From Thiothrix litoralis (GTDB lineage: Bacteria; Pseudomonadota; Gammaproteobacteria; Thiotrichales; Thiotrichaceae), in NCBI RefSeq assembly GCF_017901135.1, contig NZ_CP072801.1, forward strand, positions 1,054,001 through 1,118,000: DNA of 64,000 nucleotides, written 5' to 3'. This document shows positions 1-64,000 of the stretch, one piece after another. Position 1 is the stretch's first letter; every line of letters starts with the position of its first letter. A model generated the notes under the pieces. The model saw only the letters and a list, made by a program, of their open reading frames with translations, had not been told where the DNA came from and did no database searches. A program made the translations under genes and the position numbers.

Positions 1-1347
1 GGCCTTGAGACCGGGTTGATTATCCGCTAACTGCACGCTTGCGCCATGCAATTCGGCGACGGCTTTCACCAGACTTAAACCCAGCCCGTTGCCGGGTGTA
101 CTGCGGGCATTGTCAAGCCGGGTAAAGCGTTTGAAGACCTGTTCGCGTTGTTCGGCGGGAATGCCGGGGCCGTTGTCGCTAACGGTAATGATAATGTTAC
201 CGTTTTGCCGAGTAGCATCCAGTTGAATAATGCCGCCTGCCGGGGTGTATTTCACCGCATTGTCGAGCAGGTTGGTGATGGCTTGCGCCAGCAATTGGCG
301 GTTGCCGTGGATGTGCAAATCAGCGTCGGCATGGTGATTGAGGGTGAGATTGTCTTCTTCCGCCACTGCCGTGTATAGATCGGCAAGCTCTTCGGTCAGG
401 GTACTTAAATCCACCTGTTCCCAGTCCTGACGTTGGCTGCTGGATTCTACCTGTGCAATGCTGAGCAGAGCGTTGAAGGTTTTGATCAGTTCATCCACAT
501 CCTGAATCGTGTCCTGAATCAGTTGCGGGTAATCGGTGCTTGCGCTGGGGTGGTATAAGCTGGACTCCAGCCGGTTACGTAAGCGGTTCAGGGGGTTGCG
601 CAGGTCGTGGGCAAGGTTGTCGGTGACTTCGCGCATACTTTGCATCAGTTGCTCGATTCGCGCCAGCATGGTGTTGAGCACATGGCTGAGACTGTCGAAT
701 TCATCGTTACGCCCGGTGACAGGCATTCGCTGTGACAGGTCGCCGCTGATAATGTTGTTGGCGGTGCGCCCGACTGCATTGATGCGGTGTTGGACGTGAC
801 GGTTCATAACGATACCACCTGCCAGTGCCAGTGCGAAGATGATGCCGATAGCGGCCAAGACCGTTTCCAGCAGACGATTCAGCAGGGTATGCTGCTCCTT
901 CAGATCCGTCACCACCAGTAATTGGTAGCCGCCCGGCAAAATAGTCAGCATTAAACGCGCCGGTTCAGAGCTGCGGTTTTTACCGATCACTTCGCTCAGT
1001 GGCAGGGTGGCAACGCCTTGGGTGGGGTTGTTGTTGACCGGCTCAAATTCAAGATCTTTGGCGAAATCGTGCTGGCTGCGGTGAATCAGCCGTGCTACCA
1101 GATAGCGTGAGCCATTTTCGCTGTTGCGCATACTGATGATGGTGGTGAAACGGTCTACCGGGAGTTCGCTGTACATCGCCAATAAGGCATCGGTTTCCAG
1201 TTGCAGGCGGGCATCGGTTTGCTGCCCCATCTGGCCTTTGGCCATCCAGTAAATGAAACCCAATGCACCTGCCGCTACCACGCTGAACAGCAGCGCGTAG
1301 ACCAGAGACAGGCGAAAAACCGAGGTGTTAAGCAGCTTGCGGGTCAT
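1..1347 (-). CDS. sensor histidine kinase (3' end cut by window edge)
   Basis: Reading the minus strand from the ATG at 1347 gives 449 codons with no stop before the window edge, so the C-terminus is missing. A membrane segment lies at about residues 11-34 and a second at about 158-180, with a periplasmic sensor region between them. A HAMP linker follows, then the HisKA motif NLAHDLRNPLNRLR with the phospho-accepting His at about 247. The ATP-binding N box (LLDNAVKYTPAGG), the DNGPGIP G1 box and the GNGLGLSLVKA G2 box are all present. The gene overlaps the 3' end of the response regulator by 20 bp, so the two are co-transcribed and translationally coupled. The signal sensed cannot be told; the architecture is that of EnvZ/CusS-type kinases. 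Confidence 0.93.
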   Translation of the reverse strand, partial: MTRKLLNTSVFRLSLVYALLFSVVAAGALGFIYWMAKGQMGQQTDARLQLETDALLAMYSELPVDRFTTIISMRNSENGSRYLVARLIHRSQHDFAKDLEFEPVNNNPTQGVATLPLSEVIGKNRSSEPARLMLTILPGGYQLLVVTDLKEQHTLLNRLLETVLAAIGIIFALALAGGIVMNRHVQHRINAVGRTANNIISGDLSQRMPVTGRNDEFDSLSHVLNTMLARIEQLMQSMREVTDNLAHDLRNPLNRLRNRLESSLYHPSASTDYPQLIQDTIQDVDELIKTFNALLSIAQVESSSQRQDWEQVDLSTLTEELADLYTAVAEEDNLTLNHHADADLHIHGNRQLLAQAITNLLDNAVKYTPAGGIIQLDATRQNGNIIITVSDNGPGIPAEQREQVFKRFTRLDNARSTPGNGLGLSLVKAVAELHGASVQLADNQPGLKA

Positions 1348-2011
1348 GTAGCAGATACCCTGCGCCTCGGATGGTATGCAGCAATGGTGTGTCAAAATCC
1401 TTGTCGATCTTGCCGCGTAGACGGCTGATGTGTACGTCGATCACATTGGTTTGCGGGTCGAAGTGGTAATCCCAGACCTTTTCCAGCAGCATGGTGCGAG
1501 TGACGACCTGCCCGGCGTGGCGCATCAGGTATTCCAGCAGGTTGAATTCACGCGGTTGCAAGGGGATGACGGTTCCGCCACGGGTGACGCGGCGTTTCAG
1601 CAGGTCGAGTTCTAGATCGCGGACTTTCAGCGTGGTGAATTCCTGTACGGGTTGGGTGCGGCGTAACAGCGCTTGCAGCCTCGCCAGCAATTCGCTGAAC
1701 GCATAGGGTTTGACGAGGTAATCATCCCCCCCGGCACGTAAGCCTTCCACCCGATGATCGACATCCCCCAGGGCGCTGAGGATCAGCACCGGGGTTTGCA
1801 GCCCTTGCGCCCGTAGCGTCTGGATCAGCGAAAGCCCGTCGCGTTTGGGTAACATCCGGTCGACAATGAGCACGTCATAATTGCCTTGCAGGGCAAGGTG
1901 CAAGCCGTCCTCGCCATCAGCGGCGTGGTCAACAACATAGCCACTTTCCATCAGACCTTTCTGGATGAAACTGGCAGTTTGGCGGTCATCTTCAACAATC
2001 AGGATATTCAT
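1328..2011 (-). CDS. OmpR/PhoB-family response regulator
   Basis: This 227-residue protein has a receiver domain (about 1-115) with acidic residues Asp8/Asp9, phospho-acceptor Asp51 (LIVDRMLP) and Lys101. The C-terminal winged helix (about 125-222) ends with the family signature TNVIDVHISRLRGKID and TIRGAGY. It is the first gene of a two-component operon, with the kinase starting inside its last codons. The receiver sequence resembles regulators of the CusR/QseB type, a resemblance that does not define a stimulus. It should bind tandem DNA half-sites and control transcription in response to the kinase; no target operator was recognised nearby. Confidence 0.95.
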   Translation of the reverse strand: MNILIVEDDRQTASFIQKGLMESGYVVDHAADGEDGLHLALQGNYDVLIVDRMLPKRDGLSLIQTLRAQGLQTPVLILSALGDVDHRVEGLRAGGDDYLVKPYAFSELLARLQALLRRTQPVQEFTTLKVRDLELDLLKRRVTRGGTVIPLQPREFNLLEYLMRHAGQVVTRTMLLEKVWDYHFDPQTNVIDVHISRLRGKIDKDFDTPLLHTIRGAGYLLHDPQAA

Positions 2012-2063
2012 AGGCTTAAGGATAAAACACTGCGGGGTTTTGTGTGGTGAACATCCTGTAATG

Positions 2064-2935
2064 TTACCACTTCAGTCCGACAATTCGCTGATTAACGGCA
2101 TTGTAACGGTAATCCCTAATCTGTTCATTCAACAGCAGCCCAATCGTCGTCTCGATCAGGGGGAACGGCACAATAAACCATTCACGTGGCATGTGGCGTT
2201 TGCTTTTGCTATCAAACACATCCAGATTCAAACAGCTTTCCGCGAAAAATGTGTGTAGCAGCCATTCCATTTTTTGCGGGTTGAGGTTATAGGTTTGGTA
2301 TTCTGCCACCACCTCAACATCTGCCATCCACGAATGGCGGGGTCTTGGCTTAAAGAACGCAGCACATACACGTAGCCTGTCACGGTATCTTCCTCCGTGA
2401 CACCGCCAAAGCGTTTCGCGAAGTCCTGTTGAATTTGGGTATTGCTGTCAGAAACGATCTTGCCATCCTGATACAAGGCTTTGGCCAGTGAGCGGTACAG
2501 CATATTGGATTCTGTGCCATTCTCAAAAATGCAGTAGGTGCGCCCATCTTTGCGAAACCGTTTGCCCGCGACGGTTTTTTCTTGTGAGGTGAAGTTAATC
2601 GCTGCCAGTTTCAGCAAAACGCCACCCAACACGTAATACGCGCCTGCGACCAGTTGCTCACCTTTGTCATTGAAGCGCAGCAATTGGCGCGTGCCTGCTT
2701 TGAGTTCTTGTTGCACTTGCGCGAAATCGGCCTCATGTGCCGCGAAATGTTTGCAGGGTTTGCGTTTAGCAATCAGTTCGGCGCTGGCACGTTCGGCAGC
2801 CGTGACGTGTTTGAGCTTGAAAATATTGTCGTCATCCTTTTCACCTAAATCGCCGCCCAATAACAACAGGAAGCGATCCAACGGCAATAACGCCGCCATT
2901 TTTTCCGTATCTTCGCGCAAGCCTTGCAAATACAT
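2064..2935 (-). pseudogene. GIY-YIG nuclease family gene, decayed
   Basis: Two reading frames together encode most of a GIY-YIG family protein. The first (2935 down to about 2330) holds FKLKHVTAAERASAELI, the RKPCKHF segment, ENGTESNMLYRSL and the GIY half-motif GYVYVLRSLS. The second (from about 2327 to the stop at 2064) resumes with MADVEVVAEYQTYNLNPQK and PREWFIVPFPLIE. From memory of the family, roughly 30 residues should lie between DPAIRG and ADVEVV, carrying the YIG half (KIGVTGG-like) and the catalytic Arg. Here they are deleted and the frame shifts. The nuclease centre is therefore broken and this is a genuine pseudogene, not one sequencing slip. It lies immediately downstream of the decayed helicase. 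Confidence 0.8.
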
Positions 2936-4407
2936 GACTGGTTTGCGGTTTTACTTCCAGTAAACCTACGTGGGTTTTCAGGAAGACGCCGATTTTGTCG
3001 CGGTACAAAATCACCGCCTCCTCATCCGTCATCGCAATGCGCCCCGCGTCGATGGTTTCCTGAATCACTTTCCAAATTCACCCGGCAAGACTTTCAGGAG
3101 GGTGCTGTCTTGCAAAATGGCGGCTTTGAGGTCGTTGAGGTCGGACTCCACAATGTCTTTCACGCGCCGGGAGCTGGGTTCTTTGAAACCCCGGATTTTG
3201 ATCGTGCCCGGTGGGGTGTCTTCCTCATCGTCAAAGCGTTTGGTTTTGAAGGTGAAATTGGGGGCGAGTACCTGTTCCATCAACAGTGAGGCGGTGATGG
3301 CTTTGAGCATATTATTCACCGAAAGCTTGACCTGTGCATCGGCGGCATCGGGTTGGGCAATCAGGTTGGTGAATTGCGCGTGGGGTTTGCCTTGGCTATC
3401 GCGAGTGGCTCGCCCGATGATCTGGATGATTTCGGTGAGTGAACCGCGATAACCCACGGTTAAGGCGTGTTCGCAGAAAGGCCAGTCGAAGCCTTCTTTA
3501 GCCATGCCGAGCGCAATGATCAGATCCATGTCAGCGGCGCTGTTAATGTCGCGCAGGTAGGCGACGATCTTGTCGCGGTCTTTGGGGGTGTCATTGACCA
3601 AATCGGCGACTTTTATGATCTTGCCGTCAGTACGTTCCACAAAAATGACGCCTGTGGTGGCATCCTGATGGGTGACACGCCCGATAATGTCGAGTATCCG
3701 GTCGACTTCGTTACGTTTGTCTTTGGTGGACTCGCCCGCGTTAACGTTGGGAATGTGCAGGATGGTTTTCTTGTCGGTATCGAGAATTTCCCCGATAGCG
3801 GTGAGGTAACGCCCCTGATAAAAGTGGTAGCCAATCCCCAACGTTTTCAAGTGTGTATAGCCGTTGAGCTGCTCGTAGTAGTTGTAGGTCACTTTGGTTG
3901 GTGAAATTCATCGATGGCCAGCAAGGTATTATTGAGGCGGCTGGTTTCCAAGCCTTCAAAGGCAAAGCGCAGGGTGGCGTGGGTACAAATCAGGAGAGTG
4001 GCGGCGTTGTCATCCAGGAATTGCTGAAAGGCTTTGACCTTGCTGGTTTCACCGCCGGGGGTACACAGGTTGTAATCATCGTTGAGTTCCCAATCAGCAA
4101 AAAAGCCGTGTTCGCTGAGCTTGGTGCTGGAAAACGAGCTGCCGATGGAGCGTTCTGGCACGGCGACGATGACTTTTTTCACGCCTTGGTTGTAGAGTTT
4201 ATCCAGCCCCAAAAACATCAGGGCGCGGGATTTGCCGGAAGCAGGGGGCGCTTTGAGCAGCAAGTATTGCGCATCACGGGCGGCGAAGGCGCGGGCTTGC
4301 ATGTCACGCATTCCCTGCGGGTTGGTGTTGATGCTGGCGCTGGTTTGGGCGTAGGTGACGTTGACGAGGTTGGTGGGGGTCACCAAAGAGGGCGTATGCA
4401 ATACGCC
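2936..4407 (-). pseudogene. SF2 (DEAD/DEAH-type) helicase gene, decayed
   Basis: The helicase is spread over at least three frames. The first (4407 to about 3890) has Walker A as APPASGKSRALMF, VIVAVPERSIGSS, and the Walker B-like LLAIDEFH. The second (3892 to 3065) has TYNYYEQLNGYTHLKTLGIG, the helicase C core ALGMAKEGFDWP and IQIIGRATRDS, and NNMLKAITASLLMEQ. The third (3068 to about 2940) has IQETIDAGRIAMTDEEA. After DEFH the family normally has about 50 more residues (motif III region) before KVTYNYYEQL; these are missing. A further one-base slip occurs at 3065-3068 (frame changes within GGAAAGTGATT). In intact relatives this helicase neighbours the GIY-YIG gene, as here. Not expected to be functional. 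Confidence 0.82.
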
Positions 4408-4705
4408 CCTTGACGGGAAAAGGTTCGATGGCGCGGGCATCGGCGAAAATCCATGCCCAGTCGCCGGAGTCTTCGCAATCTTGCGCGGTGTCGCGGTCAC
4501 AGCCAGCGGCTTTGCCGTGTTGTTTGGCATTGAAGGGGACGCAATCCACCAGTTTAACGTGGGCTATCGCCATGCCAGAGGGGTAGGGCGTGCCATCTGC
4601 CATGCGCTGCCCTGCCATATTTTTGCTTGCACCAATCAGCAAGTCGCCACGGTTTTGCTGCCGTTGGCAATTTGGCTTGCCCACGGTTGACGTACCATTA
4701 AACAT
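4408..4705 (-). pseudogene. ASCH/PUA-like domain gene fragment
   Basis: One frame from the ATG at 4705 encodes MFNGTSTVGKPNCQRQQNRG, then DLLIGASKNM, PSGMAIAHVKLVDCVPF, GDWAWIFADARAIEPFPVKG. The pattern (strand with two-residue DLLIGASK, then a VVAxxxLVDC strand, then WAW..xDxRxIEPxPVKG) is that of ASCH domains, PUA-fold RNA/modified-base binders. The N-terminal part expected for the fold is absent because the upstream neighbour's 3' end begins at 4713. The frame runs into nonsense after PVKG and overlaps the first helicase frame. It probably was the first gene of the ASCH-helicase-nuclease trio. The assignment is from motif memory only. Confidence 0.55.
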
Positions 4706-4712
4706 TTCATGG

Positions 4713-6278
4713 TTAAGCCCCTTGTTCCCACTCAAACCCGACCAGATTTCGCGCCTGTTCGCTGAACTCCATCCCCAGCAGCGTAATCTGGTGTTGCCCA
4801 TCCCGATACGGCGCGGCGTAATCTTTTTCCTTGATTTGTTTCATTGCGCTGCCATCGCCTTCTGTGCCCTTGACCATTTTGAACTCGATGATGTAGACCT
4901 GCCGCAAGCCATCGGGGCGTTGAAAACGAATGGTCATATCAATCCGCCCTTGATTGTTGCTGACTTCCACCTGCGTTTCCATGCCCAACGCACACAGATA
5001 GGCGTAGATGACCGCAGCGTAATAGCCTTCGTATTGCGCCATCGGATTCTTGTTGTAGTTTTCGTAAGCAATATTGGCAAAGAGGCTGCGGATATGTTGT
5101 TCAAATGCGGGCAAATCGCCGCAGTACAAGGCTTCGCTCACCGTGCCTAAAGCGTGTGGTGTGTTGGTGAGGTAATTATCCAAAAAGTAGCCCATCAAGC
5201 TGTAGCGCACTTCGTGGTTGGGGTAGGTTAATAGGTAATCCGGCGCTCGCCCCTCGCCATTGTTTATCTCCTGTTTGATCGTCAAATAGCCGGTCTGGAA
5301 CAACAGCGTCTCGATATTCAAACGATCCACATCAAAATCGCCCAGCTTTTTGTAATCCATGCGCACCGCTTCGAGGTTGGGCAAATGGAAACGCCGTTTT
5401 TTCAGCACATCGACCAGAAACGTGGGTGAACCCGTTTCAAACCAATGTGGCAGGTATTTTTTACCTTTATCCAGAAACAGCAGTATATCGAAGGGGTTGT
5501 AGACGCGCTCACCTAGCCAGCCATAACCGTTGTACCAGCGTTTCATCGTGGGAAGGTCGACCCCTTGCAGGTAATCAGCAAAGGTGTGTTCCAACTCTGT
5601 TTGGGTGTAGCCGCATAGGGCGCTGTAACGCGCATCAATGGTAATGTCGTTAAGATTATTCAAGCCGCTGAATAACGAAACTTTGGAGAATTTACTCACC
5701 CCTGTCAGCAATGCAAAGCGGATATTGGCATCTTGTCCTTTGATCACCGAATAAAAACTGCGCAAGGTATCGCGCATGTCAGTGGCAATTTCGGTGGCGT
5801 TTTCAATGTTATCCAGAATGGGTTTGTCGTACTCATCAATCAGTATCACTACATTGCGCCCGTATTTGGCTTTGGCGTTGCGGATCAATTCGCCGAAACA
5901 ACCGGAGAGGCTCGGCATTTTGCAAGGCTCAAGCCCTAGGCGTTCTTGGTTAATGATCAGGTGTTCACGGATTTTTTCGTCCAGTTCGGTGCTGTTGTGA
6001 CCGCCACCATCGGCAAAGCTGATAGTGATCACAGGGTATGATACTGACCAATCCCAATGCGGGTGGATGTGCAAACCGCGAAATAATGCCTCATTGCCTT
6101 GAAACAATTGGTAGAGGGTATCGACCAGCAGCGATTTGCCAAAGCGGCGCGGGCGCGATAGGAAGAAGTATTTGCCCGACTCGACCAGTTGCCGGACATA
6201 GGGAGTCTTGTCCACGTAGAGGTAATTGTCGTAGACAAAATCAGCGAGAGTGCTAATGCCAACAGGTAGTCTTTTCAT
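4713..6278 (-). CDS. AAA-ATPase-like / PD-(D/E)XK nuclease-like protein (DUF1703 type)
   Basis: The protein has 521 residues from the ATG at 6278; an upstream ATG at 6314 adds an unconserved 12-residue leader, so I prefer 6278 (MKRLPVGISTLADFV, the usual start of this family). The N-terminal AAA-ATPase-like domain has YVDKTPYV, the P-loop-like SRPRRFGKSLLVDTL at about 41-55 and the Walker B-like ILIDEYDKPILD near 160. The C-terminal nuclease-like domain has GRIDMTI and YIIEFKMVKG. Members are widespread in Bacteroidetes, Thiotrichales and other sulfur bacteria, often in many paralogous copies. Their biochemical role is unknown; mobile-element or defence links have been suspected. It follows ubiB-like by 36 bp on the same strand. 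Confidence 0.88.
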   Translation of the reverse strand: MKRLPVGISTLADFVYDNYLYVDKTPYVRQLVESGKYFFLSRPRRFGKSLLVDTLYQLFQGNEALFRGLHIHPHWDWSVSYPVITISFADGGGHNSTELDEKIREHLIINQERLGLEPCKMPSLSGCFGELIRNAKAKYGRNVVILIDEYDKPILDNIENATEIATDMRDTLRSFYSVIKGQDANIRFALLTGVSKFSKVSLFSGLNNLNDITIDARYSALCGYTQTELEHTFADYLQGVDLPTMKRWYNGYGWLGERVYNPFDILLFLDKGKKYLPHWFETGSPTFLVDVLKKRRFHLPNLEAVRMDYKKLGDFDVDRLNIETLLFQTGYLTIKQEINNGEGRAPDYLLTYPNHEVRYSLMGYFLDNYLTNTPHALGTVSEALYCGDLPAFEQHIRSLFANIAYENYNKNPMAQYEGYYAAVIYAYLCALGMETQVEVSNNQGRIDMTIRFQRPDGLRQVYIIEFKMVKGTEGDGSAMKQIKEKDYAAPYRDGQHQITLLGMEFSEQARNLVGFEWEQGA

Positions 6279-6314
6279 AACGGTAATACAGCTTCTGCTT
6301 CCACAACACCACAT

Positions 6315-7631
6315 TCATTTTAGCGCGAACAACCCACCCACATCCACCCGCGCCCGCAGCTTCGCCGCCAGCAAATACAGCCCGCCGAGCTTACGGTGCA
6401 AAAACAGCGCATCCGCTGGTGGGGTATGCCAATAGTCCTGTTCCATGCTCAAGGCCATGCCCGCATCGCGGATACGTGTTGCCAGATTCGACGTGCCGAA
6501 ATCATACACGCCATCCCAACGTAGTGGTTCACAGGCTTGCACAAACAAGTCCAGCACCGCTTCGCGCTGTTCTGGGCGAATAAACTCCTGGAAGAAACCG
6601 ATTTGCGTCGCACCCGCATCCATCATGGCGCGGTCTTTTTGCACAGCGCCCTGCATCACCTGATGGTAGCCTTCGGCAATGCTGGTGGGGTAGGCGCGTG
6701 TTGCTCCAAAGTCGAGCAGGATCAATTGCTGCGTGGCGCGGTCATAGCGGTAATTGGCAAAATTCGGGTCGGTCTGCACCAGCCGGAAGTCGAAGATTTC
6801 GCGGAATAATAAGCTCATCAGCAAGGTCATGACGCGATCACGCTCTTCTTGCGGCGCACTCGACAGCGATTCAATCGGCACACCACCAATGTAATCCATC
6901 GCCAGAATATTCACGGTGGTGAAATCGTCATGCACTGTCGCGATCGTAAATTCAGGGCTATCCACCAGCAGGGTTTGGTAATGACGCATGTGCGCCGCTT
7001 CCTGCAAATAATCGGCTTCCTGATGCAATTGCAGTTTGGCTTCTTCCAACAGGTGCTGGTAGTCGATGCCTTTGGGGATCAGCCCGGAAATGCGCAGCAA
7101 GGTCGCGACATTATCCACGTCGCTGCCGATGCTTTCGCGCACGCCGGGGTACTGGATTTTCAGCGCCAGATGCCGCCCGTCTTTGGTTTGCGCCGAATGC
7201 ACTTGCCCGATGGAAGCCGCCGCTAAGGGTTGGAAAGAAAATTGCTGGAAGTGCGTGTTCCAGCCTTTGCCCCAATTCTCATCCAGCACTTTGGCGAGTT
7301 GGCTTAACGGCATGGGTTTGGCGTCGGAACGCAGCCGCGAGAGGATCTCGGTGAGTTCGGGGGGAAGCATATCGCCCGCATCCATCGACAGCAGTTGCCC
7401 GACTTTCATCGCTGCGCCGCGCAAGCGTGCCAACTCATCGGCCACGCGCTTGGCATTCGCCGGGGTGAGCAGCAAGTCGCTGACTGTGGGGCGGTTGCCT
7501 TGGGCGAGTTGGCGTGCGCCTTCGGCAATCATGCCACCTGCAACGCCTGTGGCGAGTGAGCCTAGGCGTGCCATGCGTGCCAACCGTCCGGCCGGGACAC
7601 TGGCGTTGTGTTTTTCGTCGATAGTACTCAT
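6315..7631 (-). CDS. ABC1/UbiB/COQ8-family atypical kinase
   Basis: This 438-residue protein carries the hallmark motifs of the UbiB/ADCK family: the KxGQ-type helix (AAMKVGQLLSMD), the Ala-rich replacement of the P-loop (LAAASIGQVH), the Lys of LALKIQYPGV, the ExD-type EADYLQEA and the metal-binding LILLDFGATRAY. Family members support ubiquinone or other isoprenoid lipid metabolism, probably as ATPases rather than protein kinases. It is shorter than true E. coli UbiB and lacks an evident C-terminal pair of membrane helices, so it is closer to the COQ8/ADCK3-like group. Its ATG overlaps the stop of the small HNH-like gene upstream (ATGA), so the two are translationally coupled. Confidence 0.92.
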   Translation of the reverse strand: MSTIDEKHNASVPAGRLARMARLGSLATGVAGGMIAEGARQLAQGNRPTVSDLLLTPANAKRVADELARLRGAAMKVGQLLSMDAGDMLPPELTEILSRLRSDAKPMPLSQLAKVLDENWGKGWNTHFQQFSFQPLAAASIGQVHSAQTKDGRHLALKIQYPGVRESIGSDVDNVATLLRISGLIPKGIDYQHLLEEAKLQLHQEADYLQEAAHMRHYQTLLVDSPEFTIATVHDDFTTVNILAMDYIGGVPIESLSSAPQEERDRVMTLLMSLLFREIFDFRLVQTDPNFANYRYDRATQQLILLDFGATRAYPTSIAEGYHQVMQGAVQKDRAMMDAGATQIGFFQEFIRPEQREAVLDLFVQACEPLRWDGVYDFGTSNLATRIRDAGMALSMEQDYWHTPPADALFLHRKLGGLYLLAAKLRARVDVGGLFALK

Positions 7632-7897
7632 GGCAATTTCATCGCTTCGAGGTGTTCAGGGTTGATGCACAGGCGATTGCCGCAGGTTTGGCGTACCAGC
7701 GATTTCGGCGGGATTTCCCCGAAAAACGCGATGTAACTGGCATCGTCTGCACCGACAGTGCGCGGCATTCCGTCATCCTGAATCATGATGCGCCCACGCC
7801 CACTATTGCTGATTTGCCCCTGCCATTCCCAGCATTGGGTGGTGGGGTTAATCGTGCTGAGGGATTTGAGTTGGGCTTGCAGTTTGGCTCGGTACAT
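7628..7897 (-). CDS. small HNH-like zinc-finger protein
   Basis: This is an 89-residue protein with a clear ribosome binding site (AAAGGA) before the ATG at 7897. The pattern CWEWQG, then a hydrophobic stretch, then TCGNRLCINPEHL matches the short phage-type HNH nuclease fold. In that fold CWxW and CxNPxHL supply zinc or structural residues. In the canonical motif a His precedes the TCDN-like segment; here that position is Gln (VRQTCGN, Gln70), so nuclease activity is doubtful and a DNA-binding role is possible. It is the first gene of a unit with the UbiB-like kinase (ATGA overlap). The functional link between the two is unknown. Confidence 0.72.
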   Translation of the reverse strand: MYRAKLQAQLKSLSTINPTTQCWEWQGQISNSGRGRIMIQDDGMPRTVGADDASYIAFFGEIPPKSLVRQTCGNRLCINPEHLEAMKLP

Positions 7898-8054
7898 GGA
7901 GGTTTCCTTTCACAATAGCCTAGCGGGTGAGTGTGTTTTTTGTATGCAAACTTTGCAATTAGTCTTGCTTTGTATCTGGTATTTATACAAGAGTGTGACA
8001 AGACGTGTTCTGATTGGGATAATAGCGTAATTGACTGGTAAGGAAGGTGAAAAA

Positions 8055-8297
8055 ATGAACGTCGCTGATATTGGCCGGATTATTGAAATGGCGTGGGAAG
8101 ATCGCACCCCGTTTGAGGCTATTCAAACCCAATACGCGCTCAATGAAGCGGCGGTCATCAAACTGATGCGCGACCAGATGCAACCCTCCAGTTTTCGGAT
8201 GTGGCGCAAGCGCATGGCGGGGCGCACCACTAAGCACCTCGGCAAGCGCGGGTTTGGGGTGGGGCGGTTTGTGTGCCCATCGCAGCGTACTCGTTAG
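8055..8297 (+). CDS. TIGR03643/DUF2805 family protein
   Basis: This is an 80-residue protein starting at the ATG at 8055, chosen because AAGGAAGGTG lies just upstream; an in-frame ATG at 8031 has no such site. The sequence is typical of the TIGR03643 family: IIEMAWEDRTPFEAI, then an HTH-like segment, then MRDQMQPSSFRMWRKRM and TKHLGKR near the end. The function is unknown. In other proteobacteria members sit beside photolyase/cryptochrome, DUF2256, SDR and Cfa-like genes, and the same company is found here. It begins a plus-strand unit with DUF2452 (9 bp downstream) and, before the IS insertion, probably the lipocalin gene. Confidence 0.88.
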   Translation: MNVADIGRIIEMAWEDRTPFEAIQTQYALNEAAVIKLMRDQMQPSSFRMWRKRMAGRTTKHLGKRGFGVGRFVCPSQRTR

Positions 8298-8306
8298 GAG
8301 CAAAGC

Positions 8307-8882
8307 ATGACGTATAAAAATCCAAACCCACAAGGCAAAGGGCTGGTTCCGGTGCTGGCTGCTTTGGGTGGGGCGAAGTCAGGGGTCATTGTCTTACCCA
8401 AACAGGTTGAGCAGATTGCTGCTGAGTTGTTTACATCAATGTTTATTCTGGAAAGCCGCTTTAGCTTCAAGCCGGTGAGGGGGCGCAGCTATTGGCTGTA
8501 CCGTTACGGTGAGCGTTTCCAGTTATCCTTGATGGCGCCACAGCAATGGAGTGTCGGCACGTTTGATCAGGTTATTGGTTGTTGTGAGTTGCACAATGAC
8601 CTTGCGTGGACGCTGACCTTGAGTGAAGAAGCCAGCCATGATCAGAGCTTCATGGCGTTTATCGCGACTCGGCGCGAACGTTTTCAACAAGCCTTGCAAG
8701 CCAGTCAATCATTGGATGAGGCGTTACCCGTCTATGTGCAAGCGCTGCCGTTTTACCAGCGGGTGTTTGCCTCGGCTTTGGCGAGTTCGTTGGGTAAGTC
8801 GATGCAACTGTCAGGTATCGCTGGCTTGAGTTATCAGCAGGCACAGCGGCAATTAGAGACGATTGAAAGGAGTGATGGTTGA
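8307..8882 (+). CDS. DUF2452 family protein
   Basis: This is a 191-residue protein of the DUF2452 family, recognised by the N-terminal NPNPQGKGLVPVL and the central YWLYRYGERFQLSLM segment. No signal peptide or membrane helix is apparent, so it is probably cytoplasmic; the function is unknown. It lies 9 bp after the TIGR03643 gene with AGGAG near the start at 8297-8302. The last codons are altered by a TnpB-bearing IS inserted at about 8875: the stop TGA at 8880-8882 lies inside the element. Before insertion the frame probably ended one or two codons earlier at a TGATG overlap with the lipocalin start. Confidence 0.85.
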   Translation: MTYKNPNPQGKGLVPVLAALGGAKSGVIVLPKQVEQIAAELFTSMFILESRFSFKPVRGRSYWLYRYGERFQLSLMAPQQWSVGTFDQVIGCCELHNDLAWTLTLSEEASHDQSFMAFIATRRERFQQALQASQSLDEALPVYVQALPFYQRVFASALASSLGKSMQLSGIAGLSYQQAQRQLETIERSDG

Positions 8883-9060
8883 CTACTCCCCACGGCTAAA
8901 GCCGGGGGATTCCTAATTCACCGAGAACAGGACGACGACACCGAAATGCCATCGCCACTAACATTCTCTCCAAAGGCTAACACCGCCAGCCCGGCGGCTA
9001 AAATGTTACGTGCTGCATTCACGTCACGGTCGTGGGTTGTGCCGCATTCGGGGCACTCCC
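8857..9060 (-). ncRNA. putative omegaRNA/reRNA scaffold of TnpB with flank-derived guide
   Basis: In characterised IS200/IS605 elements the TnpB guide RNA overlaps the 3' end of tnpB, runs through the right end, and finishes with about 16-20 bases of flanking DNA as the guide. By analogy the scaffold here would cover the tnpB 3' end, the right-end hairpin (8888-8908) and then the flank below about 8875. The guide would match the 3' end of DUF2452, i.e. the empty insertion site. The exact ends are not determinable from sequence; this is inference from family knowledge. Confidence 0.35.
8888..8908. repeat. right-end hairpin of the IS200/IS605 element
   Basis: CCCC-A-CGGC, loop TAAA, GCCG-GGGG. 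It matches the left-end hairpin at 10173-10193 in design and lies just beyond the tnpB stop. Confidence 0.85.
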
Positions 9061-10069
9061 ACGATCGCACGTCCAGCGGCATGTTTTCTTTCACGAACCC
9101 ACAGCAGGAACAGCGTTTAGTGGACGGGAAGAATCTCCCTATCTCAACGTATGTCCTCCCGTACCAGCCAGCTTTGTACGCAAGCTGGCGAGTGAACTCA
9201 CCCCAACTTGCATCCGCAATGTGCTTGGCTAACGTTGGGTTCTTAATCATGTTCTTCACGGCGAGGTTTTCAGCACAAACCACTTGGTTCTCGTTAATCA
9301 GTTTGCGGGACAACTTGTGCAAGTTGTCCGAACGGTCATCGGAAATTTTCGCGTGAACACGGGCGACCTTGCGTTTAGCTTTCAACCGGTTCTTGCTGCC
9401 GAGTGTCTTCTTGGCAAGACGGCGTTGGTACTTCGCGAGTTTAGCCGCGTGTTGTGCGGTGTGGCGGGGATTACCGGATTTAAAACCGTCAGAGGTAACG
9501 AACAAATCCTTGATGCCCACGTCAATGCCTGCCTTTTTATCGGTGACGGGCAACAGCGTGGGTTCAAATTCACACAAGCAAGACACAAAATAGCGTCCGG
9601 CCTGATCTTTGGAAACAGTAACCGTGGTGGGGTCAGCCGGAAGTGCCTGACTCCACTTGATATTCAGCGGTTTATCGCACTTCGCCAGTTTCAATTCACC
9701 GTCACGGTAGCTGAACGCGCGGTACGTGAATTCAGCCGATTGGCGGTGCTTTTTAGATTTGAAGACAGGGTATTTTGCCCGACCTTCAAAGAAGTTTTTG
9801 AACGCCGTTTGCTGATTCCTCAAGCATTGTTGCAGCGGAACACTGGAAACGTCGTTCAGGAAAGTAGCTTCAGGCAGTTTTTTGATGGCAGTCAGTTGGG
9901 AACTCGCTTTCGTGTACCCAACTTTTTCCTGAGCCTGATAGTAGGCATCCGTGCGGTAACGCAAGATGCTGTTGTAAACGTAGCGCACACAACCGAACGT
10001 CTGAGCCAGCAACGTTTCTTGTTGTGGGTCTGGGTAGAATCGGAATTGGTAGGCGCGTTTAGTTTTCAT
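8918..10069 (-). CDS. tnpB: TnpB (OrfB) RNA-guided nuclease of IS200/IS605 family
   Basis: The protein has 383 residues, a usual length for TnpB. It has the N-terminal helix-turn-helix-like start (MKTKRAYQFRFYPDPQQE) and the split RuvC nuclease: Asp183 in GIDVGIKDLF, Glu267 in VVCAENLAVKNM and Asp349 in THDRDVNAARN. The zinc finger has CxxC at 320-323 and a second pair at 339/342. All catalytic and zinc residues are present, so the protein should be an active omegaRNA-guided DNA endonuclease. No tnpA accompanies it. Known TnpB proteins cut the empty donor site to promote retention of their element; that is the expected role here. Confidence 0.95.
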   Translation of the reverse strand: MKTKRAYQFRFYPDPQQETLLAQTFGCVRYVYNSILRYRTDAYYQAQEKVGYTKASSQLTAIKKLPEATFLNDVSSVPLQQCLRNQQTAFKNFFEGRAKYPVFKSKKHRQSAEFTYRAFSYRDGELKLAKCDKPLNIKWSQALPADPTTVTVSKDQAGRYFVSCLCEFEPTLLPVTDKKAGIDVGIKDLFVTSDGFKSGNPRHTAQHAAKLAKYQRRLAKKTLGSKNRLKAKRKVARVHAKISDDRSDNLHKLSRKLINENQVVCAENLAVKNMIKNPTLAKHIADASWGEFTRQLAYKAGWYGRTYVEIGRFFPSTKRCSCCGFVKENMPLDVRSWECPECGTTHDRDVNAARNILAAGLAVLAFGENVSGDGISVSSSCSR

Positions 10070-10071
10070 TA

Positions 10072-10098
10072 TTCACAAAATATCGTATATTTCGTGAA
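10072..10098. promoter_or_regulatory. 27-bp near-palindrome upstream of tnpB
   Basis: TTCACAAAATATC, central G, TATATTTCGTGAA: 11 of 13 positions pair. It starts two bases before the tnpB ATG on the minus strand (ATG at 10069), so it is well placed to be an autoregulatory operator or an mRNA hairpin hiding the tnpB start. The function is inferred only. Confidence 0.45.
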
Positions 10099-10172
10099 GA
10101 GTCAACAACCGAAGATAGCAAACCAAACGGAGGAGCGAGAAGAGGGTCGGCTGTCGCCGACGCGCTATCCCT

Positions 10173-10193
10173 CCCCATGCCTAAAGGCAGGGG
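10173..10193. repeat. left-end hairpin of the IS200/IS605 element
   Basis: CCCC-A-TGCC, loop TAAA, GGCA-GGGG. It is the counterpart of the hairpin at 8888-8908. Confidence 0.8.
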
Positions 10194-10210
10194 TATCTCG
10201 CGCACGACTG

Positions 10211-10723
10211 ATGAAAAAATTATTGGTGTTGATGCTGGCCTGGGTGTTGGCTGGTTGCGTGGGTGTTCCTGAGGGGATTACCCCGGTAGCGGGCTTTCAG
10301 GTCGATCGTTATCTGGGGCGGTGGTATGAAGTTGCCCGCCTTGACCATTCCTTTGAGCGTGGCTTGGAGCAGGTGACAGCAGAATACAGCCCGCGTGAGG
10401 ATGGTACTATTCGTGTCCTCAACCGGGGTTACAATACCAACAAACAGCAGTGGGAAGAGGCGGAAGGCCGCGCCAAATTCGTGGGATCGAAAGACGTGGG
10501 GCAGCTAAAAGTATCGTTCTTTGGCCCCTTCTACGGCGGTTACAACATTGTGGAACTCGACCCGAATTACCAATACGTGATGATCGTTGGCAATGACCGC
10601 GATTACTTGTGGATTCTGTCACGCACGCCGCAACTGGATGCAGCCGTGCAACAGCGCTTGGTGGAAAAGGCCAAAAGCCTTGGGTTTGCCACCGACAAGC
10701 TGATTTATGTAAAGCAGGAATAA
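10211..10723 (+). CDS. blc: outer-membrane lipocalin (Blc type)
   Basis: This 170-residue lipoprotein has the lipobox VLAGC within the first 16 residues, then the lipocalin signature GRWYEVARLDHSFERGL and closing strands YVMIVGNDRDYLWILSRTP. Blc lipocalins sit in the outer membrane, bind fatty acids or lysophospholipids and are linked to membrane repair under stress. The start at 10211 fits the signal peptide; a longer frame reaching back to 9284 is only antisense to tnpB. The 20 bases upstream hold no good Shine-Dalgarno: the IS200/IS605 insertion seems to have separated the ATG from the AGGAG at the end of DUF2452, so expression may be reduced. Confidence 0.92.
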   Translation: MKKLLVLMLAWVLAGCVGVPEGITPVAGFQVDRYLGRWYEVARLDHSFERGLEQVTAEYSPREDGTIRVLNRGYNTNKQQWEEAEGRAKFVGSKDVGQLKVSFFGPFYGGYNIVELDPNYQYVMIVGNDRDYLWILSRTPQLDAAVQQRLVEKAKSLGFATDKLIYVKQE

Positions 10724-11110
10724 CTACCCTTGATTATCCGCTGGTAAGCGCTTTTTCCCTGTCAGTGGTAAGCGGTAATACGCAAACAAGCGGTAGCCCC
10801 ATTCCATGACAGGGATAAGCAAGGGCACGCGCTCTACGATGGCGGCGAGGCGGCGGTAATAGGGAAGTTGTTTCCATACGGCCAGAAACCCGCGCACGCC
10901 GGTTTGCATGTGCTGTTGGGTGTCGATCACGTGAATCCGCGCCATGGCTTGTTGGTAGGTGATGCCTGCCGCCGCTAAGGCGTCGTGGTCTTTGGTAATG
11001 TCGACCCACTGAATGTTGCCTGCGGTGTCGAGTTTTTTCATGCCGTTGATTTCGAGGTTGCAAATCGGGCATTCGCCATCGTGGAAACAGGTCACTTTCG
11101 AGGTGTTCAT
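10724..11110 (-). CDS. DCC1-like thiol-disulfide oxidoreductase family protein (DUF393)
   Basis: This 128-residue protein, from the ATG at 11110, has the family signature FHDGECPICNLEI, with the redox CxxC (CPIC), and a C-terminal Tyr/Arg-rich segment (WGYRLFAYYRLPLTG). DUF393 members are predicted thioredoxin-fold proteins; their substrate is unknown. An upstream in-frame ATG at 11173 adds a 21-residue leader without family similarity and is not favoured. The gene converges on the lipocalin gene (stops adjacent) and is divergent from the DUF3429 gene. DUF393 genes are frequent members of the photolyase/SDR/Cfa cluster type seen here. Confidence 0.85.
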   Translation of the reverse strand: MNTSKVTCFHDGECPICNLEINGMKKLDTAGNIQWVDITKDHDALAAAGITYQQAMARIHVIDTQQHMQTGVRGFLAVWKQLPYYRRLAAIVERVPLLIPVMEWGYRLFAYYRLPLTGKKRLPADNQG

Positions 11111-11263
11111 GGTGTATAGCCTTGTGGGTAAACAGAGTGTGGTCAGCATTCCGCATGGTGGGGGCTTTTTCAATTACTCACCGTGGTTATCCGGTTTCTC
11201 TACAATAGCCGTACACAGACTACAATCTTGTCTATGACCGACAATTCAGAAAAGGAGATTCCC

Positions 11264-11725
11264 ATGTACCCGAAACGTCCCTTGCCCAGATTGATGTGGT
11301 GGTTAGGTTACGGCGGCTTGTTGCCGTTTGCTGTGCTGAGCGTGGCTTTGTTGTTGGGGTCTAGCTTGCCGTGGCTGGAAAATGTGCGGCTGGATTGGTG
11401 GCTGGCTGCGTATGCGGCAATTATCCTGAGCTTTCTCGGGGCGGTGCATTGGGGCGTGGCGCTGGGGATGCAGGATAAGCTGGATGAGCATGATCTGGGC
11501 AAGTTATTGCTGTTTAGCGTTGTGCCGAGTGTGTTGGCGTGGTTTTCTTTGTTGCTGCCGATTAAATGGGCGTTGTTCTTGTTGGCGGGGTTAGTGGTGT
11601 TGGCTTATATCGTCGATTCGCTGTTGCTGTTTAAGCGCTTGTCGGCGGACTACGGGAAAATGCGTTTGCATTTGACGGTGATTGTGGTGCTGCTATTGGT
11701 CGCAGCGGGAGTGGCAGTCTCATGA
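11264..11725 (+). CDS. DUF3429 integral membrane protein
   Basis: This is a 153-residue protein with about five hydrophobic segments and the family motif FLGAVHWGVAL. The start at 11264 is chosen because AAAGGAGA lies five bases upstream; the in-frame ATG at 11234 has no such site. It is presumed to be an inner-membrane protein of unknown function. It heads a tightly coupled plus-strand operon: its stop overlaps the DUF924 start (ATGA at 11722), which in turn overlaps the SDR and NTF2-like genes. DUF3429 genes accompany Cfa-like/DUF1365 genes in several proteobacteria. Confidence 0.85.
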   Translation: MYPKRPLPRLMWWLGYGGLLPFAVLSVALLLGSSLPWLENVRLDWWLAAYAAIILSFLGAVHWGVALGMQDKLDEHDLGKLLLFSVVPSVLAWFSLLLPIKWALFLLAGLVVLAYIVDSLLLFKRLSADYGKMRLHLTVIVVLLLVAAGVAVS

Positions 11726-12276
11726 CAAGCAAGATTACGCCTGCCGATATTCTGGATTTTTGGTACAAGCCGCCAATGTCTGAGCAGTGGTTTGCCTCCA
11801 CCCCGGCGATTGATGCGGACATTCTGGCGCGTTACGAAGCCTTGTGGGCAAGCGCCGCCGCTGGTGAATGGGGTGCGTGGCGCGACAGTGCCGAGGGTTG
11901 CCTTGCCTTGTGTATCGTGCTCGATCAGTTCCCCTTAAACATGTTTCGCGGGGAGGCTCGCAGTTTTTCCACGGAACAGCAAGCGGTTGCCATTACTAAA
12001 CACGCGGTTAAGCAAGGTTTCGATCAGCAGTTACCCAAAGATAGGCTGGCGTTTTTGTACATGCCTTTGATGCACAGCGAACATCTGGCGGATCAGGATG
12101 AGTCAGTGCGTTTGTTTGATGCCAGCGGGCTGGAGGGCAATGCGCAGTTTGCCCGCCACCACCGTGAGATTGTACGGCGCTTTGGGCGTTTTCCGCATCG
12201 CAATGCCGCGCTGGGGCGGGTAAGTACGGCGGATGAATTGGCTTATTTGGCTTCCAAAGAGGCATTTACCGGATGA
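11722..12276 (+). CDS. DUF924 family protein
   Basis: The protein has 184 residues. The DUF924 hallmarks are ILDFWYKPPMSEQWFAS near the N-terminus, then LALCIVLDQFPLNMFRG, FLYMPLMHSE and FPHRNAALGR. The fold is all-helical and TPR-like; no enzymatic role is established. Start and stop overlap the neighbours by ATGA on both sides, so it is translated with DUF3429 and the SDR gene. Confidence 0.9.
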   Translation: MTSKITPADILDFWYKPPMSEQWFASTPAIDADILARYEALWASAAAGEWGAWRDSAEGCLALCIVLDQFPLNMFRGEARSFSTEQQAVAITKHAVKQGFDQQLPKDRLAFLYMPLMHSEHLADQDESVRLFDASGLEGNAQFARHHREIVRRFGRFPHRNAALGRVSTADELAYLASKEAFTG

Positions 12277-13019
12277 AATCATCTCCTTCTGTCGCATGGT
12301 TGGTGGGCGCAAGTTCTGGTATCGGGCAAGCGTTGGCGTTCCAATTGGCGCAAGCGGGTTGGCAAGTGGCGATTAGCGCCCGGCGGCTGGATGCGTTACA
12401 GGCGATGCAGGCGCAACACCCGGCCTTGCACCCTTACACGGTGGATGTGACCGATGTGCCGAGCCTGCATGAAGCGGCGGCAGCGATTACCCGCGAGTTG
12501 GGCGAGATTGAGCTGTGCGTGTTGAATGCGGGGGATTACACCCCGATGCCCTTGGCTGATTTCAATATCGAGCTGTTCCGCAAGTTGTGTGACATCAATT
12601 ATCTGGGGGCGGTGAACGGGCTGGATGCGATCATGCCGTTGATGTTGGCGCGGGGGCGCGGGCAAATCTTGCTAACGGCGAGCGTTGCCGGGTATCGGGG
12701 TTTGCCGAAATCTGCGCCGTACAGTGCCAGCAAGGCGGCGGTGATTAGCCTTGCGGAATCGCTGCATCTGGAATTGAAGGCGCGGGGCGTGCTGTTGCGG
12801 GTGGTTAACCCCGGTTTTGTACGTTCGCCGCTGACGGATAAAAATGCTTTCAAGATGCCGTTTTTGCTGGAGCCGGAGGAGGCCGCGCAAGCCATTATGC
12901 GCGATTTGCCCCGCCGTAATTTTGAAATTGCCTTCCCGAAACGCTTTGTTTACCTGCTGAAAGTGCTGCGGTTGTTGCCGTATTGGTTGTATTTCAAGCT
13001 GACCAAGGGGGCGCTGTAA
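12273..13019 (+). CDS. short-chain dehydrogenase/reductase (SDR)
   Basis: This is a 248-residue classical SDR: cofactor-binding VGASSGIGQAL near residue 12, LNAGDY (NAG motif), catalytic Ser in LLTASVAGYRG and the YSASK active site near residue 150. An Arg-rich turn (ISARRLDAL) after the second strand suggests NADP(H). The basic, hydrophobic C-terminus (RFVYLLKVLRLLPYWLYFKL) could bind membrane. In related clusters this SDR lies beside an NTF2-like gene and the flavoprotein/Cfa genes, as here, suggesting a lipid substrate; that is inference. Stop and next start overlap as TAATG. Confidence 0.93.
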   Translation: MKSSPSVAWLVGASSGIGQALAFQLAQAGWQVAISARRLDALQAMQAQHPALHPYTVDVTDVPSLHEAAAAITRELGEIELCVLNAGDYTPMPLADFNIELFRKLCDINYLGAVNGLDAIMPLMLARGRGQILLTASVAGYRGLPKSAPYSASKAAVISLAESLHLELKARGVLLRVVNPGFVRSPLTDKNAFKMPFLLEPEEAAQAIMRDLPRRNFEIAFPKRFVYLLKVLRLLPYWLYFKLTKGAL

Positions 13020-13435
13020 TGGGGCATGTGGAGCATTATTTGCAAACCTTCACGAGCTTGACACCGGATGGCTTGGAACGTTTGGCGGAGATTTTTGCGG
13101 CGGATGCGCGTTTCAAAGACCCGTTCAACGATGTGCGCGGGTTAGCAGCGATTACGCGGATTTTTGAACACATGTTTGTGACTACCCGCGATTCGCGCTT
13201 TGTGATTAGCGACCATGCGGTGACGGGAGATACGTTATTTATCCGCTGGGATTACCATTTTCAGACCTTGAAGGGTGAGGCATGGGAAATCCCCGGTACG
13301 AGTGTGGTGCGTTTCAATGCAGAAGGCTTGGCGCTGGAGCATGTGGATTATTGGGATCCGGCAGAGCATGTTTACAGCAAATTGCCGGTACTGGGGTGGC
13401 TGATGCGTTGGTTGCGGGGTAAGTTGCAGGCGTAA
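13019..13435 (+). CDS. NTF2-like (SnoaL-type) protein
   Basis: This 138-residue protein has the cone-shaped NTF2-like fold pattern: LERLAEIFAADARFKDPFND, a central FIRWDYHF strand and GTSVVRFNAEGLALEHVDYW. The start is fixed by the TAATG overlap with the SDR gene; a longer frame from 12983 lies inside that gene. Members serve as small enzymes (isomerases, hydratases) or ligand carriers. It is the last gene of the plus-strand operon and its stop lies 8 bp from the convergent LOV gene. Confidence 0.88.
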   Translation: MGHVEHYLQTFTSLTPDGLERLAEIFAADARFKDPFNDVRGLAAITRIFEHMFVTTRDSRFVISDHAVTGDTLFIRWDYHFQTLKGEAWEIPGTSVVRFNAEGLALEHVDYWDPAEHVYSKLPVLGWLMRWLRGKLQA

Positions 13436-13442
13436 AGGCAGA

Positions 13443-13889
13443 TCAGGATTCCAGTTCTGCCAAACGTGCTTGTAAGCGTGCGAGTTCTTCTTGTAAAGCA
13501 ATGGTTTGGGTAACGTCTTTTTGTACGCCAATGTAATACATCACACCCTCTTCACGGTCGAAGTACGGGCTAATGGTCAGGTCATTCCAGAACAGTGTGC
13601 CGTCTTTACGGTAATTGCGTAATACCGCACGTACCGGCTGCTCACTCTCGATAGCGGTGCGAATTTTCAGGAGTTCGGGCTGCTCGTGGTCAGCGTTTTG
13701 CAGGAAACGGCAATCTTTGTATAAGCACTCATCAGAGGTATAGCCGGTCAATTCCTCAAAGGCACGGTTCACGTACAGTAAAATGGTGTCATTACCCTCG
13801 CGCTCAGCAATGGTGATGCCGTGTTCGGCATGATCAATCAGCGCCTGTAAGAGTTCTGGGCGGATTGTGGTGGTGAGTGTTTCAGCCAT
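13443..13889 (-). CDS. short LOV-domain blue-light photoreceptor
   Basis: This 148-residue protein from the ATG at 13889 is almost entirely one PAS/LOV domain followed by a short C-terminal coiled helix (LQEELARLQARLAELES). It contains the LOV signature around the photoactive cysteine, DCRFLQNADHEQPEL (Cys60), together with VNRAFEELTGY, RNYRKDGTLFWNDL and YYIGVQKDVT, which supplies the conserved Gln contacting flavin. The usual GxNCRFLQ reads YKDCRFLQ here. Known short LOV proteins bind FMN, form a cysteinyl adduct in blue light and signal by dimer rearrangement. It lies inside the lipid/photo-oxidation gene set, suggesting light control of these neighbours; the downstream partner is unknown. 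Confidence 0.9.
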   Translation of the reverse strand: MAETLTTTIRPELLQALIDHAEHGITIAEREGNDTILLYVNRAFEELTGYTSDECLYKDCRFLQNADHEQPELLKIRTAIESEQPVRAVLRNYRKDGTLFWNDLTISPYFDREEGVMYYIGVQKDVTQTIALQEELARLQARLAELES

Positions 13890-13963
13890 TGGGTGGAATC
13901 CTGCGAAGTGTAACATCCCTTATTGTAAGTGGAGTTAGTCGAAACGGCTAGTACACTGTTTAC

Positions 13964-14497
13964 TCACAATCCCTTCAGTAAACTTTCCCGCAACGCCTGT
14001 GTAATCGGTTGTTTCTCACCCAACCAAATCCCGAAATACACGTTGGCAAATTCGGCTGATTTCACGCTGGTCAACGGTTTGTCATTCAGCAGCAAGCGGG
14101 TGGTTTGTTGCTTGGCGTCGTAACACATTTGGTAAATGTCGCCTACTTTCACATCCTGATAAGCATTGTGTAATTGTGCAAGTTGGGGATTGATGCTTTG
14201 CAAGGTGGCAGTGTCATGCTGGCGTTTGAGGATAGTATCGGCTGCCAGTGCGAATTTGTCGGCGCTTAAATCCACCGCGTAATCCAGCGTCAGGCAGCGT
14301 GATACATCGGCCTCCAGCACATTGGTGCGGGTCGCATTGTTGCCGACCGCCAAGCTGGCGTTATAAACCTTGATCACGCTCAGGTAAAACGCATCGCCCT
14401 GACCGACGGTTTTCAAACCCGCCGGGAGCTTTGCCATAACACTGAGCGGCGCTAGTAATAACGTCGTCAGCAGTAGTATGGACGTAAGTGTGTGCAT
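13964..14497 (-). CDS. secreted chalcone-isomerase-like protein
   Basis: This 177-residue protein has a signal peptide (cleavage probably after LSVMA at about 22). The mature part resembles the chalcone isomerase-like family (Chalcone_3): GLKTVGQGDAFYLSVIKVYNASL, the CLTLDYAVDLSADKFA strand pair and a C-terminal FANVYFGIWLGEKQPITQAL. Bacterial members are not flavonoid enzymes; related plant folds bind fatty acids, so a periplasmic lipid-binding role is plausible but unproven. It follows DUF3833 by 15 bp in the minus-strand operon. Confidence 0.87.
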   Translation of the reverse strand: MHTLTSILLLTTLLLAPLSVMAKLPAGLKTVGQGDAFYLSVIKVYNASLAVGNNATRTNVLEADVSRCLTLDYAVDLSADKFALAADTILKRQHDTATLQSINPQLAQLHNAYQDVKVGDIYQMCYDAKQQTTRLLLNDKPLTSVKSAEFANVYFGIWLGEKQPITQALRESLLKGL

Positions 14498-14512
14498 GGG
14501 TTGTCTCCTGTT

Positions 14513-15043
14513 CTAACGTTTCTGGAATGAGATGGTGACTTCACCCAGAGTAATGCCGAATTTGCTCATTTTTGCGCGGTTCAACATCACGCCATCCGGC
14601 TGCATGTACATCCAGTCATCGAAGCTGACTTGCCAGACTTTGCCATCCACCGGCAGTTTCAGGTCATACGCCCAGTTCAGTGCATTGCCGTAAGTCACGC
14701 CTTTGGCTTCACCCACCACATCATCGGCACGCCCGGTGTAATGGTGTTCGTCCGTTTTGCGGATGCGCCAGATTCGTTGGGATTTTTCGCCATCGTTCCA
14801 GACAAAATTTTCCGTCATGACCAACTCGCCGTTGTTGTCGATGACGCCGTTAATGTCGACCACGAACTGGCGTTTGAGCGCACCGCCGCGATCCTGAAAC
14901 ACGCCCCAGCCTCGGGTATTCCCCTGAAAGTACTGAAACAGGTCAAAGCGCGGTGTAAAACTCGCGTAGTCTTCAATCTTCATGCTGCTGCACCCGCTCA
15001 CGATGAAGAGCAGAAGGGTAAGCAGAATAGAGCGCATTCGCAT
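14513..15043 (-). CDS. DUF3833 lipoprotein
   Basis: This is a 176-residue lipoprotein with lipobox FIVSGC near residue 18 and family segments FDLFQYFQGNTRGWGVFQDR, LVMTENFVWNDGEKSQRIW, and a C-terminal half with DDWMYMQPDGVMLNRAKMSKFG. The fold is a lipocalin-like barrel by reputation, the function unknown. It overlaps the 3' end of the MFS gene by 71 bp. The signal peptide would be lost with any later start, so the long overlap looks real. The chalcone-isomerase-like gene follows closely. Confidence 0.88.
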   Translation of the reverse strand: MRMRSILLTLLLFIVSGCSSMKIEDYASFTPRFDLFQYFQGNTRGWGVFQDRGGALKRQFVVDINGVIDNNGELVMTENFVWNDGEKSQRIWRIRKTDEHHYTGRADDVVGEAKGVTYGNALNWAYDLKLPVDGKVWQVSFDDWMYMQPDGVMLNRAKMSKFGITLGEVTISFQKR

Positions 15044-16334
15044 AACTCATCTCCCAATAATCCCGAAAATCAACTTCACTAAAAGGGAAGTGCCACATCC
15101 GCCAAATCACCCAGCTTTTCAGCAGTACCGGCAACCCGGCGTAGAGCAACGCCATTCCCCACAAGGTCGTGCGGGTTTGCGTGGTGGCATCTTGTACAAA
15201 CCCCGCCCAATCCAGCAGCGGAAAGGCAATGCCCACCGCCAAGGCCAGCGCCAGCTTGGTCAACAAACCCCACAGCCCAAACAGCAAGCCCGTATTCGGA
15301 TTACCCTGATGCTGCATTTGCTGGGCAATATCCGCCTGCATCGAGGCGGGCAATGCCACATCAGCCCCCAGCGCCAGCCCGCTGACCGCACAAATCACCA
15401 TGAACCAGCCCGCATCACCTGCCCCTAAAAACGGCACAAACGCAAACGCGGCGACCGATAAAATAAGCGCCAATGCCCATGCTCGACTTTTGTCGAGGCG
15501 TTTGGCTAACCACAACCACAGCGGCAGACCAAGAACACCACTGAGAAAGTAAACCATCAGCAACACACCGACTTGTTCCGAGGTTTGCAGCACATGCGTC
15601 ACAAACAGGATGAACAAGGTGGCGGGTAAGGCATTGGCTAAACTGTTAATAAAGTAAGCGGGCAACAATTGGCGTATCGCTGGATGTGCTGAAAGGATGT
15701 TGCCCACCTTGCGCAAAGGCGCGAACCGACGCTCCTGACGGCGTTCCACCAGCCATACCAAGGCCGGTAATAAGCTCAGGGGTAACAAAAACCACAGGAG
15801 ATTGGCAAGCGTCCCCAAGGTAGTCGCTGCCTCCGGTGATCCTGTTAGGAACGGTAAACTGATCACCACCACCGTACCGAGAATGGCAAAGCCCTCGCGG
15901 CTGGCGGACAAGGCGCTCTTGCCGTGGTAGTCGCGGGTCATTTCCGCGCCCCACGCCTGCCAAGGAATACTGACCAGCGTCCAGCCCATATAGGTGATGA
16001 ATGACCAAAAGAACAGGTAAAACCCGTCAACCTTACCCGTGGGGCGCAGCAAGTATTCCAGCCCCACCAGTAACAACGGCGTACCCAGCAGCATAAACAA
16101 TTTGCGCCGCCCGATACGGCTGTGCACCTTGTCATTTAACCAGCCGATCAGCGGGTCGGTGAGCACATCCAGCCCGCGTGCGGCCAGCAAGGCCATGCCC
16201 ACCACTGTCAGGGAAAGCCCGAGACTTTGCGCATAAAACGACGGTAAATACACATACAACGGCAAGCCCAACATCGCCAGCGGCAGCCCCGGCAAACCGT
16301 AAAACAACAACTGGCGATAATGGGCGGCGTTCAT
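14973..16334 (-). CDS. MFS transporter (GPH/MelB-like)
   Basis: The 453-residue protein has about 12 hydrophobic segments. The loop LTDPLIGWLNDKVHSRIGRRK after the second helix is the conserved signature of the glycoside-pentoside-hexuronide group and of lysophospholipid transporters of the Mfsd2/MelB kind. The start overlaps the Cfa-like stop by ATGA (16331-16334). Its place between a lipid methyltransferase and a lipoprotein suggests transport of a lipid or a lipid precursor, an inference from context only. Confidence 0.9.
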   Translation of the reverse strand: MNAAHYRQLLFYGLPGLPLAMLGLPLYVYLPSFYAQSLGLSLTVVGMALLAARGLDVLTDPLIGWLNDKVHSRIGRRKLFMLLGTPLLLVGLEYLLRPTGKVDGFYLFFWSFITYMGWTLVSIPWQAWGAEMTRDYHGKSALSASREGFAILGTVVVISLPFLTGSPEAATTLGTLANLLWFLLPLSLLPALVWLVERRQERRFAPLRKVGNILSAHPAIRQLLPAYFINSLANALPATLFILFVTHVLQTSEQVGVLLMVYFLSGVLGLPLWLWLAKRLDKSRAWALALILSVAAFAFVPFLGAGDAGWFMVICAVSGLALGADVALPASMQADIAQQMQHQGNPNTGLLFGLWGLLTKLALALAVGIAFPLLDWAGFVQDATTQTRTTLWGMALLYAGLPVLLKSWVIWRMWHFPFSEVDFRDYWEMSYANALYSAYPSALHRERVQQHED

Positions 16335-17551
16335 GCGCGTGGTTTCTCCAAGGTCAACTGGATTACGTCAATGCGCCCCTCGTTGAAACCAGCTTCGCAA
16401 TAGGCGAGGTAATAACGCCACAAGCGTTCAAAGCGTTGGTCATACCCCAGCGGGCGCAGGGCAGGCAGGGCAGCGCTGAAACGCTTGTCCCATTCCGCCA
16501 GCGTATGCGCATAGTCTGCACCAAAACCAATGTGATTGATTTGTTTAAGGTTACTCTCAGCAACCAGTGCATCCAGTTTGGCAGGGCAAGGCAACATGCC
16601 ACCGGGGAAGACGTAACGTTGGATAAAATCCGGGCGGGCGCGGTAGGTTTCAAACCATTCGTCGCCGATGGTGATGATTTGCAGCACGGCGCGGCCACCC
16701 TGTTTCAGGCTGCGTTGCAGGGTGTCGAAATAGGTTTGCCAATATTCTTCGCCGACCGCTTCAAACATTTCGATGGACACAATGTGGTCGTAAGTGCCTT
16801 CCAGGTGGCGGTAATCGCGCAGCTCCAGGTGGGTCTGCTCGCCAAAGCGGGCGAGGCGTTGTTGTGCCCACGCGAGTTGTTCGCTGGAAAGGGTAATGCC
16901 GTGCACCTTGCAACCGGCTTCTGCGGCAACTTCGGCGAAACCGCCCCAGCCGCAGCCGATTTCGAGGATGCTTTGCCCCGGTTGTGCCTGCAATTCATCG
17001 AGGATGCGCTGGTATTTGGCGTGTTGTGCCTGTTCCAGCGACATCTCCGCTGAGGTGTACAGTGCAGACGAATAGGTCATGCCGCCATCCAGCCATTCGC
17101 GGTAGAAATCGTTGCCCATGTCGTAGTGGTGGGCAATGTTCTTGCGGCTGTTTTTGACGCTGTTGCGGCGTAGTTGGTGCAACCACTTGGTGGGCAGGCG
17201 TAACCATTGCCCGCGAGCATCCAGCGTTGTACCGATCTTGTGCCAGTTTTGTACCAGTAAGGTCAGCAAATCGGCGGGGTGATCACTCGACCAGTCACCG
17301 CTTAGGTAGGCTTGTCCGAAACCTAAATCGCCTTTGGTCAGGCATTTCCATGCCAAGCGCATCGGGTGATGGATATGGATGGTGGCGTGGTATTCGTCCG
17401 TATCACCGACTACGTAGCATTCCCCATCCAGATAAATCGTGAGTTTGCCGTGGCGGATGCGTGCTAATACCGACATTAACCAGCGCTTGAAAGTGGGCAA
17501 ATGTTCAAAGTTTGGGGCAAGCGGGGTTGTCAGGGTGTTTTCTAGATTCAT
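16331..17551 (-). CDS. cyclopropane-fatty-acyl-phospholipid synthase family methyltransferase
   Basis: This 406-residue protein has an N-terminal Cfa-specific domain (about 1-125) and a SAM-binding domain with QSILEIGCGWGGFAEVA, followed by ITLSSEQLAWAQQRL, DHIVSIEMFEAVGEEYW and FIQRYVFPGGMLP. The upstream segment NIAHHYDMGNDFYREWLDGGMTYSSA is the family's lipid/SAM signature. Cfa adds a methylene group from SAM to membrane acyl double bonds. Cluster-associated paralogues have been linked to methylated, trans or furan fatty acids under singlet-oxygen stress. It is coupled to DUF1365 (TAATG) and the MFS gene (ATGA). Confidence 0.94.
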   Translation of the reverse strand: MNLENTLTTPLAPNFEHLPTFKRWLMSVLARIRHGKLTIYLDGECYVVGDTDEYHATIHIHHPMRLAWKCLTKGDLGFGQAYLSGDWSSDHPADLLTLLVQNWHKIGTTLDARGQWLRLPTKWLHQLRRNSVKNSRKNIAHHYDMGNDFYREWLDGGMTYSSALYTSAEMSLEQAQHAKYQRILDELQAQPGQSILEIGCGWGGFAEVAAEAGCKVHGITLSSEQLAWAQQRLARFGEQTHLELRDYRHLEGTYDHIVSIEMFEAVGEEYWQTYFDTLQRSLKQGGRAVLQIITIGDEWFETYRARPDFIQRYVFPGGMLPCPAKLDALVAESNLKQINHIGFGADYAHTLAEWDKRFSAALPALRPLGYDQRFERLWRYYLAYCEAGFNEGRIDVIQLTLEKPRA

Positions 17552-18318
17552 TAGCTGACCTCCTCGGTCGGTGGGGGTGGCTTGCGGTGAAATTTTCCGC
17601 CTTTACGCCAGATTTTGAGTGCTTGCCAGTGGATCAAGACCATGATTTTCAAGGTCATGAAGGGGATGCTCGCAAACTGGCGGAGTAAAACGCCTGCCGT
17701 CAAGGGCAGGCGTGTGCCTTTCTGCGTGGCTACCAGCATCAGGTCGTCGCCCTCGTATTCGTGGATCACGATATTGAGCTTTTCACCGGGTTGGTGGATG
17801 AAAAACTCATAGCGTGCCTGCATCCCGATGAAGGGGGAAACGTGGAATATCTTCTGCTTGGCGCCAGTCACGATGGGGGCAAGCGCCTGATTGTGCCGAT
17901 GTAGCAGGTAGTGGTGGTGCTCACCGAAGGTATTGCGTACTTCGCAAATCACCGCCTGTAAGTCACCATTAGCCGCGTAACAAAACCACAAACTCAGTGG
18001 GTTGAACCCATACCCCAAGATACGTGGGAAACACAGCAACTGGATTTGACCATCAGCAGAAAAAATGCCATTTTGTTGTAAAAGCTGTTGCGCCCACGCA
18101 CGCCAGGGGCTGCCATCGCGTGCGCCGTGATCGCGCTGGTACAAGCTGAATAAGTTGAAACGGTTAATGGAAAACAGTGGGTTACGCCCCACTTCGTCGA
18201 GCTGGTCGATGTCGACCAGCAAACTAAAAACGCGATAGCTGAAACGGTAACGGATAGGAAAACGCCGACTGTGCATCACTGTGGAGGGGAAGATAGCAGC
18301 AGCCTCTAACGTGTTCAT
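17551..18318 (-). CDS. DUF1365 family protein
   Basis: The protein has 255 residues from the ATG at 18318, chosen because it forms an ATGA overlap with the upstream flavoprotein stop; an ATG at 18387 lies deep in that gene. DUF1365 features are FPSTVMHSRRFPIRYRFSYR, the LLCFPRILGYGFNPLSLWFCY block and EVRNTFGEHHHYLL. The family is almost always next to a Cfa-like methyltransferase and an amine-oxidase-like flavoprotein, as here. It is probably cytoplasmic and lipid-related; the reaction is unknown. Confidence 0.92.
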   Translation of the reverse strand: MNTLEAAAIFPSTVMHSRRFPIRYRFSYRVFSLLVDIDQLDEVGRNPLFSINRFNLFSLYQRDHGARDGSPWRAWAQQLLQQNGIFSADGQIQLLCFPRILGYGFNPLSLWFCYAANGDLQAVICEVRNTFGEHHHYLLHRHNQALAPIVTGAKQKIFHVSPFIGMQARYEFFIHQPGEKLNIVIHEYEGDDLMLVATQKGTRLPLTAGVLLRQFASIPFMTLKIMVLIHWQALKIWRKGGKFHRKPPPPTEEVS

Positions 18319-19649
18319 GGCGTTACCGCCCCAGCCATCGCTATGGGGAGCACAGGTTGAGGAGTCGTCTCCTGTGCGTTGACCCAAACCGGGGTAATGC
18401 CGAAGTCTTTGCAGATTTTCACCGCAGAGGCGAGGGCATCTTCATGGAAACCGTAGCGGTGGTAACTGCCACAGAACCAGGAATGTTGTTGACCTTGCAG
18501 GCTGGCAAGCTGGGGTTGCGCGTTCATGGCAGCCTGATCGAAGACCGGGTGTTCGTAAGTCATTTCGGCAATGATGTGTTCGTCACGCGGCAATTCATAC
18601 GGGTTGAGGGTGACGAAATAATCCTTGGGGGTGTTCAACCCTTGCAGCTTGTTCATCCAGTAGCTCGCGGTCATTTGTTGACGTGATGCTGGCTGGCTGG
18701 TGGCGAGGTAATTCCACGACGACCAGACTTTGTGGTTCACCGGCATCAGTTTGGCGTCGGTGTGCAGGTAGGTCTGGTTCTTTTCGTAGTGGAAGCAGCC
18801 GAGGATGCGCTGTTCCTCGGGTGTGGGTTGTGCCAGCAGCGCCAGCGCTTCATCGGCGTGGCAGGCAAAAATCACCGCATCAAAGTCGTGCTTTTCGGTT
18901 TCAGTGAACACGCTGGCTTGGGTGGCAGAACGTTCTACGCGCACTGCACCCGCTTGCAAGGTGATCTTGTCGCCCATTTCCGTGAGGAGTTTGCGCACGT
19001 AAAAAGAACTTCCTCCGCAAACTGTTCGCCATTGGGGACGGTTACGGAGATCAATCAAACCGTGGTTGGCGAAGAAGCGGAGGAAGCTGAGCGCAGGAAA
19101 CTTCAGCATGGTATCGACCGGGCATGACCAAATGGCTGCCCCCATCGGCAACAGGTAATGTTCGCGCATGTCGCGGGAAAACTGGTGGGCATCCAGCATC
19201 TCGCCCAGACTCATGTCGGGAACGGCGGTCGGGTTGGCCAGCAATTGATGCGCAATCTTGTTGAAACGCATGATTTCCGCCAGCAAGCGCCAGTGACGTG
19301 GGCGGAACAGATTCTTACGTTGTGCAAACAGGGTGTCGAAGCTCGAACCGGAATATTCCAGCTCCCCCTGATTCAGTGAAAACGCGAAAGACATATCGGT
19401 GTCGCGGGTGGCAACGCCCAGTTGTGCGAACAAACCGATCAGATTGGGGTAATTGCGGTCATTGTAGACGATAAAGCCGGTGTCGACCGGAACGTTGCCA
19501 GCCTGTTCGGGTACGTCGATGGTGTGGGTATGCCCGCCGATGTAGTTATTCTTTTCAAACAGCGTGACGTTGTACTGCTTGTGCAATAGCCATGCTGATG
19601 CAAGTCCTGTTATACCTGAACCGATGATGGCAATGTTTTTTCTGTACAT
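18315..19649 (-). CDS. FAD/NAD(P)-dependent flavoprotein (amine-oxidase-like)
   Basis: The protein has 444 residues from the ATG at 19649, favoured because AAAGGAAA stands about ten bases upstream; an ATG at 19670 adds seven residues and cannot be excluded. The FAD-binding motif is IAIIGSGITGLASAWLL with the following acidic strand end LFEKNNYIGGHTHT. VDTGFIVYNDRNYPNL, the WRTVCGGSSFYVRKL segment and a C-terminal SWFCGSYHRYGFHEDALASA complete the amine-oxidase/phytoene-desaturase-type fold. In other proteobacteria this gene is paired with Cfa-like and DUF1365 genes. A role in oxidising or desaturating membrane acyl chains is plausible. It is the promoter-proximal gene of the minus-strand operon. 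Confidence 0.93.
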   Translation of the reverse strand: MYRKNIAIIGSGITGLASAWLLHKQYNVTLFEKNNYIGGHTHTIDVPEQAGNVPVDTGFIVYNDRNYPNLIGLFAQLGVATRDTDMSFAFSLNQGELEYSGSSFDTLFAQRKNLFRPRHWRLLAEIMRFNKIAHQLLANPTAVPDMSLGEMLDAHQFSRDMREHYLLPMGAAIWSCPVDTMLKFPALSFLRFFANHGLIDLRNRPQWRTVCGGSSFYVRKLLTEMGDKITLQAGAVRVERSATQASVFTETEKHDFDAVIFACHADEALALLAQPTPEEQRILGCFHYEKNQTYLHTDAKLMPVNHKVWSSWNYLATSQPASRQQMTASYWMNKLQGLNTPKDYFVTLNPYELPRDEHIIAEMTYEHPVFDQAAMNAQPQLASLQGQQHSWFCGSYHRYGFHEDALASAVKICKDFGITPVWVNAQETTPQPVLPIAMAGAVTP

Positions 19650-19826
19650 ATCCGCGTTTTCCTTTGTCATAACTTGTACCTTACCTATACGGCTGAGTAT
19701 GCGTTATGGATGTAGGAAATTGCTAAAAAGCGAATCTTTTGTGGGGTTATCTTCGCAAATGAGCCATAAACAAGGCGCTGTCAAACCGCTATACTCCTTG
19801 CTCTCTCATCATTGTGCAGGACTGGC

Positions 19827-22568
19827 ATGGCTATCAAGAAAACCGAACTCTACCGCTCCCTGTGGGAAAGCTGCGATGTGTTGCGCGGCAGCATGGACGC
19901 TTCCCAATACAAGGATTACATCCTCACCTTGTTGTTTGTGAAATACGTATCCGACAAGGCGGGGCAGGCAGATTCGTTGATTGATGTGCCGGAAGGGGCT
20001 TCCTTCGCCGATATGGTCAAGCTCAAGGGCAAGCCCCATATTGGCGAGGATGTGCAGAAGGTCATCGACAAGCTCGCTGAGGAAAACCACCTCAAGCGCG
20101 TTATTAATAACGCCGACTTCAACAACCCCGACAAGTTGGGCAGCGGTAAGGACATGATCGACCGCCTGAGCAAGCTGATCGGTATTTTTGAAGGCTTGGT
20201 ATTGGGTGGCAACCGCGCTACCGATGACGATTTGCTCGGTGATGCGTATGAATACCTGATGCGCCACTTTGCGGTGCAGTCCGGCAAGAGCAAGGGGCAA
20301 TTCTATACACCGTCCGAAGTGTCGCAGGTGTTGGCCAAGATTATCGGCATTACGCCACATACGACTCAGGACAAAACCGTGTATGACCCGACTTGCGGCT
20401 CAGGCTCTTTGTTGCTGAAAGTGGCTGATCAAGCTCCGAATGGGCTGACGCTGTATGGGCAGGAAAATGACAACGCCACCACCGCGTTGGCGAAGATGAA
20501 CATGATCCTGCATGAAAATGCCGATGCTGACATCCAGCAGGGCAATACCTTAGCGAATCCGCTGTTTTTGACATCAGCCGATACGCTGGAAACCTTCGAT
20601 TTCGTGGTGGCGAATCCGCCGTTTTCCAACAAGCAGTGGACTAACGGGGTGAATGTCGAGGAAGACCCGTTCGGGCGCTTTGAGTATGGCGTGCCACCTT
20701 CCAAAAACGGCGATTATGCGTTTCTGCTGCACATCCTCAAATCCATGAAAAGCACAGGAAAGGCGGCGGTGATCTTGCCGCATGGCGTGTTGTTCCGGGG
20801 TAATGCCGAGGCGGATATTCGCCAAAATCTGATTCGGCAGGGCTATATCAAGGGCATTATCGGTTTGCCTGCCAACCTGTTTTATGGCACGGGGATTCCG
20901 GCCTGCATTATTGTGCTGGACAAGGAAGATGCCCACGCCCGCAAAGGCATTTTCATGGTGGATGCCAGCAAGGGCTTTATCAAGGACGGCAACAAGAACC
21001 GCCTGCGTAGTCAGGATATTCACCAGATGGTGGATGTGTTCACCAAGCAATTAGAAGTGGCGCGGTATAGCCGCATGGTGACGTTGGCGGAGATTGCGGG
21101 GAATGGCTATAACCTGAATATTCCGCGTTACATTGATGCTTCCGAGCCGGAAGACATTCATGATCTTGACGCGCATTTGAACGGCGGTATCCCGCAGCGT
21201 GATCTGGATTTGCTGGAACATTATTGGCGGCAATTCCCGAGCTTGCGCAAACAGCTTTTTCAGGCGGATGCCCAACGCCCGACCTATTTCCAGAGCCAGT
21301 GTGCTGCCAAGGATTTTAAGCGCACGATGCTGGCGGGCGAGGAGTATCAGGCATTTGCGGATCAGGCGATGCAGCGTTTCACGGCATGGCGGGAGCGGCA
21401 TGTGGAGGGTTTGAAAGCCTTGTCGCAGGGGGTCAAGCCTAAAGACAAAATCCGTGAATTGTCCGAAGATTTATTGCTGACGTTTACGGGTGCGCCGTTG
21501 CTGGACAAGTACGCGGTTTACCAGATTTTGATGGATTACTGGGCGGAAACCTTCCAAGACGATGTGTACATGCTTGCGCTAGAAGGCTGGTCGCCGCCTG
21601 CATTGGTACGTCTGGTGCGTAAAGATGATAAGGATAAAGATGTCGAAAAGCCGGATTTGGTGGTAGGCAGCGGTAAAAGTGCGCAAAAGTTCAAGATGGA
21701 CTTTATCGCGCCTGCGTTAGTGATTGAGCATTATTTTGCGGCTGAACAGGCGGCGCTGGATGCCTTGCAACAGGTGCAGGATGATGCGACGCAAGCCCTC
21801 ACTGAGCATCAGGAGGAGCATGGCGGGGAAGACGGCGTATTGAAGGATGTCAGCAATAAAGCCGAGGCTGAAAAAGAGCTGGCGGATACTGAGGATTTGG
21901 CGTGGAAAGCTTTCGACAAAGCGGGTTTTGCGCAGTACGACAGCCAGCGTAAAGCCTTGGATGTGTTGGAAAGCCGCATCCGTGCGCTGGATGATGAGCC
22001 GGTGCTGGCGGACTTCAAAAATGCCAAGGGCAAAATTGCCGTCAAGGATGTGAAAGAGCGGCTGACGGATAGCTACACTCCGGCGGAAAATCGTGTGCTG
22101 GATGATTATCTGCGGAAACTTGCTGAGGCAGCAACGGCGCGTAAAACCTTGAAGCAGCAGCGTGAAGACTGGCAAACCTTGTTCGAGATGCACCGGATTT
22201 CGCACCCTTCCGCCGAGTATGTCGCCGAGATTGAAATCATTGAAACGTGGCTGACATTGTTGGAAGCGGAGGGGCAAGCTAAAAAAGCGGTCAAAGAGGC
22301 GCAGGAGCAGCTCAACCTGCAAGTGCTGGAGCAATACGGCAAGCTGGACGAGTTTGATATGAAGGTGCTGATGGTCGATAAGAAATGGCTGGCAACGCTG
22401 GAGGCGCGGGTACGCTCTGACATCGAGCGCATGATTCAGCAATTCGCCAACCGCCTGAAGCAACTGCACGAGCGTTACGCGCAACCGTTGCCGACGTTGG
22501 AACAACAAACCGCCGCACTCAGTGCTACGGTTGCTAAACACTTGCAAGCGATGGGGTTGAAGGCATGA
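19827..22568 (+). CDS. hsdM: type I restriction-modification DNA methyltransferase subunit
   Basis: The protein has 913 residues from the ATG at 19827 (MAIKKTELYRSLWESCDVLR). The N-terminal helical domain is followed by the SAM motif DPTCGSGSLLL at 187-197 and the adenine-N6 catalytic NPPF at 263-266, then a target-interacting region. The C-terminal 400 residues, rich in charged helices, are longer than in EcoKI HsdM but occur in a known long subgroup. It methylates the site recognised by HsdS and forms the M2S core. It is the first gene of the plus-strand hsdM-fic-hsdS unit. With hsdS disrupted downstream, site-specific activity is doubtful. Confidence 0.95.
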   Translation: MAIKKTELYRSLWESCDVLRGSMDASQYKDYILTLLFVKYVSDKAGQADSLIDVPEGASFADMVKLKGKPHIGEDVQKVIDKLAEENHLKRVINNADFNNPDKLGSGKDMIDRLSKLIGIFEGLVLGGNRATDDDLLGDAYEYLMRHFAVQSGKSKGQFYTPSEVSQVLAKIIGITPHTTQDKTVYDPTCGSGSLLLKVADQAPNGLTLYGQENDNATTALAKMNMILHENADADIQQGNTLANPLFLTSADTLETFDFVVANPPFSNKQWTNGVNVEEDPFGRFEYGVPPSKNGDYAFLLHILKSMKSTGKAAVILPHGVLFRGNAEADIRQNLIRQGYIKGIIGLPANLFYGTGIPACIIVLDKEDAHARKGIFMVDASKGFIKDGNKNRLRSQDIHQMVDVFTKQLEVARYSRMVTLAEIAGNGYNLNIPRYIDASEPEDIHDLDAHLNGGIPQRDLDLLEHYWRQFPSLRKQLFQADAQRPTYFQSQCAAKDFKRTMLAGEEYQAFADQAMQRFTAWRERHVEGLKALSQGVKPKDKIRELSEDLLLTFTGAPLLDKYAVYQILMDYWAETFQDDVYMLALEGWSPPALVRLVRKDDKDKDVEKPDLVVGSGKSAQKFKMDFIAPALVIEHYFAAEQAALDALQQVQDDATQALTEHQEEHGGEDGVLKDVSNKAEAEKELADTEDLAWKAFDKAGFAQYDSQRKALDVLESRIRALDDEPVLADFKNAKGKIAVKDVKERLTDSYTPAENRVLDDYLRKLAEAATARKTLKQQREDWQTLFEMHRISHPSAEYVAEIEIIETWLTLLEAEGQAKKAVKEAQEQLNLQVLEQYGKLDEFDMKVLMVDKKWLATLEARVRSDIERMIQQFANRLKQLHERYAQPLPTLEQQTAALSATVAKHLQAMGLKA

Positions 22569-22597
22569 ATCACGCTAAGCAAACACGCAACACTGGA

Positions 22598-22648
22598 TTC
22601 TTATTAAATAATTTGCCAATATCTTTAATAGTTGAATTTCTTATTAAA
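22598..22648. repeat. two direct copies of an AT-rich 11-mer before fic
   Basis: TTCTTATTAAA occurs at 22598-22608 and 22638-22648, exactly 40 bp apart, in the 97-bp gap between hsdM and fic. It could be a regulator site ahead of fic; it may also be chance in AT-rich DNA. Confidence 0.35.
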
Positions 22649-22665
22649 GCCATTGGAAGAACAGC

Positions 22666-23832
22666 ATGATCGAACGCACTACTGGACGGTATCACACCAG
22701 TATTATTGGTGGAGAAGCCGTCAATGCTTTTGTACCGTCCCCATTGCCACCACAACCACCCTTAGAACTGGCGGGGGCGCGTCAACGCTTACTGGAACAA
22801 GCTACCCATGCTTTAGGGCAACTCGATAGCATTACCACCTTACTACCGAACCCCCATCTTTTTTTGTATAGCTATGTGCGGCGCGAAGCAGTGTTATCGT
22901 CCCAGATTGAAGGCACACAGTCCTCTCTGTCTGACTTAATGTTATTTGAACTGGAGGAATCACCCGGTGTGCCGCTGGATGATGTTCAAGAAGTCAGTCA
23001 TTACGTCGCGGCACTCGAACATGGCATGACGCGGCTTGGTGAGGGATTTCCCTTGTGCAATCGTCTGTTACGTGAAATGCACGAAAAGCTTATGCAGCAA
23101 GCGCGGGGTCGTGAAAAGCTACCCGGTGAGTTTCGGCAAAGCCAAAACTGGATTGGTGGCACTCGACCGGGTAATGCCCGTTTTGTCCCGCCACCGCCGC
23201 ATGAGCTGGAAAGTTGTATGGCAGCACTGGAACAGTTTTTTCATGCCGAAAACGATGGGTTGCCAACCTTGTTACGGGCAGCGCTGGCGCATGTGCAATT
23301 TGAAACCATCCACCCTTTTCTGGATGGTAATGGTCGTCTGGGAAGGCTGTTGATTGCCATGTTATTGCATCACGGCGGCTTGCTCAGCCAACCCCTACTG
23401 TATTTGAGCCTGTATTTTAAAACTCACCGTAGTTTGTATTACGAGCGACTTGATCGGGTGCGTAGTCATGGCGAATGGGAGGCGTGGGTCGATTTCTTTC
23501 TGGAAGGTGTCGTTACCACCGCAAGAGGTGCTGTCAACACTGCCAAGTGCCTCGACCAATGCTTTGCCCAAGATTGGGAACGGGTGCATCAGAGTGGCTC
23601 AGCCAGTGTTAGCCATGCACCTTTGCGGGTGTTGACCAGCTTACGTAATCGTCCTTTAAGCAATATCAAACAATTGTCAGCCGCCAGTGGGCTAAGTTTT
23701 CCGACGACCACTAAAGCGGTTAATAGCCTGATTCAGCATGGCATTGTGGAAGAATTAACGGGGCAACGGCGCAATCGGGTGTTTGTCTACGCTGAATACC
23801 TGCGGCTGCTAAACGAAGGGGGCGACGCATGA
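22666..23832 (+). CDS. Fic-domain AMPylase-like protein
   Basis: The 388-residue protein has the full Fic catalytic loop HPFLDGNGRLGR (His216) and the flap region with PPPPHEL. An N-terminal inhibitory motif of the (S/T)xxxE(G/N) type, SSQIEG at 78-83, would make it a self-inhibited (class II-like) Fic protein. A C-terminal winged-helix segment (about 320-385: PLSNIKQLSAASGLSFPTTT) suggests DNA binding or autoregulation. Fic enzymes transfer AMP to target hydroxyl groups; cargo genes of this type are common inside type I restriction operons, though their role there is not known. Its stop overlaps the next small frame (ATGA). Confidence 0.93.
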   Translation: MIERTTGRYHTSIIGGEAVNAFVPSPLPPQPPLELAGARQRLLEQATHALGQLDSITTLLPNPHLFLYSYVRREAVLSSQIEGTQSSLSDLMLFELEESPGVPLDDVQEVSHYVAALEHGMTRLGEGFPLCNRLLREMHEKLMQQARGREKLPGEFRQSQNWIGGTRPGNARFVPPPPHELESCMAALEQFFHAENDGLPTLLRAALAHVQFETIHPFLDGNGRLGRLLIAMLLHHGGLLSQPLLYLSLYFKTHRSLYYERLDRVRSHGEWEAWVDFFLEGVVTTARGAVNTAKCLDQCFAQDWERVHQSGSASVSHAPLRVLTSLRNRPLSNIKQLSAASGLSFPTTTKAVNSLIQHGIVEELTGQRRNRVFVYAEYLRLLNEGGDA

Positions 23833-24011
23833 AACTAAACGCTACTGCATTCCCAATTCAAGACGCACTGCGTCTCGAATTGAGTGAATCATATTCTCTA
23901 CTGCCGGAGATAAGTCAGACACTGCCTGACCGATCTTTTATGGTTATAAAGATTCAACAGACAGTGCCTGTTACATCTTTTCCTAGACTGACAGGGGGAA
24001 GCCATGAGTGA
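23829..24011 (+). CDS. small unrecognised frame between fic and hsdS
   Basis: This is a 60-codon frame whose ATG overlaps the fic stop by ATGA and whose end overlaps the hsdS start by 8 bases. I do not recognise the product. The same DNA holds a 27-bp near-palindrome and a pair of direct repeats, so the stretch may be regulatory rather than coding. No conserved motif, signal peptide or membrane helix is apparent. The coupling to both neighbours is the only argument for translation. Confidence 0.3.
   Translation: MKLNATAFPIQDALRLELSESYSLLPEISQTLPDRSFMVIKIQQTVPVTSFPRLTGGSHE
23855..23881. promoter_or_regulatory. 27-bp near-perfect palindrome between fic and hsdS
   Basis: The arms AATTCAAGACGCA (23855-23867) and TGCGTCTCGAATT (23869-23881) flank a single C and pair at 12 of 13 positions. 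It could be an operator for the Fic winged helix or an RNA hairpin controlling hsdS; neither is shown. Confidence 0.5.
23916..23981. repeat. imperfect 24-bp direct repeat upstream of hsdS
   Basis: Copies at 23916-23939 and 23958-23981 share CAGACA(C/G)TGCCTG, four variable bases, then ATCTTTT, with a 42-bp period (four helical turns). They lie 23-88 bp before the hsdS ATG, suggesting protein binding on one face of the helix. Confidence 0.45.
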
Positions 24012-24505
24012 AATCAAAGTTCCCGCAGGCTACAAACAAACCGAAGTCGGCATTATCCCCGAAGACTGGGATGTTAAAACGTTAGGTAATATTACGACCT
24101 TGCAGCGTGGCTTTGATTTGCCAAGTCGGTTAAGAAAGGTTGGGCAGGTACCAATTATTTCTTCTGCTGGTGTTTCTGGTTTTCATAATAAAGCGATGGC
24201 TAAAGCTAATGGAGTTGTCACCGGACGATATGGAACGATTGGTGAAACCTTTTTTGTCGAAGAAGACTTTTGGCCATTAAATACCACTCTATATGTTAGT
24301 GATTTTAAGGATAATGATCCGCTATTTATTTATTTTTTGTTGAAGACCATTGATTTTCAATCCCATAGTGGAAAAAGTGGCGTGCCTGGTGTTAATCGAA
24401 ATGACTTGCACGAGTTAATTATTACTTCGCCGCCAACCAAAGAAGAACAAACCGCTATCGCTACCGTTCTTTCTGATGTCGATGCCCTGATTGCGTCACT
24501 CAATG
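24004..24505 (+). pseudogene. hsdS: hsdS, 5' part (interrupted by IS66-family element)
   Basis: The ATG at 24004 follows AGGGGGAAG. The fragment encodes VGIIPEDWDVKTLGNI, a first target-recognition domain with ITLQRG-like entry and YGTIGETFFVEEDFWPLNTT, and the central helix start PPTKEEQTAIATVLSDVDALIASLN. These are typical of type I specificity subunits. The coding sequence stops at the IS left end (24506). Removing the element and one copy of the 9-bp duplication restores the frame exactly into IAKKRDIKTATMQQLLTGKQ at 26073 onward. HsdS chooses the DNA sequence methylated and cut, so this insertion should silence both activities. Confidence 0.93.
24497..24505. repeat. target-site duplication, left copy
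   Basis: CACTCAATG, repeated at 26064-26072 on the other side of the IS66-family element. IS66 members usually give 8 bp; one base may be a chance match. Confidence 0.9.
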
Positions 24506-26063
24506 GTAACTGTTCACGGAGCAGCCCCCTTCAATACTTGCGGAGGGGGAATAGGCAAACGCACCGTCACCGGCTTTTTAGCCAATGCCTGCTGACACGC
24601 TTGGCGGATAATTCGGTAAGCGCTGATACCTAGGCGTTTGCAGGTTTCCACGATAGTCAGTATTAACGGGCGGAATTGATCACCTCGGAAAGATTGGCTA
24701 AAAAAGCTGGTCTTACGCCAGATGACATAGGGGCGGATAGCCCGTTCGGCAGCATTGTTGGTCAGAGGAACACCGGAATGACGCAAAAATGTCCATAACA
24801 TCAGGTCATCATCCCGTAAGCGTTGGCACTGGTTGGCGGTTTTAGTCGGCTTATCAGGATGTTGTGCTTGACGTAAGCCGCTACCTGCTACCAATGTCTG
24901 GCGGAAGGCTTCGCGGAGTTTATCCATGCGTTGCCGGTACAACCTGTCCGAGTAAGCACCTGCGAGCTTGCGGTTATGCAAGTGGACAATCAGGCGTGCC
25001 AGACGCAGCAAACGCTTCCCTAAGATGCCTGCACGCCCGTAACGTTGTGCTATTTTTTTGAACTTACGGATAATGTGCGCCCAGCACAGTTGCCGTCGTT
25101 CATTGGGGTGGTGATTATAGCCGCCGTGCTGGTCGGTCACGAGTACGCCATTGAATTTTCCCAGCAATTCGTCCGCTGCACCTTTGCCGCGTGAGTAATG
25201 CGTCATGAAGTACACCACCTGTGGCGAACACATCACCCATAACCATTCACGTTCGCGCCCACGGTAGTGACTGGTTTCATCCGCGTTTACCACCGGGCTG
25301 CTACGCACTGCATCACCCGCCTGAGCATATAAGGGTGCTAACCAACGGCTGACGGGGGCAGTAGCCTCACTGATCGCACCGCTACTGAAGGATAACTGCC
25401 ATTGTTCTTCCAGCAGTAACTGGATTTGCCGCGTGGACAGGCGGCACGCCCCGTTCATCAGGGTGATCCAACTGATCAAGCCAGCACCCATCTGCCCGCT
25501 GGGGATGTCTTCGGGTAACTCGGCTACCTGACGTTTCCCGCAGCAACTACACGTACCCGCATACAGGCGGTGTTCCGTTACTTGATAAGCAACTTCCGGT
25601 AGGTCAAATACCTGATGACGCTGGCTCGGCGTGGTTTCCAGCACCAGATGACCACCACAACGGCAACAGCCTTCGGGATAGTAATGCTGGATAGCATCCA
25701 GGCGTGATTCCTCCACCAAGGTGCGTTCATGTTTGCTGTGTCCTGGCTGACCGCCGCGTTTTAACGGGCTTTTCGGTTTGCGCTCGCGTTGGGCGCGTTG
25801 TTCGGGCGTGTCACGTGACGGGGGGTTAGAGGAGGTGGCGGAGGAGTCATTCAGGCGTTCTTTCAGTTCTGTCAGTTCCGCTTCCAGTTGTTTTACCCGT
25901 GCCTGCAACGCAACCACCAACGTCAGCAGATCACGGTTAAGCTGCTGGGAGGTGGCCAAATCGGTTGGCAACGCAATATCAGTAAAATCGGTGGTGATCG
26001 TTAGCTCGTTCATCTTTCAAGCATAGCTCAGACTCTGGCAGTTGCAAGCCCGTGAACAGTTAC
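24506..26063 (-). mobile_element. IS66-family insertion sequence in hsdS
   Basis: The element is 1558 bp, with terminal inverted repeats GTAACTGTTCACGG at the left and its exact complement CCGTGAACAGTTAC at the right, ending in the GTAA typical of the family. It is flanked by the direct repeat CACTCAATG. It holds a single gene, the TnpC-type transposase, on the minus strand, and no tnpA or tnpB accessory genes, as in the ISBst12-like branch. Intact ends, perfect inverted repeats and an undisturbed duplication point to a recent insertion. Confidence 0.95.
24514..26013 (-). CDS. IS66-family transposase (TnpC type)
   Basis: This is a 499-residue transposase. It has an N-terminal leucine-zipper-like coiled coil (VVALQARVKQLEAELTELKE), a zinc-binding segment (CCRCGG and CSCC near 118-160), and a DDE catalytic domain with VVNADETSHYRG, LVTDQHGGYN and the Glu of NNAAERAIRP. 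The C-terminal IS66 tail follows. It appears intact and full length for the family. It is transcribed opposite to hsdS and occupies almost the whole element. Confidence 0.96.
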   Translation of the reverse strand: MNELTITTDFTDIALPTDLATSQQLNRDLLTLVVALQARVKQLEAELTELKERLNDSSATSSNPPSRDTPEQRAQRERKPKSPLKRGGQPGHSKHERTLVEESRLDAIQHYYPEGCCRCGGHLVLETTPSQRHQVFDLPEVAYQVTEHRLYAGTCSCCGKRQVAELPEDIPSGQMGAGLISWITLMNGACRLSTRQIQLLLEEQWQLSFSSGAISEATAPVSRWLAPLYAQAGDAVRSSPVVNADETSHYRGREREWLWVMCSPQVVYFMTHYSRGKGAADELLGKFNGVLVTDQHGGYNHHPNERRQLCWAHIIRKFKKIAQRYGRAGILGKRLLRLARLIVHLHNRKLAGAYSDRLYRQRMDKLREAFRQTLVAGSGLRQAQHPDKPTKTANQCQRLRDDDLMLWTFLRHSGVPLTNNAAERAIRPYVIWRKTSFFSQSFRGDQFRPLILTIVETCKRLGISAYRIIRQACQQALAKKPVTVRLPIPPPQVLKGAAP

Positions 26064-26072
26064 CACTCAATG
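26064..26072. repeat. target-site duplication, right copy
   Basis: CACTCAATG, identical to 24497-24505. Confidence 0.9.
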
Positions 26073-26872
26073 CCCAGATTGCCAAAAAACGCGATATAAA
26101 AACCGCTACCATGCAGCAGCTTTTGACGGGCAAGCAACGGTTGGCGGGGTTTGGTGAAGGCAAAGGGATGAAGGCGAGCGAGTTGGGGGAAATACCGGAG
26201 GATTGGGAGGTTTGCAAGCTAAAAGCTATTTGCTCAATGAAAAGTGGAATGACAATTACTGCTGAAGCCATTAGTGATAATGCAGATTATCCTTGTTATG
26301 GCGGTAATGGTTTGCGTGGTTTTACAAAACAATATACCCATGAGGGACATTATGCGCTTATCGGGCGGCAAGGCGCATTATGCGGTAATATTATAAGTGT
26401 TACAGGTAAATTCTTTGCATCAGAACATGCCATTGTCGTAACACCCACATTAAACACAAATATTAAATGGCTTGCTTTTGTTCTGGATGATATGAATTTA
26501 AATCAGTATTCCGAATCTTCAGCACAGCCCGGTTTATCTGTTGAAAAACTGCTTGAATTTCAAATTATTGTTCCGCTAAAAGAAGAGCAGGGGGCGATTG
26601 CGGGGGTGTTGTCGGCGATGGATGAGGACATCGCGGCATTGGAGCAGCGGCTGGCGAAGACCAAGGCGATGAAGCAGGGGATGATGCAGGAGTTGCTGAC
26701 GGGGAGGACGCGGTTGGCAGTAGGTTTACCCGAAGTATCACCGGATGAACTGTACGAACAAACAAAGCGAGAGAATTTTGTGCATAGTTCCCGTTTGGAA
26801 GGGATTGATATACCAAGTAAACAAACGCCCGCTTCATTGGCTGATGTACTGAAAAAATACAGTGTTGATTAA
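26073..26872 (+). pseudogene. hsdS: hsdS, 3' part with YhfG/FicA-like tail
   Basis: It continues hsdS after the IS: the first conserved coiled helix (AKKRDIKTATMQQLLTGKQR), a second domain beginning LGEIPEDWEVCKL with PCYGGNGLRGF and YALIGRQGALCGNI, then the second conserved helix ending KQGMMQELLTGRTRL, where most HsdS proteins stop. Here about 45 more residues follow: LYEQTKRENFVHSSRLEG, IDIP, then ASLADVLKKY. This tail aligns by eye with E. coli YhfG (RNRNFQASRRLEGVEIP), the antitoxin partner of Fic, and contains an SxxxEG motif. A Fic gene lies upstream in the same unit. The fusion is read directly; the functional link is inference. Confidence 0.85.
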
Positions 26873-26889
26873 TGCGGAAAGGTTAGAAA

Positions 26890-27418
26890 GTGATAACTCG
26901 CCAAATTGCTTTATTATTGAAATCAATGGAAGTTTATTCCAGACAGGGCTACCGACTGAGCTTGCTGGAAGTGCAAAAACTGGCGTATTTCCTGCAAGTG
27001 GCGGGTGAACCGTTGCACCTGAATTACACCAAACATTTGTACGGCTCTTATGCGGATAACCTCAACCATATGCTGCAACGCATGGAGGGACACTTCATCC
27101 GGGGTTACGGCGAACCGCAGCAAGGATTCACAAATCTACCTGCTGGCGGGTGCTGTGCAACAAGCGGAGCAATTCCTTGCCGACGATGCCGAAGCCGCGC
27201 AGCGTTTACAACAGGTTAGCCAATTGATTGAAGGTTTTGAAACGCCTTACGGCATGGAGTTATTAGCGACTGTCCATTGGGTAGCTAACGAAAACAAAAC
27301 CGCTGATAATAAGGTAATTCAGCAAGGCGTTACCGATTGGAATGCCCGTAAAGCCAAATTGATGCAGCCTAAACACATTAATAAAGCGTTGATGCGGCTG
27401 AAAACACAGGCATGGTAA
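26890..27418 (+). pseudogene. DarG C-terminal-domain-like gene, frameshifted
   Basis: Frame one from the GTG at 26890 (with GGAAAGG upstream) encodes LLEVQKLAYFLQVAGEPLHL, LYGSYADNLNHMLQRMEGHF and IRGYGEP. Frame two, about 27110-27418, continues with SQIYLLAGAVQQAEQFLADD and LIEGFETPYGMELLATVHWV. Together they match the C-terminal domain of DarG, the antitoxin of DarTG (distantly Panacea/DUF4065-like), without the macrodomain. One base too many near 27117-27122 (CCGCAGCAAGG) breaks the frame. It lies 17 bp after the hsdS stop and so belongs to the restriction operon. Without the macrodomain it would not reverse ADP-ribosylation; a binding or adaptor role is possible in intact relatives. Confidence 0.75.
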
Positions 27419-27425
27419 TAGTTCG

Positions 27426-28067
27426 TTATGGGACAAAAATATCATTTGGTAAGTTCGGATCGTTAATAAGTTGATCTCTAACTTTTTTAGCTTCATCCTC
27501 AGTCTTAAAAGGGCCAGTGCTTACTTGGTAATTGAGTTTTTTCTTTAAGGTAATTGGCTCTGAACGTGCCTTTAACCCTTTTGATTGCAGAAGGCTAATA
27601 AAGCGGTCAGCTTTGTTTTTACTTGATGTGACAATTACTTGTACCCAATATCCGCCAATGGTGTTGTCTGGGTTTTTTATTGTGGAGTCATAATAGACGT
27701 TTGGAAATAAGCTAATGATATATGGAACAATTCTGATTTTTAGTCGTTCTGTTTGCCAATTTTTGGGGATATATGTTTCTCCATCATAAGGAGAGAAAAC
27801 TGACCAGCCATTCTTATCTGTTGTGAGATTTATTTTATCGCCTGAATCTAGGTTTTCTGGTATTTCAATTTCAAATTGCCCATTATTCTTTGTTTCGTCA
27901 AATTGTCCAGTGTGAGAAATTGTTATTCTAACTCCGTCTAATGGTCTTTCTATGCCTTTACTATCAACTGCATATAAAACTCCTGAAAGAGTTTTGCTAT
28001 ATAAAATTTCAGGAAAAATAGAAATTAATAGTAAAATTGCTATTTTTGATGTTTTTTTAAAGTCCAT
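27426..28067 (-). CDS. secreted/membrane protein with carboxypeptidase-regulatory-like and SPOR-like domains
   Basis: The protein has 213 residues. The first 24 residues (IAILLLISIFPEILYSK) form a signal peptide or membrane anchor. Residues about 26-85 look like a carboxypeptidase-regulatory-type beta-sandwich (LSGVLYAVDSKG, LDGVRITISHTG, NNGQFEIEIP). Residues about 138-205 resemble a SPOR domain (GGYWVQVIVTSSKNKADRFI, LQSKGLKARSEP, YQVSTGPFKTEDEA), a peptidoglycan-binding fold. It starts 7 bp after the SEFIR gene on the same strand, so the two form an operon. The DNA is much more AT-rich than its surroundings, a sign of transfer. No homologue with known function is recognised; a cell-envelope partner of the SEFIR protein is inferred. 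Confidence 0.75.
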   Translation of the reverse strand: MDFKKTSKIAILLLISIFPEILYSKTLSGVLYAVDSKGIERPLDGVRITISHTGQFDETKNNGQFEIEIPENLDSGDKINLTTDKNGWSVFSPYDGETYIPKNWQTERLKIRIVPYIISLFPNVYYDSTIKNPDNTIGGYWVQVIVTSSKNKADRFISLLQSKGLKARSEPITLKKKLNYQVSTGPFKTEDEAKKVRDQLINDPNLPNDIFVP

Positions 28068-28074
28068 AAATTGA

Positions 28075-29136
28075 TCACTCTGGTTTTAATTTAATAGGTG
28101 CGTCTTTTTTTCCAAATGCTATTTCAATGGTTTCGCTATGGTATCCTAGTTTTGCAAAGCTAACAATTTCTTTATTTTTCGGGTTGTTCATAATATTTTT
28201 AAATGAAAAATAACCATTGGTCTTTGTTGTCATGTTTTCATCACGGATTGTAACAACTACTCCATCAAGATATTGCTTTGTAATGGCATCATAAACATAA
28301 CCTCCTATTTCATTTGGAACGGAATCAGTTGTTCTATTCGAGCTATTACTAGGATTTGATTCATAGTAGTTATTCTGAACTTGAATGCTGTCAATATTAT
28401 TATTGTTTTGATTTCCTTTAACCTCATTATTGGTTTGGTTCCCTACAATATTATTGCTTCCACTAATGATATTTCCATTTGCAGAAGGAGACTGAGGAGT
28501 GTCTATATTCTTTTTTCCTAAAAGATCAGGAATACTCGGTATTCCAGTTGTATATGCCAGTATTGTAATGATCGACGATATGACTGCGGCAATTTTTAAA
28601 TTTTTTGACATGATAAATTTGCGCTCTATTTTTTTAGGAACTGATCTTTCGCCTATAGGGTATCGTTTTAGTTTGCCTAATGGTTTTGCTGAATTTTTCG
28701 GTTGATTGGTTAGTACGCGATATAGTACTTCGTAGTCAGAGTTTAGTTTGTATGTTGATCCACTTTTCAATATCCATGGTACGTTATCAATGTTACCGGA
28801 TTCTGGAATTACTGGTATGAACTTAGTGTTCTGTTGAAATTGGTCATACAGTACTTGAGATATGATTGTTCCCTCAAAGTTAACACCTCTACCACTACTA
28901 GGATCTTCCCCATCGAAGCGTTTTAAGTAAATTGGTGTGCAAACAACCAAAACGAAGTGTGCTTGCTCAATCTGTTTTTTCATCCACCGCTGCCAGCCTT
29001 CGGGAGGTGCGCCGTTGACGTACTGATCAATGAAACAATCAATGCCATCATCACGTAGTTGCTCAGATAGCTCTAGTACAAACTGGCGATGCTCGTCAGA
29101 ATCGTGACTGTAGCTGATGAAAACTTTTGGTGACAT
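28075..29136 (-). CDS. membrane-anchored SEFIR-domain protein
   Basis: The protein has 353 residues. Residues about 2-145 are a SEFIR (TIR-like) domain: KVFISYSHDSDEHRQFVLEL, GIDCFIDQYVNGAPPEGWQR, AHFVLVVCTPIYLKRF and FEGTIISQVLYDQ. One hydrophobic segment follows at about 181-199. An Asn/Ser-rich linker (219-268) leads to a beta-sandwich (277-351: GGYVYDAITKQYLDGVVVTI, TKTNGYFSFKN) akin to the carboxypeptidase-regulatory domain. The same kind of domain opens the downstream protein. Bacterial SEFIR proteins have been shown to act in anti-phage immunity by NAD depletion. The gene is AT-rich and inserted between hsdS-darG-like and hsdR, opposite in direction, consistent with a transferred defence cassette. 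Confidence 0.85.
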   Translation of the reverse strand: MSPKVFISYSHDSDEHRQFVLELSEQLRDDGIDCFIDQYVNGAPPEGWQRWMKKQIEQAHFVLVVCTPIYLKRFDGEDPSSGRGVNFEGTIISQVLYDQFQQNTKFIPVIPESGNIDNVPWILKSGSTYKLNSDYEVLYRVLTNQPKNSAKPLGKLKRYPIGERSVPKKIERKFIMSKNLKIAAVISSIITILAYTTGIPSIPDLLGKKNIDTPQSPSANGNIISGSNNIVGNQTNNEVKGNQNNNNIDSIQVQNNYYESNPSNSSNRTTDSVPNEIGGYVYDAITKQYLDGVVVTIRDENMTTKTNGYFSFKNIMNNPKNKEIVSFAKLGYHSETIEIAFGKKDAPIKLKPE

Positions 29137-29168
29137 GCTTTACTGGGGTCAAGTTTAGGATATGAGAT

Positions 29169-29188
29169 ATTACCGATTTTATGGTAAT
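29169..29188. promoter_or_regulatory. inverted repeat in the SEFIR/hsdR divergent promoter region
   Basis: ATTACC, eight bases, GGTAAT, within the 143-bp AT-rich gap between the two divergent starts (29136 and 29280). The size and place suit an operator; no regulator is identified. Confidence 0.3.
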
Positions 29189-29279
29189 TTGTCTCTTCTA
29201 TGAGCTTAAATTTATGCCAGTCTGTATGTTGTGTGTTATTTTTTTAAGATTTTGTTTATAAAAGGAAAATTCGGAAGAC

Positions 29280-32200
29280 ATGAGTAACGTCAGTGACCGC
29301 GAGCGCATCACCCAAAACCGCGTCGTCCGTTTGTTTCAGGACAAACTCGGTTACGAGTACCTCGGCAATTGGGAAAAACGCGCCAACAACCGCAATATCG
29401 AACCCGACTACCTGAGCGCGTGGTTACGCAAGCAAAACGTCAGTGATGCCCTGATTGACAAAACCCTGCAAGAATTGGCGCGAGATAATGCCTTGGGGGA
29501 TGGCGACAATCTTTATACCCCCAATCAGACCTTGTACGGCTTGCTGCGTTATGGGGTAAAAATCAAGCCCGACCACAGTGAACACACCCGTACCATCCAC
29601 CTGATTGACTGGGAAAATCCCACCCATAACGATTTCGCCATAGCCGAAGAAGTCACGATTAGCGGCAAGTATGACAAGCGCCCCGATATTGTGCTGTACG
29701 TCAACGGTATCGCACTGGGCGTATTGGAGCTGAAACGCGCTACCGTGGGTGTGGCGGAAGGCATTGCGCAAAATCTGGATAACCAAAGCAGCACCTTCAT
29801 CCGCCCGTTTTTCACCACAATGCAGTTGGTGATGGCGGGCAATGACAGCGAAGGCTTGCGTTACGGCACCATTGAAACCAAATCCAAATATTATCTGGAA
29901 TGGCGAGAAGAAAACCCCGCGTACAACCCGAAAACCGACAGCAAAGACCAACAATACTTGCCCCAATACAACTGCGGTACGGTAGAAAGCCCACTGGATT
30001 GCGCTCTGTTACGCATTGCCAGCAAACACCGTGTGCTGGAGCTCATCCACGACTTTGTAGTGTTTGACGCTGGCGTGAAAAAGCTGTGTCGCCATAACCA
30101 ATATTTCGGCCTCAAAGCGGCGCAAGCCCGTATACACCAACGCGAGGGCGGCATTATCTGGCACACGCAAGGCTCAGGCAAAAGCCTGACCATGGTGTGG
30201 CTGGCGAAGTGGCTGCGCGAAAATGTTGATGGCAGCCGCGTGTTGATCATTACCGACCGCACCGAGCTGGACGAACAAATCGAAGGTGTGTTCAAGGGGG
30301 TCGACGAACACATTTACCGCTGCAACAGTGGGCGCGACATGCTGGGTGTGTTGCACCAGCCGATTGAATGGTTGATGTGCTCCCTGATCCACAAATTCGG
30401 CGCGGGCGAAGAGGGCAGCGAACAACAGACCAGCACCTTCATCAAGGAACTGCTGAGCAGTATCCCCAAGGACTTTTCCGCCAAAGGCAATTTGTTTGTA
30501 TTTGTGGATGAATGCCACCGTACCCAGTCCGGCAAGCTGCACAAGGCGATGCAAAAGCTGTTGCCGAATGCCTTGTTTGTGGGCTTTACCGGCACGCCGT
30601 TGCTGAAAGATGACAAGCAAACCAGTATCGAAACGTTTGGCTCTTACATTCACACCTACAAATTTGATCAAGCGGTCAATGACAACGTGGTGCTGGATTT
30701 ATGCTACGAAGCGCGGGACATTAGCCAATACGTGGGTAATAAGGCGAAGATCGACCTTTTTTTTGCGGAAAAAACCAAAAATCTCTCCAACATTGCCAAG
30801 GCGCGGGTCAAGCAAAAATGGCTGACCATGCAAAGCGTGCTCTCCAGCAAATCCCGCTTGCAGCAAATTGTGAATGACATTGTGCTGGATATGACCACCA
30901 AGCCACGTTTGGAGAGTCAGCACGGTAATGCCATGTTGGTGTGTGCAGATGTGTACCAAGCTTGCAAGGTGTATGAGTTGCTTGCGGCAACGGATGCCAG
31001 TCTGGCGGGTAAATCCGCGATTATCACCAGTTACCAACCCACGGCTGCCAGTATTAAAGGCGAGGGTGGTGACGAGGGCGACACCGAAAACCTGCACAAA
31101 TACAAGATTTACCGCAAGATGTTGGCAACGTATTTCAATCAACCCGAAGATGAAGCCGTCAAACGCGTGGAGGAGTTCGAGAAAAAGGTCAAAAAGCAGT
31201 TCAAGGAACAACCTGCACAAATGCGCCTGCTGATTGTGGTGGATAAACTGCTGACAGGTTTCGACGCGCCATCGGCCACCTACTTGTACATCGACAAGAA
31301 AATGCAAAACCACGGGCTGTTTCAAGCTATTTGCCGCGTCAATCGTCTGGATGGTGAGGAAAAAACCTACGGCTACATCATCGATTACAAAGACCTGTTC
31401 AACAGCATCAAAGACGCAATGGGTGATTACACGGGTGGCGCATTTGCCGACTATGACAGTACCGATATACAAGACTTGCTGAAAAACCGCCTGAAACAAG
31501 CCAAGCTGAAACTGGAAGAAACCCGCGAAGCGATTAAAGCCCTGTGTGAACCCGTTGCGTTGCCGCGAGATACCAATGATTACCTGGCTTACTTCGTTGC
31601 CAGCAATCCGCTGAACCGTGACGAAGCCGAACAGAACGAAGCCAAACGCCTCGCATTCTACAAACTGAGCGGTGCTTATCTACGGGCGTATGCCGAGATT
31701 GCCGGGGAGTTGCAGGAGGTGGGCTATTCCGCCAGTGAAGCAGAAAAAATCCGGGTGGAAGTGCGCCACTATCACGACGCAAGGGAGGCGGTGAAACTTG
31801 CCAGTGGTGATTATAAGGATGCCAAAGACCTCGAACCCGCGATGCGTCACATCTTCGACCAGTTTATCCGCGCCGATGATAGCGATATGTTGGCAGACTT
31901 CGGCGACAAAGGTTTGATTGAAGTGTTGGTTGATAGTGGCATTGCCGCGCTGGAAAGCCGTTTGCCGGAAAGCGTGCGCAAAAGCGAAACAGCCGTGGCG
32001 GAAACCATCGAAAACAACATCCGCAAAAATATTAGCGATACTCGCAGCGTCAACCCGGCTTACTACGATAATTTGTCTGACTTGCTGGATGCCCTGATCC
32101 AACAACGTCAGACCGAAGTGCAGGAATACCAGCAATATCTGGAAAAGCTCAAGGCATTGGCAGAACAAATGCGCCAAAGCCAAATACCGCAAGATTATCC

Positions 32201-32444
32201 CACTACCCTCAAAACCCAAGCCATGCGCAACCTCTACGCGAATCTGGAGCGTGACGAAAGCCTGACGCTTGCCGTGCATGAAACCGTGATGAGCTACAAA
32301 AAAGCAGGCTGGACAGGCAATAATGCCGCCGCCCACATGAAAGAAAAGCGGGTTCGTCAGGCAGTCACGCGGGTAGTAGGCGAGGACTCTGCTACAGTAG
32401 AGGACTTGTTAAAGCTAATCAAAGCGCAGTATGAATACCACTAG
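29280..32444 (+). CDS. hsdR: type I restriction enzyme, motor/endonuclease subunit
   Basis: The 1054-residue protein has an N-terminal PD-(D/E)XK nuclease with Asp136 (RPDIVLYVNG) and Glu150-x-Lys152 (LELKRA). A superfamily 2 translocase follows, with Walker A TQGSGKS (about 296-302), the DECH box at 410-413 (FVFVDECHRTQSG), FVGFTGTPLL, LLIVVDKLLTGFDAP and AICRVNR. The C-terminal helical region binds the methylase core. All catalytic motifs are intact. It is separated from hsdM/hsdS by the SEFIR operon and needs its own promoter in the 143-bp gap. With hsdS interrupted the complex probably cannot cut. The last 14 bases overlap the metallopeptidase gene. Confidence 0.96.
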   Translation: MSNVSDRERITQNRVVRLFQDKLGYEYLGNWEKRANNRNIEPDYLSAWLRKQNVSDALIDKTLQELARDNALGDGDNLYTPNQTLYGLLRYGVKIKPDHSEHTRTIHLIDWENPTHNDFAIAEEVTISGKYDKRPDIVLYVNGIALGVLELKRATVGVAEGIAQNLDNQSSTFIRPFFTTMQLVMAGNDSEGLRYGTIETKSKYYLEWREENPAYNPKTDSKDQQYLPQYNCGTVESPLDCALLRIASKHRVLELIHDFVVFDAGVKKLCRHNQYFGLKAAQARIHQREGGIIWHTQGSGKSLTMVWLAKWLRENVDGSRVLIITDRTELDEQIEGVFKGVDEHIYRCNSGRDMLGVLHQPIEWLMCSLIHKFGAGEEGSEQQTSTFIKELLSSIPKDFSAKGNLFVFVDECHRTQSGKLHKAMQKLLPNALFVGFTGTPLLKDDKQTSIETFGSYIHTYKFDQAVNDNVVLDLCYEARDISQYVGNKAKIDLFFAEKTKNLSNIAKARVKQKWLTMQSVLSSKSRLQQIVNDIVLDMTTKPRLESQHGNAMLVCADVYQACKVYELLAATDASLAGKSAIITSYQPTAASIKGEGGDEGDTENLHKYKIYRKMLATYFNQPEDEAVKRVEEFEKKVKKQFKEQPAQMRLLIVVDKLLTGFDAPSATYLYIDKKMQNHGLFQAICRVNRLDGEEKTYGYIIDYKDLFNSIKDAMGDYTGGAFADYDSTDIQDLLKNRLKQAKLKLEETREAIKALCEPVALPRDTNDYLAYFVASNPLNRDEAEQNEAKRLAFYKLSGAYLRAYAEIAGELQEVGYSASEAEKIRVEVRHYHDAREAVKLASGDYKDAKDLEPAMRHIFDQFIRADDSDMLADFGDKGLIEVLVDSGIAALESRLPESVRKSETAVAETIENNIRKNISDTRSVNPAYYDNLSDLLDALIQQRQTEVQEYQQYLEKLKALAEQMRQSQIPQDYPTTLKTQAMRNLYANLERDESLTLAVHETVMSYKKAGWTGNNAAAHMKEKRVRQAVTRVVGEDSATVEDLLKLIKAQYEYH

Positions 32445-33162
32445 CTCCTTGTCGAATCCTCTGTTTACTGTCAGTGACATTCCCGTGTATGTCACACGCA
32501 AAGCCATCAAAAATCTGCATTTAGGGGTATATCCACCGGATGGGCAGGTGCGGGTTTCAGCACCTGAGCATTTTAGTACCGACAATATCCGCCTCGCCGT
32601 GGTAACACGTCTGAAATGGATTAAAACCCAACAGCAACGTTTCCAGCAGCAACCCCGTCAAAGTCTACGTGAAATGGTGTCCGGTGAATCCCATTACCTA
32701 TGGGGAACGCGCTATCGGTTGGAGGTGGTATATCAATCCGGCAAACATCAGATTGCGCCCAGAGGGGAGTTCCTGCACCTGAGCGTCACCCCCGGTACAA
32801 GCACCGCAAACCGCGAACGTTTGCTACACGATTATTACCGCCAACAATTGAAACAACGTATTCCCGTCTTATTGGAAAAATGGCAGCCGCGTATTGGAAA
32901 GCAAGTCACGGACTGGGGTATCAAACGCATGAAAACCAAGTGGGGAAGCTGCAATATCACTGAGCAGCGTATTTGGTTGAATCTGGAACTCGCCAAGAAG
33001 TCGCCGGAATGCTTGGAATATGTGTTGATACATGAATTGGCGCATTTGTTGGAGCGGCAACATAACGCCAATTTTACTGCACTCATGGATGAGTTCCTGC
33101 CGCAGTGGCGTAGCTTGCGGGGTCAGTTGAATGCAGAATATCTGTCTGCTGAAGTGTGGTAG
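32431..33162 (+). CDS. YgjP-like zinc metallopeptidase (M48/SprT-like)
   Basis: The 243-residue protein has zinc motif HELAHLLERQH (His201, His205, third His211) and the preceding family block MKTKWGSCNITEQRIWLNLEL. This is the YgjP/DUF45 group, predicted soluble metalloproteases with no membrane segment. Members are often encoded directly after hsdR in type I restriction loci, as here with a 14-bp overlap; their role there is not established. The 3' end overlaps the convergent methyltransferase gene by 40 bp. Confidence 0.92.
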   Translation: MNTTSSLSNPLFTVSDIPVYVTRKAIKNLHLGVYPPDGQVRVSAPEHFSTDNIRLAVVTRLKWIKTQQQRFQQQPRQSLREMVSGESHYLWGTRYRLEVVYQSGKHQIAPRGEFLHLSVTPGTSTANRERLLHDYYRQQLKQRIPVLLEKWQPRIGKQVTDWGIKRMKTKWGSCNITEQRIWLNLELAKKSPECLEYVLIHELAHLLERQHNANFTALMDEFLPQWRSLRGQLNAEYLSAEVW

Positions 33163-34268
33163 CTTTTCGTCCCCCACACCGCAAAAATCGGATCAGATAA
33201 CGCCGTTTCCCGGCTATGCGGATCGTCCGTTGGGCGTGGCAAACCCCGAACAGATTCCGTATGCAAGTCGCTGAATTGCGCAGTTTTCAGGAAATAATCC
33301 AACACCAGCCCCTGACGCTCGAAGGGGTGCATTTCCATCCACAAGCTGATGGCTTTGTTGGGGAACCAGCGGGTCGAAAACGCCATGATAACCTTGCCAC
33401 CTGTTTTGACCACCCGCGCCAACGCCTGCATGACCGCCAGCGGTTGGGTGAGGTATTCGATGGAAACACTGCAAATCACCGCATCAAAACTGGCATCAGC
33501 AAAGGGGAGTTGCGGGTTTAGGTTCAAGTCGTGTACTACCCGCTGTTGCAGACGTGGGTTGGCGGCTAATTCGGCCTGATTCATGCCCAGCCCAGTGACG
33601 TGCAGCTCATTCAACTCATCCGGTAAATGGGAAACATGGCTGCTCATCAGATCGAGGATTTTCATGCCCGGTTGTAACAGTCGCCCGTAGAGTGCCGTCA
33701 GTTGCGCCCGTGCGGTTTTATCCAGATGGTTGACCAGACGGGGGGTGTGGTAGAACTGGGTGTCATCACGCTCATCCGCCCGCTTGAAGGGGTAAGTGCC
33801 GTAAAAGTCAGGGCTGACACCGGGGTAGGGTGCTTGCATTCCGGCGCCATTGGCACAGAGCAGCGCAGCAATATCCGGCCATTGCGCCTCCTCATAGGGA
33901 GCGCTCAAGCTCAGGGCATAGGCTGCCAGCGGGTGATTGGTATCCACCGTCAGGGTGTCAGCCGTTGCACCAATCAAGCGGAACGGGCGGAAATCGTTGC
34001 GGGCGCAATCCAGCGCTTCCCACGCATAGCCTTGCGGGTAAAAGCGCCCGACCTTGGGGTCGATGTTCAGGTGGCGTTGCTTGCCGTTAAACTGGTGACG
34101 CGGAAAGCTGACTGGCGGCTGGTTTGTCTGCAAGGGTGCGCAGGCTTCACCGGGGGCGTAGGTGATGCTGTTGTGTTGGGCGCAATGCCCTGCCATAATT
34201 TTGTTGGAAAACAACAGGTCACGGTGGGTTGCTACCGTGCTGTGCCAATCGAGTGTGAATTTATCCAT
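33123..34268 (-). CDS. class I SAM-dependent methyltransferase
   Basis: This 381-residue protein has a C-terminal methyltransferase-11-type domain: GMKILDLMSSHVSHLP (motif I in a variant form, without GxGxG), HVTGLGMNQAELAANP, LPFADASFDAVICSVSIEYL and VVKTGGKVIMAFSTRWFP. The N-terminal 200 residues are a separate region without a motif I recognise. The substrate is unknown; the ASFDAVICSVSIEYLTQP stretch matches a group of small-molecule methyltransferases found in cyanobacteria and proteobacteria. It starts a few bases after the creD stop on the same strand (34272), so the two may be one unit. Confidence 0.85.
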   Translation of the reverse strand: MDKFTLDWHSTVATHRDLLFSNKIMAGHCAQHNSITYAPGEACAPLQTNQPPVSFPRHQFNGKQRHLNIDPKVGRFYPQGYAWEALDCARNDFRPFRLIGATADTLTVDTNHPLAAYALSLSAPYEEAQWPDIAALLCANGAGMQAPYPGVSPDFYGTYPFKRADERDDTQFYHTPRLVNHLDKTARAQLTALYGRLLQPGMKILDLMSSHVSHLPDELNELHVTGLGMNQAELAANPRLQQRVVHDLNLNPQLPFADASFDAVICSVSIEYLTQPLAVMQALARVVKTGGKVIMAFSTRWFPNKAISLWMEMHPFERQGLVLDYFLKTAQFSDLHTESVRGLPRPTDDPHSRETALSDPIFAVWGTKSYHTSADRYSAFN

Positions 34269-34271
34269 TGT

Positions 34272-35648
34272 TTAATCACTTTGTTTCAGGTGGCGCGTTG
34301 CGGTCATCATGATGAGCAGGGCGAGCAATAACAGGCCAACACCGACCAGCAGGGCGTAATCTTCCATTTGCAACAACAGGTACAGCAAGCCGTACAAGGT
34401 GGCGAGCAGCAGGAAAATGAGTACCGTGCGGCGACTATTGTGCAGGATTGCCCCCATGTAAAAGGTAATGCTGAGCACAGTGGTGGAGGCAGCGGCAAGG
34501 TAGGCATAGAGGAAGCCGATGTGTTCCGCCAAAGCCAGCAGGATCAGGTAAAACAGCGAGAGTGCTACCCCGACGATGCCGTATTGCAGCACATGCAGCC
34601 GCCGTTTCAGGCTGATTTCAAACGCGAGGAACACCACGAAGGTCAGGGTGATGAACAGCGCCCCGTATTTGACAGCGCGGGTAATGCGTGAATACAGCGA
34701 AACAGGCTCGTACAGGCTGACCCCGGCGGTGGCTTCGCGTAAATCGTAAGCCTTGTCCTGCTGATCTTCCAGCACCCAGTATTGTGGGTAACTGCGCACC
34801 AGATGCGGGATGTCCCATTCGGCATGGAAACCTTCCTCGCCCACTTCGTGTTTGTCCGGCAACAATTCACCCTGAAAGCTGGGGTGAGTCCAAGAGGATG
34901 TCATGCGGATGGTAGTGTTTTCACCCAGCGGTGCAAACAACAGCCCGTCGCTGCCGCGTAAACTCAGGGTCAGCTTGAATTCATTGTTGGGGTTGCTGTC
35001 GGCGTTGACGCTCAGCGGTACGTGGAAACCGGTGGGCAACAGTTTGCTGATGCCGGTGCCGGGTTGCAGGCCGGTGCGCCCGTCATTCCAGAAAAAGTTG
35101 GAGGCGGTATCAATGGCGCGGGTGTCATCCAGCCCGATGGCGATGAAGGCTTTGTTCCACAAGATACGGCGTTCGCCTTCGCCGGATTGCAGCACGGCGG
35201 CGTGGTTGAATTTACCGGTAAGGCTGACGTTGGCGGTGTAAACCAGTGCGTCATAAATGCCGCGTTGACGGTGTTCCTCTTTCAGGTCAGCGCGGATTTC
35301 AAGATTTTCTGGTAACAAAATGGCGGTGCGGTCGTTGTAAATGTCTTTGCTGACCACCCGATTTTCGCCATTTTCATCGGTGACGGTATCGACGTTGGTG
35401 AAATGCTCGACATATGGCACGACCAATACCGGGCCGGTTAAGGTCTGTTTTTTACCCCATGACGCGGCAATATTATGCAATGCTTCCTGATAATAGGTAT
35501 TGCGGTCGGTAACAACTTTTTCCGCCATGAGTAAGGGGATAAGCATCAGCAAACCCAGTAAAATGATCACAACGGTACGGAAGCCGAACGACTGCGACAA
35601 GCTGCGCATTCGGTAGTTTTGAAGAGGGGATGGGAGCTGCTCCGACAT
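34272..35648 (-). CDS. creD: inner-membrane protein CreD
   Basis: The protein has 458 residues from the ATG at 35648 (MSEQLPSPLQNYRM). One N-terminal membrane helix (VVIILLGLLMLIPLLMAEKV) is followed by a large periplasmic domain with GPVLVVPYVEH and FNHAAVLQSGEGERRILW, and about five C-terminal helices (from YGALFITLTFVVFLAFEI). These match E. coli CreD, also called colicin E2 tolerance protein Cet. CreD is induced by the CreBC system in enterics; no creBC is visible here. The start was moved from an upstream in-frame ATG at 35708 that adds an unconserved leader. Confidence 0.93.
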   Translation of the reverse strand: MSEQLPSPLQNYRMRSLSQSFGFRTVVIILLGLLMLIPLLMAEKVVTDRNTYYQEALHNIAASWGKKQTLTGPVLVVPYVEHFTNVDTVTDENGENRVVSKDIYNDRTAILLPENLEIRADLKEEHRQRGIYDALVYTANVSLTGKFNHAAVLQSGEGERRILWNKAFIAIGLDDTRAIDTASNFFWNDGRTGLQPGTGISKLLPTGFHVPLSVNADSNPNNEFKLTLSLRGSDGLLFAPLGENTTIRMTSSWTHPSFQGELLPDKHEVGEEGFHAEWDIPHLVRSYPQYWVLEDQQDKAYDLREATAGVSLYEPVSLYSRITRAVKYGALFITLTFVVFLAFEISLKRRLHVLQYGIVGVALSLFYLILLALAEHIGFLYAYLAAASTTVLSITFYMGAILHNSRRTVLIFLLLATLYGLLYLLLQMEDYALLVGVGLLLLALLIMMTATRHLKQSD

Positions 35649-35689
35649 GTTTGTTATCCTGATATTGACGGCGCAGATAATAGCATGAA

Positions 35690-35713
35690 ACGGGGTGTAG
35701 ACTGACACCCCGT
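35690..35713 (-). terminator. hairpin between creD and the SCP2-like gene
   Basis: A perfect 9-bp stem, ACGGGGTGT (35690-35698) and ACACCCCGT (35705-35713), with a 6-base loop and a partly paired outer GCATG/CATGC. It lies 12 bp beyond the stop of the minus-strand SCP2-like gene; only a short T-rich run follows, so it may be an attenuating rather than a strong terminator. Confidence 0.6.
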
Positions 35714-35724
35714 CATGCGAGTGT

Positions 35725-36255
35725 TTACTTGGCCTTACACTCGGTTTTGGTTCCGGCTACTTTGCCCGTGAGTTGCAGAAAGCCTTCAAACGGCCCCATG
35801 ACTTTCATGGCTTCCATTTTTGGCCCGTCGAATTTCAGTTTGCCGGATGCCATCGCACCCATTGCACCACAACCGAACTTGCCTTCGCCCATGCAAGTCC
35901 AGTCTGCATCAGTAGCGTGCATCAGGTAGTCGTAGCTAGCGTCCATTTTCTTGCCATCGGGAGCGCCACCGTAACTGCATGTGGCTTTGTCGCCTTGCAT
36001 AACAATGTTGAGCTGTACTTTGGTACTTTCACCACAATCGGTGCGGTACATTTGCACCAGTTTGTAGCCTCGTTTATTGTCGTTCTTAATCCAGGAATAG
36101 CCGTCAGCGTCCATCAGACCGCTGGTCAGATTGGCGTCTGCATTCCAAGCCGCGCAGGCTTGTTTTGCCCAAGCAGCATCCATGAATTCAACCGCATGGG
36201 CGGGTACGGATGCGATAAGCAACAGACTAGACACCAGTGTGATCTGTTTTAGCAT
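35725..36255 (-). CDS. secreted SCP2-like protein
   Basis: This is a 176-residue protein from the ATG at 36255, fixed by GAGGAGG eight bases upstream and a signal peptide (SSLLLIASVPAHA). The mature half ends with YDYLMHATDADWTCMGEGKF, MASGKLKFDGPKMEAMKVMG, a pattern like the SCP2 sterol-carrier fold. The four or more cysteines in the exported part could form disulfides. SCP2-like proteins bind lipids; no specific ligand can be proposed. It is monocistronic between a hairpin and the divergent prkA promoter region. Confidence 0.7.
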   Translation of the reverse strand: MLKQITLVSSLLLIASVPAHAVEFMDAAWAKQACAAWNADANLTSGLMDADGYSWIKNDNKRGYKLVQMYRTDCGESTKVQLNIVMQGDKATCSYGGAPDGKKMDASYDYLMHATDADWTCMGEGKFGCGAMGAMASGKLKFDGPKMEAMKVMGPFEGFLQLTGKVAGTKTECKAK

Positions 36256-36414
36256 GTAAAAAATCCTCCTCATTCTCATTTGTTTGAATTGCCAGCATTG
36301 AAAAGTGTAATAGTCATCATTGCAACACTTGACCATAAGGGTATAGCAGAGAATCCGTTGGTCTGCTAATTACACTTTTTCACTTATATTCAACACCGGT
36401 CAGCTTACAGTCAC

Positions 36415-36431
36415 TTGGCATTTGACTTGCA
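36415..36431 (+). promoter_or_regulatory. sigma-54 (-24/-12) promoter of prkA operon
   Basis: TTGGCATTTGACTTGCA: -24 element TTGGCA and -12 element TTGCA with the invariant GG (36417-36418) and GC (36429-36430) correctly spaced. Transcription should start near 36442, leaving a leader of about 80 bases before the prkA ATG. E. coli yeaGH is likewise sigma-54 dependent (NtrC). Confidence 0.8.
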
Positions 36432-36520
36432 AACTGTCACTATCAGATGAAGATAGTCATCTGGATATACAACCGCAGGGCAGTTACCTGCCCCCCGTAT
36501 TCACCATGAAGGGGTATAAT

Positions 36521-38446
36521 ATGAGTAGCATTTTCAATCACTATCAGTCTCGATACGAAGCCTTACAAGAAGAAGAATACTCGTTGCAGGAGTATCTGGA
36601 TATTTGCAAGCGCGACAATATGGCCTATGCCACCGCCGCTGAACGGCTGTTGTACGCCATCGGTGAAGCCGAGCTGGTCGATACGTCCCGCGACCCGCGC
36701 CTGAGCCGCATTTTTTCCAACAAAGTCATCCGCCGTTACCCGGCTTTTTCCGAATTCTATGGCATGGAAGAGTGCATTGAACAAATCGTGTCCTTCTTCC
36801 GTCATGCTGCGCAGGGTTTGGAAGAGAGTAAACAGGTTCTTTACCTGTTGGGGCCGGTGGGCGGTGGTAAATCTTCCCTCGCGGAACGCCTCAAAGCCTT
36901 GATTGAGAAAGCGCCCATTTACAGCATCAAAGGCTCGCCGATCAACGAATCCCCGCTGGGTTTGTTCACGGTGGAAGAAGATGGCGCGATTCTGGAAGAA
37001 GATTTCGGCATTCCTTCGCGTTACCTGAAAACCATTATGTCGCCTTGGGCAGTGAAGCGTTTGCACGAATTCGGCGGGGATATTACCAAGTTCAGAGTGG
37101 TGAAACGTTATCCTTCGCGCCTTAACCAGATTGCGGTTTCCAAGACCGAGCCGGGCGATGAAAACAATCAGGATATTTCGGCACTGGTGGGGAAAGTCGA
37201 TATCCGCAAGCTGGAAGATTACCCGCAGAACGACACGGATGCTTACAGCTATTCCGGCGGTTTGTGCTTGTCAAATCAGGGCTTGATGGAATTCGTGGAA
37301 ATGTTCAAAGCACCCATCAAGGTGCTGCACCCATTGTTGACCGCCACGCAGGAGGGCAACTTCAATGGCACGGAAAGCATTGGGGCTATCCCGTTCAGCG
37401 GGGTGATTCTGGCGCATTCCAACGAATCTGAATGGCAGACGTTCAAAAACAACCGCAATAACGAAGCCTTCATTGACCGTGTGTCGATCGTGAAAGTGCC
37501 GTATTGCCTGCGTGTGACCGAAGAAATCAAGATTTACGACAAGCTGCTATTCAACAGTTCCCTGGCTGCATCGCCGTGTGCGCCGGATACGCTGAAGATG
37601 TTGGCGCAGTTCATTATTCTGTCGCGCCTGAAAGAGCCGGAAAATTCCAGCCTATTTTCCAAAATGCGTATTTACGACGGTGAAAACCTCAAGGATATTG
37701 ATCCCAAGGCCAAGACCATCCAGGAATATCAGGATGCCGGTGGCGTAGACGAGGGCATGAATGGCCTTTCCACCCGCTTCGCCTTCAAGATTTTGTCGAA
37801 AGTGTTCAACTACGATGCCACCGAAATCGCGGCTGACCCGGTGCATCTGATGTACGTGCTGGAACGCCAGATCGAGAAGGAGCAATTCCAGCGCGAACTG
37901 CAAGACCGTTACATCCGCTTTATCAAGGAATACCTTGCGCCGCGTTATGTGGATTTCATCGGCAAGGAAATCCAGACGGCTTACCTCGAATCGTATTCCG
38001 AATATGGTCAGAATCTGTTCGACCGTTACGTGACTTACGCGGATTTCTGGATTCAGGATCAGGAATTCCGTGACCCTGAAACCGGCGAATTCCTCGATCG
38101 TTCATCGCTCAATGCTGATCTGGAAAAAATCGAGAAACCGGCCGGTATCAGCAATCCCAAAGATTTCCGTAACGAGATTGTCAACTTCGTACTGCGGGCG
38201 CGTGCCAATAATGGTGGGCGTAATCCAGCGTGGACGAGTTACGAAAAGCTGCGCCGCGTCATCGAGATGAAAATGTTCTCCAGCACCGAAGACTTGCTGC
38301 CGGTCATTTCCTACGGGGCAAAATCCACGGCAGATGAACAGCGCAAACACAACAACTTCGTGGAGCGCATGATGAAACGTGGTTACACCGAAAAGCAGGT
38401 ACGTTTGCTGGCTGAATGGTACTTGCGGGTACGCAAGTCGCAGTAA
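36521..38446 (+). CDS. prkA: PrkA-family serine protein kinase / AAA protein
   Basis: The protein has 641 residues from the ATG at 36521, preceded by AAGGGG. The N-terminal AAA module has [16 protein letters not shown] near residue 110 and [22 protein letters not shown]. The C-terminal PrkA domain has [21 protein letters not shown] and [14 protein letters not shown]. coli YeaG, the orthologue, is linked to stress survival and nitrogen starvation. The gene heads the conserved prkA-yeaH-spoVR operon, which follows within tens of bases. The sigma-54 promoter upstream indicates control by an enhancer-binding activator. Confidence 0.96.
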
Positions 38447-38472
38447 TCGGTAACAACCATAAGGAGTGCCGT

Positions 38473-39762
38473 ATGGCCTATATCGTTGACCGTCGACTGA
38501 ACAGCAAAAACAAGAGTCTGGTGAATCGGGAACGCTTCCTCAAACGTTACCAGAAACAGATTCGCCGGGCGGTATCGGATGCTGTCAGCCGCCGCAACAT
38601 CACGGATATGGAGCAGGGGGAGAGTATTACGATCCCCAAACGCGACATTTCCGAACCTGTGTTCCGTCATGGTGAAGGCGGTAAGCGTAGCATTGTGCAT
38701 ACTGGCAACAAGGAATTTGTCGAAGGCGACCGTATCCAGCGTCCACCCGGTGGTGCGGGTGGTGGTCGTGGTTCCGGGCAAGCTTCCGCCGATGGCGAGG
38801 GCATGGAAGACTTCGTGTTCCAGATCTCGCAGGAGGAATTCCTCGAATACCTGTTTGAAGATTTGGCCTTGCCCAATATGGTCAAGCGCCAGTTATTGAG
38901 TACGGATTCCTTTGACTATCACCGTGCGGGTGTTAGCGAAGTCGGTAATCCGGCGCAAATCAATATTGTGCGTTCGATGCGCAGTGCCCAAGGCCGCCGC
39001 ATTGCCTTGCGTGGTAAGGAACGCCGTCGTCGCCGCGAAGTGTTGGCAGCACTCGAAGCGCTGGAGCAGGCAGGTGACAGCCCGGAAACGGAAGCCCAAC
39101 GCTCGCTGCTAAAAGCTGAGTTGACCCACCTGAATGTGAAGATTCACGCGATTCCGTGGCTGGACGATTTCGACCTCAAGTACAACCTCAAAGTGAAAGT
39201 CCCGAAGCCGTCGCCAAAAGCGGTGATGTTTTGCGTGATGGACGTATCGGGTTCCATGACACAGGATATAAAAGACACCGCCAAACGGTTCTTTTTCCTG
39301 CTGTATTTGTTCTTGAAAAAGAACTACGAGAAGATTGAGGTGGTGTTTATCCGTCATCATACCCAAGCGCAGGAAGTGGATGAGAACACCTTCTTCTACG
39401 CCCGTGAAACCGGCGGAACGGTGGTGTCCAGCGCTTTGAACTTGATGGGCGACATCATTGAAGAGCGTTACTCCCCCAGCCAGTGGAATATCTACGTGGC
39501 GCAAGCCTCGGACGGTGACAATTGGCATGAAGATAACCAGCGCTGCCATGATGCCCTGATCAGCAATATTCTGCCCTTTGTGCAGTATTACACCTATATC
39601 GAAATTGGCGACCGTGATCCGCAAGGCTTGTGGCATCTGTATGAGCATTTGCAACGGGACTTTATGGATCGTTTTGCTATCCAGCGGGTGCGCAATAATG
39701 CGGAAATCTACCCGGTATTCCGTGAATTGTTTAAACGCCACACGGGTGAGGAGCTTGACTGA
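38473..39762 (+). CDS. yeaH: YeaH/DUF444 protein with von Willebrand A-like domain
   Basis: The protein has 429 residues from the ATG at 38473, preceded by AAGGAG. An Arg-rich N-terminal region and a Gly-rich linker ([10 protein letters not shown]) precede a VWA-like domain with the metal-binding DVSGSMT motif near 256, followed by [20 protein letters not shown]. YeaH accompanies PrkA and SpoVR-type proteins in many bacteria; the three proteins are thought to act together in stress adaptation, but the mechanism is unclear. The stop and the spoVR start overlap (39762). Confidence 0.95.
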
Positions 39763-41303
39763 TGACTGAGCATAATCCTGAAAAAGATTACCCTGAAAAA
39801 CACTATATTTCGACCAGTTCGGAATGGACGTTTGCCACCATCGAAGCTTATGAGCGCGAGATTGCCCGCATTGCCCGCGACAAGTTCAAGCTGGATACCT
39901 ACCCAAACCAGATTGAAATGATCCGCTCTGACCAGATGATGGATGCTTATGCGTCCATCGGGATGCCAGTGTTTTACAATCACTGGTCGTATGGCAAACA
40001 CTTCGTCGACACTGAACAGAAGTACAGTCGGGGGCGCATGGGGTTGGCGTATGAAATCGTCATCAATTCAAACCCTTGCATTGCCTATTTGATGGAAGAA
40101 AATACCATGACGATGCAAGCGCTGGTGATTGCGCACGCGTGTTATGGGCATAACTCGTTCTTCAAAGGCAACTACCTGTTCCGAACTTGGACGGATGCCG
40201 AGGCCATCATTGATTACCTGATGTTTGCCAAGAAATACATCAGCCAGTGTGAGGAGCGTTACGGGGTAGAGCAGGTCGAGTTGTTGCTGGATTCTTGCCA
40301 TGCCTTGATGAATTACGGGGTCGACCGTTATAAGCGTCCCGCCCCGATTTCAGCAGCGGAAGAACAAAACCGCCAGCAGGAACGTGAGCTGTATATTCAG
40401 CAACACATCAACGATTTGTGGCGCACTTTGCCGCACCGTGGACGTGAGCGCGAAGAAGAAAAGGCTGTTCGCCATTTTCCTGAAGATCCACAGGAAAACC
40501 TGCTGTATTTCATCGAAAAAAATTCGCCTTCACTGGACATTTGGCAGCGTGAAATCATCCGCATCGTGCGTAAGGTAGCGCAATATTTTTACCCGCAACG
40601 CCAGACGCAGGTAATGAACGAAGGGTGGGCGACGTTTTGGCATTACACCATCCTCAATGAGATGTACGACGAAGGGCTAGTGAACGAAGGCTTCATGATG
40701 GAGTTCCTCACTTCCCATACCAATGTGGTGATGCAACCCGGTTTTGATAGCCCGTATTACAGTGGCATTAACCCTTATGCCTTGGGTTTTGCGATGATGA
40801 CTGACATCCGCCGTATTTGCGAAAACCCAACGGAGGAAGATAAGCACTGGTTCCCGGATATGGCGGGGAGTGATTGGTTGACCACGCTGGATCATGTGAT
40901 GCGCAATTATCGCGATGAGAGCTTCATCCTGCAATTTATGTCACCGAAAATTATCCGGGATTTCCACTTTTTCGCGCTGGAAGACGATGACCGCAAAAAC
41001 ACCATCGACGTGACCGCGATCCACAATGATGAAGGTTATCGGCGGGTACGGGAAACCTTGTCCATGCAATACAACCTGAGCCAGCAAGAGCCGGACATTC
41101 AAATTTTCAAGGTGAATCTGCGCGGCGACCGTTCCCTGACCTTGCAGCATGTGCTGAATGAACGCCGCCCGCTGAATGGCGAGGTGAATGAAATGCTGCG
41201 CCACGTTTATCGGCTGTGGGGTTACGACGTACACCTGCATTCGGTGGAACCCGATGGGCGCACCGTGCGCAGTTACCATTTGGTGGGTGAGCACCAGAAC
41301 TGA
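39762..41303 (+). CDS. SpoVR-family protein (YcgB)
   Basis: This is a 513-residue protein. SpoVR family features are IEMIRSDQMMDAYASIGMPV, HWSYGKHFVDTEQKY, the His-rich VIAHACYGHNSFFKGNYLF, MNEGWATFWHYTILNEMYDE and the C-terminal VRSYHL. Named from Bacillus cortex synthesis, the family is common in non-sporing proteobacteria as ycgB. It is the third gene of the prkA operon and needs no sporulation. The His/Glu pattern hints at metal binding. It ends near the convergent regulator gene (24 bp gap). Confidence 0.95.
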   Translation: MTEHNPEKDYPEKHYISTSSEWTFATIEAYEREIARIARDKFKLDTYPNQIEMIRSDQMMDAYASIGMPVFYNHWSYGKHFVDTEQKYSRGRMGLAYEIVINSNPCIAYLMEENTMTMQALVIAHACYGHNSFFKGNYLFRTWTDAEAIIDYLMFAKKYISQCEERYGVEQVELLLDSCHALMNYGVDRYKRPAPISAAEEQNRQQERELYIQQHINDLWRTLPHRGREREEEKAVRHFPEDPQENLLYFIEKNSPSLDIWQREIIRIVRKVAQYFYPQRQTQVMNEGWATFWHYTILNEMYDEGLVNEGFMMEFLTSHTNVVMQPGFDSPYYSGINPYALGFAMMTDIRRICENPTEEDKHWFPDMAGSDWLTTLDHVMRNYRDESFILQFMSPKIIRDFHFFALEDDDRKNTIDVTAIHNDEGYRRVRETLSMQYNLSQQEPDIQIFKVNLRGDRSLTLQHVLNERRPLNGEVNEMLRHVYRLWGYDVHLHSVEPDGRTVRSYHLVGEHQN

Positions 41304-41327
41304 TTCCACCCATACGGCTGCCAGCGT

Positions 41328-41942
41328 TTACTCGTTGCTGGTAGCTTCCCGCGCCATGTTCACCAGTTCGATGAGGGAGGTGGCGTGCATTTTATCCATC
41401 ATGTGGCTGCGGTGAAACTCGACGGTTTTGATGCTAACGCCGAGTTTGCTGGCAATTTCCTTGTTGGAATGGTTGTCGATCACCAGTTCCATCACTTCGC
41501 GTTCGCGTTCGGTCAGATTGGCAATACGCGCCTGAATCATGGTCAGGCGGATGCGGGATTGCTGGTTGTCATTGTCCAGTGCCAAGGCTTCATGCACGTA
41601 GTCGAGCAGCACCTGGTCTTCAAAAGGCTTTTCCAGAAAATACATTGCACCCGCCTGCATTGCCCGCACGGCCATGGGAATGTCGCCGTGCCCGGTGATG
41701 AAAATAATCGGTAGCGAGTATTTTTGCTTGGTGAGGAACTGCTGTAATTGCAAGCCGCTCATACCCGGCATCCGCACGTCCAGAATCAGGCAGCCCACCA
41801 TGTGCATGGTGTAAAACTTCAGGAAATCCTCGGCAGAGCCAAAAGTGGCGACCCTCAAACGCATCGACTCCAATAACCAGCGCAATGAATCGCGCACAGC
41901 AGGGTCGTCATCAACAATGAAAACGGTTGGTTGATAATTCAT
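41328..41942 (-). CDS. FixJ-type response regulator (LuxR HTH)
   Basis: The 204-residue protein has a receiver domain with Asp11-13 and phospho-acceptor Asp55 (LILDVRMPGMSG) and EKPFED, plus a C-terminal LuxR helix-turn-helix (LTEREREVMELVIDNHSNKE, KTVEFHRSHMMDKM). It is the closest in type to FixJ/TtrR/NodW regulators. Its start overlaps the end of the large CheB-CheR-kinase gene by four bases (41939-41942), so the kinase is very likely its partner. No DNA target is known. Confidence 0.94.
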   Translation of the reverse strand: MNYQPTVFIVDDDPAVRDSLRWLLESMRLRVATFGSAEDFLKFYTMHMVGCLILDVRMPGMSGLQLQQFLTKQKYSLPIIFITGHGDIPMAVRAMQAGAMYFLEKPFEDQVLLDYVHEALALDNDNQQSRIRLTMIQARIANLTEREREVMELVIDNHSNKEIASKLGVSIKTVEFHRSHMMDKMHATSLIELVNMAREATSNE

Positions 41943-44900
41943 GAACGGTTGTTTCCTTTGATTGGCAACGTGAAGCTGAACGTTGCACCTTTGGTATTGT
42001 TATTACTGGCCTCAAGTTTACCACCGTGTGCTTCGATAATGGAACTGCTGATCGGCAACCCCATGCCCATGCCATTCTTTTTACTGGTGTAAAATGGACG
42101 GAAGATTTTGCTGGCAAAATCATTGGGCAAACCCGTGCCCTCGTCAATGACTGATACGCGCACCTCTTGATTGCCAAGCGGTTCACTGCGGATATACAGG
42201 GAGTCGATAGTGTTTATTGACGTTTCAGCCATTGCATCCAGCGCATTGAGTATCATGTTAACCAATACTTGCTCAATCTGTATTTTATTGACGTTTACCA
42301 AACCCAGATGCGGGGATAGTGCTGTGTTCAGTTTGACCTGTTTGAATTGTTCTGTGGTATCCAACAGGTGTAGTGTTTCTTTAATGATGCTGTTGATGTC
42401 ATGTTCACGCCATTCCACATCCTGATCTTTGCGGGTGAAGTCTTTAGCGTAACGCAGGATTTCGCCTGCCCGTCGCACTTGGGTACTCACTAATTTCATG
42501 ACATCCGCAATGTCTTCCATGCTGCATTCTTTGCTGTTCATGCGTAATTCACAGCCACGAATATAATTGCCAATGGCTGATAGCGGCTGATTCAGTTCGT
42601 GGGCAATACCGGATGCCATTTCTCCCAGCGTATTGAGGCGCATAATGTGTGCAAGTTCCTGTTGGCGTTCAGCCAGCAGGTTTTGGGCAATCATGCGCTC
42701 GGTATGGTCGACAATAATCGACATAATACGCAGTTCGTCATTATCGAGATGGATGAGCACGGGGCGAATTTCCAGCCAACGTACATTGCCCTTGAAGGTT
42801 TTGACTTTCACTTCACGGGCATGAAACTCCCCTGTTTTGGCAATCTGGTTGATACATGTATCAACCTCGTGCTGGTATTCGGGGAACATGAAGTCTTTGA
42901 GTGAGTGTCCGATCAATTGCCCCGGATGTTTGGCTTCCATAATGATGGAGCCTGCCGGGTTGACCTCCTCAATCATGCCATCAAGCGTGCAAATATTAAT
43001 CCAGTTGGGTTGGCTCTGGAAAATGGTGTCGAGTTTGGCGCGTTCGATTTCCAGACGTGCTTCTGCCCATTTGCGTTCCTCAATTTCGTGGAGCAACTGG
43101 TCATTGCTGGCTTTGAGTTGCAGGTTGGCAGCTTCCAGCTCGCTACTTTTGACGCTGACTTCCTGATTGACGGTGCGTAATTCTTCGTTGGTGGATTGCA
43201 ATTCCTCGTTGGAGGTCTGCAACTCTTCGCTTGAGGTGTAGAGTTCCTCATTGGTGGACTGCGCTTCTTCGTAGGTGGATTGCAGTTCCTCGTTGGAGGT
43301 TTCCAGCTCTTCAATGGTGGTTTGCAGGCTTTCGCGAACTTCGCGCAATTCTTCTTCGAGTTCCTTGAGGCGCAAGGTATCGCTGACATGCAGGGCATCC
43401 TGCTCGGCACTGTTGGGGTAGTCGCTGGGCGGCAGTACCTCAAAGATGACAATGCTGACTTCGCTTTCTGTCAATTTTCCGGCGGGGAAATGGCGGGTAC
43501 GCATGACGATGCGCACGGCTTCACCCCCCAGTTTGAAATTGATGCGGCGGCTGCTGATGGTTTCATCGGTACGCCGGGCTTTGTATATCAGCCCGCGCAA
43601 GTCCTGACGCAATTCGGGGCGAATCAGGTCAAGCACGCTTAATGCCGCCCGCCCTTCAGCAAACCCCAGAAAAGGGTCAACTTGACCACGTACATAGACA
43701 ATTTCCTGGCGGTCATCCAGCATGATGCAGGCAGGCTGATAAATATTGACCAGCAATTTGTCGATGGAGTCCTGTAGCTTGGCTCGCGGCTTATCACGCG
43801 CATTGCCGTTATATGGCTGGTTACGTTGTTCCCGTAAGGAACGGCTTTGTAACAAGTAGGGCAGGTGACCTTTGACATCACTGCGCCGCCGGTAAATGCG
43901 TGCTTTGCGGTCAACGGTAATAAACAAGCGATCACTACCACCGATGGTTTCGGACTTGCCAAGAAACATAATGCCATCCGGTTCCAGCCCGTAGTGAAAG
44001 GATTCCAGCACATTGCGCTGCAAGGTTTGGTTGAAGTAAATCAGTACATTACGGCATGTTACTAAATTAAGGTGTGAGAACGGTGGGTCACGCACCAGAT
44101 CGTGGCGGGCAAACAGCACCATGTTGCGGATGGTTTGGGTAAGCTGGTATTCACCGTCTTTCTGGATGAAGTATTTGTCGAGGATTCGCTGTTCAATACC
44201 GGCAACCGAGGCTTTGGAGTAACGCGCCTGACGCGCAATGGTCAGCACGCCGTCATACAGGTCGGTACCAAAAATTTGCACCTTGTAACGGGCGATGCGG
44301 TTGCCAAGGTATTCCGACAACATAATGGCGATGGAATAGGCTTCTTCGCCAGTCGCACACCCGGCAACCCAGACGCGGATTTCATGGCCACCTTGTGGCA
44401 CGATATCTTCCAGCACCCGGCGTAGTGCCTGATACGCATCGGTATCGCGAAAAAAGCTGGTGACCGAAATCAGGATGTCGTTATGCAGCTCATAGAGTTC
44501 TTCAGGTTTTTGCTTCAGGAAAGCAGCGTATTCACTCAGTTGTTTGCATTTGTGGACGGTCATGCGCCGTTCGATGCGGCGCAACAGCGTATTACGTTTG
44601 TAATCGCGAAAATCCGTGCCGGTCTGGTCAAGCAGCATCCGCAGGATTTCCTGAATCTCGTCTTCGCTGGGTTCGGGCTTGCTAGCAAACAGAAAGGAAA
44701 TATCAGGTTGTGCCAGCATATCGTGGATTTGCTGGGCAATATCTTCGGGGGGAAGTGCGAGATCGACATGCCCCGTGCCAATAGCAGAATGCGGCATACT
44801 GTCGAAACGGGCGGTGGATTCCAGTTGCGCAAGGGTAATGCCACCTTCGGCCTTGATGGCGCGGATGCCGTGCGTGCCGTCAGTACCCGTACCGGAGAGG

Positions 44901-45313
44901 ATGATGCCCACTGTATGCCTGCCGTGGTTTTCGGCGAGTGAGGCAAACAGGCGGTCAACCGAGGGTTTGGGGCCAATGCCAGTGGCTTTTTCCAAGTGAA
45001 AATGCCCGTTGGCGTAGAAAGCGTCCATTGCTGGCGGGATAATATAAAACGTACCCGCGTTCAGCGCTTGCTTGTCTTGTAATTCGGCAATGGGAAGCTG
45101 GGTTTCACGTGCTAGGATCGGCACCATCATGCTGCTGTGTTTGGGGTCAAGGTGCTGGGCAAGGATGTAAACGACCCGTTCATCAATCGGCAGGTTGGGA
45201 ACCAGTGCGCGGAGTGCTTCCAGTCCACCCGCCGATGCACCAATCCCTACGATAATCATGCGGTTATCGTCGATCTTTTGCTCGGTTTGCTCTGATTCTC
45301 TATCAGTCGTCAT
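41939..45313 (-). CDS. CheB-CheR-PAS-histidine kinase fusion
   Basis: This is a 1124-residue cytoplasmic protein from the ATG at 45313. In order: a CheB methylesterase domain (IVGIGASAGGLEALRALV, with LSGTGTDGTHG), a CheR methyltransferase (VWVAGCATGEEAYSIAIML, HLNLVTCRNVLIYFN), a PAS-like region, a long coiled coil built from repeated SNEELQST-like heptads, a second PAS, and a kinase with GIAHELNQPLSAIGNYIRG and MGMGLPISSSIIEAHGG. Such fusions occur in many environmental bacteria; they may couple methylation chemistry to phosphorelay, yet the substrate of the Che domains is unknown. No CheB receiver domain is present. The FixJ-like gene follows directly. Confidence 0.95.
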   Translation of the reverse strand: MTTDRESEQTEQKIDDNRMIIVGIGASAGGLEALRALVPNLPIDERVVYILAQHLDPKHSSMMVPILARETQLPIAELQDKQALNAGTFYIIPPAMDAFYANGHFHLEKATGIGPKPSVDRLFASLAENHGRHTVGIILSGTGTDGTHGIRAIKAEGGITLAQLESTARFDSMPHSAIGTGHVDLALPPEDIAQQIHDMLAQPDISFLFASKPEPSEDEIQEILRMLLDQTGTDFRDYKRNTLLRRIERRMTVHKCKQLSEYAAFLKQKPEELYELHNDILISVTSFFRDTDAYQALRRVLEDIVPQGGHEIRVWVAGCATGEEAYSIAIMLSEYLGNRIARYKVQIFGTDLYDGVLTIARQARYSKASVAGIEQRILDKYFIQKDGEYQLTQTIRNMVLFARHDLVRDPPFSHLNLVTCRNVLIYFNQTLQRNVLESFHYGLEPDGIMFLGKSETIGGSDRLFITVDRKARIYRRRSDVKGHLPYLLQSRSLREQRNQPYNGNARDKPRAKLQDSIDKLLVNIYQPACIMLDDRQEIVYVRGQVDPFLGFAEGRAALSVLDLIRPELRQDLRGLIYKARRTDETISSRRINFKLGGEAVRIVMRTRHFPAGKLTESEVSIVIFEVLPPSDYPNSAEQDALHVSDTLRLKELEEELREVRESLQTTIEELETSNEELQSTYEEAQSTNEELYTSSEELQTSNEELQSTNEELRTVNQEVSVKSSELEAANLQLKASNDQLLHEIEERKWAEARLEIERAKLDTIFQSQPNWINICTLDGMIEEVNPAGSIIMEAKHPGQLIGHSLKDFMFPEYQHEVDTCINQIAKTGEFHAREVKVKTFKGNVRWLEIRPVLIHLDNDELRIMSIIVDHTERMIAQNLLAERQQELAHIMRLNTLGEMASGIAHELNQPLSAIGNYIRGCELRMNSKECSMEDIADVMKLVSTQVRRAGEILRYAKDFTRKDQDVEWREHDINSIIKETLHLLDTTEQFKQVKLNTALSPHLGLVNVNKIQIEQVLVNMILNALDAMAETSINTIDSLYIRSEPLGNQEVRVSVIDEGTGLPNDFASKIFRPFYTSKKNGMGMGLPISSSIIEAHGGKLEASNNNTKGATFSFTLPIKGNNRS

Positions 45314-45371
45314 GGCTTCTTCCCTGTTTATGCAAGAGGATAATAGCAGATGTGGATGCACCAAAAAATCC

Positions 45372-45408
45372 AAAAAAAGTGGGGAGCCAGATTACTCTGG
45401 CTCCCCAC
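45372..45408 (-). terminator. intrinsic terminator downstream of the DUF4124 gene
   Basis: Perfect 13-bp stem GTGGGGAGCCAGA (45379-45391) and TCTGGCTCCCCAC (45396-45408) with a 4-base loop. Read on the minus strand it is followed by seven Ts and then more T-rich sequence, so it should stop transcription coming from the DUF4124 gene before the CheB-CheR-kinase gene. Confidence 0.85.
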
Positions 45409-45611
45409 TAAAGATTGTTATGATTTAGCTTCTGTTGTAGGCACTTGCTTTCTCTCCTAGCTTCGCTTTCAGCGCTGTCATTTGTGCAAGTGCGGAAAAG
45501 AGTGTAATTAGTATTTGCTAATAAACCAATGTGAATTTGCTTGGGAATATTATAGGATGACCAAGGGTCTTTACTAGGTCTTGGCGCTATCCCTTGATAT
45601 AGGTCAACAAG
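45409..45611. other. noncoding stretch between terminator and DUF4124 stop
   Basis: About 200 bp with no supported gene. No tRNA-like fold or repeat was found by eye. It would be the 3' untranslated region of the DUF4124 transcript, or could hold a small RNA; nothing decides this. Confidence 0.5.
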
Positions 45612-46241
45612 TTAATTCGTTGCTGGAAGCATGGAGGACGCGGAAGTTGTTCCACTACCAGAGGTGATGGTGCCGCTGTCTTTACCTTTTTGTGTGCTAG
45701 TAGCGCTGCGCTCCACGGTTTTGCCTTCTTCGGTCGAATGGCGTGCATCGTTGGCTTTTTCCGTTTGGCTAGTCGGTGTGCCGTCTTTACTGCTGAACAT
45801 TTCCGGTTTGCACATACTATCAATATTATTCTGCATTTCCTTCATCTTACTGATTTTTTCTTCAGCCGTCAGGAAGCGTTCACCCTCGCTATCCTTCCAT
45901 TTGATCAGGGCATTGGCGGTCATTTGTTTTAAGGCGGCTTCTTGTTGGGCACAGAAATCCCGGTGTTTCTTGTCACTCTTCTCGCCAGCTTGGCGGGCTT
46001 GCTCCATATCGTCTTTGCCGGTGGCTTTACTGGCTTGTTCCGGGAGGATATTACCCAATTTGCCAGTGGAAAGGCGGATATCGTCCTCAATATCCTTGCC
46101 CTTGGCATCGGGTGGGGGAGGTGTTTGGGTATAGTGGGTTTCGCCACGTTTATCCGTCCATTTATACATTTCAGCAGAAACACTGGGAGCATTAAGTGTC
46201 ATTGCCAGCAATACTGCTGGCATTAAAATAGCCTTGTTCAT
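45612..46241 (-). CDS. periplasmic DUF4124 protein
   Basis: The 209-residue protein has a signal peptide (LLAMTLNAPSVSA) followed directly by the DUF4124 motif EMYKWTDKRGETHYTQTPPP. The middle is a charged helical region (KKHRDFCAQQEAALKQMTAN) with two cysteines, and the C-terminal 50 residues are a Ser/Thr-rich low-complexity tail. DUF4124 domains are common in gammaproteobacterial envelope proteins of unknown role. It is divergent from the RND operon and ends in a strong terminator. Confidence 0.85.
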   Translation of the reverse strand: MNKAILMPAVLLAMTLNAPSVSAEMYKWTDKRGETHYTQTPPPPDAKGKDIEDDIRLSTGKLGNILPEQASKATGKDDMEQARQAGEKSDKKHRDFCAQQEAALKQMTANALIKWKDSEGERFLTAEEKISKMKEMQNNIDSMCKPEMFSSKDGTPTSQTEKANDARHSTEEGKTVERSATSTQKGKDSGTITSGSGTTSASSMLPATN

Positions 46242-46341
46242 GGATCACCTTGTTTTGTTATCATTTAACCACATATTAGTGTTTTCTAATATTCTCTGCT
46301 AGGATACATCAACGTTTATTTTTATTTAGGGTAAGTATGCC

Positions 46342-47433
46342 ATGAAAATGTTACCAAAGTGGGTACTGATCGTCGGATTGTCGGCCTTGTCTGCTTGCGG
46401 AAAAGCAGAGCAGCAACCGGCTGCCGCAACGGATGCCTCAGTGAAGTCGACCTTGCAAACCGTTAAGGTGGATGCAATTGGTACACCTGAATTACATTAT
46501 CTGGATGGTCATGTAGAAGCCGTGAATGAAAGCACCTTATCTGCCCAGACCAGTGGGGTGATTGAAAAATTATTTTACGATGTGGATGATTATGTCGAGC
46601 CGGGCAAGGTAATTGCTCGTATTAAGTCAAAAAATCAACAAGCCGGTGTGGCACAGGCGCAAGCCTCCTTGGATGAGGCACAAGCCCGTTTCACCGAAGC
46701 GCAAACCGACTTCAAACGCATTAGTGATATTTACGCCAAACGTTTGGTTCCCAAAGCCGATTATGATACGTCTCAGGCCAGCTTGCGGGCTGCGGAAGCG
46801 CGTTTGGCTGCGGCAAAAGCGCAAATGACCCAGGCCGGTGAAGAGCTGGGCTATACCAGTCTGATCGCACCTTTTGGCGGCATTGTGACCAAGCGCCACG
46901 TGCAACTCGGCGAAGCCGTTAACCCCGGTACGCCCATTATGACAGGTATTTCACTCGACCAGATGCGGGTTGTGGTGGAAGTGCCACAGCGTTTGATTGG
47001 CAAGGTGCGTCAGGAAAAGAAAGCCTTCGTGTTTCAGGATGGTTCCAACAAATCACTGGTGGTCAAGTCATTAACCTTTTTCCCGTATGCTGACCCTAAA
47101 ACCAATGCATTCAAGGTACGGATTGATCTAGCGGAAGGCGCGAAAGACTTGTTCCCCGGTATGTTCGTGAAAGTGGCCTTTGTGCTGGGTCAACAGCAAG
47201 GTGTGGTCAGCGTGCCGGAAAGTGCCGTGGTAACACGTAGCGAGGTCATTGGTGTGTATGTAATCAATGCGCAAGGTCGACCTGCTTTACGTCAAATTCG
47301 TCTGGGCAAAAAGCTGGATGAAAATACCATTAGCGTATTGGCGGGCGTAGACGCAGGGGAAACCATTGCGCTTGACCCGGTACAGGCTGCTATTTTCCTC
47401 AAGCAACAAGAGGGAGCAAAACGCGATGAATGA
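46342..47433 (+). CDS. RND efflux periplasmic adaptor lipoprotein
   Basis: This is a 363-residue membrane-fusion protein with lipobox LSALSAC near residue 20. A biotinyl-lipoyl-like half (HVEAVNESTLSAQTSGVIEK and TSLIAPFGGIVTKRHVQLGE) encloses an alpha-helical hairpin with repeated AQASLDEAQARFTEAQ. Beta-barrel and membrane-proximal domains follow. It links the RND pump to an outer-membrane channel. It overlaps the pump gene by 8 bases. No outer-membrane factor gene follows, so a TolC-like protein encoded elsewhere must serve. Confidence 0.94.
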   Translation: MKMLPKWVLIVGLSALSACGKAEQQPAAATDASVKSTLQTVKVDAIGTPELHYLDGHVEAVNESTLSAQTSGVIEKLFYDVDDYVEPGKVIARIKSKNQQAGVAQAQASLDEAQARFTEAQTDFKRISDIYAKRLVPKADYDTSQASLRAAEARLAAAKAQMTQAGEELGYTSLIAPFGGIVTKRHVQLGEAVNPGTPIMTGISLDQMRVVVEVPQRLIGKVRQEKKAFVFQDGSNKSLVVKSLTFFPYADPKTNAFKVRIDLAEGAKDLFPGMFVKVAFVLGQQQGVVSVPESAVVTRSEVIGVYVINAQGRPALRQIRLGKKLDENTISVLAGVDAGETIALDPVQAAIFLKQQEGAKRDE

Positions 47434-50400
47434 GCCAAAGTTGGGCATTTCTGGCGGGATTGCGAAAAAATTCCTGACCACGGAAATCACGCCGCTGTTG
47501 GCATTGGTCGGTTTACTGCTGGGTTTATTTGCCGTTATGGTGACACCCCGTGAGGAAGACCCGCAGATCAATGTGACCTTCGCTAATGTATTTATCCCGT
47601 TTCCGGGGGCGAGTGCTGAACAGGTGGAAAGTTTGGTGAGCACGCCTGCCGAACAGGTGCTTTCGGAAATCGAGGGGCTGGAGCATATCTATTCCACCTC
47701 CATGCCAGGTATGTCGGTTGTCACCGTGCAGTATAAGGTGGGTGAAGACAATACCGCTGCACTGGTGCGTTTGTACAATAAGGTCGCTTCCAATCAGGAC
47801 TGGTTGCCGCAAAAGCTCGGGGTCGGTACGCCGCTGATCAAACCCAAGGGCATTGATGATGTGCCGATTGTGGCGCTGACCTTGTGGACAGAGGATGACA
47901 AGCGCGGCGCGTATGAGTTGAATCAGGTTGCCCATGCGATTGAATCGGAACTCAAACGCGTGCCCGGTTCGCGTGACATTTACACTATCGGTGGACCACA
48001 ACAGGTGGTACATGTCTTGCTGGACGCCGAAAAACTTGCCGGGCATGGCATTTCTTTAGCGGACTTGCGCAATGCGTTACAGGCAAGCAATTCAGCACGT
48101 GACGCGGTGTCGCTGGTGAATAATAACGAGGAAATTCAGGTACAAGCCGGTACTTTCCTGATGGATGCCTCAGAAGTCGGCGAATTAATGGTCGGGGTCT
48201 TCGATGGCAAGCCGGTATTCCTCAGCGACGTGGCGGATGTGAAACGTACCTCTGATTCGCCGGAAGCCTACGTCAGTTTTGGCACGGGTGCAGCGGCAGA
48301 GCATAAAGGTTTGCCAACGGGTATTCATACCCCAGCAGTGACCATTGCGGTTGCTAAACAGCCGGGAACCAATGCGGTGGATATTGCTAATAATGTCATC
48401 GACCGCTTTGAGAAATTACGTGGAACGTTTGTGCCGGAAGGGGTGAATGTCACCGTGACCCGCAATTATGGCGAAACCGCACAGGCCAAGTCCGAAAAGC
48501 TGATCCACAAACTGATTATTGAAACCATCGCGGTCGCTATCCTGATCTGGTTGGCGCTGGGGTGGCGTGAAGCTTTGATTGTTGGTGCAGCCGTGGTGAT
48601 TACGCTGGCAGTGACCTTGTTTGCTTCGTGGGCGTATGGTTTTACCCTGAACCGGGTATCGTTGTTTGCGCTGATTTTCTCCATCGGGATATTGGTGGAT
48701 GATGCGATTGTGGTAGTGGAAAATATTCACCGCCACATGCAGCAAGGTGGGAAGAAACTGTTAGAGGTCATTCCGTTGGCGGTGGATGAAGTCGGTGGCC
48801 CGACGATTCTCGCGACGTTTACTGTTATCGCGGCTTTGTTGCCGATGGCGTTTGTTTCCGGGTTAATGGGACCATATATGTCACCTATCCCGATCAATGC
48901 CAGTTTGGGGATGTTGATTTCATTGGCAGTGGCTTATGTGGTCACGCCGTGGATGACAGGCAAGATGCTTGGCAATGTCGATTTCAGCCATCACAAAGAA
49001 GACAACAGCAAGCTGTTTGGCTTTTTCAGCGGCATCATGTCGCCGTTTCTGGACGATAAAAAGGGCGGTAAACGTCGCATGGGTTTGTTTGCGGTCATCA
49101 CTTTGTTGATAGTGTTGTCGGCATCCTTGGCGATGTTCAAGCTGGTAGTGCTGAAGATGCTGCCATTCGACAATAAGTCAGAGTTTCAGGTGATTCTGGA
49201 TATGCCGGAAGGCACCTCGCTGGAACAAACTTCGCGGGTTCTCAATGAGATGGCGGATTATCTGGGCAAGGTTGATGAAGTGACCGATTACCAGATCTAC
49301 GCGGGAACCGCAGCACCGATCAACTTCAATGGCTTGGTGCGCCAGTACTATCTGCGGGAAGGTGCTAACGTCGGCGATATTCAGGTTAACCTGACCGATG
49401 CGCATGGGCGTGAACGGCAAAGCCATGAGATTTCGCTGGCTGTGCGCCCGCCGTTGCAGGACATTGCCAAGAAGTACAACGCCAATGTGAAAGTGGTGGA
49501 AGTGCCCCCCGGCCCGCCCGTGATGTCGCCGATTGTGGCGGAGGTGTATGGGCTGGATTATGCTGGACAGATTGGTGTTGCCAAGCAAATCCGGGGTGTT
49601 TTCGAGCAAACGCCTGACATTGTGGACATCGACGACAGCGTGGAAGCGCCGCAGAAGCGTTTGGTGGTGCAGGTTGATCGCAGCAAAGCGGCGTTGTTAG
49701 GCGTGTCGCAGGATGCGATTGCTTCCAGCATTGATACGGTGTTGCGTGGTGAAGATGTGGTGTTCTTGCACGGCAAGGGGATCAAGTACGCCGTACCTAT
49801 CCGTGTGGAGTTCCCCGTTGCCCTCAAAGATAAGATGGATTCCGTCTTAGCTTTACGGGTACGCAGTAACGCCGGTGAACTGGTGCCGATGTCAGAACTG
49901 GTCAGCGTGGAAGAGACTACCCGCGAACATTCTATCTATCACAAGGACTTGCTGCCGGTGGTTTATGTCACGGGTGATATGGCTGGGGTAACGGATAGCC
50001 CGTTGTATGGCATGTTTGATATTTACTCTGGCATCAAGGACTTGTCGGTATACGATAATCCGATTAACCAGTTCTTCGTTGCCCAGCCTGATGACCCGTA
50101 TCTGTACGGCATGAAGTGGGATGGCGAATGGCAGGTCACTTACGAAACCTTCCGCGACATGGGGATTGCCTATGGGGTGGGGATGATTCTGATCTTCCTG
50201 CTAATCGTGGCACAGTTCAGGTCATATATGGTTCCTCTGGTTATTATGTCGCCAATTCCACTGACCATTATCGGTGTAATGCCGGGTCATGCTTTGCTGG
50301 GGATGCCGTTTACCGCGACCTCGATGATCGGGATGATTGCACTGGCGGGGATTATCGTGCGTAACTCGATCTTGCTGGTGGACTTCATCAATGAGCAAAT

Positions 50401-50644
50401 ACGCAGTGGTATGGCGCTGAAACAGGCGGTGATCAATTCCAGTGCGGTGCGTGCTAAGCCCATTGCTTTGACAGCGTTGGCGGCAATGGTGGGTGCATTC
50501 TTTATCATTGATGACCCCATCTTTGGCGGATTGGCGGTATCACTGATCTTCGGGATTATGGTCTCGACAGTGTTGACGCTGGTGCTGATTCCGTTGATGT
50601 ACTACCTGTATGCGCGGACTCGCCTTGCGACTATTGTCGCTTAA
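47426..50644 (+). CDS. RND (HAE1-type) efflux permease
   Basis: This is a 1072-residue pump from the ATG at 47426, which overlaps the adaptor stop; an upstream ATG at 47366 lies within the adaptor. The RND signature includes PGASAEQVESLVSTPAEQVL, GILVDDAIVVVENIHRHM with the proton-relay Asp pair in the fourth helix, and MIALAGIIVRNSILLVDFIN in the second half. About 12 membrane helices and two large periplasmic loops are present. It is likely to export a small hydrophobic or toxic compound; the motif set fits multidrug (not metal) RND pumps. Confidence 0.95.
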   Translation: MNEPKLGISGGIAKKFLTTEITPLLALVGLLLGLFAVMVTPREEDPQINVTFANVFIPFPGASAEQVESLVSTPAEQVLSEIEGLEHIYSTSMPGMSVVTVQYKVGEDNTAALVRLYNKVASNQDWLPQKLGVGTPLIKPKGIDDVPIVALTLWTEDDKRGAYELNQVAHAIESELKRVPGSRDIYTIGGPQQVVHVLLDAEKLAGHGISLADLRNALQASNSARDAVSLVNNNEEIQVQAGTFLMDASEVGELMVGVFDGKPVFLSDVADVKRTSDSPEAYVSFGTGAAAEHKGLPTGIHTPAVTIAVAKQPGTNAVDIANNVIDRFEKLRGTFVPEGVNVTVTRNYGETAQAKSEKLIHKLIIETIAVAILIWLALGWREALIVGAAVVITLAVTLFASWAYGFTLNRVSLFALIFSIGILVDDAIVVVENIHRHMQQGGKKLLEVIPLAVDEVGGPTILATFTVIAALLPMAFVSGLMGPYMSPIPINASLGMLISLAVAYVVTPWMTGKMLGNVDFSHHKEDNSKLFGFFSGIMSPFLDDKKGGKRRMGLFAVITLLIVLSASLAMFKLVVLKMLPFDNKSEFQVILDMPEGTSLEQTSRVLNEMADYLGKVDEVTDYQIYAGTAAPINFNGLVRQYYLREGANVGDIQVNLTDAHGRERQSHEISLAVRPPLQDIAKKYNANVKVVEVPPGPPVMSPIVAEVYGLDYAGQIGVAKQIRGVFEQTPDIVDIDDSVEAPQKRLVVQVDRSKAALLGVSQDAIASSIDTVLRGEDVVFLHGKGIKYAVPIRVEFPVALKDKMDSVLALRVRSNAGELVPMSELVSVEETTREHSIYHKDLLPVVYVTGDMAGVTDSPLYGMFDIYSGIKDLSVYDNPINQFFVAQPDDPYLYGMKWDGEWQVTYETFRDMGIAYGVGMILIFLLIVAQFRSYMVPLVIMSPIPLTIIGVMPGHALLGMPFTATSMIGMIALAGIIVRNSILLVDFINEQIRSGMALKQAVINSSAVRAKPIALTALAAMVGAFFIIDDPIFGGLAVSLIFGIMVSTVLTLVLIPLMYYLYARTRLATIVA

Positions 50645-50679
50645 AAGCACTTTGTCTAAACGTGTTCAATCTGGCGTAA

Positions 50680-50709
50680 TCCCCGGCATCGTATCAAACG
50701 GTACGGGGA
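50680..50709. terminator. possible bidirectional terminator hairpin
   Basis: TCCCCG (50680-50685) pairs with CGGGGA (50704-50709) with partial pairing inside, in the 72-bp gap between two convergent stops. There is no clear T-run on either side, so support is modest. Confidence 0.35.
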
Positions 50710-50716
50710 CTTACGT

Positions 50717-51283
50717 TCAGGCTTCTGTTGTTCGGCTCAAATACAAGGTCAGGCCGAGATGATTCTTGGCTGCATGGTGCATGAAATGTTGCATCGCCTT
50801 AAAGCGATTCAGGCAAGCATCCAGTGCCAGTGTGCCGTCATTGCCATCCCAGATTTGCGGATAAATATCCTCATCAAGCATTTGATTGGCATCAAAGTTC
50901 CTCACCAGCTCTGCCGCTGTTTTGTTAACTACCGTTTGGGTAATGTGTTTGACTTCACAGGACTCAAACACTCGCGCAGGCCCATAACCCACATCCACAT
51001 CCCCCACATAACTGCCGCCATCAATCAGGAAAGCATCCGGGAAATGCCCGCTCCAGACTTGCCCGCACATTAGATAATGGATGCCATGCCAATATTCACC
51101 CAAGGTTTCCCGCAATTGCACTGGTTCAGGCTCCAAGGCATAACGAGGCGGTGGGAAATGAGGATTGGTACGCATAGCGTTGAATTGGTCGGCAAACACC
51201 AATGTCCAAATCAGCTTTGGATTTTCCATTAAACGACTGATATTTAAATCAGATGTTGCCGCAAGATGCAAATGTACACCCAT
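50717..51283 (-). CDS. YfbM-like protein (DUF1877)
   Basis: The 188-residue protein has family markers MGVHLHLAATSDLNISRL, EYWHGIHYLMCG, DVGYGPARVFESCEVK and EDIYPQIWDGNDG. YfbM/DUF1877 proteins are small cytoplasmic proteins of unknown function, sometimes linked to contact-dependent-inhibition immunity genes; no toxin gene is visible here. It is transcribed alone, convergent with the RND pump. Confidence 0.88.
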   Translation of the reverse strand: MGVHLHLAATSDLNISRLMENPKLIWTLVFADQFNAMRTNPHFPPPRYALEPEPVQLRETLGEYWHGIHYLMCGQVWSGHFPDAFLIDGGSYVGDVDVGYGPARVFESCEVKHITQTVVNKTAAELVRNFDANQMLDEDIYPQIWDGNDGTLALDACLNRFKAMQHFMHHAAKNHLGLTLYLSRTTEA

Positions 51284-51480
51284 GATAGTAGACCCTTTTT
51301 GAAAACTGGCAAAGCCAAAATATTTGTTTAGTTAGTTTGATCACTTAATGAGCGAATTATCCCCATGCAGTCAGATTTTTACTGTGATAGTCATCACCAA
51401 TGCCATGAAATTCGCTTTGTTTTGAGGCTAACCCCGACTTTGTTATGATGTGCGCCATCGATCACAACAATGAGTTTTGT

Positions 51481-53883
51481 ATGCAAAGTATTCTTTCACG
51501 CATTGCCACCGAATTGGCGGTTCAAGAACAGCAAGTGGCTACTGCTGTTGCCTTGCTGGACGAGGGTTCCACGGTTCCTTTCATCGCTCGTTACCGTAAG
51601 GAAAAAACGGGCGGTCTGGACGATACCCAACTGCGTTACCTCGAAACCCGCTTGGGTAGCTTGCGTGAACTGGAAAAGCGGCGTGAGACGGTGCTCCATT
51701 CTATTCGTGAACAAGGCAAGCTCACCGCAGATCTTGAACAGCAGGTGTTGCAGGCACAAACTCGCACCGAGCTGGAAGATATTTACCTGCCTTACAAGCC
51801 CAAGCGCCGTACCAAAGCGATGATTGCCCGCGAGGCTGGCATCCAGCCCTTGGCAGACGCTTTGCTGGCGAATCCGCAGCTTGACCCTGAAACTGAAGCC
51901 GCCAAGTACCTGAATCCGGCGCTGGAGTTTGCCGATACCAAAACGGTATTGGATGGTGCTCGCCAAATCCTCATGGAAGATTTCGCCGAGAACCCCGAGC
52001 TTAGCGGCAGTTTGCGCGAATACCTGTGGGAGCAGGGCGGGATGGAATCCAGCGTGGTGGAGGGCAAGGAAACAGAAGGTCAGAAGTTCGCCGATTACTT
52101 TGCTTACAACGAAGCCCTGAGCAAAATACCTTCTCACCGTGCTTTGGCGCTATTCCGTGGACGCAATGAAGGCATTCTTGACCTGAAACTGGATGTCACC
52201 GTGGCAGAAGGTGCGACGCACCCTTGTGAAGAAAAAATTGCTAAAGCTTTCAATATTTACGATCAGGGTAGGGCAGCCGACCGTTGGTTGCTGGATACGG
52301 TGCGCTGGACATGGAAAGTTAAACTGCACAGCCGTCTCAGTACTGACCTCAACCTGCGTCTGCGCGAACAGGCTGAAGCCGAAGCTATTCGTGTCTTCGC
52401 CGCCAACCTCAAAGATTTACTGCTGGCAGCACCGGCGGGCGCACGCGCAACGATGGGGCTTGACCCTGGCTTGCGTACTGGCGTGAAAGTCGCGGTGGTC
52501 GATGCGACGGGTAAGTTGCTGGATTTTGCGACCATTTATCCGCATGTGCCCAAAAAGCAGTGGGATCAGTCGATTGCCACGCTGGCCGACATCTGCGCCA
52601 AATACCACGTTGACCTGATCAGCATCGGCAATGGCACGGCTTCCCGCGAAACCGACCAACTGGCGGGGGATCTGATCAGCCGTCATCCTGAACTGAACTT
52701 GTCGAAAGTGGTGGTTTCTGAGGCCGGTGCATCGGTGTATTCCGCTTCTGAACTGGCGGCGAAAGAGTTTCCGTTGCTGGATGTATCCATTCGGGGTGCG
52801 GTATCGATTGCCCGTCGTCTGCAAGACCCCTTGGCAGAATTGGTGAAAATAGACCCGAAATCCATTGGTGTAGGCCAATATCAGCATGACCTGAATCAGC
52901 CGGAACTGGCACGCTCACTGGATGCGGTGGTGGAAGACTGCGTAAACGCGGTAGGCGTGGATGTGAACATGGCATCCGCTGCGCTGCTGGCACGGGTGTC
53001 AGGTTTAAACAGCGGTATTGCCGAAAATATCGTGGAATACCGCAACGACAACGGCGCTTTCCGCAACCGTAATCAGTTGAAAAAAGTGTCGCGCTTGGGG
53101 GCGAAAACCTTTGAACAGGCTGCTGGTTTCTTACGTATCCGTGACGGTGAATACCCGCTGGATGCTTCAGCAGTCCACCCAGAAGCCTACACACTGGTTG
53201 AGCAAATTGCTGCTGTAAACCGCCATCCCTTACAAGAATTGGTCGGTAATAGCGAGCTGGTGAGCAGCCTCAAACCGACGGATTACGTGACCGAGCAGTT
53301 TGGTTTGCCAACCATCCGCGACATTCTGACGGAACTTGAAAAGCCTGGTCGTGACCCGCGTCCTGAATTCGTGACGGCTACCTTCCGTGATGGCGTCAAT
53401 GAACTCATAGACTTGGAAGCAGGCATGATCCTCGAAGGTGTGGTCACTAACGTGGCGAATTTTGGGGCTTTCGTTGATATTGGCGTGCATCAGGATGGTT
53501 TGGTGCATATTTCGCAATTGACCAATAAATTCATCAAAGACCCGCGAGAAGTCGTGCGCACCGGTGATGTGGTCAAAGTGCGTGTGGAAGAGGTTGATGT
53601 GCAACGCAAGCGTATTGCCCTGACCATGCGTTTGGAACCAGCCGAGCAAAAGCCAAACCAACATGCAGAGTCTTCGGAGCCAAGCGCGGTGCAAAAACAC
53701 GCACAGAAATTTGGCAATCGTGAGGAACGTCGCCCGCAGCCGCATTCCGCCAAACCAGCCGCTGACCGCAGAGTGGATAACCGCAAGCCTATGCCTAAAA
53801 AATCCGGGAAAGATGCAGCATCTGCTACAAACTCGGCCATGGGCGATGCTTTAGCGGCAGCGATGGCAAAAATGCGTAAGTAA
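51481..53883 (+). CDS. tex: Tex RNA-binding transcription accessory protein
   Basis: The protein has 800 residues from the ATG at 51481 ([19 protein letters not shown]). In order: the Tex N-terminal helical region with [19 protein letters not shown], a YqgF/RuvC-like domain ([20 protein letters not shown]), helix-hairpin-helix motifs ([20 protein letters not shown] and [15 protein letters not shown]), and an S1 RNA-binding domain ([31 protein letters not shown]). A basic, low-complexity tail extends beyond the S1 domain. Tex helps transcription and RNA turnover. The in-frame ATG at 51445 gives an unconserved leader. Confidence 0.96.
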
Positions 53884-53890
53884 TTATAAT

Positions 53891-56590
<2,700 letters not shown>

Positions 56591-56591
<1 letters not shown>

Positions 56592-57085
56592 TGAAAATAC
56601 CGCTGTTTTTCCTGAGTCTGGTTATCTTGCTCGCCGGGTGTGGGGGAGAACTCTTCCACCTGAGGAACAGCAAACCGCTTAACGATTTGATGCGTCAGGG
56701 CATTTACCTGCACGGCGTTGACCCGCGCAGTGATTTTGCCATCGCCTTACGTGAAGGGCTGGAAGATGCCGGGGTTAGCATCAAACAGGATGAAAAAGCG
56801 GCGGCAACGACTTTGAGTATCATCAGTTTTAAGGAAAACCGCTCAGTTTCCGGTTATTCCTCGACCCGGCAGGTGCGCGAATTCAGCCATTCGGTCAGCG
56901 TTAATTTTCGGGTAAAAACCCCTGCTACGCCGGAAGGCGTGGAACGTTCTGTCAATGCAGAACGTTCCCAGGTTTATGATGGTCAATATGTGCTTGGTAC
57001 AGCAGAGGAAGAAAACGTCATCAAGGAAGAGCTGCGTCGGGAAGCGGTACGGCTGATGCTGTTACGTTTGCAAGCTATCAAATAG
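56591..57085 (+). CDS. lptE: LPS-assembly lipoprotein LptE
   Basis: The 164-residue lipoprotein has lipobox LLAGCGG near residue 15 and the LptE pattern LRNSKPLNDLMRQGIYLHGV, YSSTRQVREFSHSVSVNFRV and a C-terminal amphipathic helix (EELRREAVRLMLLRLQAI). LptE plugs the LptD barrel in the outer membrane for LPS insertion. The order leuS-lptE is the standard gammaproteobacterial one. holA, which usually follows, is not here; a convergent dehydrogenase gene ends instead. Confidence 0.92.
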
Positions 57086-57965
57086 CTTTGGCATTTTGCT
57101 GCACGACTTTCGCAATGGCGGACGAATCAAGTTCGCCATTACCTGCATCTACCAAAATTTGCATGTAATCGGCGGCACGTTGTGTTCCCGGCAGATTCAG
57201 GCCAAACGCGGCGATGGTATCCGTTACGATATGCATATCCTTATTATGTAAATGCGCCTTAAAACCGGGCTGGAAATTCTCATCCAGAATCCGCTGTCCG
57301 TGTAATTCCAGCACTTTGGAATAGGCGAACCCACCCAGTAATGCTGCGCGGACTTTTGCAGGGTCAACCCCGGCAGCTTTTGCCATCTCGAAAGCTTCCG
57401 TTACCGCAATCACGGTTTGAGCGGCAATCAGTTGGTTGCAGGCTTTAGCCAGTTGCCCCGCGCCGTGATCGCCAATATGGGTAATGGTTTTACCCATCGT
57501 TTCCAGGGCAGGGCGGACGTAGGTCAAATCATCGGCACTACCACCCACCATGATGGTAAGCGTGGCGGCAATTGCGCCAACATCACCGCCTGAAACCGGC
57601 GCATCCAACATTCGGATACCTTTTTTTGCCAGCTTTGTGGCGATTTCGCGGGTGGCGACGGGTGAAATGGTGCTCATGTCGACGACCAACAAACCCGGCT
57701 TGCCGCCTTCAATAACCCCATTTTCACCCAGTAAAACCGCTTCCACGTCAGGCGTATCCGAGACCATCGAGATCACAATGTCGACATTGGCAGCAAGTGC
57801 CGCCGGGGTTGCATGGAATTCAGCGCCTAATGCGGTCAGTTCTTGCGCCGTTTCAGGGCGGCGGGCGTAAACCGCCAAAGGGAAGCCAGCCTTCATCAGG
57901 TGTTTGCACATGGGGCGTCCCATAATGCCGGGGCCGATCCAGCCGATTTTGGGTTGGGTAGTCAT
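57078..57965 (-). CDS. beta-hydroxyacid dehydrogenase (tartronate-semialdehyde reductase/HIBADH family)
   Basis: This 295-residue protein, from the ATG at 57965, has the NAD(P)-binding GWIGPGIMGRPMCKHLMKAG, the substrate-binding DAPVSGGDVGA and the catalytic Lys in GQLAKACNQLIAAQTV. The closest familiar type is GarR/GlxR, which reduces tartronate semialdehyde to glycerate; 3-hydroxyisobutyrate dehydrogenase cannot be excluded. It converges on lptE with an 8-bp overlap. No glyoxylate carboligase or hyi gene is nearby, so the substrate is uncertain. Confidence 0.9.
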   Translation of the reverse strand: MTTQPKIGWIGPGIMGRPMCKHLMKAGFPLAVYARRPETAQELTALGAEFHATPAALAANVDIVISMVSDTPDVEAVLLGENGVIEGGKPGLLVVDMSTISPVATREIATKLAKKGIRMLDAPVSGGDVGAIAATLTIMVGGSADDLTYVRPALETMGKTITHIGDHGAGQLAKACNQLIAAQTVIAVTEAFEMAKAAGVDPAKVRAALLGGFAYSKVLELHGQRILDENFQPGFKAHLHNKDMHIVTDTIAAFGLNLPGTQRAADYMQILVDAGNGELDSSAIAKVVQQNAKAI

Positions 57966-58070
57966 GGACACGGTGTATATCCTGTAGGTGGTTAAAGGTT
58001 TGGAAGATGTTAGCACAAGCGTGAAAGGTGGTAGAATCTCGCTTTGCTTCGCAACCCCGGTTTATTAAAC

Positions 58071-60212
58071 ATGCAGTCAGACAATGTAACCTCCTTGCAG
58101 TGGTTTTTCGCTTGCCCACAATTTATCGAGCCGTTACTGGCGGATGAGCTAACCCATTGTGGTGCTGAATCCGTCAAAATCGGTCATGCCGGGGTGCAAG
58201 CACTGGGGGATTTACGCTTTGGCTATCGTGCAATGCTGTGGAGTCGTTTGGCTTCCCGCGCTACCTTGCAACTGGCGCAAGGCTTCGGCAAAGATCAGGC
58301 CGAATTGCAGGCACTGATTGATTCCATCGACTGGCAACAGCATTTGCGCCCGGAGGGTACGCTGAAGGTGCGTTTCTTTGGGCTGAATGACGATATTCGC
58401 AATACTCAGTTTGGGGCGCAGTGGGTCAAAGACCAGATCGGCGACCAATTCCGCAGCCAGCATGGGGTGCGTCCCAGTGTCAGCAATACGCCGGATTTGG
58501 TGGTTGTGGTTAACCTGCACAAAGGCAATGCCAGCATTGGTATCGAGCTTAATCAGCACAGTTTGCACCAGCGTGGCTACCGTGATTTGGGTACTCATGC
58601 GCCGATCCGTGAAAATTTGGCGGCTGCGGTGCTGGTACGTGCCGGGTGGCCTGAATTAATTGCCAGCGATGCAGAAACGGTGGCGTTGATTGACCCCCAA
58701 TGTGCGGCTGCGACTTTTCTGATCGAAGGCGCGTTGATGGCCTTCGATATTGCCCCCGGCTTATTGCGCGAACACACGGTGGCGGAACGTTGGCTGGGTC
58801 ATGATGTCGATTTGTGGCAAGAGCTATTGGAAGAAGCGCAGCAACGCCGTACTAGCGGGCTTGCGCACACCGAACGCTTCGAGTTTTGGGGTAATGACAG
58901 CCATACAGCAGCAGTGATGGCCGCGCGTGCGGATTGGCGTTCTACCGATTTACCCGCCGCCCGCTGGACGCAATGTGATCTCAATGCAATGCCTGCGCCA
59001 ACGTTGGCTGCGGTGGGGTTGGTCATCAACAGTCCAACGATTGAAGCCAGTGCCAATGTGGTGACCTTGCGCCCACTGTTTGATGCATTGGGGACGTGGA
59101 TGGCAAGCCTGCCCTCAACATACCGGGGTGCACTGTTTGCTGAAGCAGATGTGCCGATTGCCTTGACCAATTTGTTCTACAGTAAGGAATACCGTTTCCT
59201 CAACAGCGAAACCGAGTGCAAACTTTATACCTTCGATAAGCTGGCGCAAAAAGAACGCCCAACTGAGTGGATTTCAGACGATCTTGCTAACCGCATTACC
59301 AAAAACCTGCGCAAGCTGAAAAACTTTATTAAGCAAGGGCATACCGATGCATACCGTGTTTATGACATGGATATTCCCGAATATGCGATTGCCGTCGACC
59401 GTTATGCTGACTGGTTGCATGTGCAGGAGTACGCGCCACCGAAGAGTATTGATGAAAAAGCAGCGGAACAACGTTTGCAGCAAGCCTTGTTGACGCTTCC
59501 AGCGGCTCTTGGTGTTGATCCGAAAAAAGTCGTTTTAAAACAACGTCGTCAGCAAAAAGGCAAGAATCAGTATGAGAAACAGGGGCGGGCAGAACAAGCC
59601 TTGATCGTCAGCGAGCATGGGGTGCGTTTCAAGATTAACTTGAGCGATTATCTGGATACTGGCCTGTTTCTTGATCATCGCCCGATACGTTACTGGTTGC
59701 AGCAACACGCGAAGGGTCAGAAAGTGTTGAACCTGTTTTGCTATACCGGTACTGCTAGCGTCCATGCGGCGGTGGGGGGAGCTAATCGGGTCGATAGTGT
59801 CGATATGTCCGCCACTTATCTGGAATGGGCAAAGGAGAATTTCAGCTTAAATGATTTGCAACATGACCCTTACCGGCGTTACCGCTTTATTCAGGCTAAC
59901 GTGTTGGAGTGGTTGTATGACTGCGATGAATATTACGACCTGATTTTTCTTGATCCGCCAACCTTCAGCAATTCCAAGCGAATGCAGGATACCTTTGATG
60001 TACAACGTGACCATTTGGCCTTGATTGATGATGCCATGCGGGTATTGTCGGCGGATGGCACGCTGATTTTTTCCAACAATTTCCGCAAGTTCAAGCTGGA
60101 TGCTGAAGTTGAGGAAAGGTATATAGTGCAAGATTATCGCAAGCAGTCATTGCCGTTAGATTTTGAACGTGACCCTAAAATACATGGCTGCTGGCTAATC
60201 CGTAAAAAGTGA
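58071..60212 (+). CDS. rlmL: RlmKL-type bifunctional 23S rRNA methyltransferase with degenerate RlmL half
   Basis: The protein has 713 residues from the ATG at 58071. The N-terminal THUMP region and RlmL half (about 1-380) precede the RlmK half (about 390-713). The RlmK half is intact: GQKVLNLFCYTGTASVHAAV, SVDMSATYLEWAKENF and LIFLDPPTFSNSKRM. In the RlmL half the expected DPMCGSGT motif reads DPQCAAATF and the expected NPPYGER reads NSPTIEAS, so SAM binding and catalysis look lost. E. coli RlmKL makes m2G2445 (RlmL half) and m7G2069 (RlmK half). Here m7G2069 alone is predicted. The length and order match the family. Confidence 0.93.
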   Translation: MQSDNVTSLQWFFACPQFIEPLLADELTHCGAESVKIGHAGVQALGDLRFGYRAMLWSRLASRATLQLAQGFGKDQAELQALIDSIDWQQHLRPEGTLKVRFFGLNDDIRNTQFGAQWVKDQIGDQFRSQHGVRPSVSNTPDLVVVVNLHKGNASIGIELNQHSLHQRGYRDLGTHAPIRENLAAAVLVRAGWPELIASDAETVALIDPQCAAATFLIEGALMAFDIAPGLLREHTVAERWLGHDVDLWQELLEEAQQRRTSGLAHTERFEFWGNDSHTAAVMAARADWRSTDLPAARWTQCDLNAMPAPTLAAVGLVINSPTIEASANVVTLRPLFDALGTWMASLPSTYRGALFAEADVPIALTNLFYSKEYRFLNSETECKLYTFDKLAQKERPTEWISDDLANRITKNLRKLKNFIKQGHTDAYRVYDMDIPEYAIAVDRYADWLHVQEYAPPKSIDEKAAEQRLQQALLTLPAALGVDPKKVVLKQRRQQKGKNQYEKQGRAEQALIVSEHGVRFKINLSDYLDTGLFLDHRPIRYWLQQHAKGQKVLNLFCYTGTASVHAAVGGANRVDSVDMSATYLEWAKENFSLNDLQHDPYRRYRFIQANVLEWLYDCDEYYDLIFLDPPTFSNSKRMQDTFDVQRDHLALIDDAMRVLSADGTLIFSNNFRKFKLDAEVEERYIVQDYRKQSLPLDFERDPKIHGCWLIRKK

Positions 60213-60344
60213 TGACATCCGATAAATTGTCGTTGGTCGGATAAATTTTACCCTTATTCTGATAAAAGTGAGACAGAATCAGAATCACACTTATAATAGT
60301 GCATTGTGAATCTTCTCAAATAAATCAATGGATTAAGTTTATTT

Positions 60345-61241
60345 ATGGATATAAGGGATAGCCATCCGGCGATACTAATAACGACCGGACTTGTATTTTC
60401 TTCTTTGCTGGTAGCATGTGGAGGAGGTAACTCTGGAACAGCATCCACGACCGATACAGGAAATACCAGTAACACAGCGATTACGACACCTACCACAAGC
60501 AGTAGTACTGGTGCTAGTACTACTGCCTCTATACCTACCGTCGTTACGCCAGATCCTGAACCCGTTGTTGTTACAACTCCGCCTCCTGAATCACGCTACC
60601 TCAAGCTGGATATGGGAGGGAATCCATTACCTACGGATGCCCAAAGCTGGAGCTGTGTAAAAGACAAAGAAACCGGGCTGGTCTGGGAAACCAAGACGGA
60701 TGATGGCGGCTTGCAGGATAGGGATTGGCGTTATCGTCACTTTCATAACTTCAGCGGTTATGCTTCCTCAGTTGACTACAATGGTCAGGTATTGTGCCAA
60801 AACCTTGGCTCAGCTTCATGCGATGCTTATAGCTACGTTAACGCGCTTAAAGGTTCCGGGGTTTGTGGCAGAAACGACTGGCGCTTGCCAACAATGGCCG
60901 AATTGTTGAGTTTGATCGAGTACCATGCTGATGGTCAACCACTGAATATTGACCGTACTTATTTCGCTGATACCAACGGAAAAGGCCCGTATTGTTCTGA
61001 AAATACGATTAGAAACCCGGATGACTGTGGCTACGCTCCCGGTAGCAACGTAACTTACAATGCCGATGGTCGCATAGAATGCAATTACCAAGGTGTTGAT
61101 TACGGTGTGAAGGTACGTGCTGATAATCCACGCGGCGATAGCATGATAGCCCTGAGATTTTCGGGTGAAGTGCAGGATGGCAAGACCGTTTACCCTAATG
61201 CCAACTGGATTTGTTATACACGTTTGGTCGGTGGAAGTTAA
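60345..61241 (+). CDS. DUF1566 lipoprotein
   Basis: This is a 298-residue lipoprotein with lipobox LLVACGGG and a long Thr/Ser/Pro-rich linker (about 30-85). The rest is a DUF1566 (Lcl C-terminal-like) domain: WSCVKDKETGLVWETKTDDG, CGRNDWRLPTMAELLSLIEY and the C-terminal RFSGEVQDGK. Such domains are found in surface adhesins and in variable lipoproteins of filamentous sulfur bacteria. Several Cys in the domain suggest disulfides. It stands alone in AT-rich DNA between rlmL and the DUF3987 gene. Confidence 0.85.
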   Translation: MDIRDSHPAILITTGLVFSSLLVACGGGNSGTASTTDTGNTSNTAITTPTTSSSTGASTTASIPTVVTPDPEPVVVTTPPPESRYLKLDMGGNPLPTDAQSWSCVKDKETGLVWETKTDDGGLQDRDWRYRHFHNFSGYASSVDYNGQVLCQNLGSASCDAYSYVNALKGSGVCGRNDWRLPTMAELLSLIEYHADGQPLNIDRTYFADTNGKGPYCSENTIRNPDDCGYAPGSNVTYNADGRIECNYQGVDYGVKVRADNPRGDSMIALRFSGEVQDGKTVYPNANWICYTRLVGGS

Positions 61242-61317
61242 TAACTAAAACCTCTAAAAAGAGGCACTTGAAAGGTATTTTTCAATGTCTCTTTGACTGT
61301 ATAAGAGTTAAATTTTT

Positions 61318-61415
61318 AAACGTACTTACGTAAAAATAATTAATTTCATTAAAATTAGTAAGTTATGTTGTTTTAATTCTGGATAATTACTGTATAATTA
61401 AACGTACTTAGTTAC
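61318..61415. repeat. ACTTA-motif cluster upstream of the DUF3987 gene
   Basis: AAACGTACTTACGTAA (61318-61333) and AAACGTACTTAGTTAC (61400-61415) share the 10-mer AAACGTACTTA plus a similar tail, with an inverted relative TTAGTAAGTTA at about 61355-61365 between them. All lie in a 188-bp AT-rich gap before the ATG at 61430. Confidence 0.5.
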
Positions 61416-61429
61416 CGAGGGATAACACC

Positions 61430-62725
61430 ATGAGCAACGTCGTCAAGCTGCCTGATACGGGTTCATACAATACGATTGAGATCGAAGAAGCGCCGTCAGA
61501 ATTTCCGATACCACACGAAGGTTGTTACTACGGCATTGCCGGACGTTTTGCCTTTGAAGCTTGCCAACAATCTGAGGCTGACCCGATTGGGGTGCTGATC
61601 CATTTATTGACGTGGGCAGGGGCTTATTTTGGTAACAAGGCTGTGCTGCGTCTGGGGGATGTTGAAGCACCACCACGGCTGTTTAGTGTCACGGCGAGTT
61701 CTGCTGGTGGGGGGAAGGGCACTGCCGCAGCCCCCGTTAGGAAGCTCATGCTGGATTACGTGGGCGTGCAACTTCGTAAAATGGGCTTGCCTTTGGCACT
61801 TTACCGCGATGGCCCGATGTCGAGCGGGGAGGGGTTGGCTTGGGCGGTACGTGACCCTGCGGATACTGACGATGAGGATGGTAATCCTACTGATAAGGGC
61901 GTTACCGACAAACGCTTGATGATCCTTGAAGAAGAATTTGCGGCTGTGTTACAGGCTGCCCGCCGCGAAGGTAATACCGTTTCAGCCGCGATCCGCCGCT
62001 TTTGGGATACCGGTAACTTTTCACCGTTAACCAAAAATAACCGCGTGACGGTTACTGATGCGCATGTGTGTTTCGTCGGTCACATTACCTATGAAGAATT
62101 GGTGAAGCGCTTAGAACAAAGTGAATATGCTACGGCACTCGCCAGTCGTATTCTGTGGATCTGTGTGCGTCGTCCGAAAATTGTTGCTATCCCAGAAAGC
62201 ATCCCAGTCGTCAAAATGCTGCATTACGCGGATGCCGTCGCTAAAGCGGTTCAGTTTTCCAGTGATGTTAACGAATTGTCGCTGTCACCCGAATCCCTGG
62301 AATTGTGGAGCACCTTGGCGTTGTCGCTGGCGAAAGTGAATTCTCCGATGTCAGAGCGTTCACGTGTCCAAGTATTACGGCTTGCCTGTATTTTTGCCTT
62401 GCTGGATTGTGAAGAGCAGGTTGCGCCGCAACATTTACAGGCGGCCACTCATATCTGGGATTATTGCCTCGGCAGCGTCGCCTACATCTTTGAAGGGGAG
62501 CAGAACGAGGACGAAGGCAAGATCATGGCAGCATTGCGTAAACACGGTAAGTTGACCACCACCCAAATTAGGGTCAACGTTTTTCAACAGAATATCAAAT
62601 CTGCTGCGATGAATACTTTGCTGAAGTCACTAGAAACACAAGGCAGAGTCAAGCGAACGGTAAAACAACGTTCTGACGGGCGTAGTGGCAAACCAGCTAC
62701 CTTCTTTGAGCTAGTAAAAAACTAA
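61430..62725 (+). CDS. DUF3987-like protein (phage/plasmid primase-helicase type)
   Basis: This 431-residue protein has a variant P-loop region VTASSAGGGKGTAAAPVRKL near residue 88, ILEEEFAAVLQAARREGNTV, an AAIRRFWDTGNFSPLTKNNR block and HVCFVGHITYEELVKRL. A C-terminal winged-helix segment follows (KHGKLTTTQIRVNVFQQNIK). This layout fits DUF3987 proteins, found on phages, plasmids and integrative elements and related to primase-associated helicases. It probably works in element replication. The gene is flanked by ACTTA-type repeats on both sides and followed by a tyrosine recombinase, suggesting one mobile unit. Confidence 0.78.
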   Translation: MSNVVKLPDTGSYNTIEIEEAPSEFPIPHEGCYYGIAGRFAFEACQQSEADPIGVLIHLLTWAGAYFGNKAVLRLGDVEAPPRLFSVTASSAGGGKGTAAAPVRKLMLDYVGVQLRKMGLPLALYRDGPMSSGEGLAWAVRDPADTDDEDGNPTDKGVTDKRLMILEEEFAAVLQAARREGNTVSAAIRRFWDTGNFSPLTKNNRVTVTDAHVCFVGHITYEELVKRLEQSEYATALASRILWICVRRPKIVAIPESIPVVKMLHYADAVAKAVQFSSDVNELSLSPESLELWSTLALSLAKVNSPMSERSRVQVLRLACIFALLDCEEQVAPQHLQAATHIWDYCLGSVAYIFEGEQNEDEGKIMAALRKHGKLTTTQIRVNVFQQNIKSAAMNTLLKSLETQGRVKRTVKQRSDGRSGKPATFFELVKN

Positions 62726-62823
62726 ATACGTAAAATACTTAATAAGTATTCAATATTAAATCTCACTAAGTAATTACTATGAAAGAGTATTTTTTCTAAA
62801 TATGTTTTTACGTAGTAAGTTTT
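62724..62823. repeat. ACTTA-motif cluster downstream of the DUF3987 gene
   Basis: AATACGTAAAATACTTAATAAG (written here in parts: AAATACGTAAAA, AATACTTA-A-TAAGTATT as an 8-bp palindrome), then ACTAAGTAATTAC at 62765-62777 and TTTTACGTAGTAAGTTTT at 62806-62823. These are relatives, direct or inverted, of the upstream AAACGTACTTA motifs. Confidence 0.45.
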
Positions 62824-62838
62824 ATTATCAATAGTAAT

Positions 62839-62868
62839 AACTTCCGATAAGTGTTATTCTCGGAAGTT
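62839..62868. promoter_or_regulatory. 9-12-9 perfect inverted repeat before the recombinase gene
   Basis: AACTTCCGA (62839-62847) and TCGGAAGTT (62860-62868) are perfectly complementary with a 12-bp spacer, ending 20 bp before the recombinase ATG. It could be an operator or a recombination core site. Confidence 0.5.
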
Positions 62869-62888
62869 GTCTTGATAAGGGGAAATTG

Positions 62889-63830
62889 ATGGATATTTCG
62901 TCGATAGAACAAAAGATACCCTGTGTTAGTGAACAAGCTCATCACTTTGTTGTAGAAGCAACGAGTACAGCTACACGCAAGGCTTACCGTACTGATATAA
63001 AAATTTTTGCTGAATGGTGCGAGGCAAGAAGCCTTTCTATCATTCCTGCTAACGCAGTGACGGTTGCTGACTTTCTTGCTAGCCAAGCGAATGAAGGGGT
63101 TTCTCCTTCAACCCTGAATCGACGGGTTGCTGCTATTCGTTATGCTCATGAAGCGGCAGGATACTCAACACCGACATCTGATAAATTGGTCAGTGTTACT
63201 TTAAAGGGTATCCGTAGAAGTAGCGGGGTACGTGCTACCAAAAAATCAGCGGCAACTATAGATAAAATCTACCAAATGATCGCGCAATGTAATATTAAAA
63301 CCTTGCAAGGCAAACGTGACAAAGCGGTTTTGTTGTTAGGGTTTGCAGGAGCGTTTCGTCGCTCTGAATTAGTTGGCTTAACAGTGGCAGATTTAGAAGA
63401 AGTTTCTGATGGACTAAAAGTCTTAATAAGGAAATCTAAAACTGACCAAGAGAGAGAAGGCCATACGATTGCTATCTTGAATGGACGTTTAAATGTTGTA
63501 GGTGTACTACAAGACTACTTAACATCTGCTGGAATTAAGGAAGGCGCAATTTTTAGACCTATTACAAAAAACGGAAAAATTCGCAAACAAACTTTAAGTG
63601 ATCGTTCGGTTGCTGAGATTGTTAAGCGATATGCAATGGCAGCAGGTTTGAATCCTAATGAATTTAGTGGACATAGTTTACGTTCAGGATTCATTACTTC
63701 AGCGGCTGAGGCTGGCGCTAACCTATTCAAAATAATGGATATTTCTAGACATAAATCGGTACAAACGGTAAAAAGTTATGTACGTAATGCTGAATTATTT
63801 AAAAATCACGCAGGGAATAGTTTTCTGTAA
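62889..63830 (+). CDS. tyrosine recombinase/integrase
   Basis: The protein has 313 residues from the ATG at 62889, with AAGGGG upstream; a TTG three bases earlier is not favoured. The N-terminal SAM-like domain (TRKAYRTDIKIFAEWCEARS) is followed by a catalytic domain with the first Arg in GFAGAFRRSELVGLTV, the HSLRSGFITSA box and a C-terminal SRHKSVQTVKSYVR with Tyr. All core residues are present. It is expected to catalyse site-specific integration or resolution. AT-rich neighbours and the adjacent DUF3987 gene point to an integrative element between rlmL and aspS; ends are not found. Confidence 0.9.
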   Translation: MDISSIEQKIPCVSEQAHHFVVEATSTATRKAYRTDIKIFAEWCEARSLSIIPANAVTVADFLASQANEGVSPSTLNRRVAAIRYAHEAAGYSTPTSDKLVSVTLKGIRRSSGVRATKKSAATIDKIYQMIAQCNIKTLQGKRDKAVLLLGFAGAFRRSELVGLTVADLEEVSDGLKVLIRKSKTDQEREGHTIAILNGRLNVVGVLQDYLTSAGIKEGAIFRPITKNGKIRKQTLSDRSVAEIVKRYAMAAGLNPNEFSGHSLRSGFITSAAEAGANLFKIMDISRHKSVQTVKSYVRNAELFKNHAGNSFL

Positions 63831-63831
63831 T

Positions 63832-63864
63832 AAAATCATCCTACTGATTCAGCAGGATGATTTT
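63832..63864. terminator. bidirectional terminator between recombinase and aspS
   Basis: Stem AAAATCATCCT (63832-63842) with AGGATGATTTT (63854-63864), and an inner CTGA-T-TCAG. A/T runs on both sides of the stem let it work for both convergent genes. Confidence 0.85.
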
Positions 63865-63877
63865 ATATCGCTAGATA

Positions 63878-64000
63878 TTACTTCTGTGGTAACTGTACCC
63901 GGATATTCAACTCACGTAATTGCTTGAGATTAACTTCTGCGGGTGCATCGGTTAATGGGCAAGCGGCTGTTTGGGTTTTCGGGAATGCCATCACATCACG
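63878..64000 (-). CDS. aspS: aspartyl-tRNA synthetase, C-terminal end (cut by window edge)
   Basis: The minus strand encodes 40 residues to a TAA at 63878: [20 protein letters not shown], then [20 protein letters not shown]. This is the conserved AspRS C-terminus (IRDVIAFPKTQ and APxxVxxxQLRELxI). The 5' part lies outside the window. It converges on the recombinase gene across a shared terminator. Confidence 0.93.

Follow-up and report, generated by a model that had tools for sequence, protein, structure and literature searches.

A gene pair encoding a predicted membrane-anchored SEFIR protein and a predicted secreted SPOR-domain protein inside a type I restriction locus of Thiothrix litoralis

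The window, a stretch of 64,000 nucleotides from the genome of Thiothrix litoralis, holds two adjacent genes, here called A and B, in the midst of a type I restriction locus (Table 1). B lies downstream of A with a gap of 7 bp, and the two form a predicted operon. Their GC content (0.36 for A and 0.33 for B, against 0.51 for the window) and their orientation set them apart from hsdM, the Fic gene, hsdS and hsdR, all of which are found on the opposite strand, the only exception among the neighbors being the IS66-family transposase gene. The initial annotation, made from the sequence alone, had described an AT-rich pair that is opposite in direction to its neighbors and splits hsdR from the other hsd genes, and with the exception of the transposase this is what was observed.

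Table 1. Features of the A-B pair and of its surroundings, in positions of the window
Feature	Position	Strand	Remarks
Gene A	28075..29136	minus	intact ORF of 353 aa; SEFIR - TM - Asn-rich linker - transthyretin-like sandwich; predicted to lie in the inner membrane
SEFIR domain of A	28714..29130	minus	residues 3-141; includes conserved Glu88
Predicted membrane helix of A	28558..28614	minus	hydropathy, residues 175-193; model helix 178-197; N-terminus inside
Disordered Asn-rich linker of A	28327..28527	minus	residues 204-270; pLDDT <50; contains IISGSNNIV
C-terminal transthyretin-like/CarboxypepD_reg sandwich of A	28078..28311	minus	residues 276-353; predicted periplasmic
Gene B	27426..28067	minus	intact ORF, 213 aa; predicted secreted; signal peptide - sandwich - SPOR
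Predicted signal peptide of B	27996..28067	minus	residues 1-24; hydrophobic N-terminus
Beta-sandwich of B	27711..27992	minus	residues 26-119; holds the recurrent pattern W-x(2,4)-P-x-x-G-E-x(3)-P (GWSVFSPYDGETYIP)
SPOR domain of B	27465..27653	minus	residues 139-201; Q143 kept, Arg positions are Gln and Ser
hsdM	19812..22568	plus	on the other side of the pair from hsdR
Fic protein, SoFic type	22666-23832	plus	PADLOC E=2.2e-119; between hsdM and hsdS
hsdS, interrupted	24004-26872	plus	Methylase_S fragments on either side of the IS66-family transposase gene
IS66-family transposase gene	24514-26013	minus	inserted in hsdS
DarG-like remnant, frameshifted	26890-27418		directly after hsdS; profile positions 161-235, then 230-328
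hsdR	29280..32444	plus	parted by the pair from the remaining hsd operon

The domain order proposed for the first gene, a SEFIR domain followed by one helix, an Asn-rich linker and a sandwich, is one on which Pfam, PADLOC and the AlphaFold model compared by Foldseek agree. Pfam recognized the SEFIR domain (PF08357, E=1.4e-17, residues 3-141) and, under its gathering cut-off, a CarbopepD_reg_2 domain (E=3.2e-6, residues 277-345), and the PADLOC bSEFIR profile (PDLC03957) matched residues 2-263 over positions 36-292 of its 412 with E=1.7e-50. The single hydrophobic helix, at about residues 175-197, is flanked by five Lys/Arg residues on its N side versus one on its C side, which predicts an N-in/C-out topology with the SEFIR domain in the cytoplasm and the sandwich in the periplasm. 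In the AlphaFold model, obtained from a shallow alignment (pLDDT 73.5), the SEFIR domain matches ACT1/IL-17R and prokaryotic SEFIR structures, including 5y8e and 9ot1, and the sandwich matches 5aq0, a transthyretin-like domain from carboxypeptidase D (TMt 0.77, E=4.2e-5). Glu88, kept in 85 of 88 aligned sequences, may be catalytic by likeness to TIR NADases. No close homologue of A was found in the viral contigs searched, and none of the plasmid SEFIR/TIR matches listed spans more than about 54% of A. The genome encodes two more SEFIR proteins (L002 and L003, near 3994041 and 308412), both above 900 aa and resembling SEFIR-NTPase proteins that lack a membrane helix; SEFIR proteins like these are common in the genus. 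A general A type among the SEFIR proteins of these genomes was considered and rejected, since the majority are large and carry no membrane helix behind the SEFIR domain.

Gene B was likewise read as proposed, as a secreted protein with a sandwich and a SPOR domain. The SPOR domain was recognized by Pfam (PF05036, E=3.3e-11, residues 138-200, 43.8 bits for a cut-off of 21), a hydrophobic N-terminal segment is present in every B homologue read, and the match to CarbopepD_reg_2 is very weak (E=0.02). The model of B, also from a shallow alignment, has a pLDDT of 85.6, mostly above 90 in the sandwich, and in Foldseek, where no match of B fell under an E of 0.001, its SPOR domain resembles that of RlpA (TMt 0.70-0.71), and the transthyretin-like domain 5aq0 is again the match for its sandwich (TMt 0.64). 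The SPOR and sandwich folds on which the initial annotation had staked its reading were therefore both found by structure prediction. It had further regarded the two sandwiches as related, and this holds at the level of the fold, since both lead to 5aq0, whereas their sequences show weak kinship (hhalign probability 66%, E=5.7e-5). In the SPOR domain of RlpA, Q270 and R309 are among the residues in contact with glycan, and R311 shares their basic patch (PMC6895207). An alignment of B to RlpA and FtsN places Q143 at the glycan-contact Gln and shows Gln and Ser at the two Arg positions, so that binding to the wall is plausible but less certain for the window copy; in most relatives the first of these positions holds Lys or Arg. 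No homologue of B was detectable in the viral contigs and plasmids searched.

The surroundings of the pair are partly decayed. As hsdS is broken by the IS66 element, the restriction system is probably impaired. The frameshifted remnant that follows it represents the C-terminal part of DarG, the macrodomain part being absent within that stretch. Counts of promoters and terminators in the region were no higher than in shuffled sequence, and thus a promoter belonging to the pair cannot be claimed. In a search for an empty site, the hsdR of genome G052 proved 97% identical, but the DNA upstream of it is unrelated from just before the start codon, which makes the insertion boundaries of the pair unreadable.

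Relatives of the pair were sought in 63 genomes of the order, in a class sample of 369 genomes and in a phylum sample of 398. B searched alone against one genome per species (84,980 species) found no relative, and relatives surfaced only in nearer genomes. Within the order B matched 12 of the 63 genomes, six of them through the SPOR domain only, and a profile that included SPOR (A1) gathered division-type SPOR proteins and was therefore of no use in locating pairs; sandwich-only profiles (A3 and A7) were used instead. With these the sandwich of B was found in eight genomes of the order, seven of them convincing. Beyond the order it is rare, with clear matches in three genomes of the class sample, two from the window's own family, and in the window's own genome alone in the phylum sample. 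The gene family is nearly restricted to one bacterial family. At seven of the eight assessable loci, the window included, the sandwich of B lies behind an upstream membrane gene, and in six of these the two genes range from overlapping by 4 bp to standing 15 bp apart.

What varies among these seven pairs is the head of the first protein and the tail of the second. The window pair joins SEFIR-TM-sandwich to sandwich-SPOR, an exact combination found in this genome only. The G046 pair has TIR-TM-sandwich with sandwich-SPOR (gap of 6 bp), the G054 pair TIR-TM-sandwich with sandwich-TPR (3 bp; the positive-inside bias of its A protein is not clear), the G020 pair CHAT-TM-sandwich with sandwich-TPR (about 253 bp), and the G052 pair 2TM-sandwich with sandwich-SPOR (15 bp). 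In a second pair of G046 and in G056, the upstream protein has one TM helix and a small extracytoplasmic domain, and its gene overlaps that of sandwich-SPOR by 4 bp. The heads are thus SEFIR in one pair, TIR in two, a CHAT protease in one and none recognized in three. The eighth locus, in G038, holds a lone B, and outside the order a sandwich-TPR protein was found (G235) whose upstream gene is lost at a contig end. Since SEFIR, TIR and CHAT are all known types of cell-killing or immune effector, their exchange argues that the head is an effector. As TPR can replace SPOR, wall binding is no general property of the partner, and since the unit is broader than SEFIR plus SPOR, wall sensing through SPOR cannot be its sole mode.

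Several of the pairs reside near defense genes. In G046 one pair forms part of a co-directional hsdM-hsdS-hsdR-A-B-PDC-S11 series whose hsdR belongs to a family other than that of the window, in G052 it follows mad5-mad6-mad7-mad8 by 0.5 kb, and in G056 a PDC-S47-type gene lies about 1.2 kb away. Neither inspection nor the genes checked revealed a recognized defense neighbor for the other G046 pair (G046a) and the G054 pair, and the contig of G020 is too short for its surroundings to be read. Restriction or MADS loci are therefore present at three of the six loci with readable surroundings; if 5% of the genome lay near such loci, an assumed figure, at least three of six would arise with a chance of about 0.002, which is no more than suggestive. 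The GC content of the pair is below that of its flanks in the window, in both G046 pairs, in G052 and in G056, but not in G054, and most pairs, being AT-rich, were probably acquired horizontally. The pairing pointed out by the initial annotation thus stands as far as recurrence and repeated residence at restriction or MADS loci are concerned, but not for the exact SEFIR and SPOR pairing, given the variable heads and tails. At L222:257-15328 the series mad5-mad6-mad7-mad8, 2TM-sandwich and sandwich-SPOR is followed by a second 2TM gene, in which SPAIN-x-SGDVN motifs are repeated, and the set after the mad genes is a possible MADS accessory module.

The recurrence of the pairs with swapped effector heads suggests, short of proof, that they sense infection at the cell envelope. 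Tentatively, and with rather less than even confidence, we hypothesize that A and B constitute a two-gene, membrane-spanning abortive-infection module, in which a membrane-tethered effector is under the control of an envelope-side partner that senses damage to the wall. A would span the inner membrane, its SEFIR domain facing the cytoplasm and its transthyretin-like sandwich the periplasm. B would be exported into the periplasm as well, with a SPOR domain that could engage peptidoglycan and a sandwich that would meet the periplasmic part of A. The canonical target of SPOR domains is glycan strands stripped of their peptides, which are made by amidases, phage endolysins among them. An attack on the wall would then change the state or the position of B and cause A to cluster, and the clustered SEFIR domains would assemble, deplete NAD+ and arrest the cell. 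The domains, topology, export, operon, recurrence with exchanged heads and tails and residence at restriction or MADS loci are predictions from sequence and models, and from them we infer the contact between A and B, the trigger, the clustering, the NADase activity and the role in defense. A wider reading, which we regard as doubtful, is that these pairs are modular bacterial transmembrane immune receptors, in which a helix and a periplasmic sandwich would carry interchangeable cytoplasmic effectors (SEFIR, TIR, CHAT and possibly a pore-like 2TM head) and a dedicated secreted co-receptor would read the wall (SPOR) or other envelope cues (TPR), serving restriction and MADS loci as an alarm for envelope breach.

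The same anatomy would be expected if B were a restraint rather than a sensor, tying A to the wall or masking its sandwich, in which case the loss, degradation or antitoxin-like displacement of B would free the effector. Varied heads under one kind of partner suit a generic restraint, as do the tight spacing and overlap of the genes; yet the effector gene comes first, while antitoxins are often encoded first, and a lone SEFIR-TM-sandwich protein with no partner downstream exists in Burkholderiaceae (L135), although it may be inactive or self-restrained. We consider a restraint unlikely. L135, having the architecture of A without a partner, is also consistent with A being an ordinary single-gene defense protein of the bSEFIR type and B a functionally unlinked neighboring cell-wall gene. 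bSEFIR is a single-gene anti-phage SEFIR system from Bacillus, and the PADLOC profile covers the SEFIR head of A and the region that follows. Nevertheless, that profile stops short of the C-terminal sandwich of A, and a second, secreted gene follows here in a pairing that recurs, so that the locus departs from the single-gene arrangement; at seven of eight loci B homologues stand behind a gene whose membrane protein has an extracytoplasmic part, under unrelated heads and mostly at the close spacing described above, and an unlinked neighbor is consequently very unlikely.

A role outside defense, as a unit of envelope-homeostasis or cell-division signaling with the TIR-like domains as scaffolds, would agree with the usual part of SPOR domains in remodeling of the septal wall (PMC6895207), with the pairs that lack an effector head and with the two pairs (G046a and G054) found among housekeeping genes. 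The patchy distribution (seven convincing genomes of 63 in the order, only the own genome of 398), the low GC content, the restriction or MADS neighbors and the effector-type heads, a CHAT protease included, argue against it and make it quite unlikely. Highly improbable, in our judgment, is that the pair is mobile cargo or a decaying remnant whose present function is lost: the broken hsdS, the frameshifted DarG-like remnant and the loss of Arg from the SPOR domain would fit, but both ORFs are intact, the SEFIR core and Glu88 are kept, and the domains of A and B fold at good predicted confidence.

The sensing module that we favor resembles in its logic the Zorya system, a membrane complex whose periplasmic peptidoglycan-binding part controls a cytoplasmic effector against phages (PMC11890865). 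ZorAB is, however, a MotAB-like 5:2 motor driven by ions, its effectors are of the nuclease type and its peptidoglycan-binding fold is not the fold of B, and neither a ZorA/ZorB MotAB-like motor nor an OmpA-like peptidoglycan-binding domain was found in A or B by Pfam or PADLOC. In conflict systems centered on NTPases (STAND, MoxR ternary and GAP1-N2 systems), TIR, CHAT and peptidase heads are interchangeable and sensors variable, and some carry extracytoplasmic or wall-binding domains past a TM segment (PMC7159879, PMC8195603, PMC10907252). In contrast, A and B make up a minimal layout of two proteins, of which one is secreted; Pfam found no regulatory NTPase (STAND, MoxR or GTPase) in either, and the restriction subunit gene hsdR is the sole separate NTPase gene that adjoins the pair. 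B shares the SPOR fold and the conserved Gln with FtsN, DedD, DamX and RlpA, but has a signal peptide in place of a TM anchor or enzyme domain, an N-terminal sandwich, no Arg contact residues and an operon with an effector-type gene. TIR effectors of the Thoeris and CBASS type also differ, their partners being makers or sensors of a nucleotide signal and not a secreted SPOR protein. The initial annotation knew of no described system with this pairing, and likewise no description of a SEFIR or TIR protein with a SPOR partner was found in the text of 5.39 million open-access papers.

Characterized SEFIR, TIR and CHAT defense proteins sense infection mostly inside the cell. If the proposal is true, detection would shift to the periplasm through a membrane effector whose secreted partner binds the wall, and it would become directly testable whether NAD+-depleting immunity can be triggered when phage enzymes damage peptidoglycan. 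A would then also represent a membrane receptor in bacteria that is laid out like animal IL-17 receptors, with SEFIR on the inside and a beta-sandwich on the outside, and to the IL-17 receptor assembly with ACT1 (9ot1) its SEFIR domain is matched. The domain order is nonetheless reversed and the sandwich of another type, so that the likeness is an analogy only, with no evidence of common descent, and was probably reached independently.

Further support comes from the SEFIR-TM proteins of the order, of which those with a tail past the membrane (window, G030 and G041) are followed by a secreted partner in three of three cases, and those ending at the membrane (G040 and G045) in none of two. In G030 and G041 a short-tailed SEFIR-TM protein immediately precedes a secreted TPR protein and a similar short motif occurs in both, GSVITGSVGGSV and PIITGNGNKV in the A tails and AIIVTGKVAGNV and PVITGDNNQV in the partners. 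The stretch IISGSNNIV in the linker of the window protein (residues 223-231) resembles the motifs of the G041 pair and is of the same kind; the background of the motif pattern, which was drafted after the sequences had been seen, is 0.04 per 1000 aa. We read this as a possible theme in which effector tail and partner head bear matched modules, to which the partnerless L135 is a counter-example. SEFIR-TM genes from Leucothrix pacifica and a Thiothrix nivea MAG (L184:2854-3645 and L185:3398-4156, with L052 and L055 as the following genes) overlap or abut a secreted TPR gene, and similar VITG-type motifs occur in both partners. In a Rhodospirillales MAG (L127:3989-6722) a SEFIR protein ends in GGMAAGRDQTINF and the downstream TPR protein starts with GFAAGRDQNF; the two have in common a different short motif, AAGRDQ, possibly an adaptor of effector and partner.
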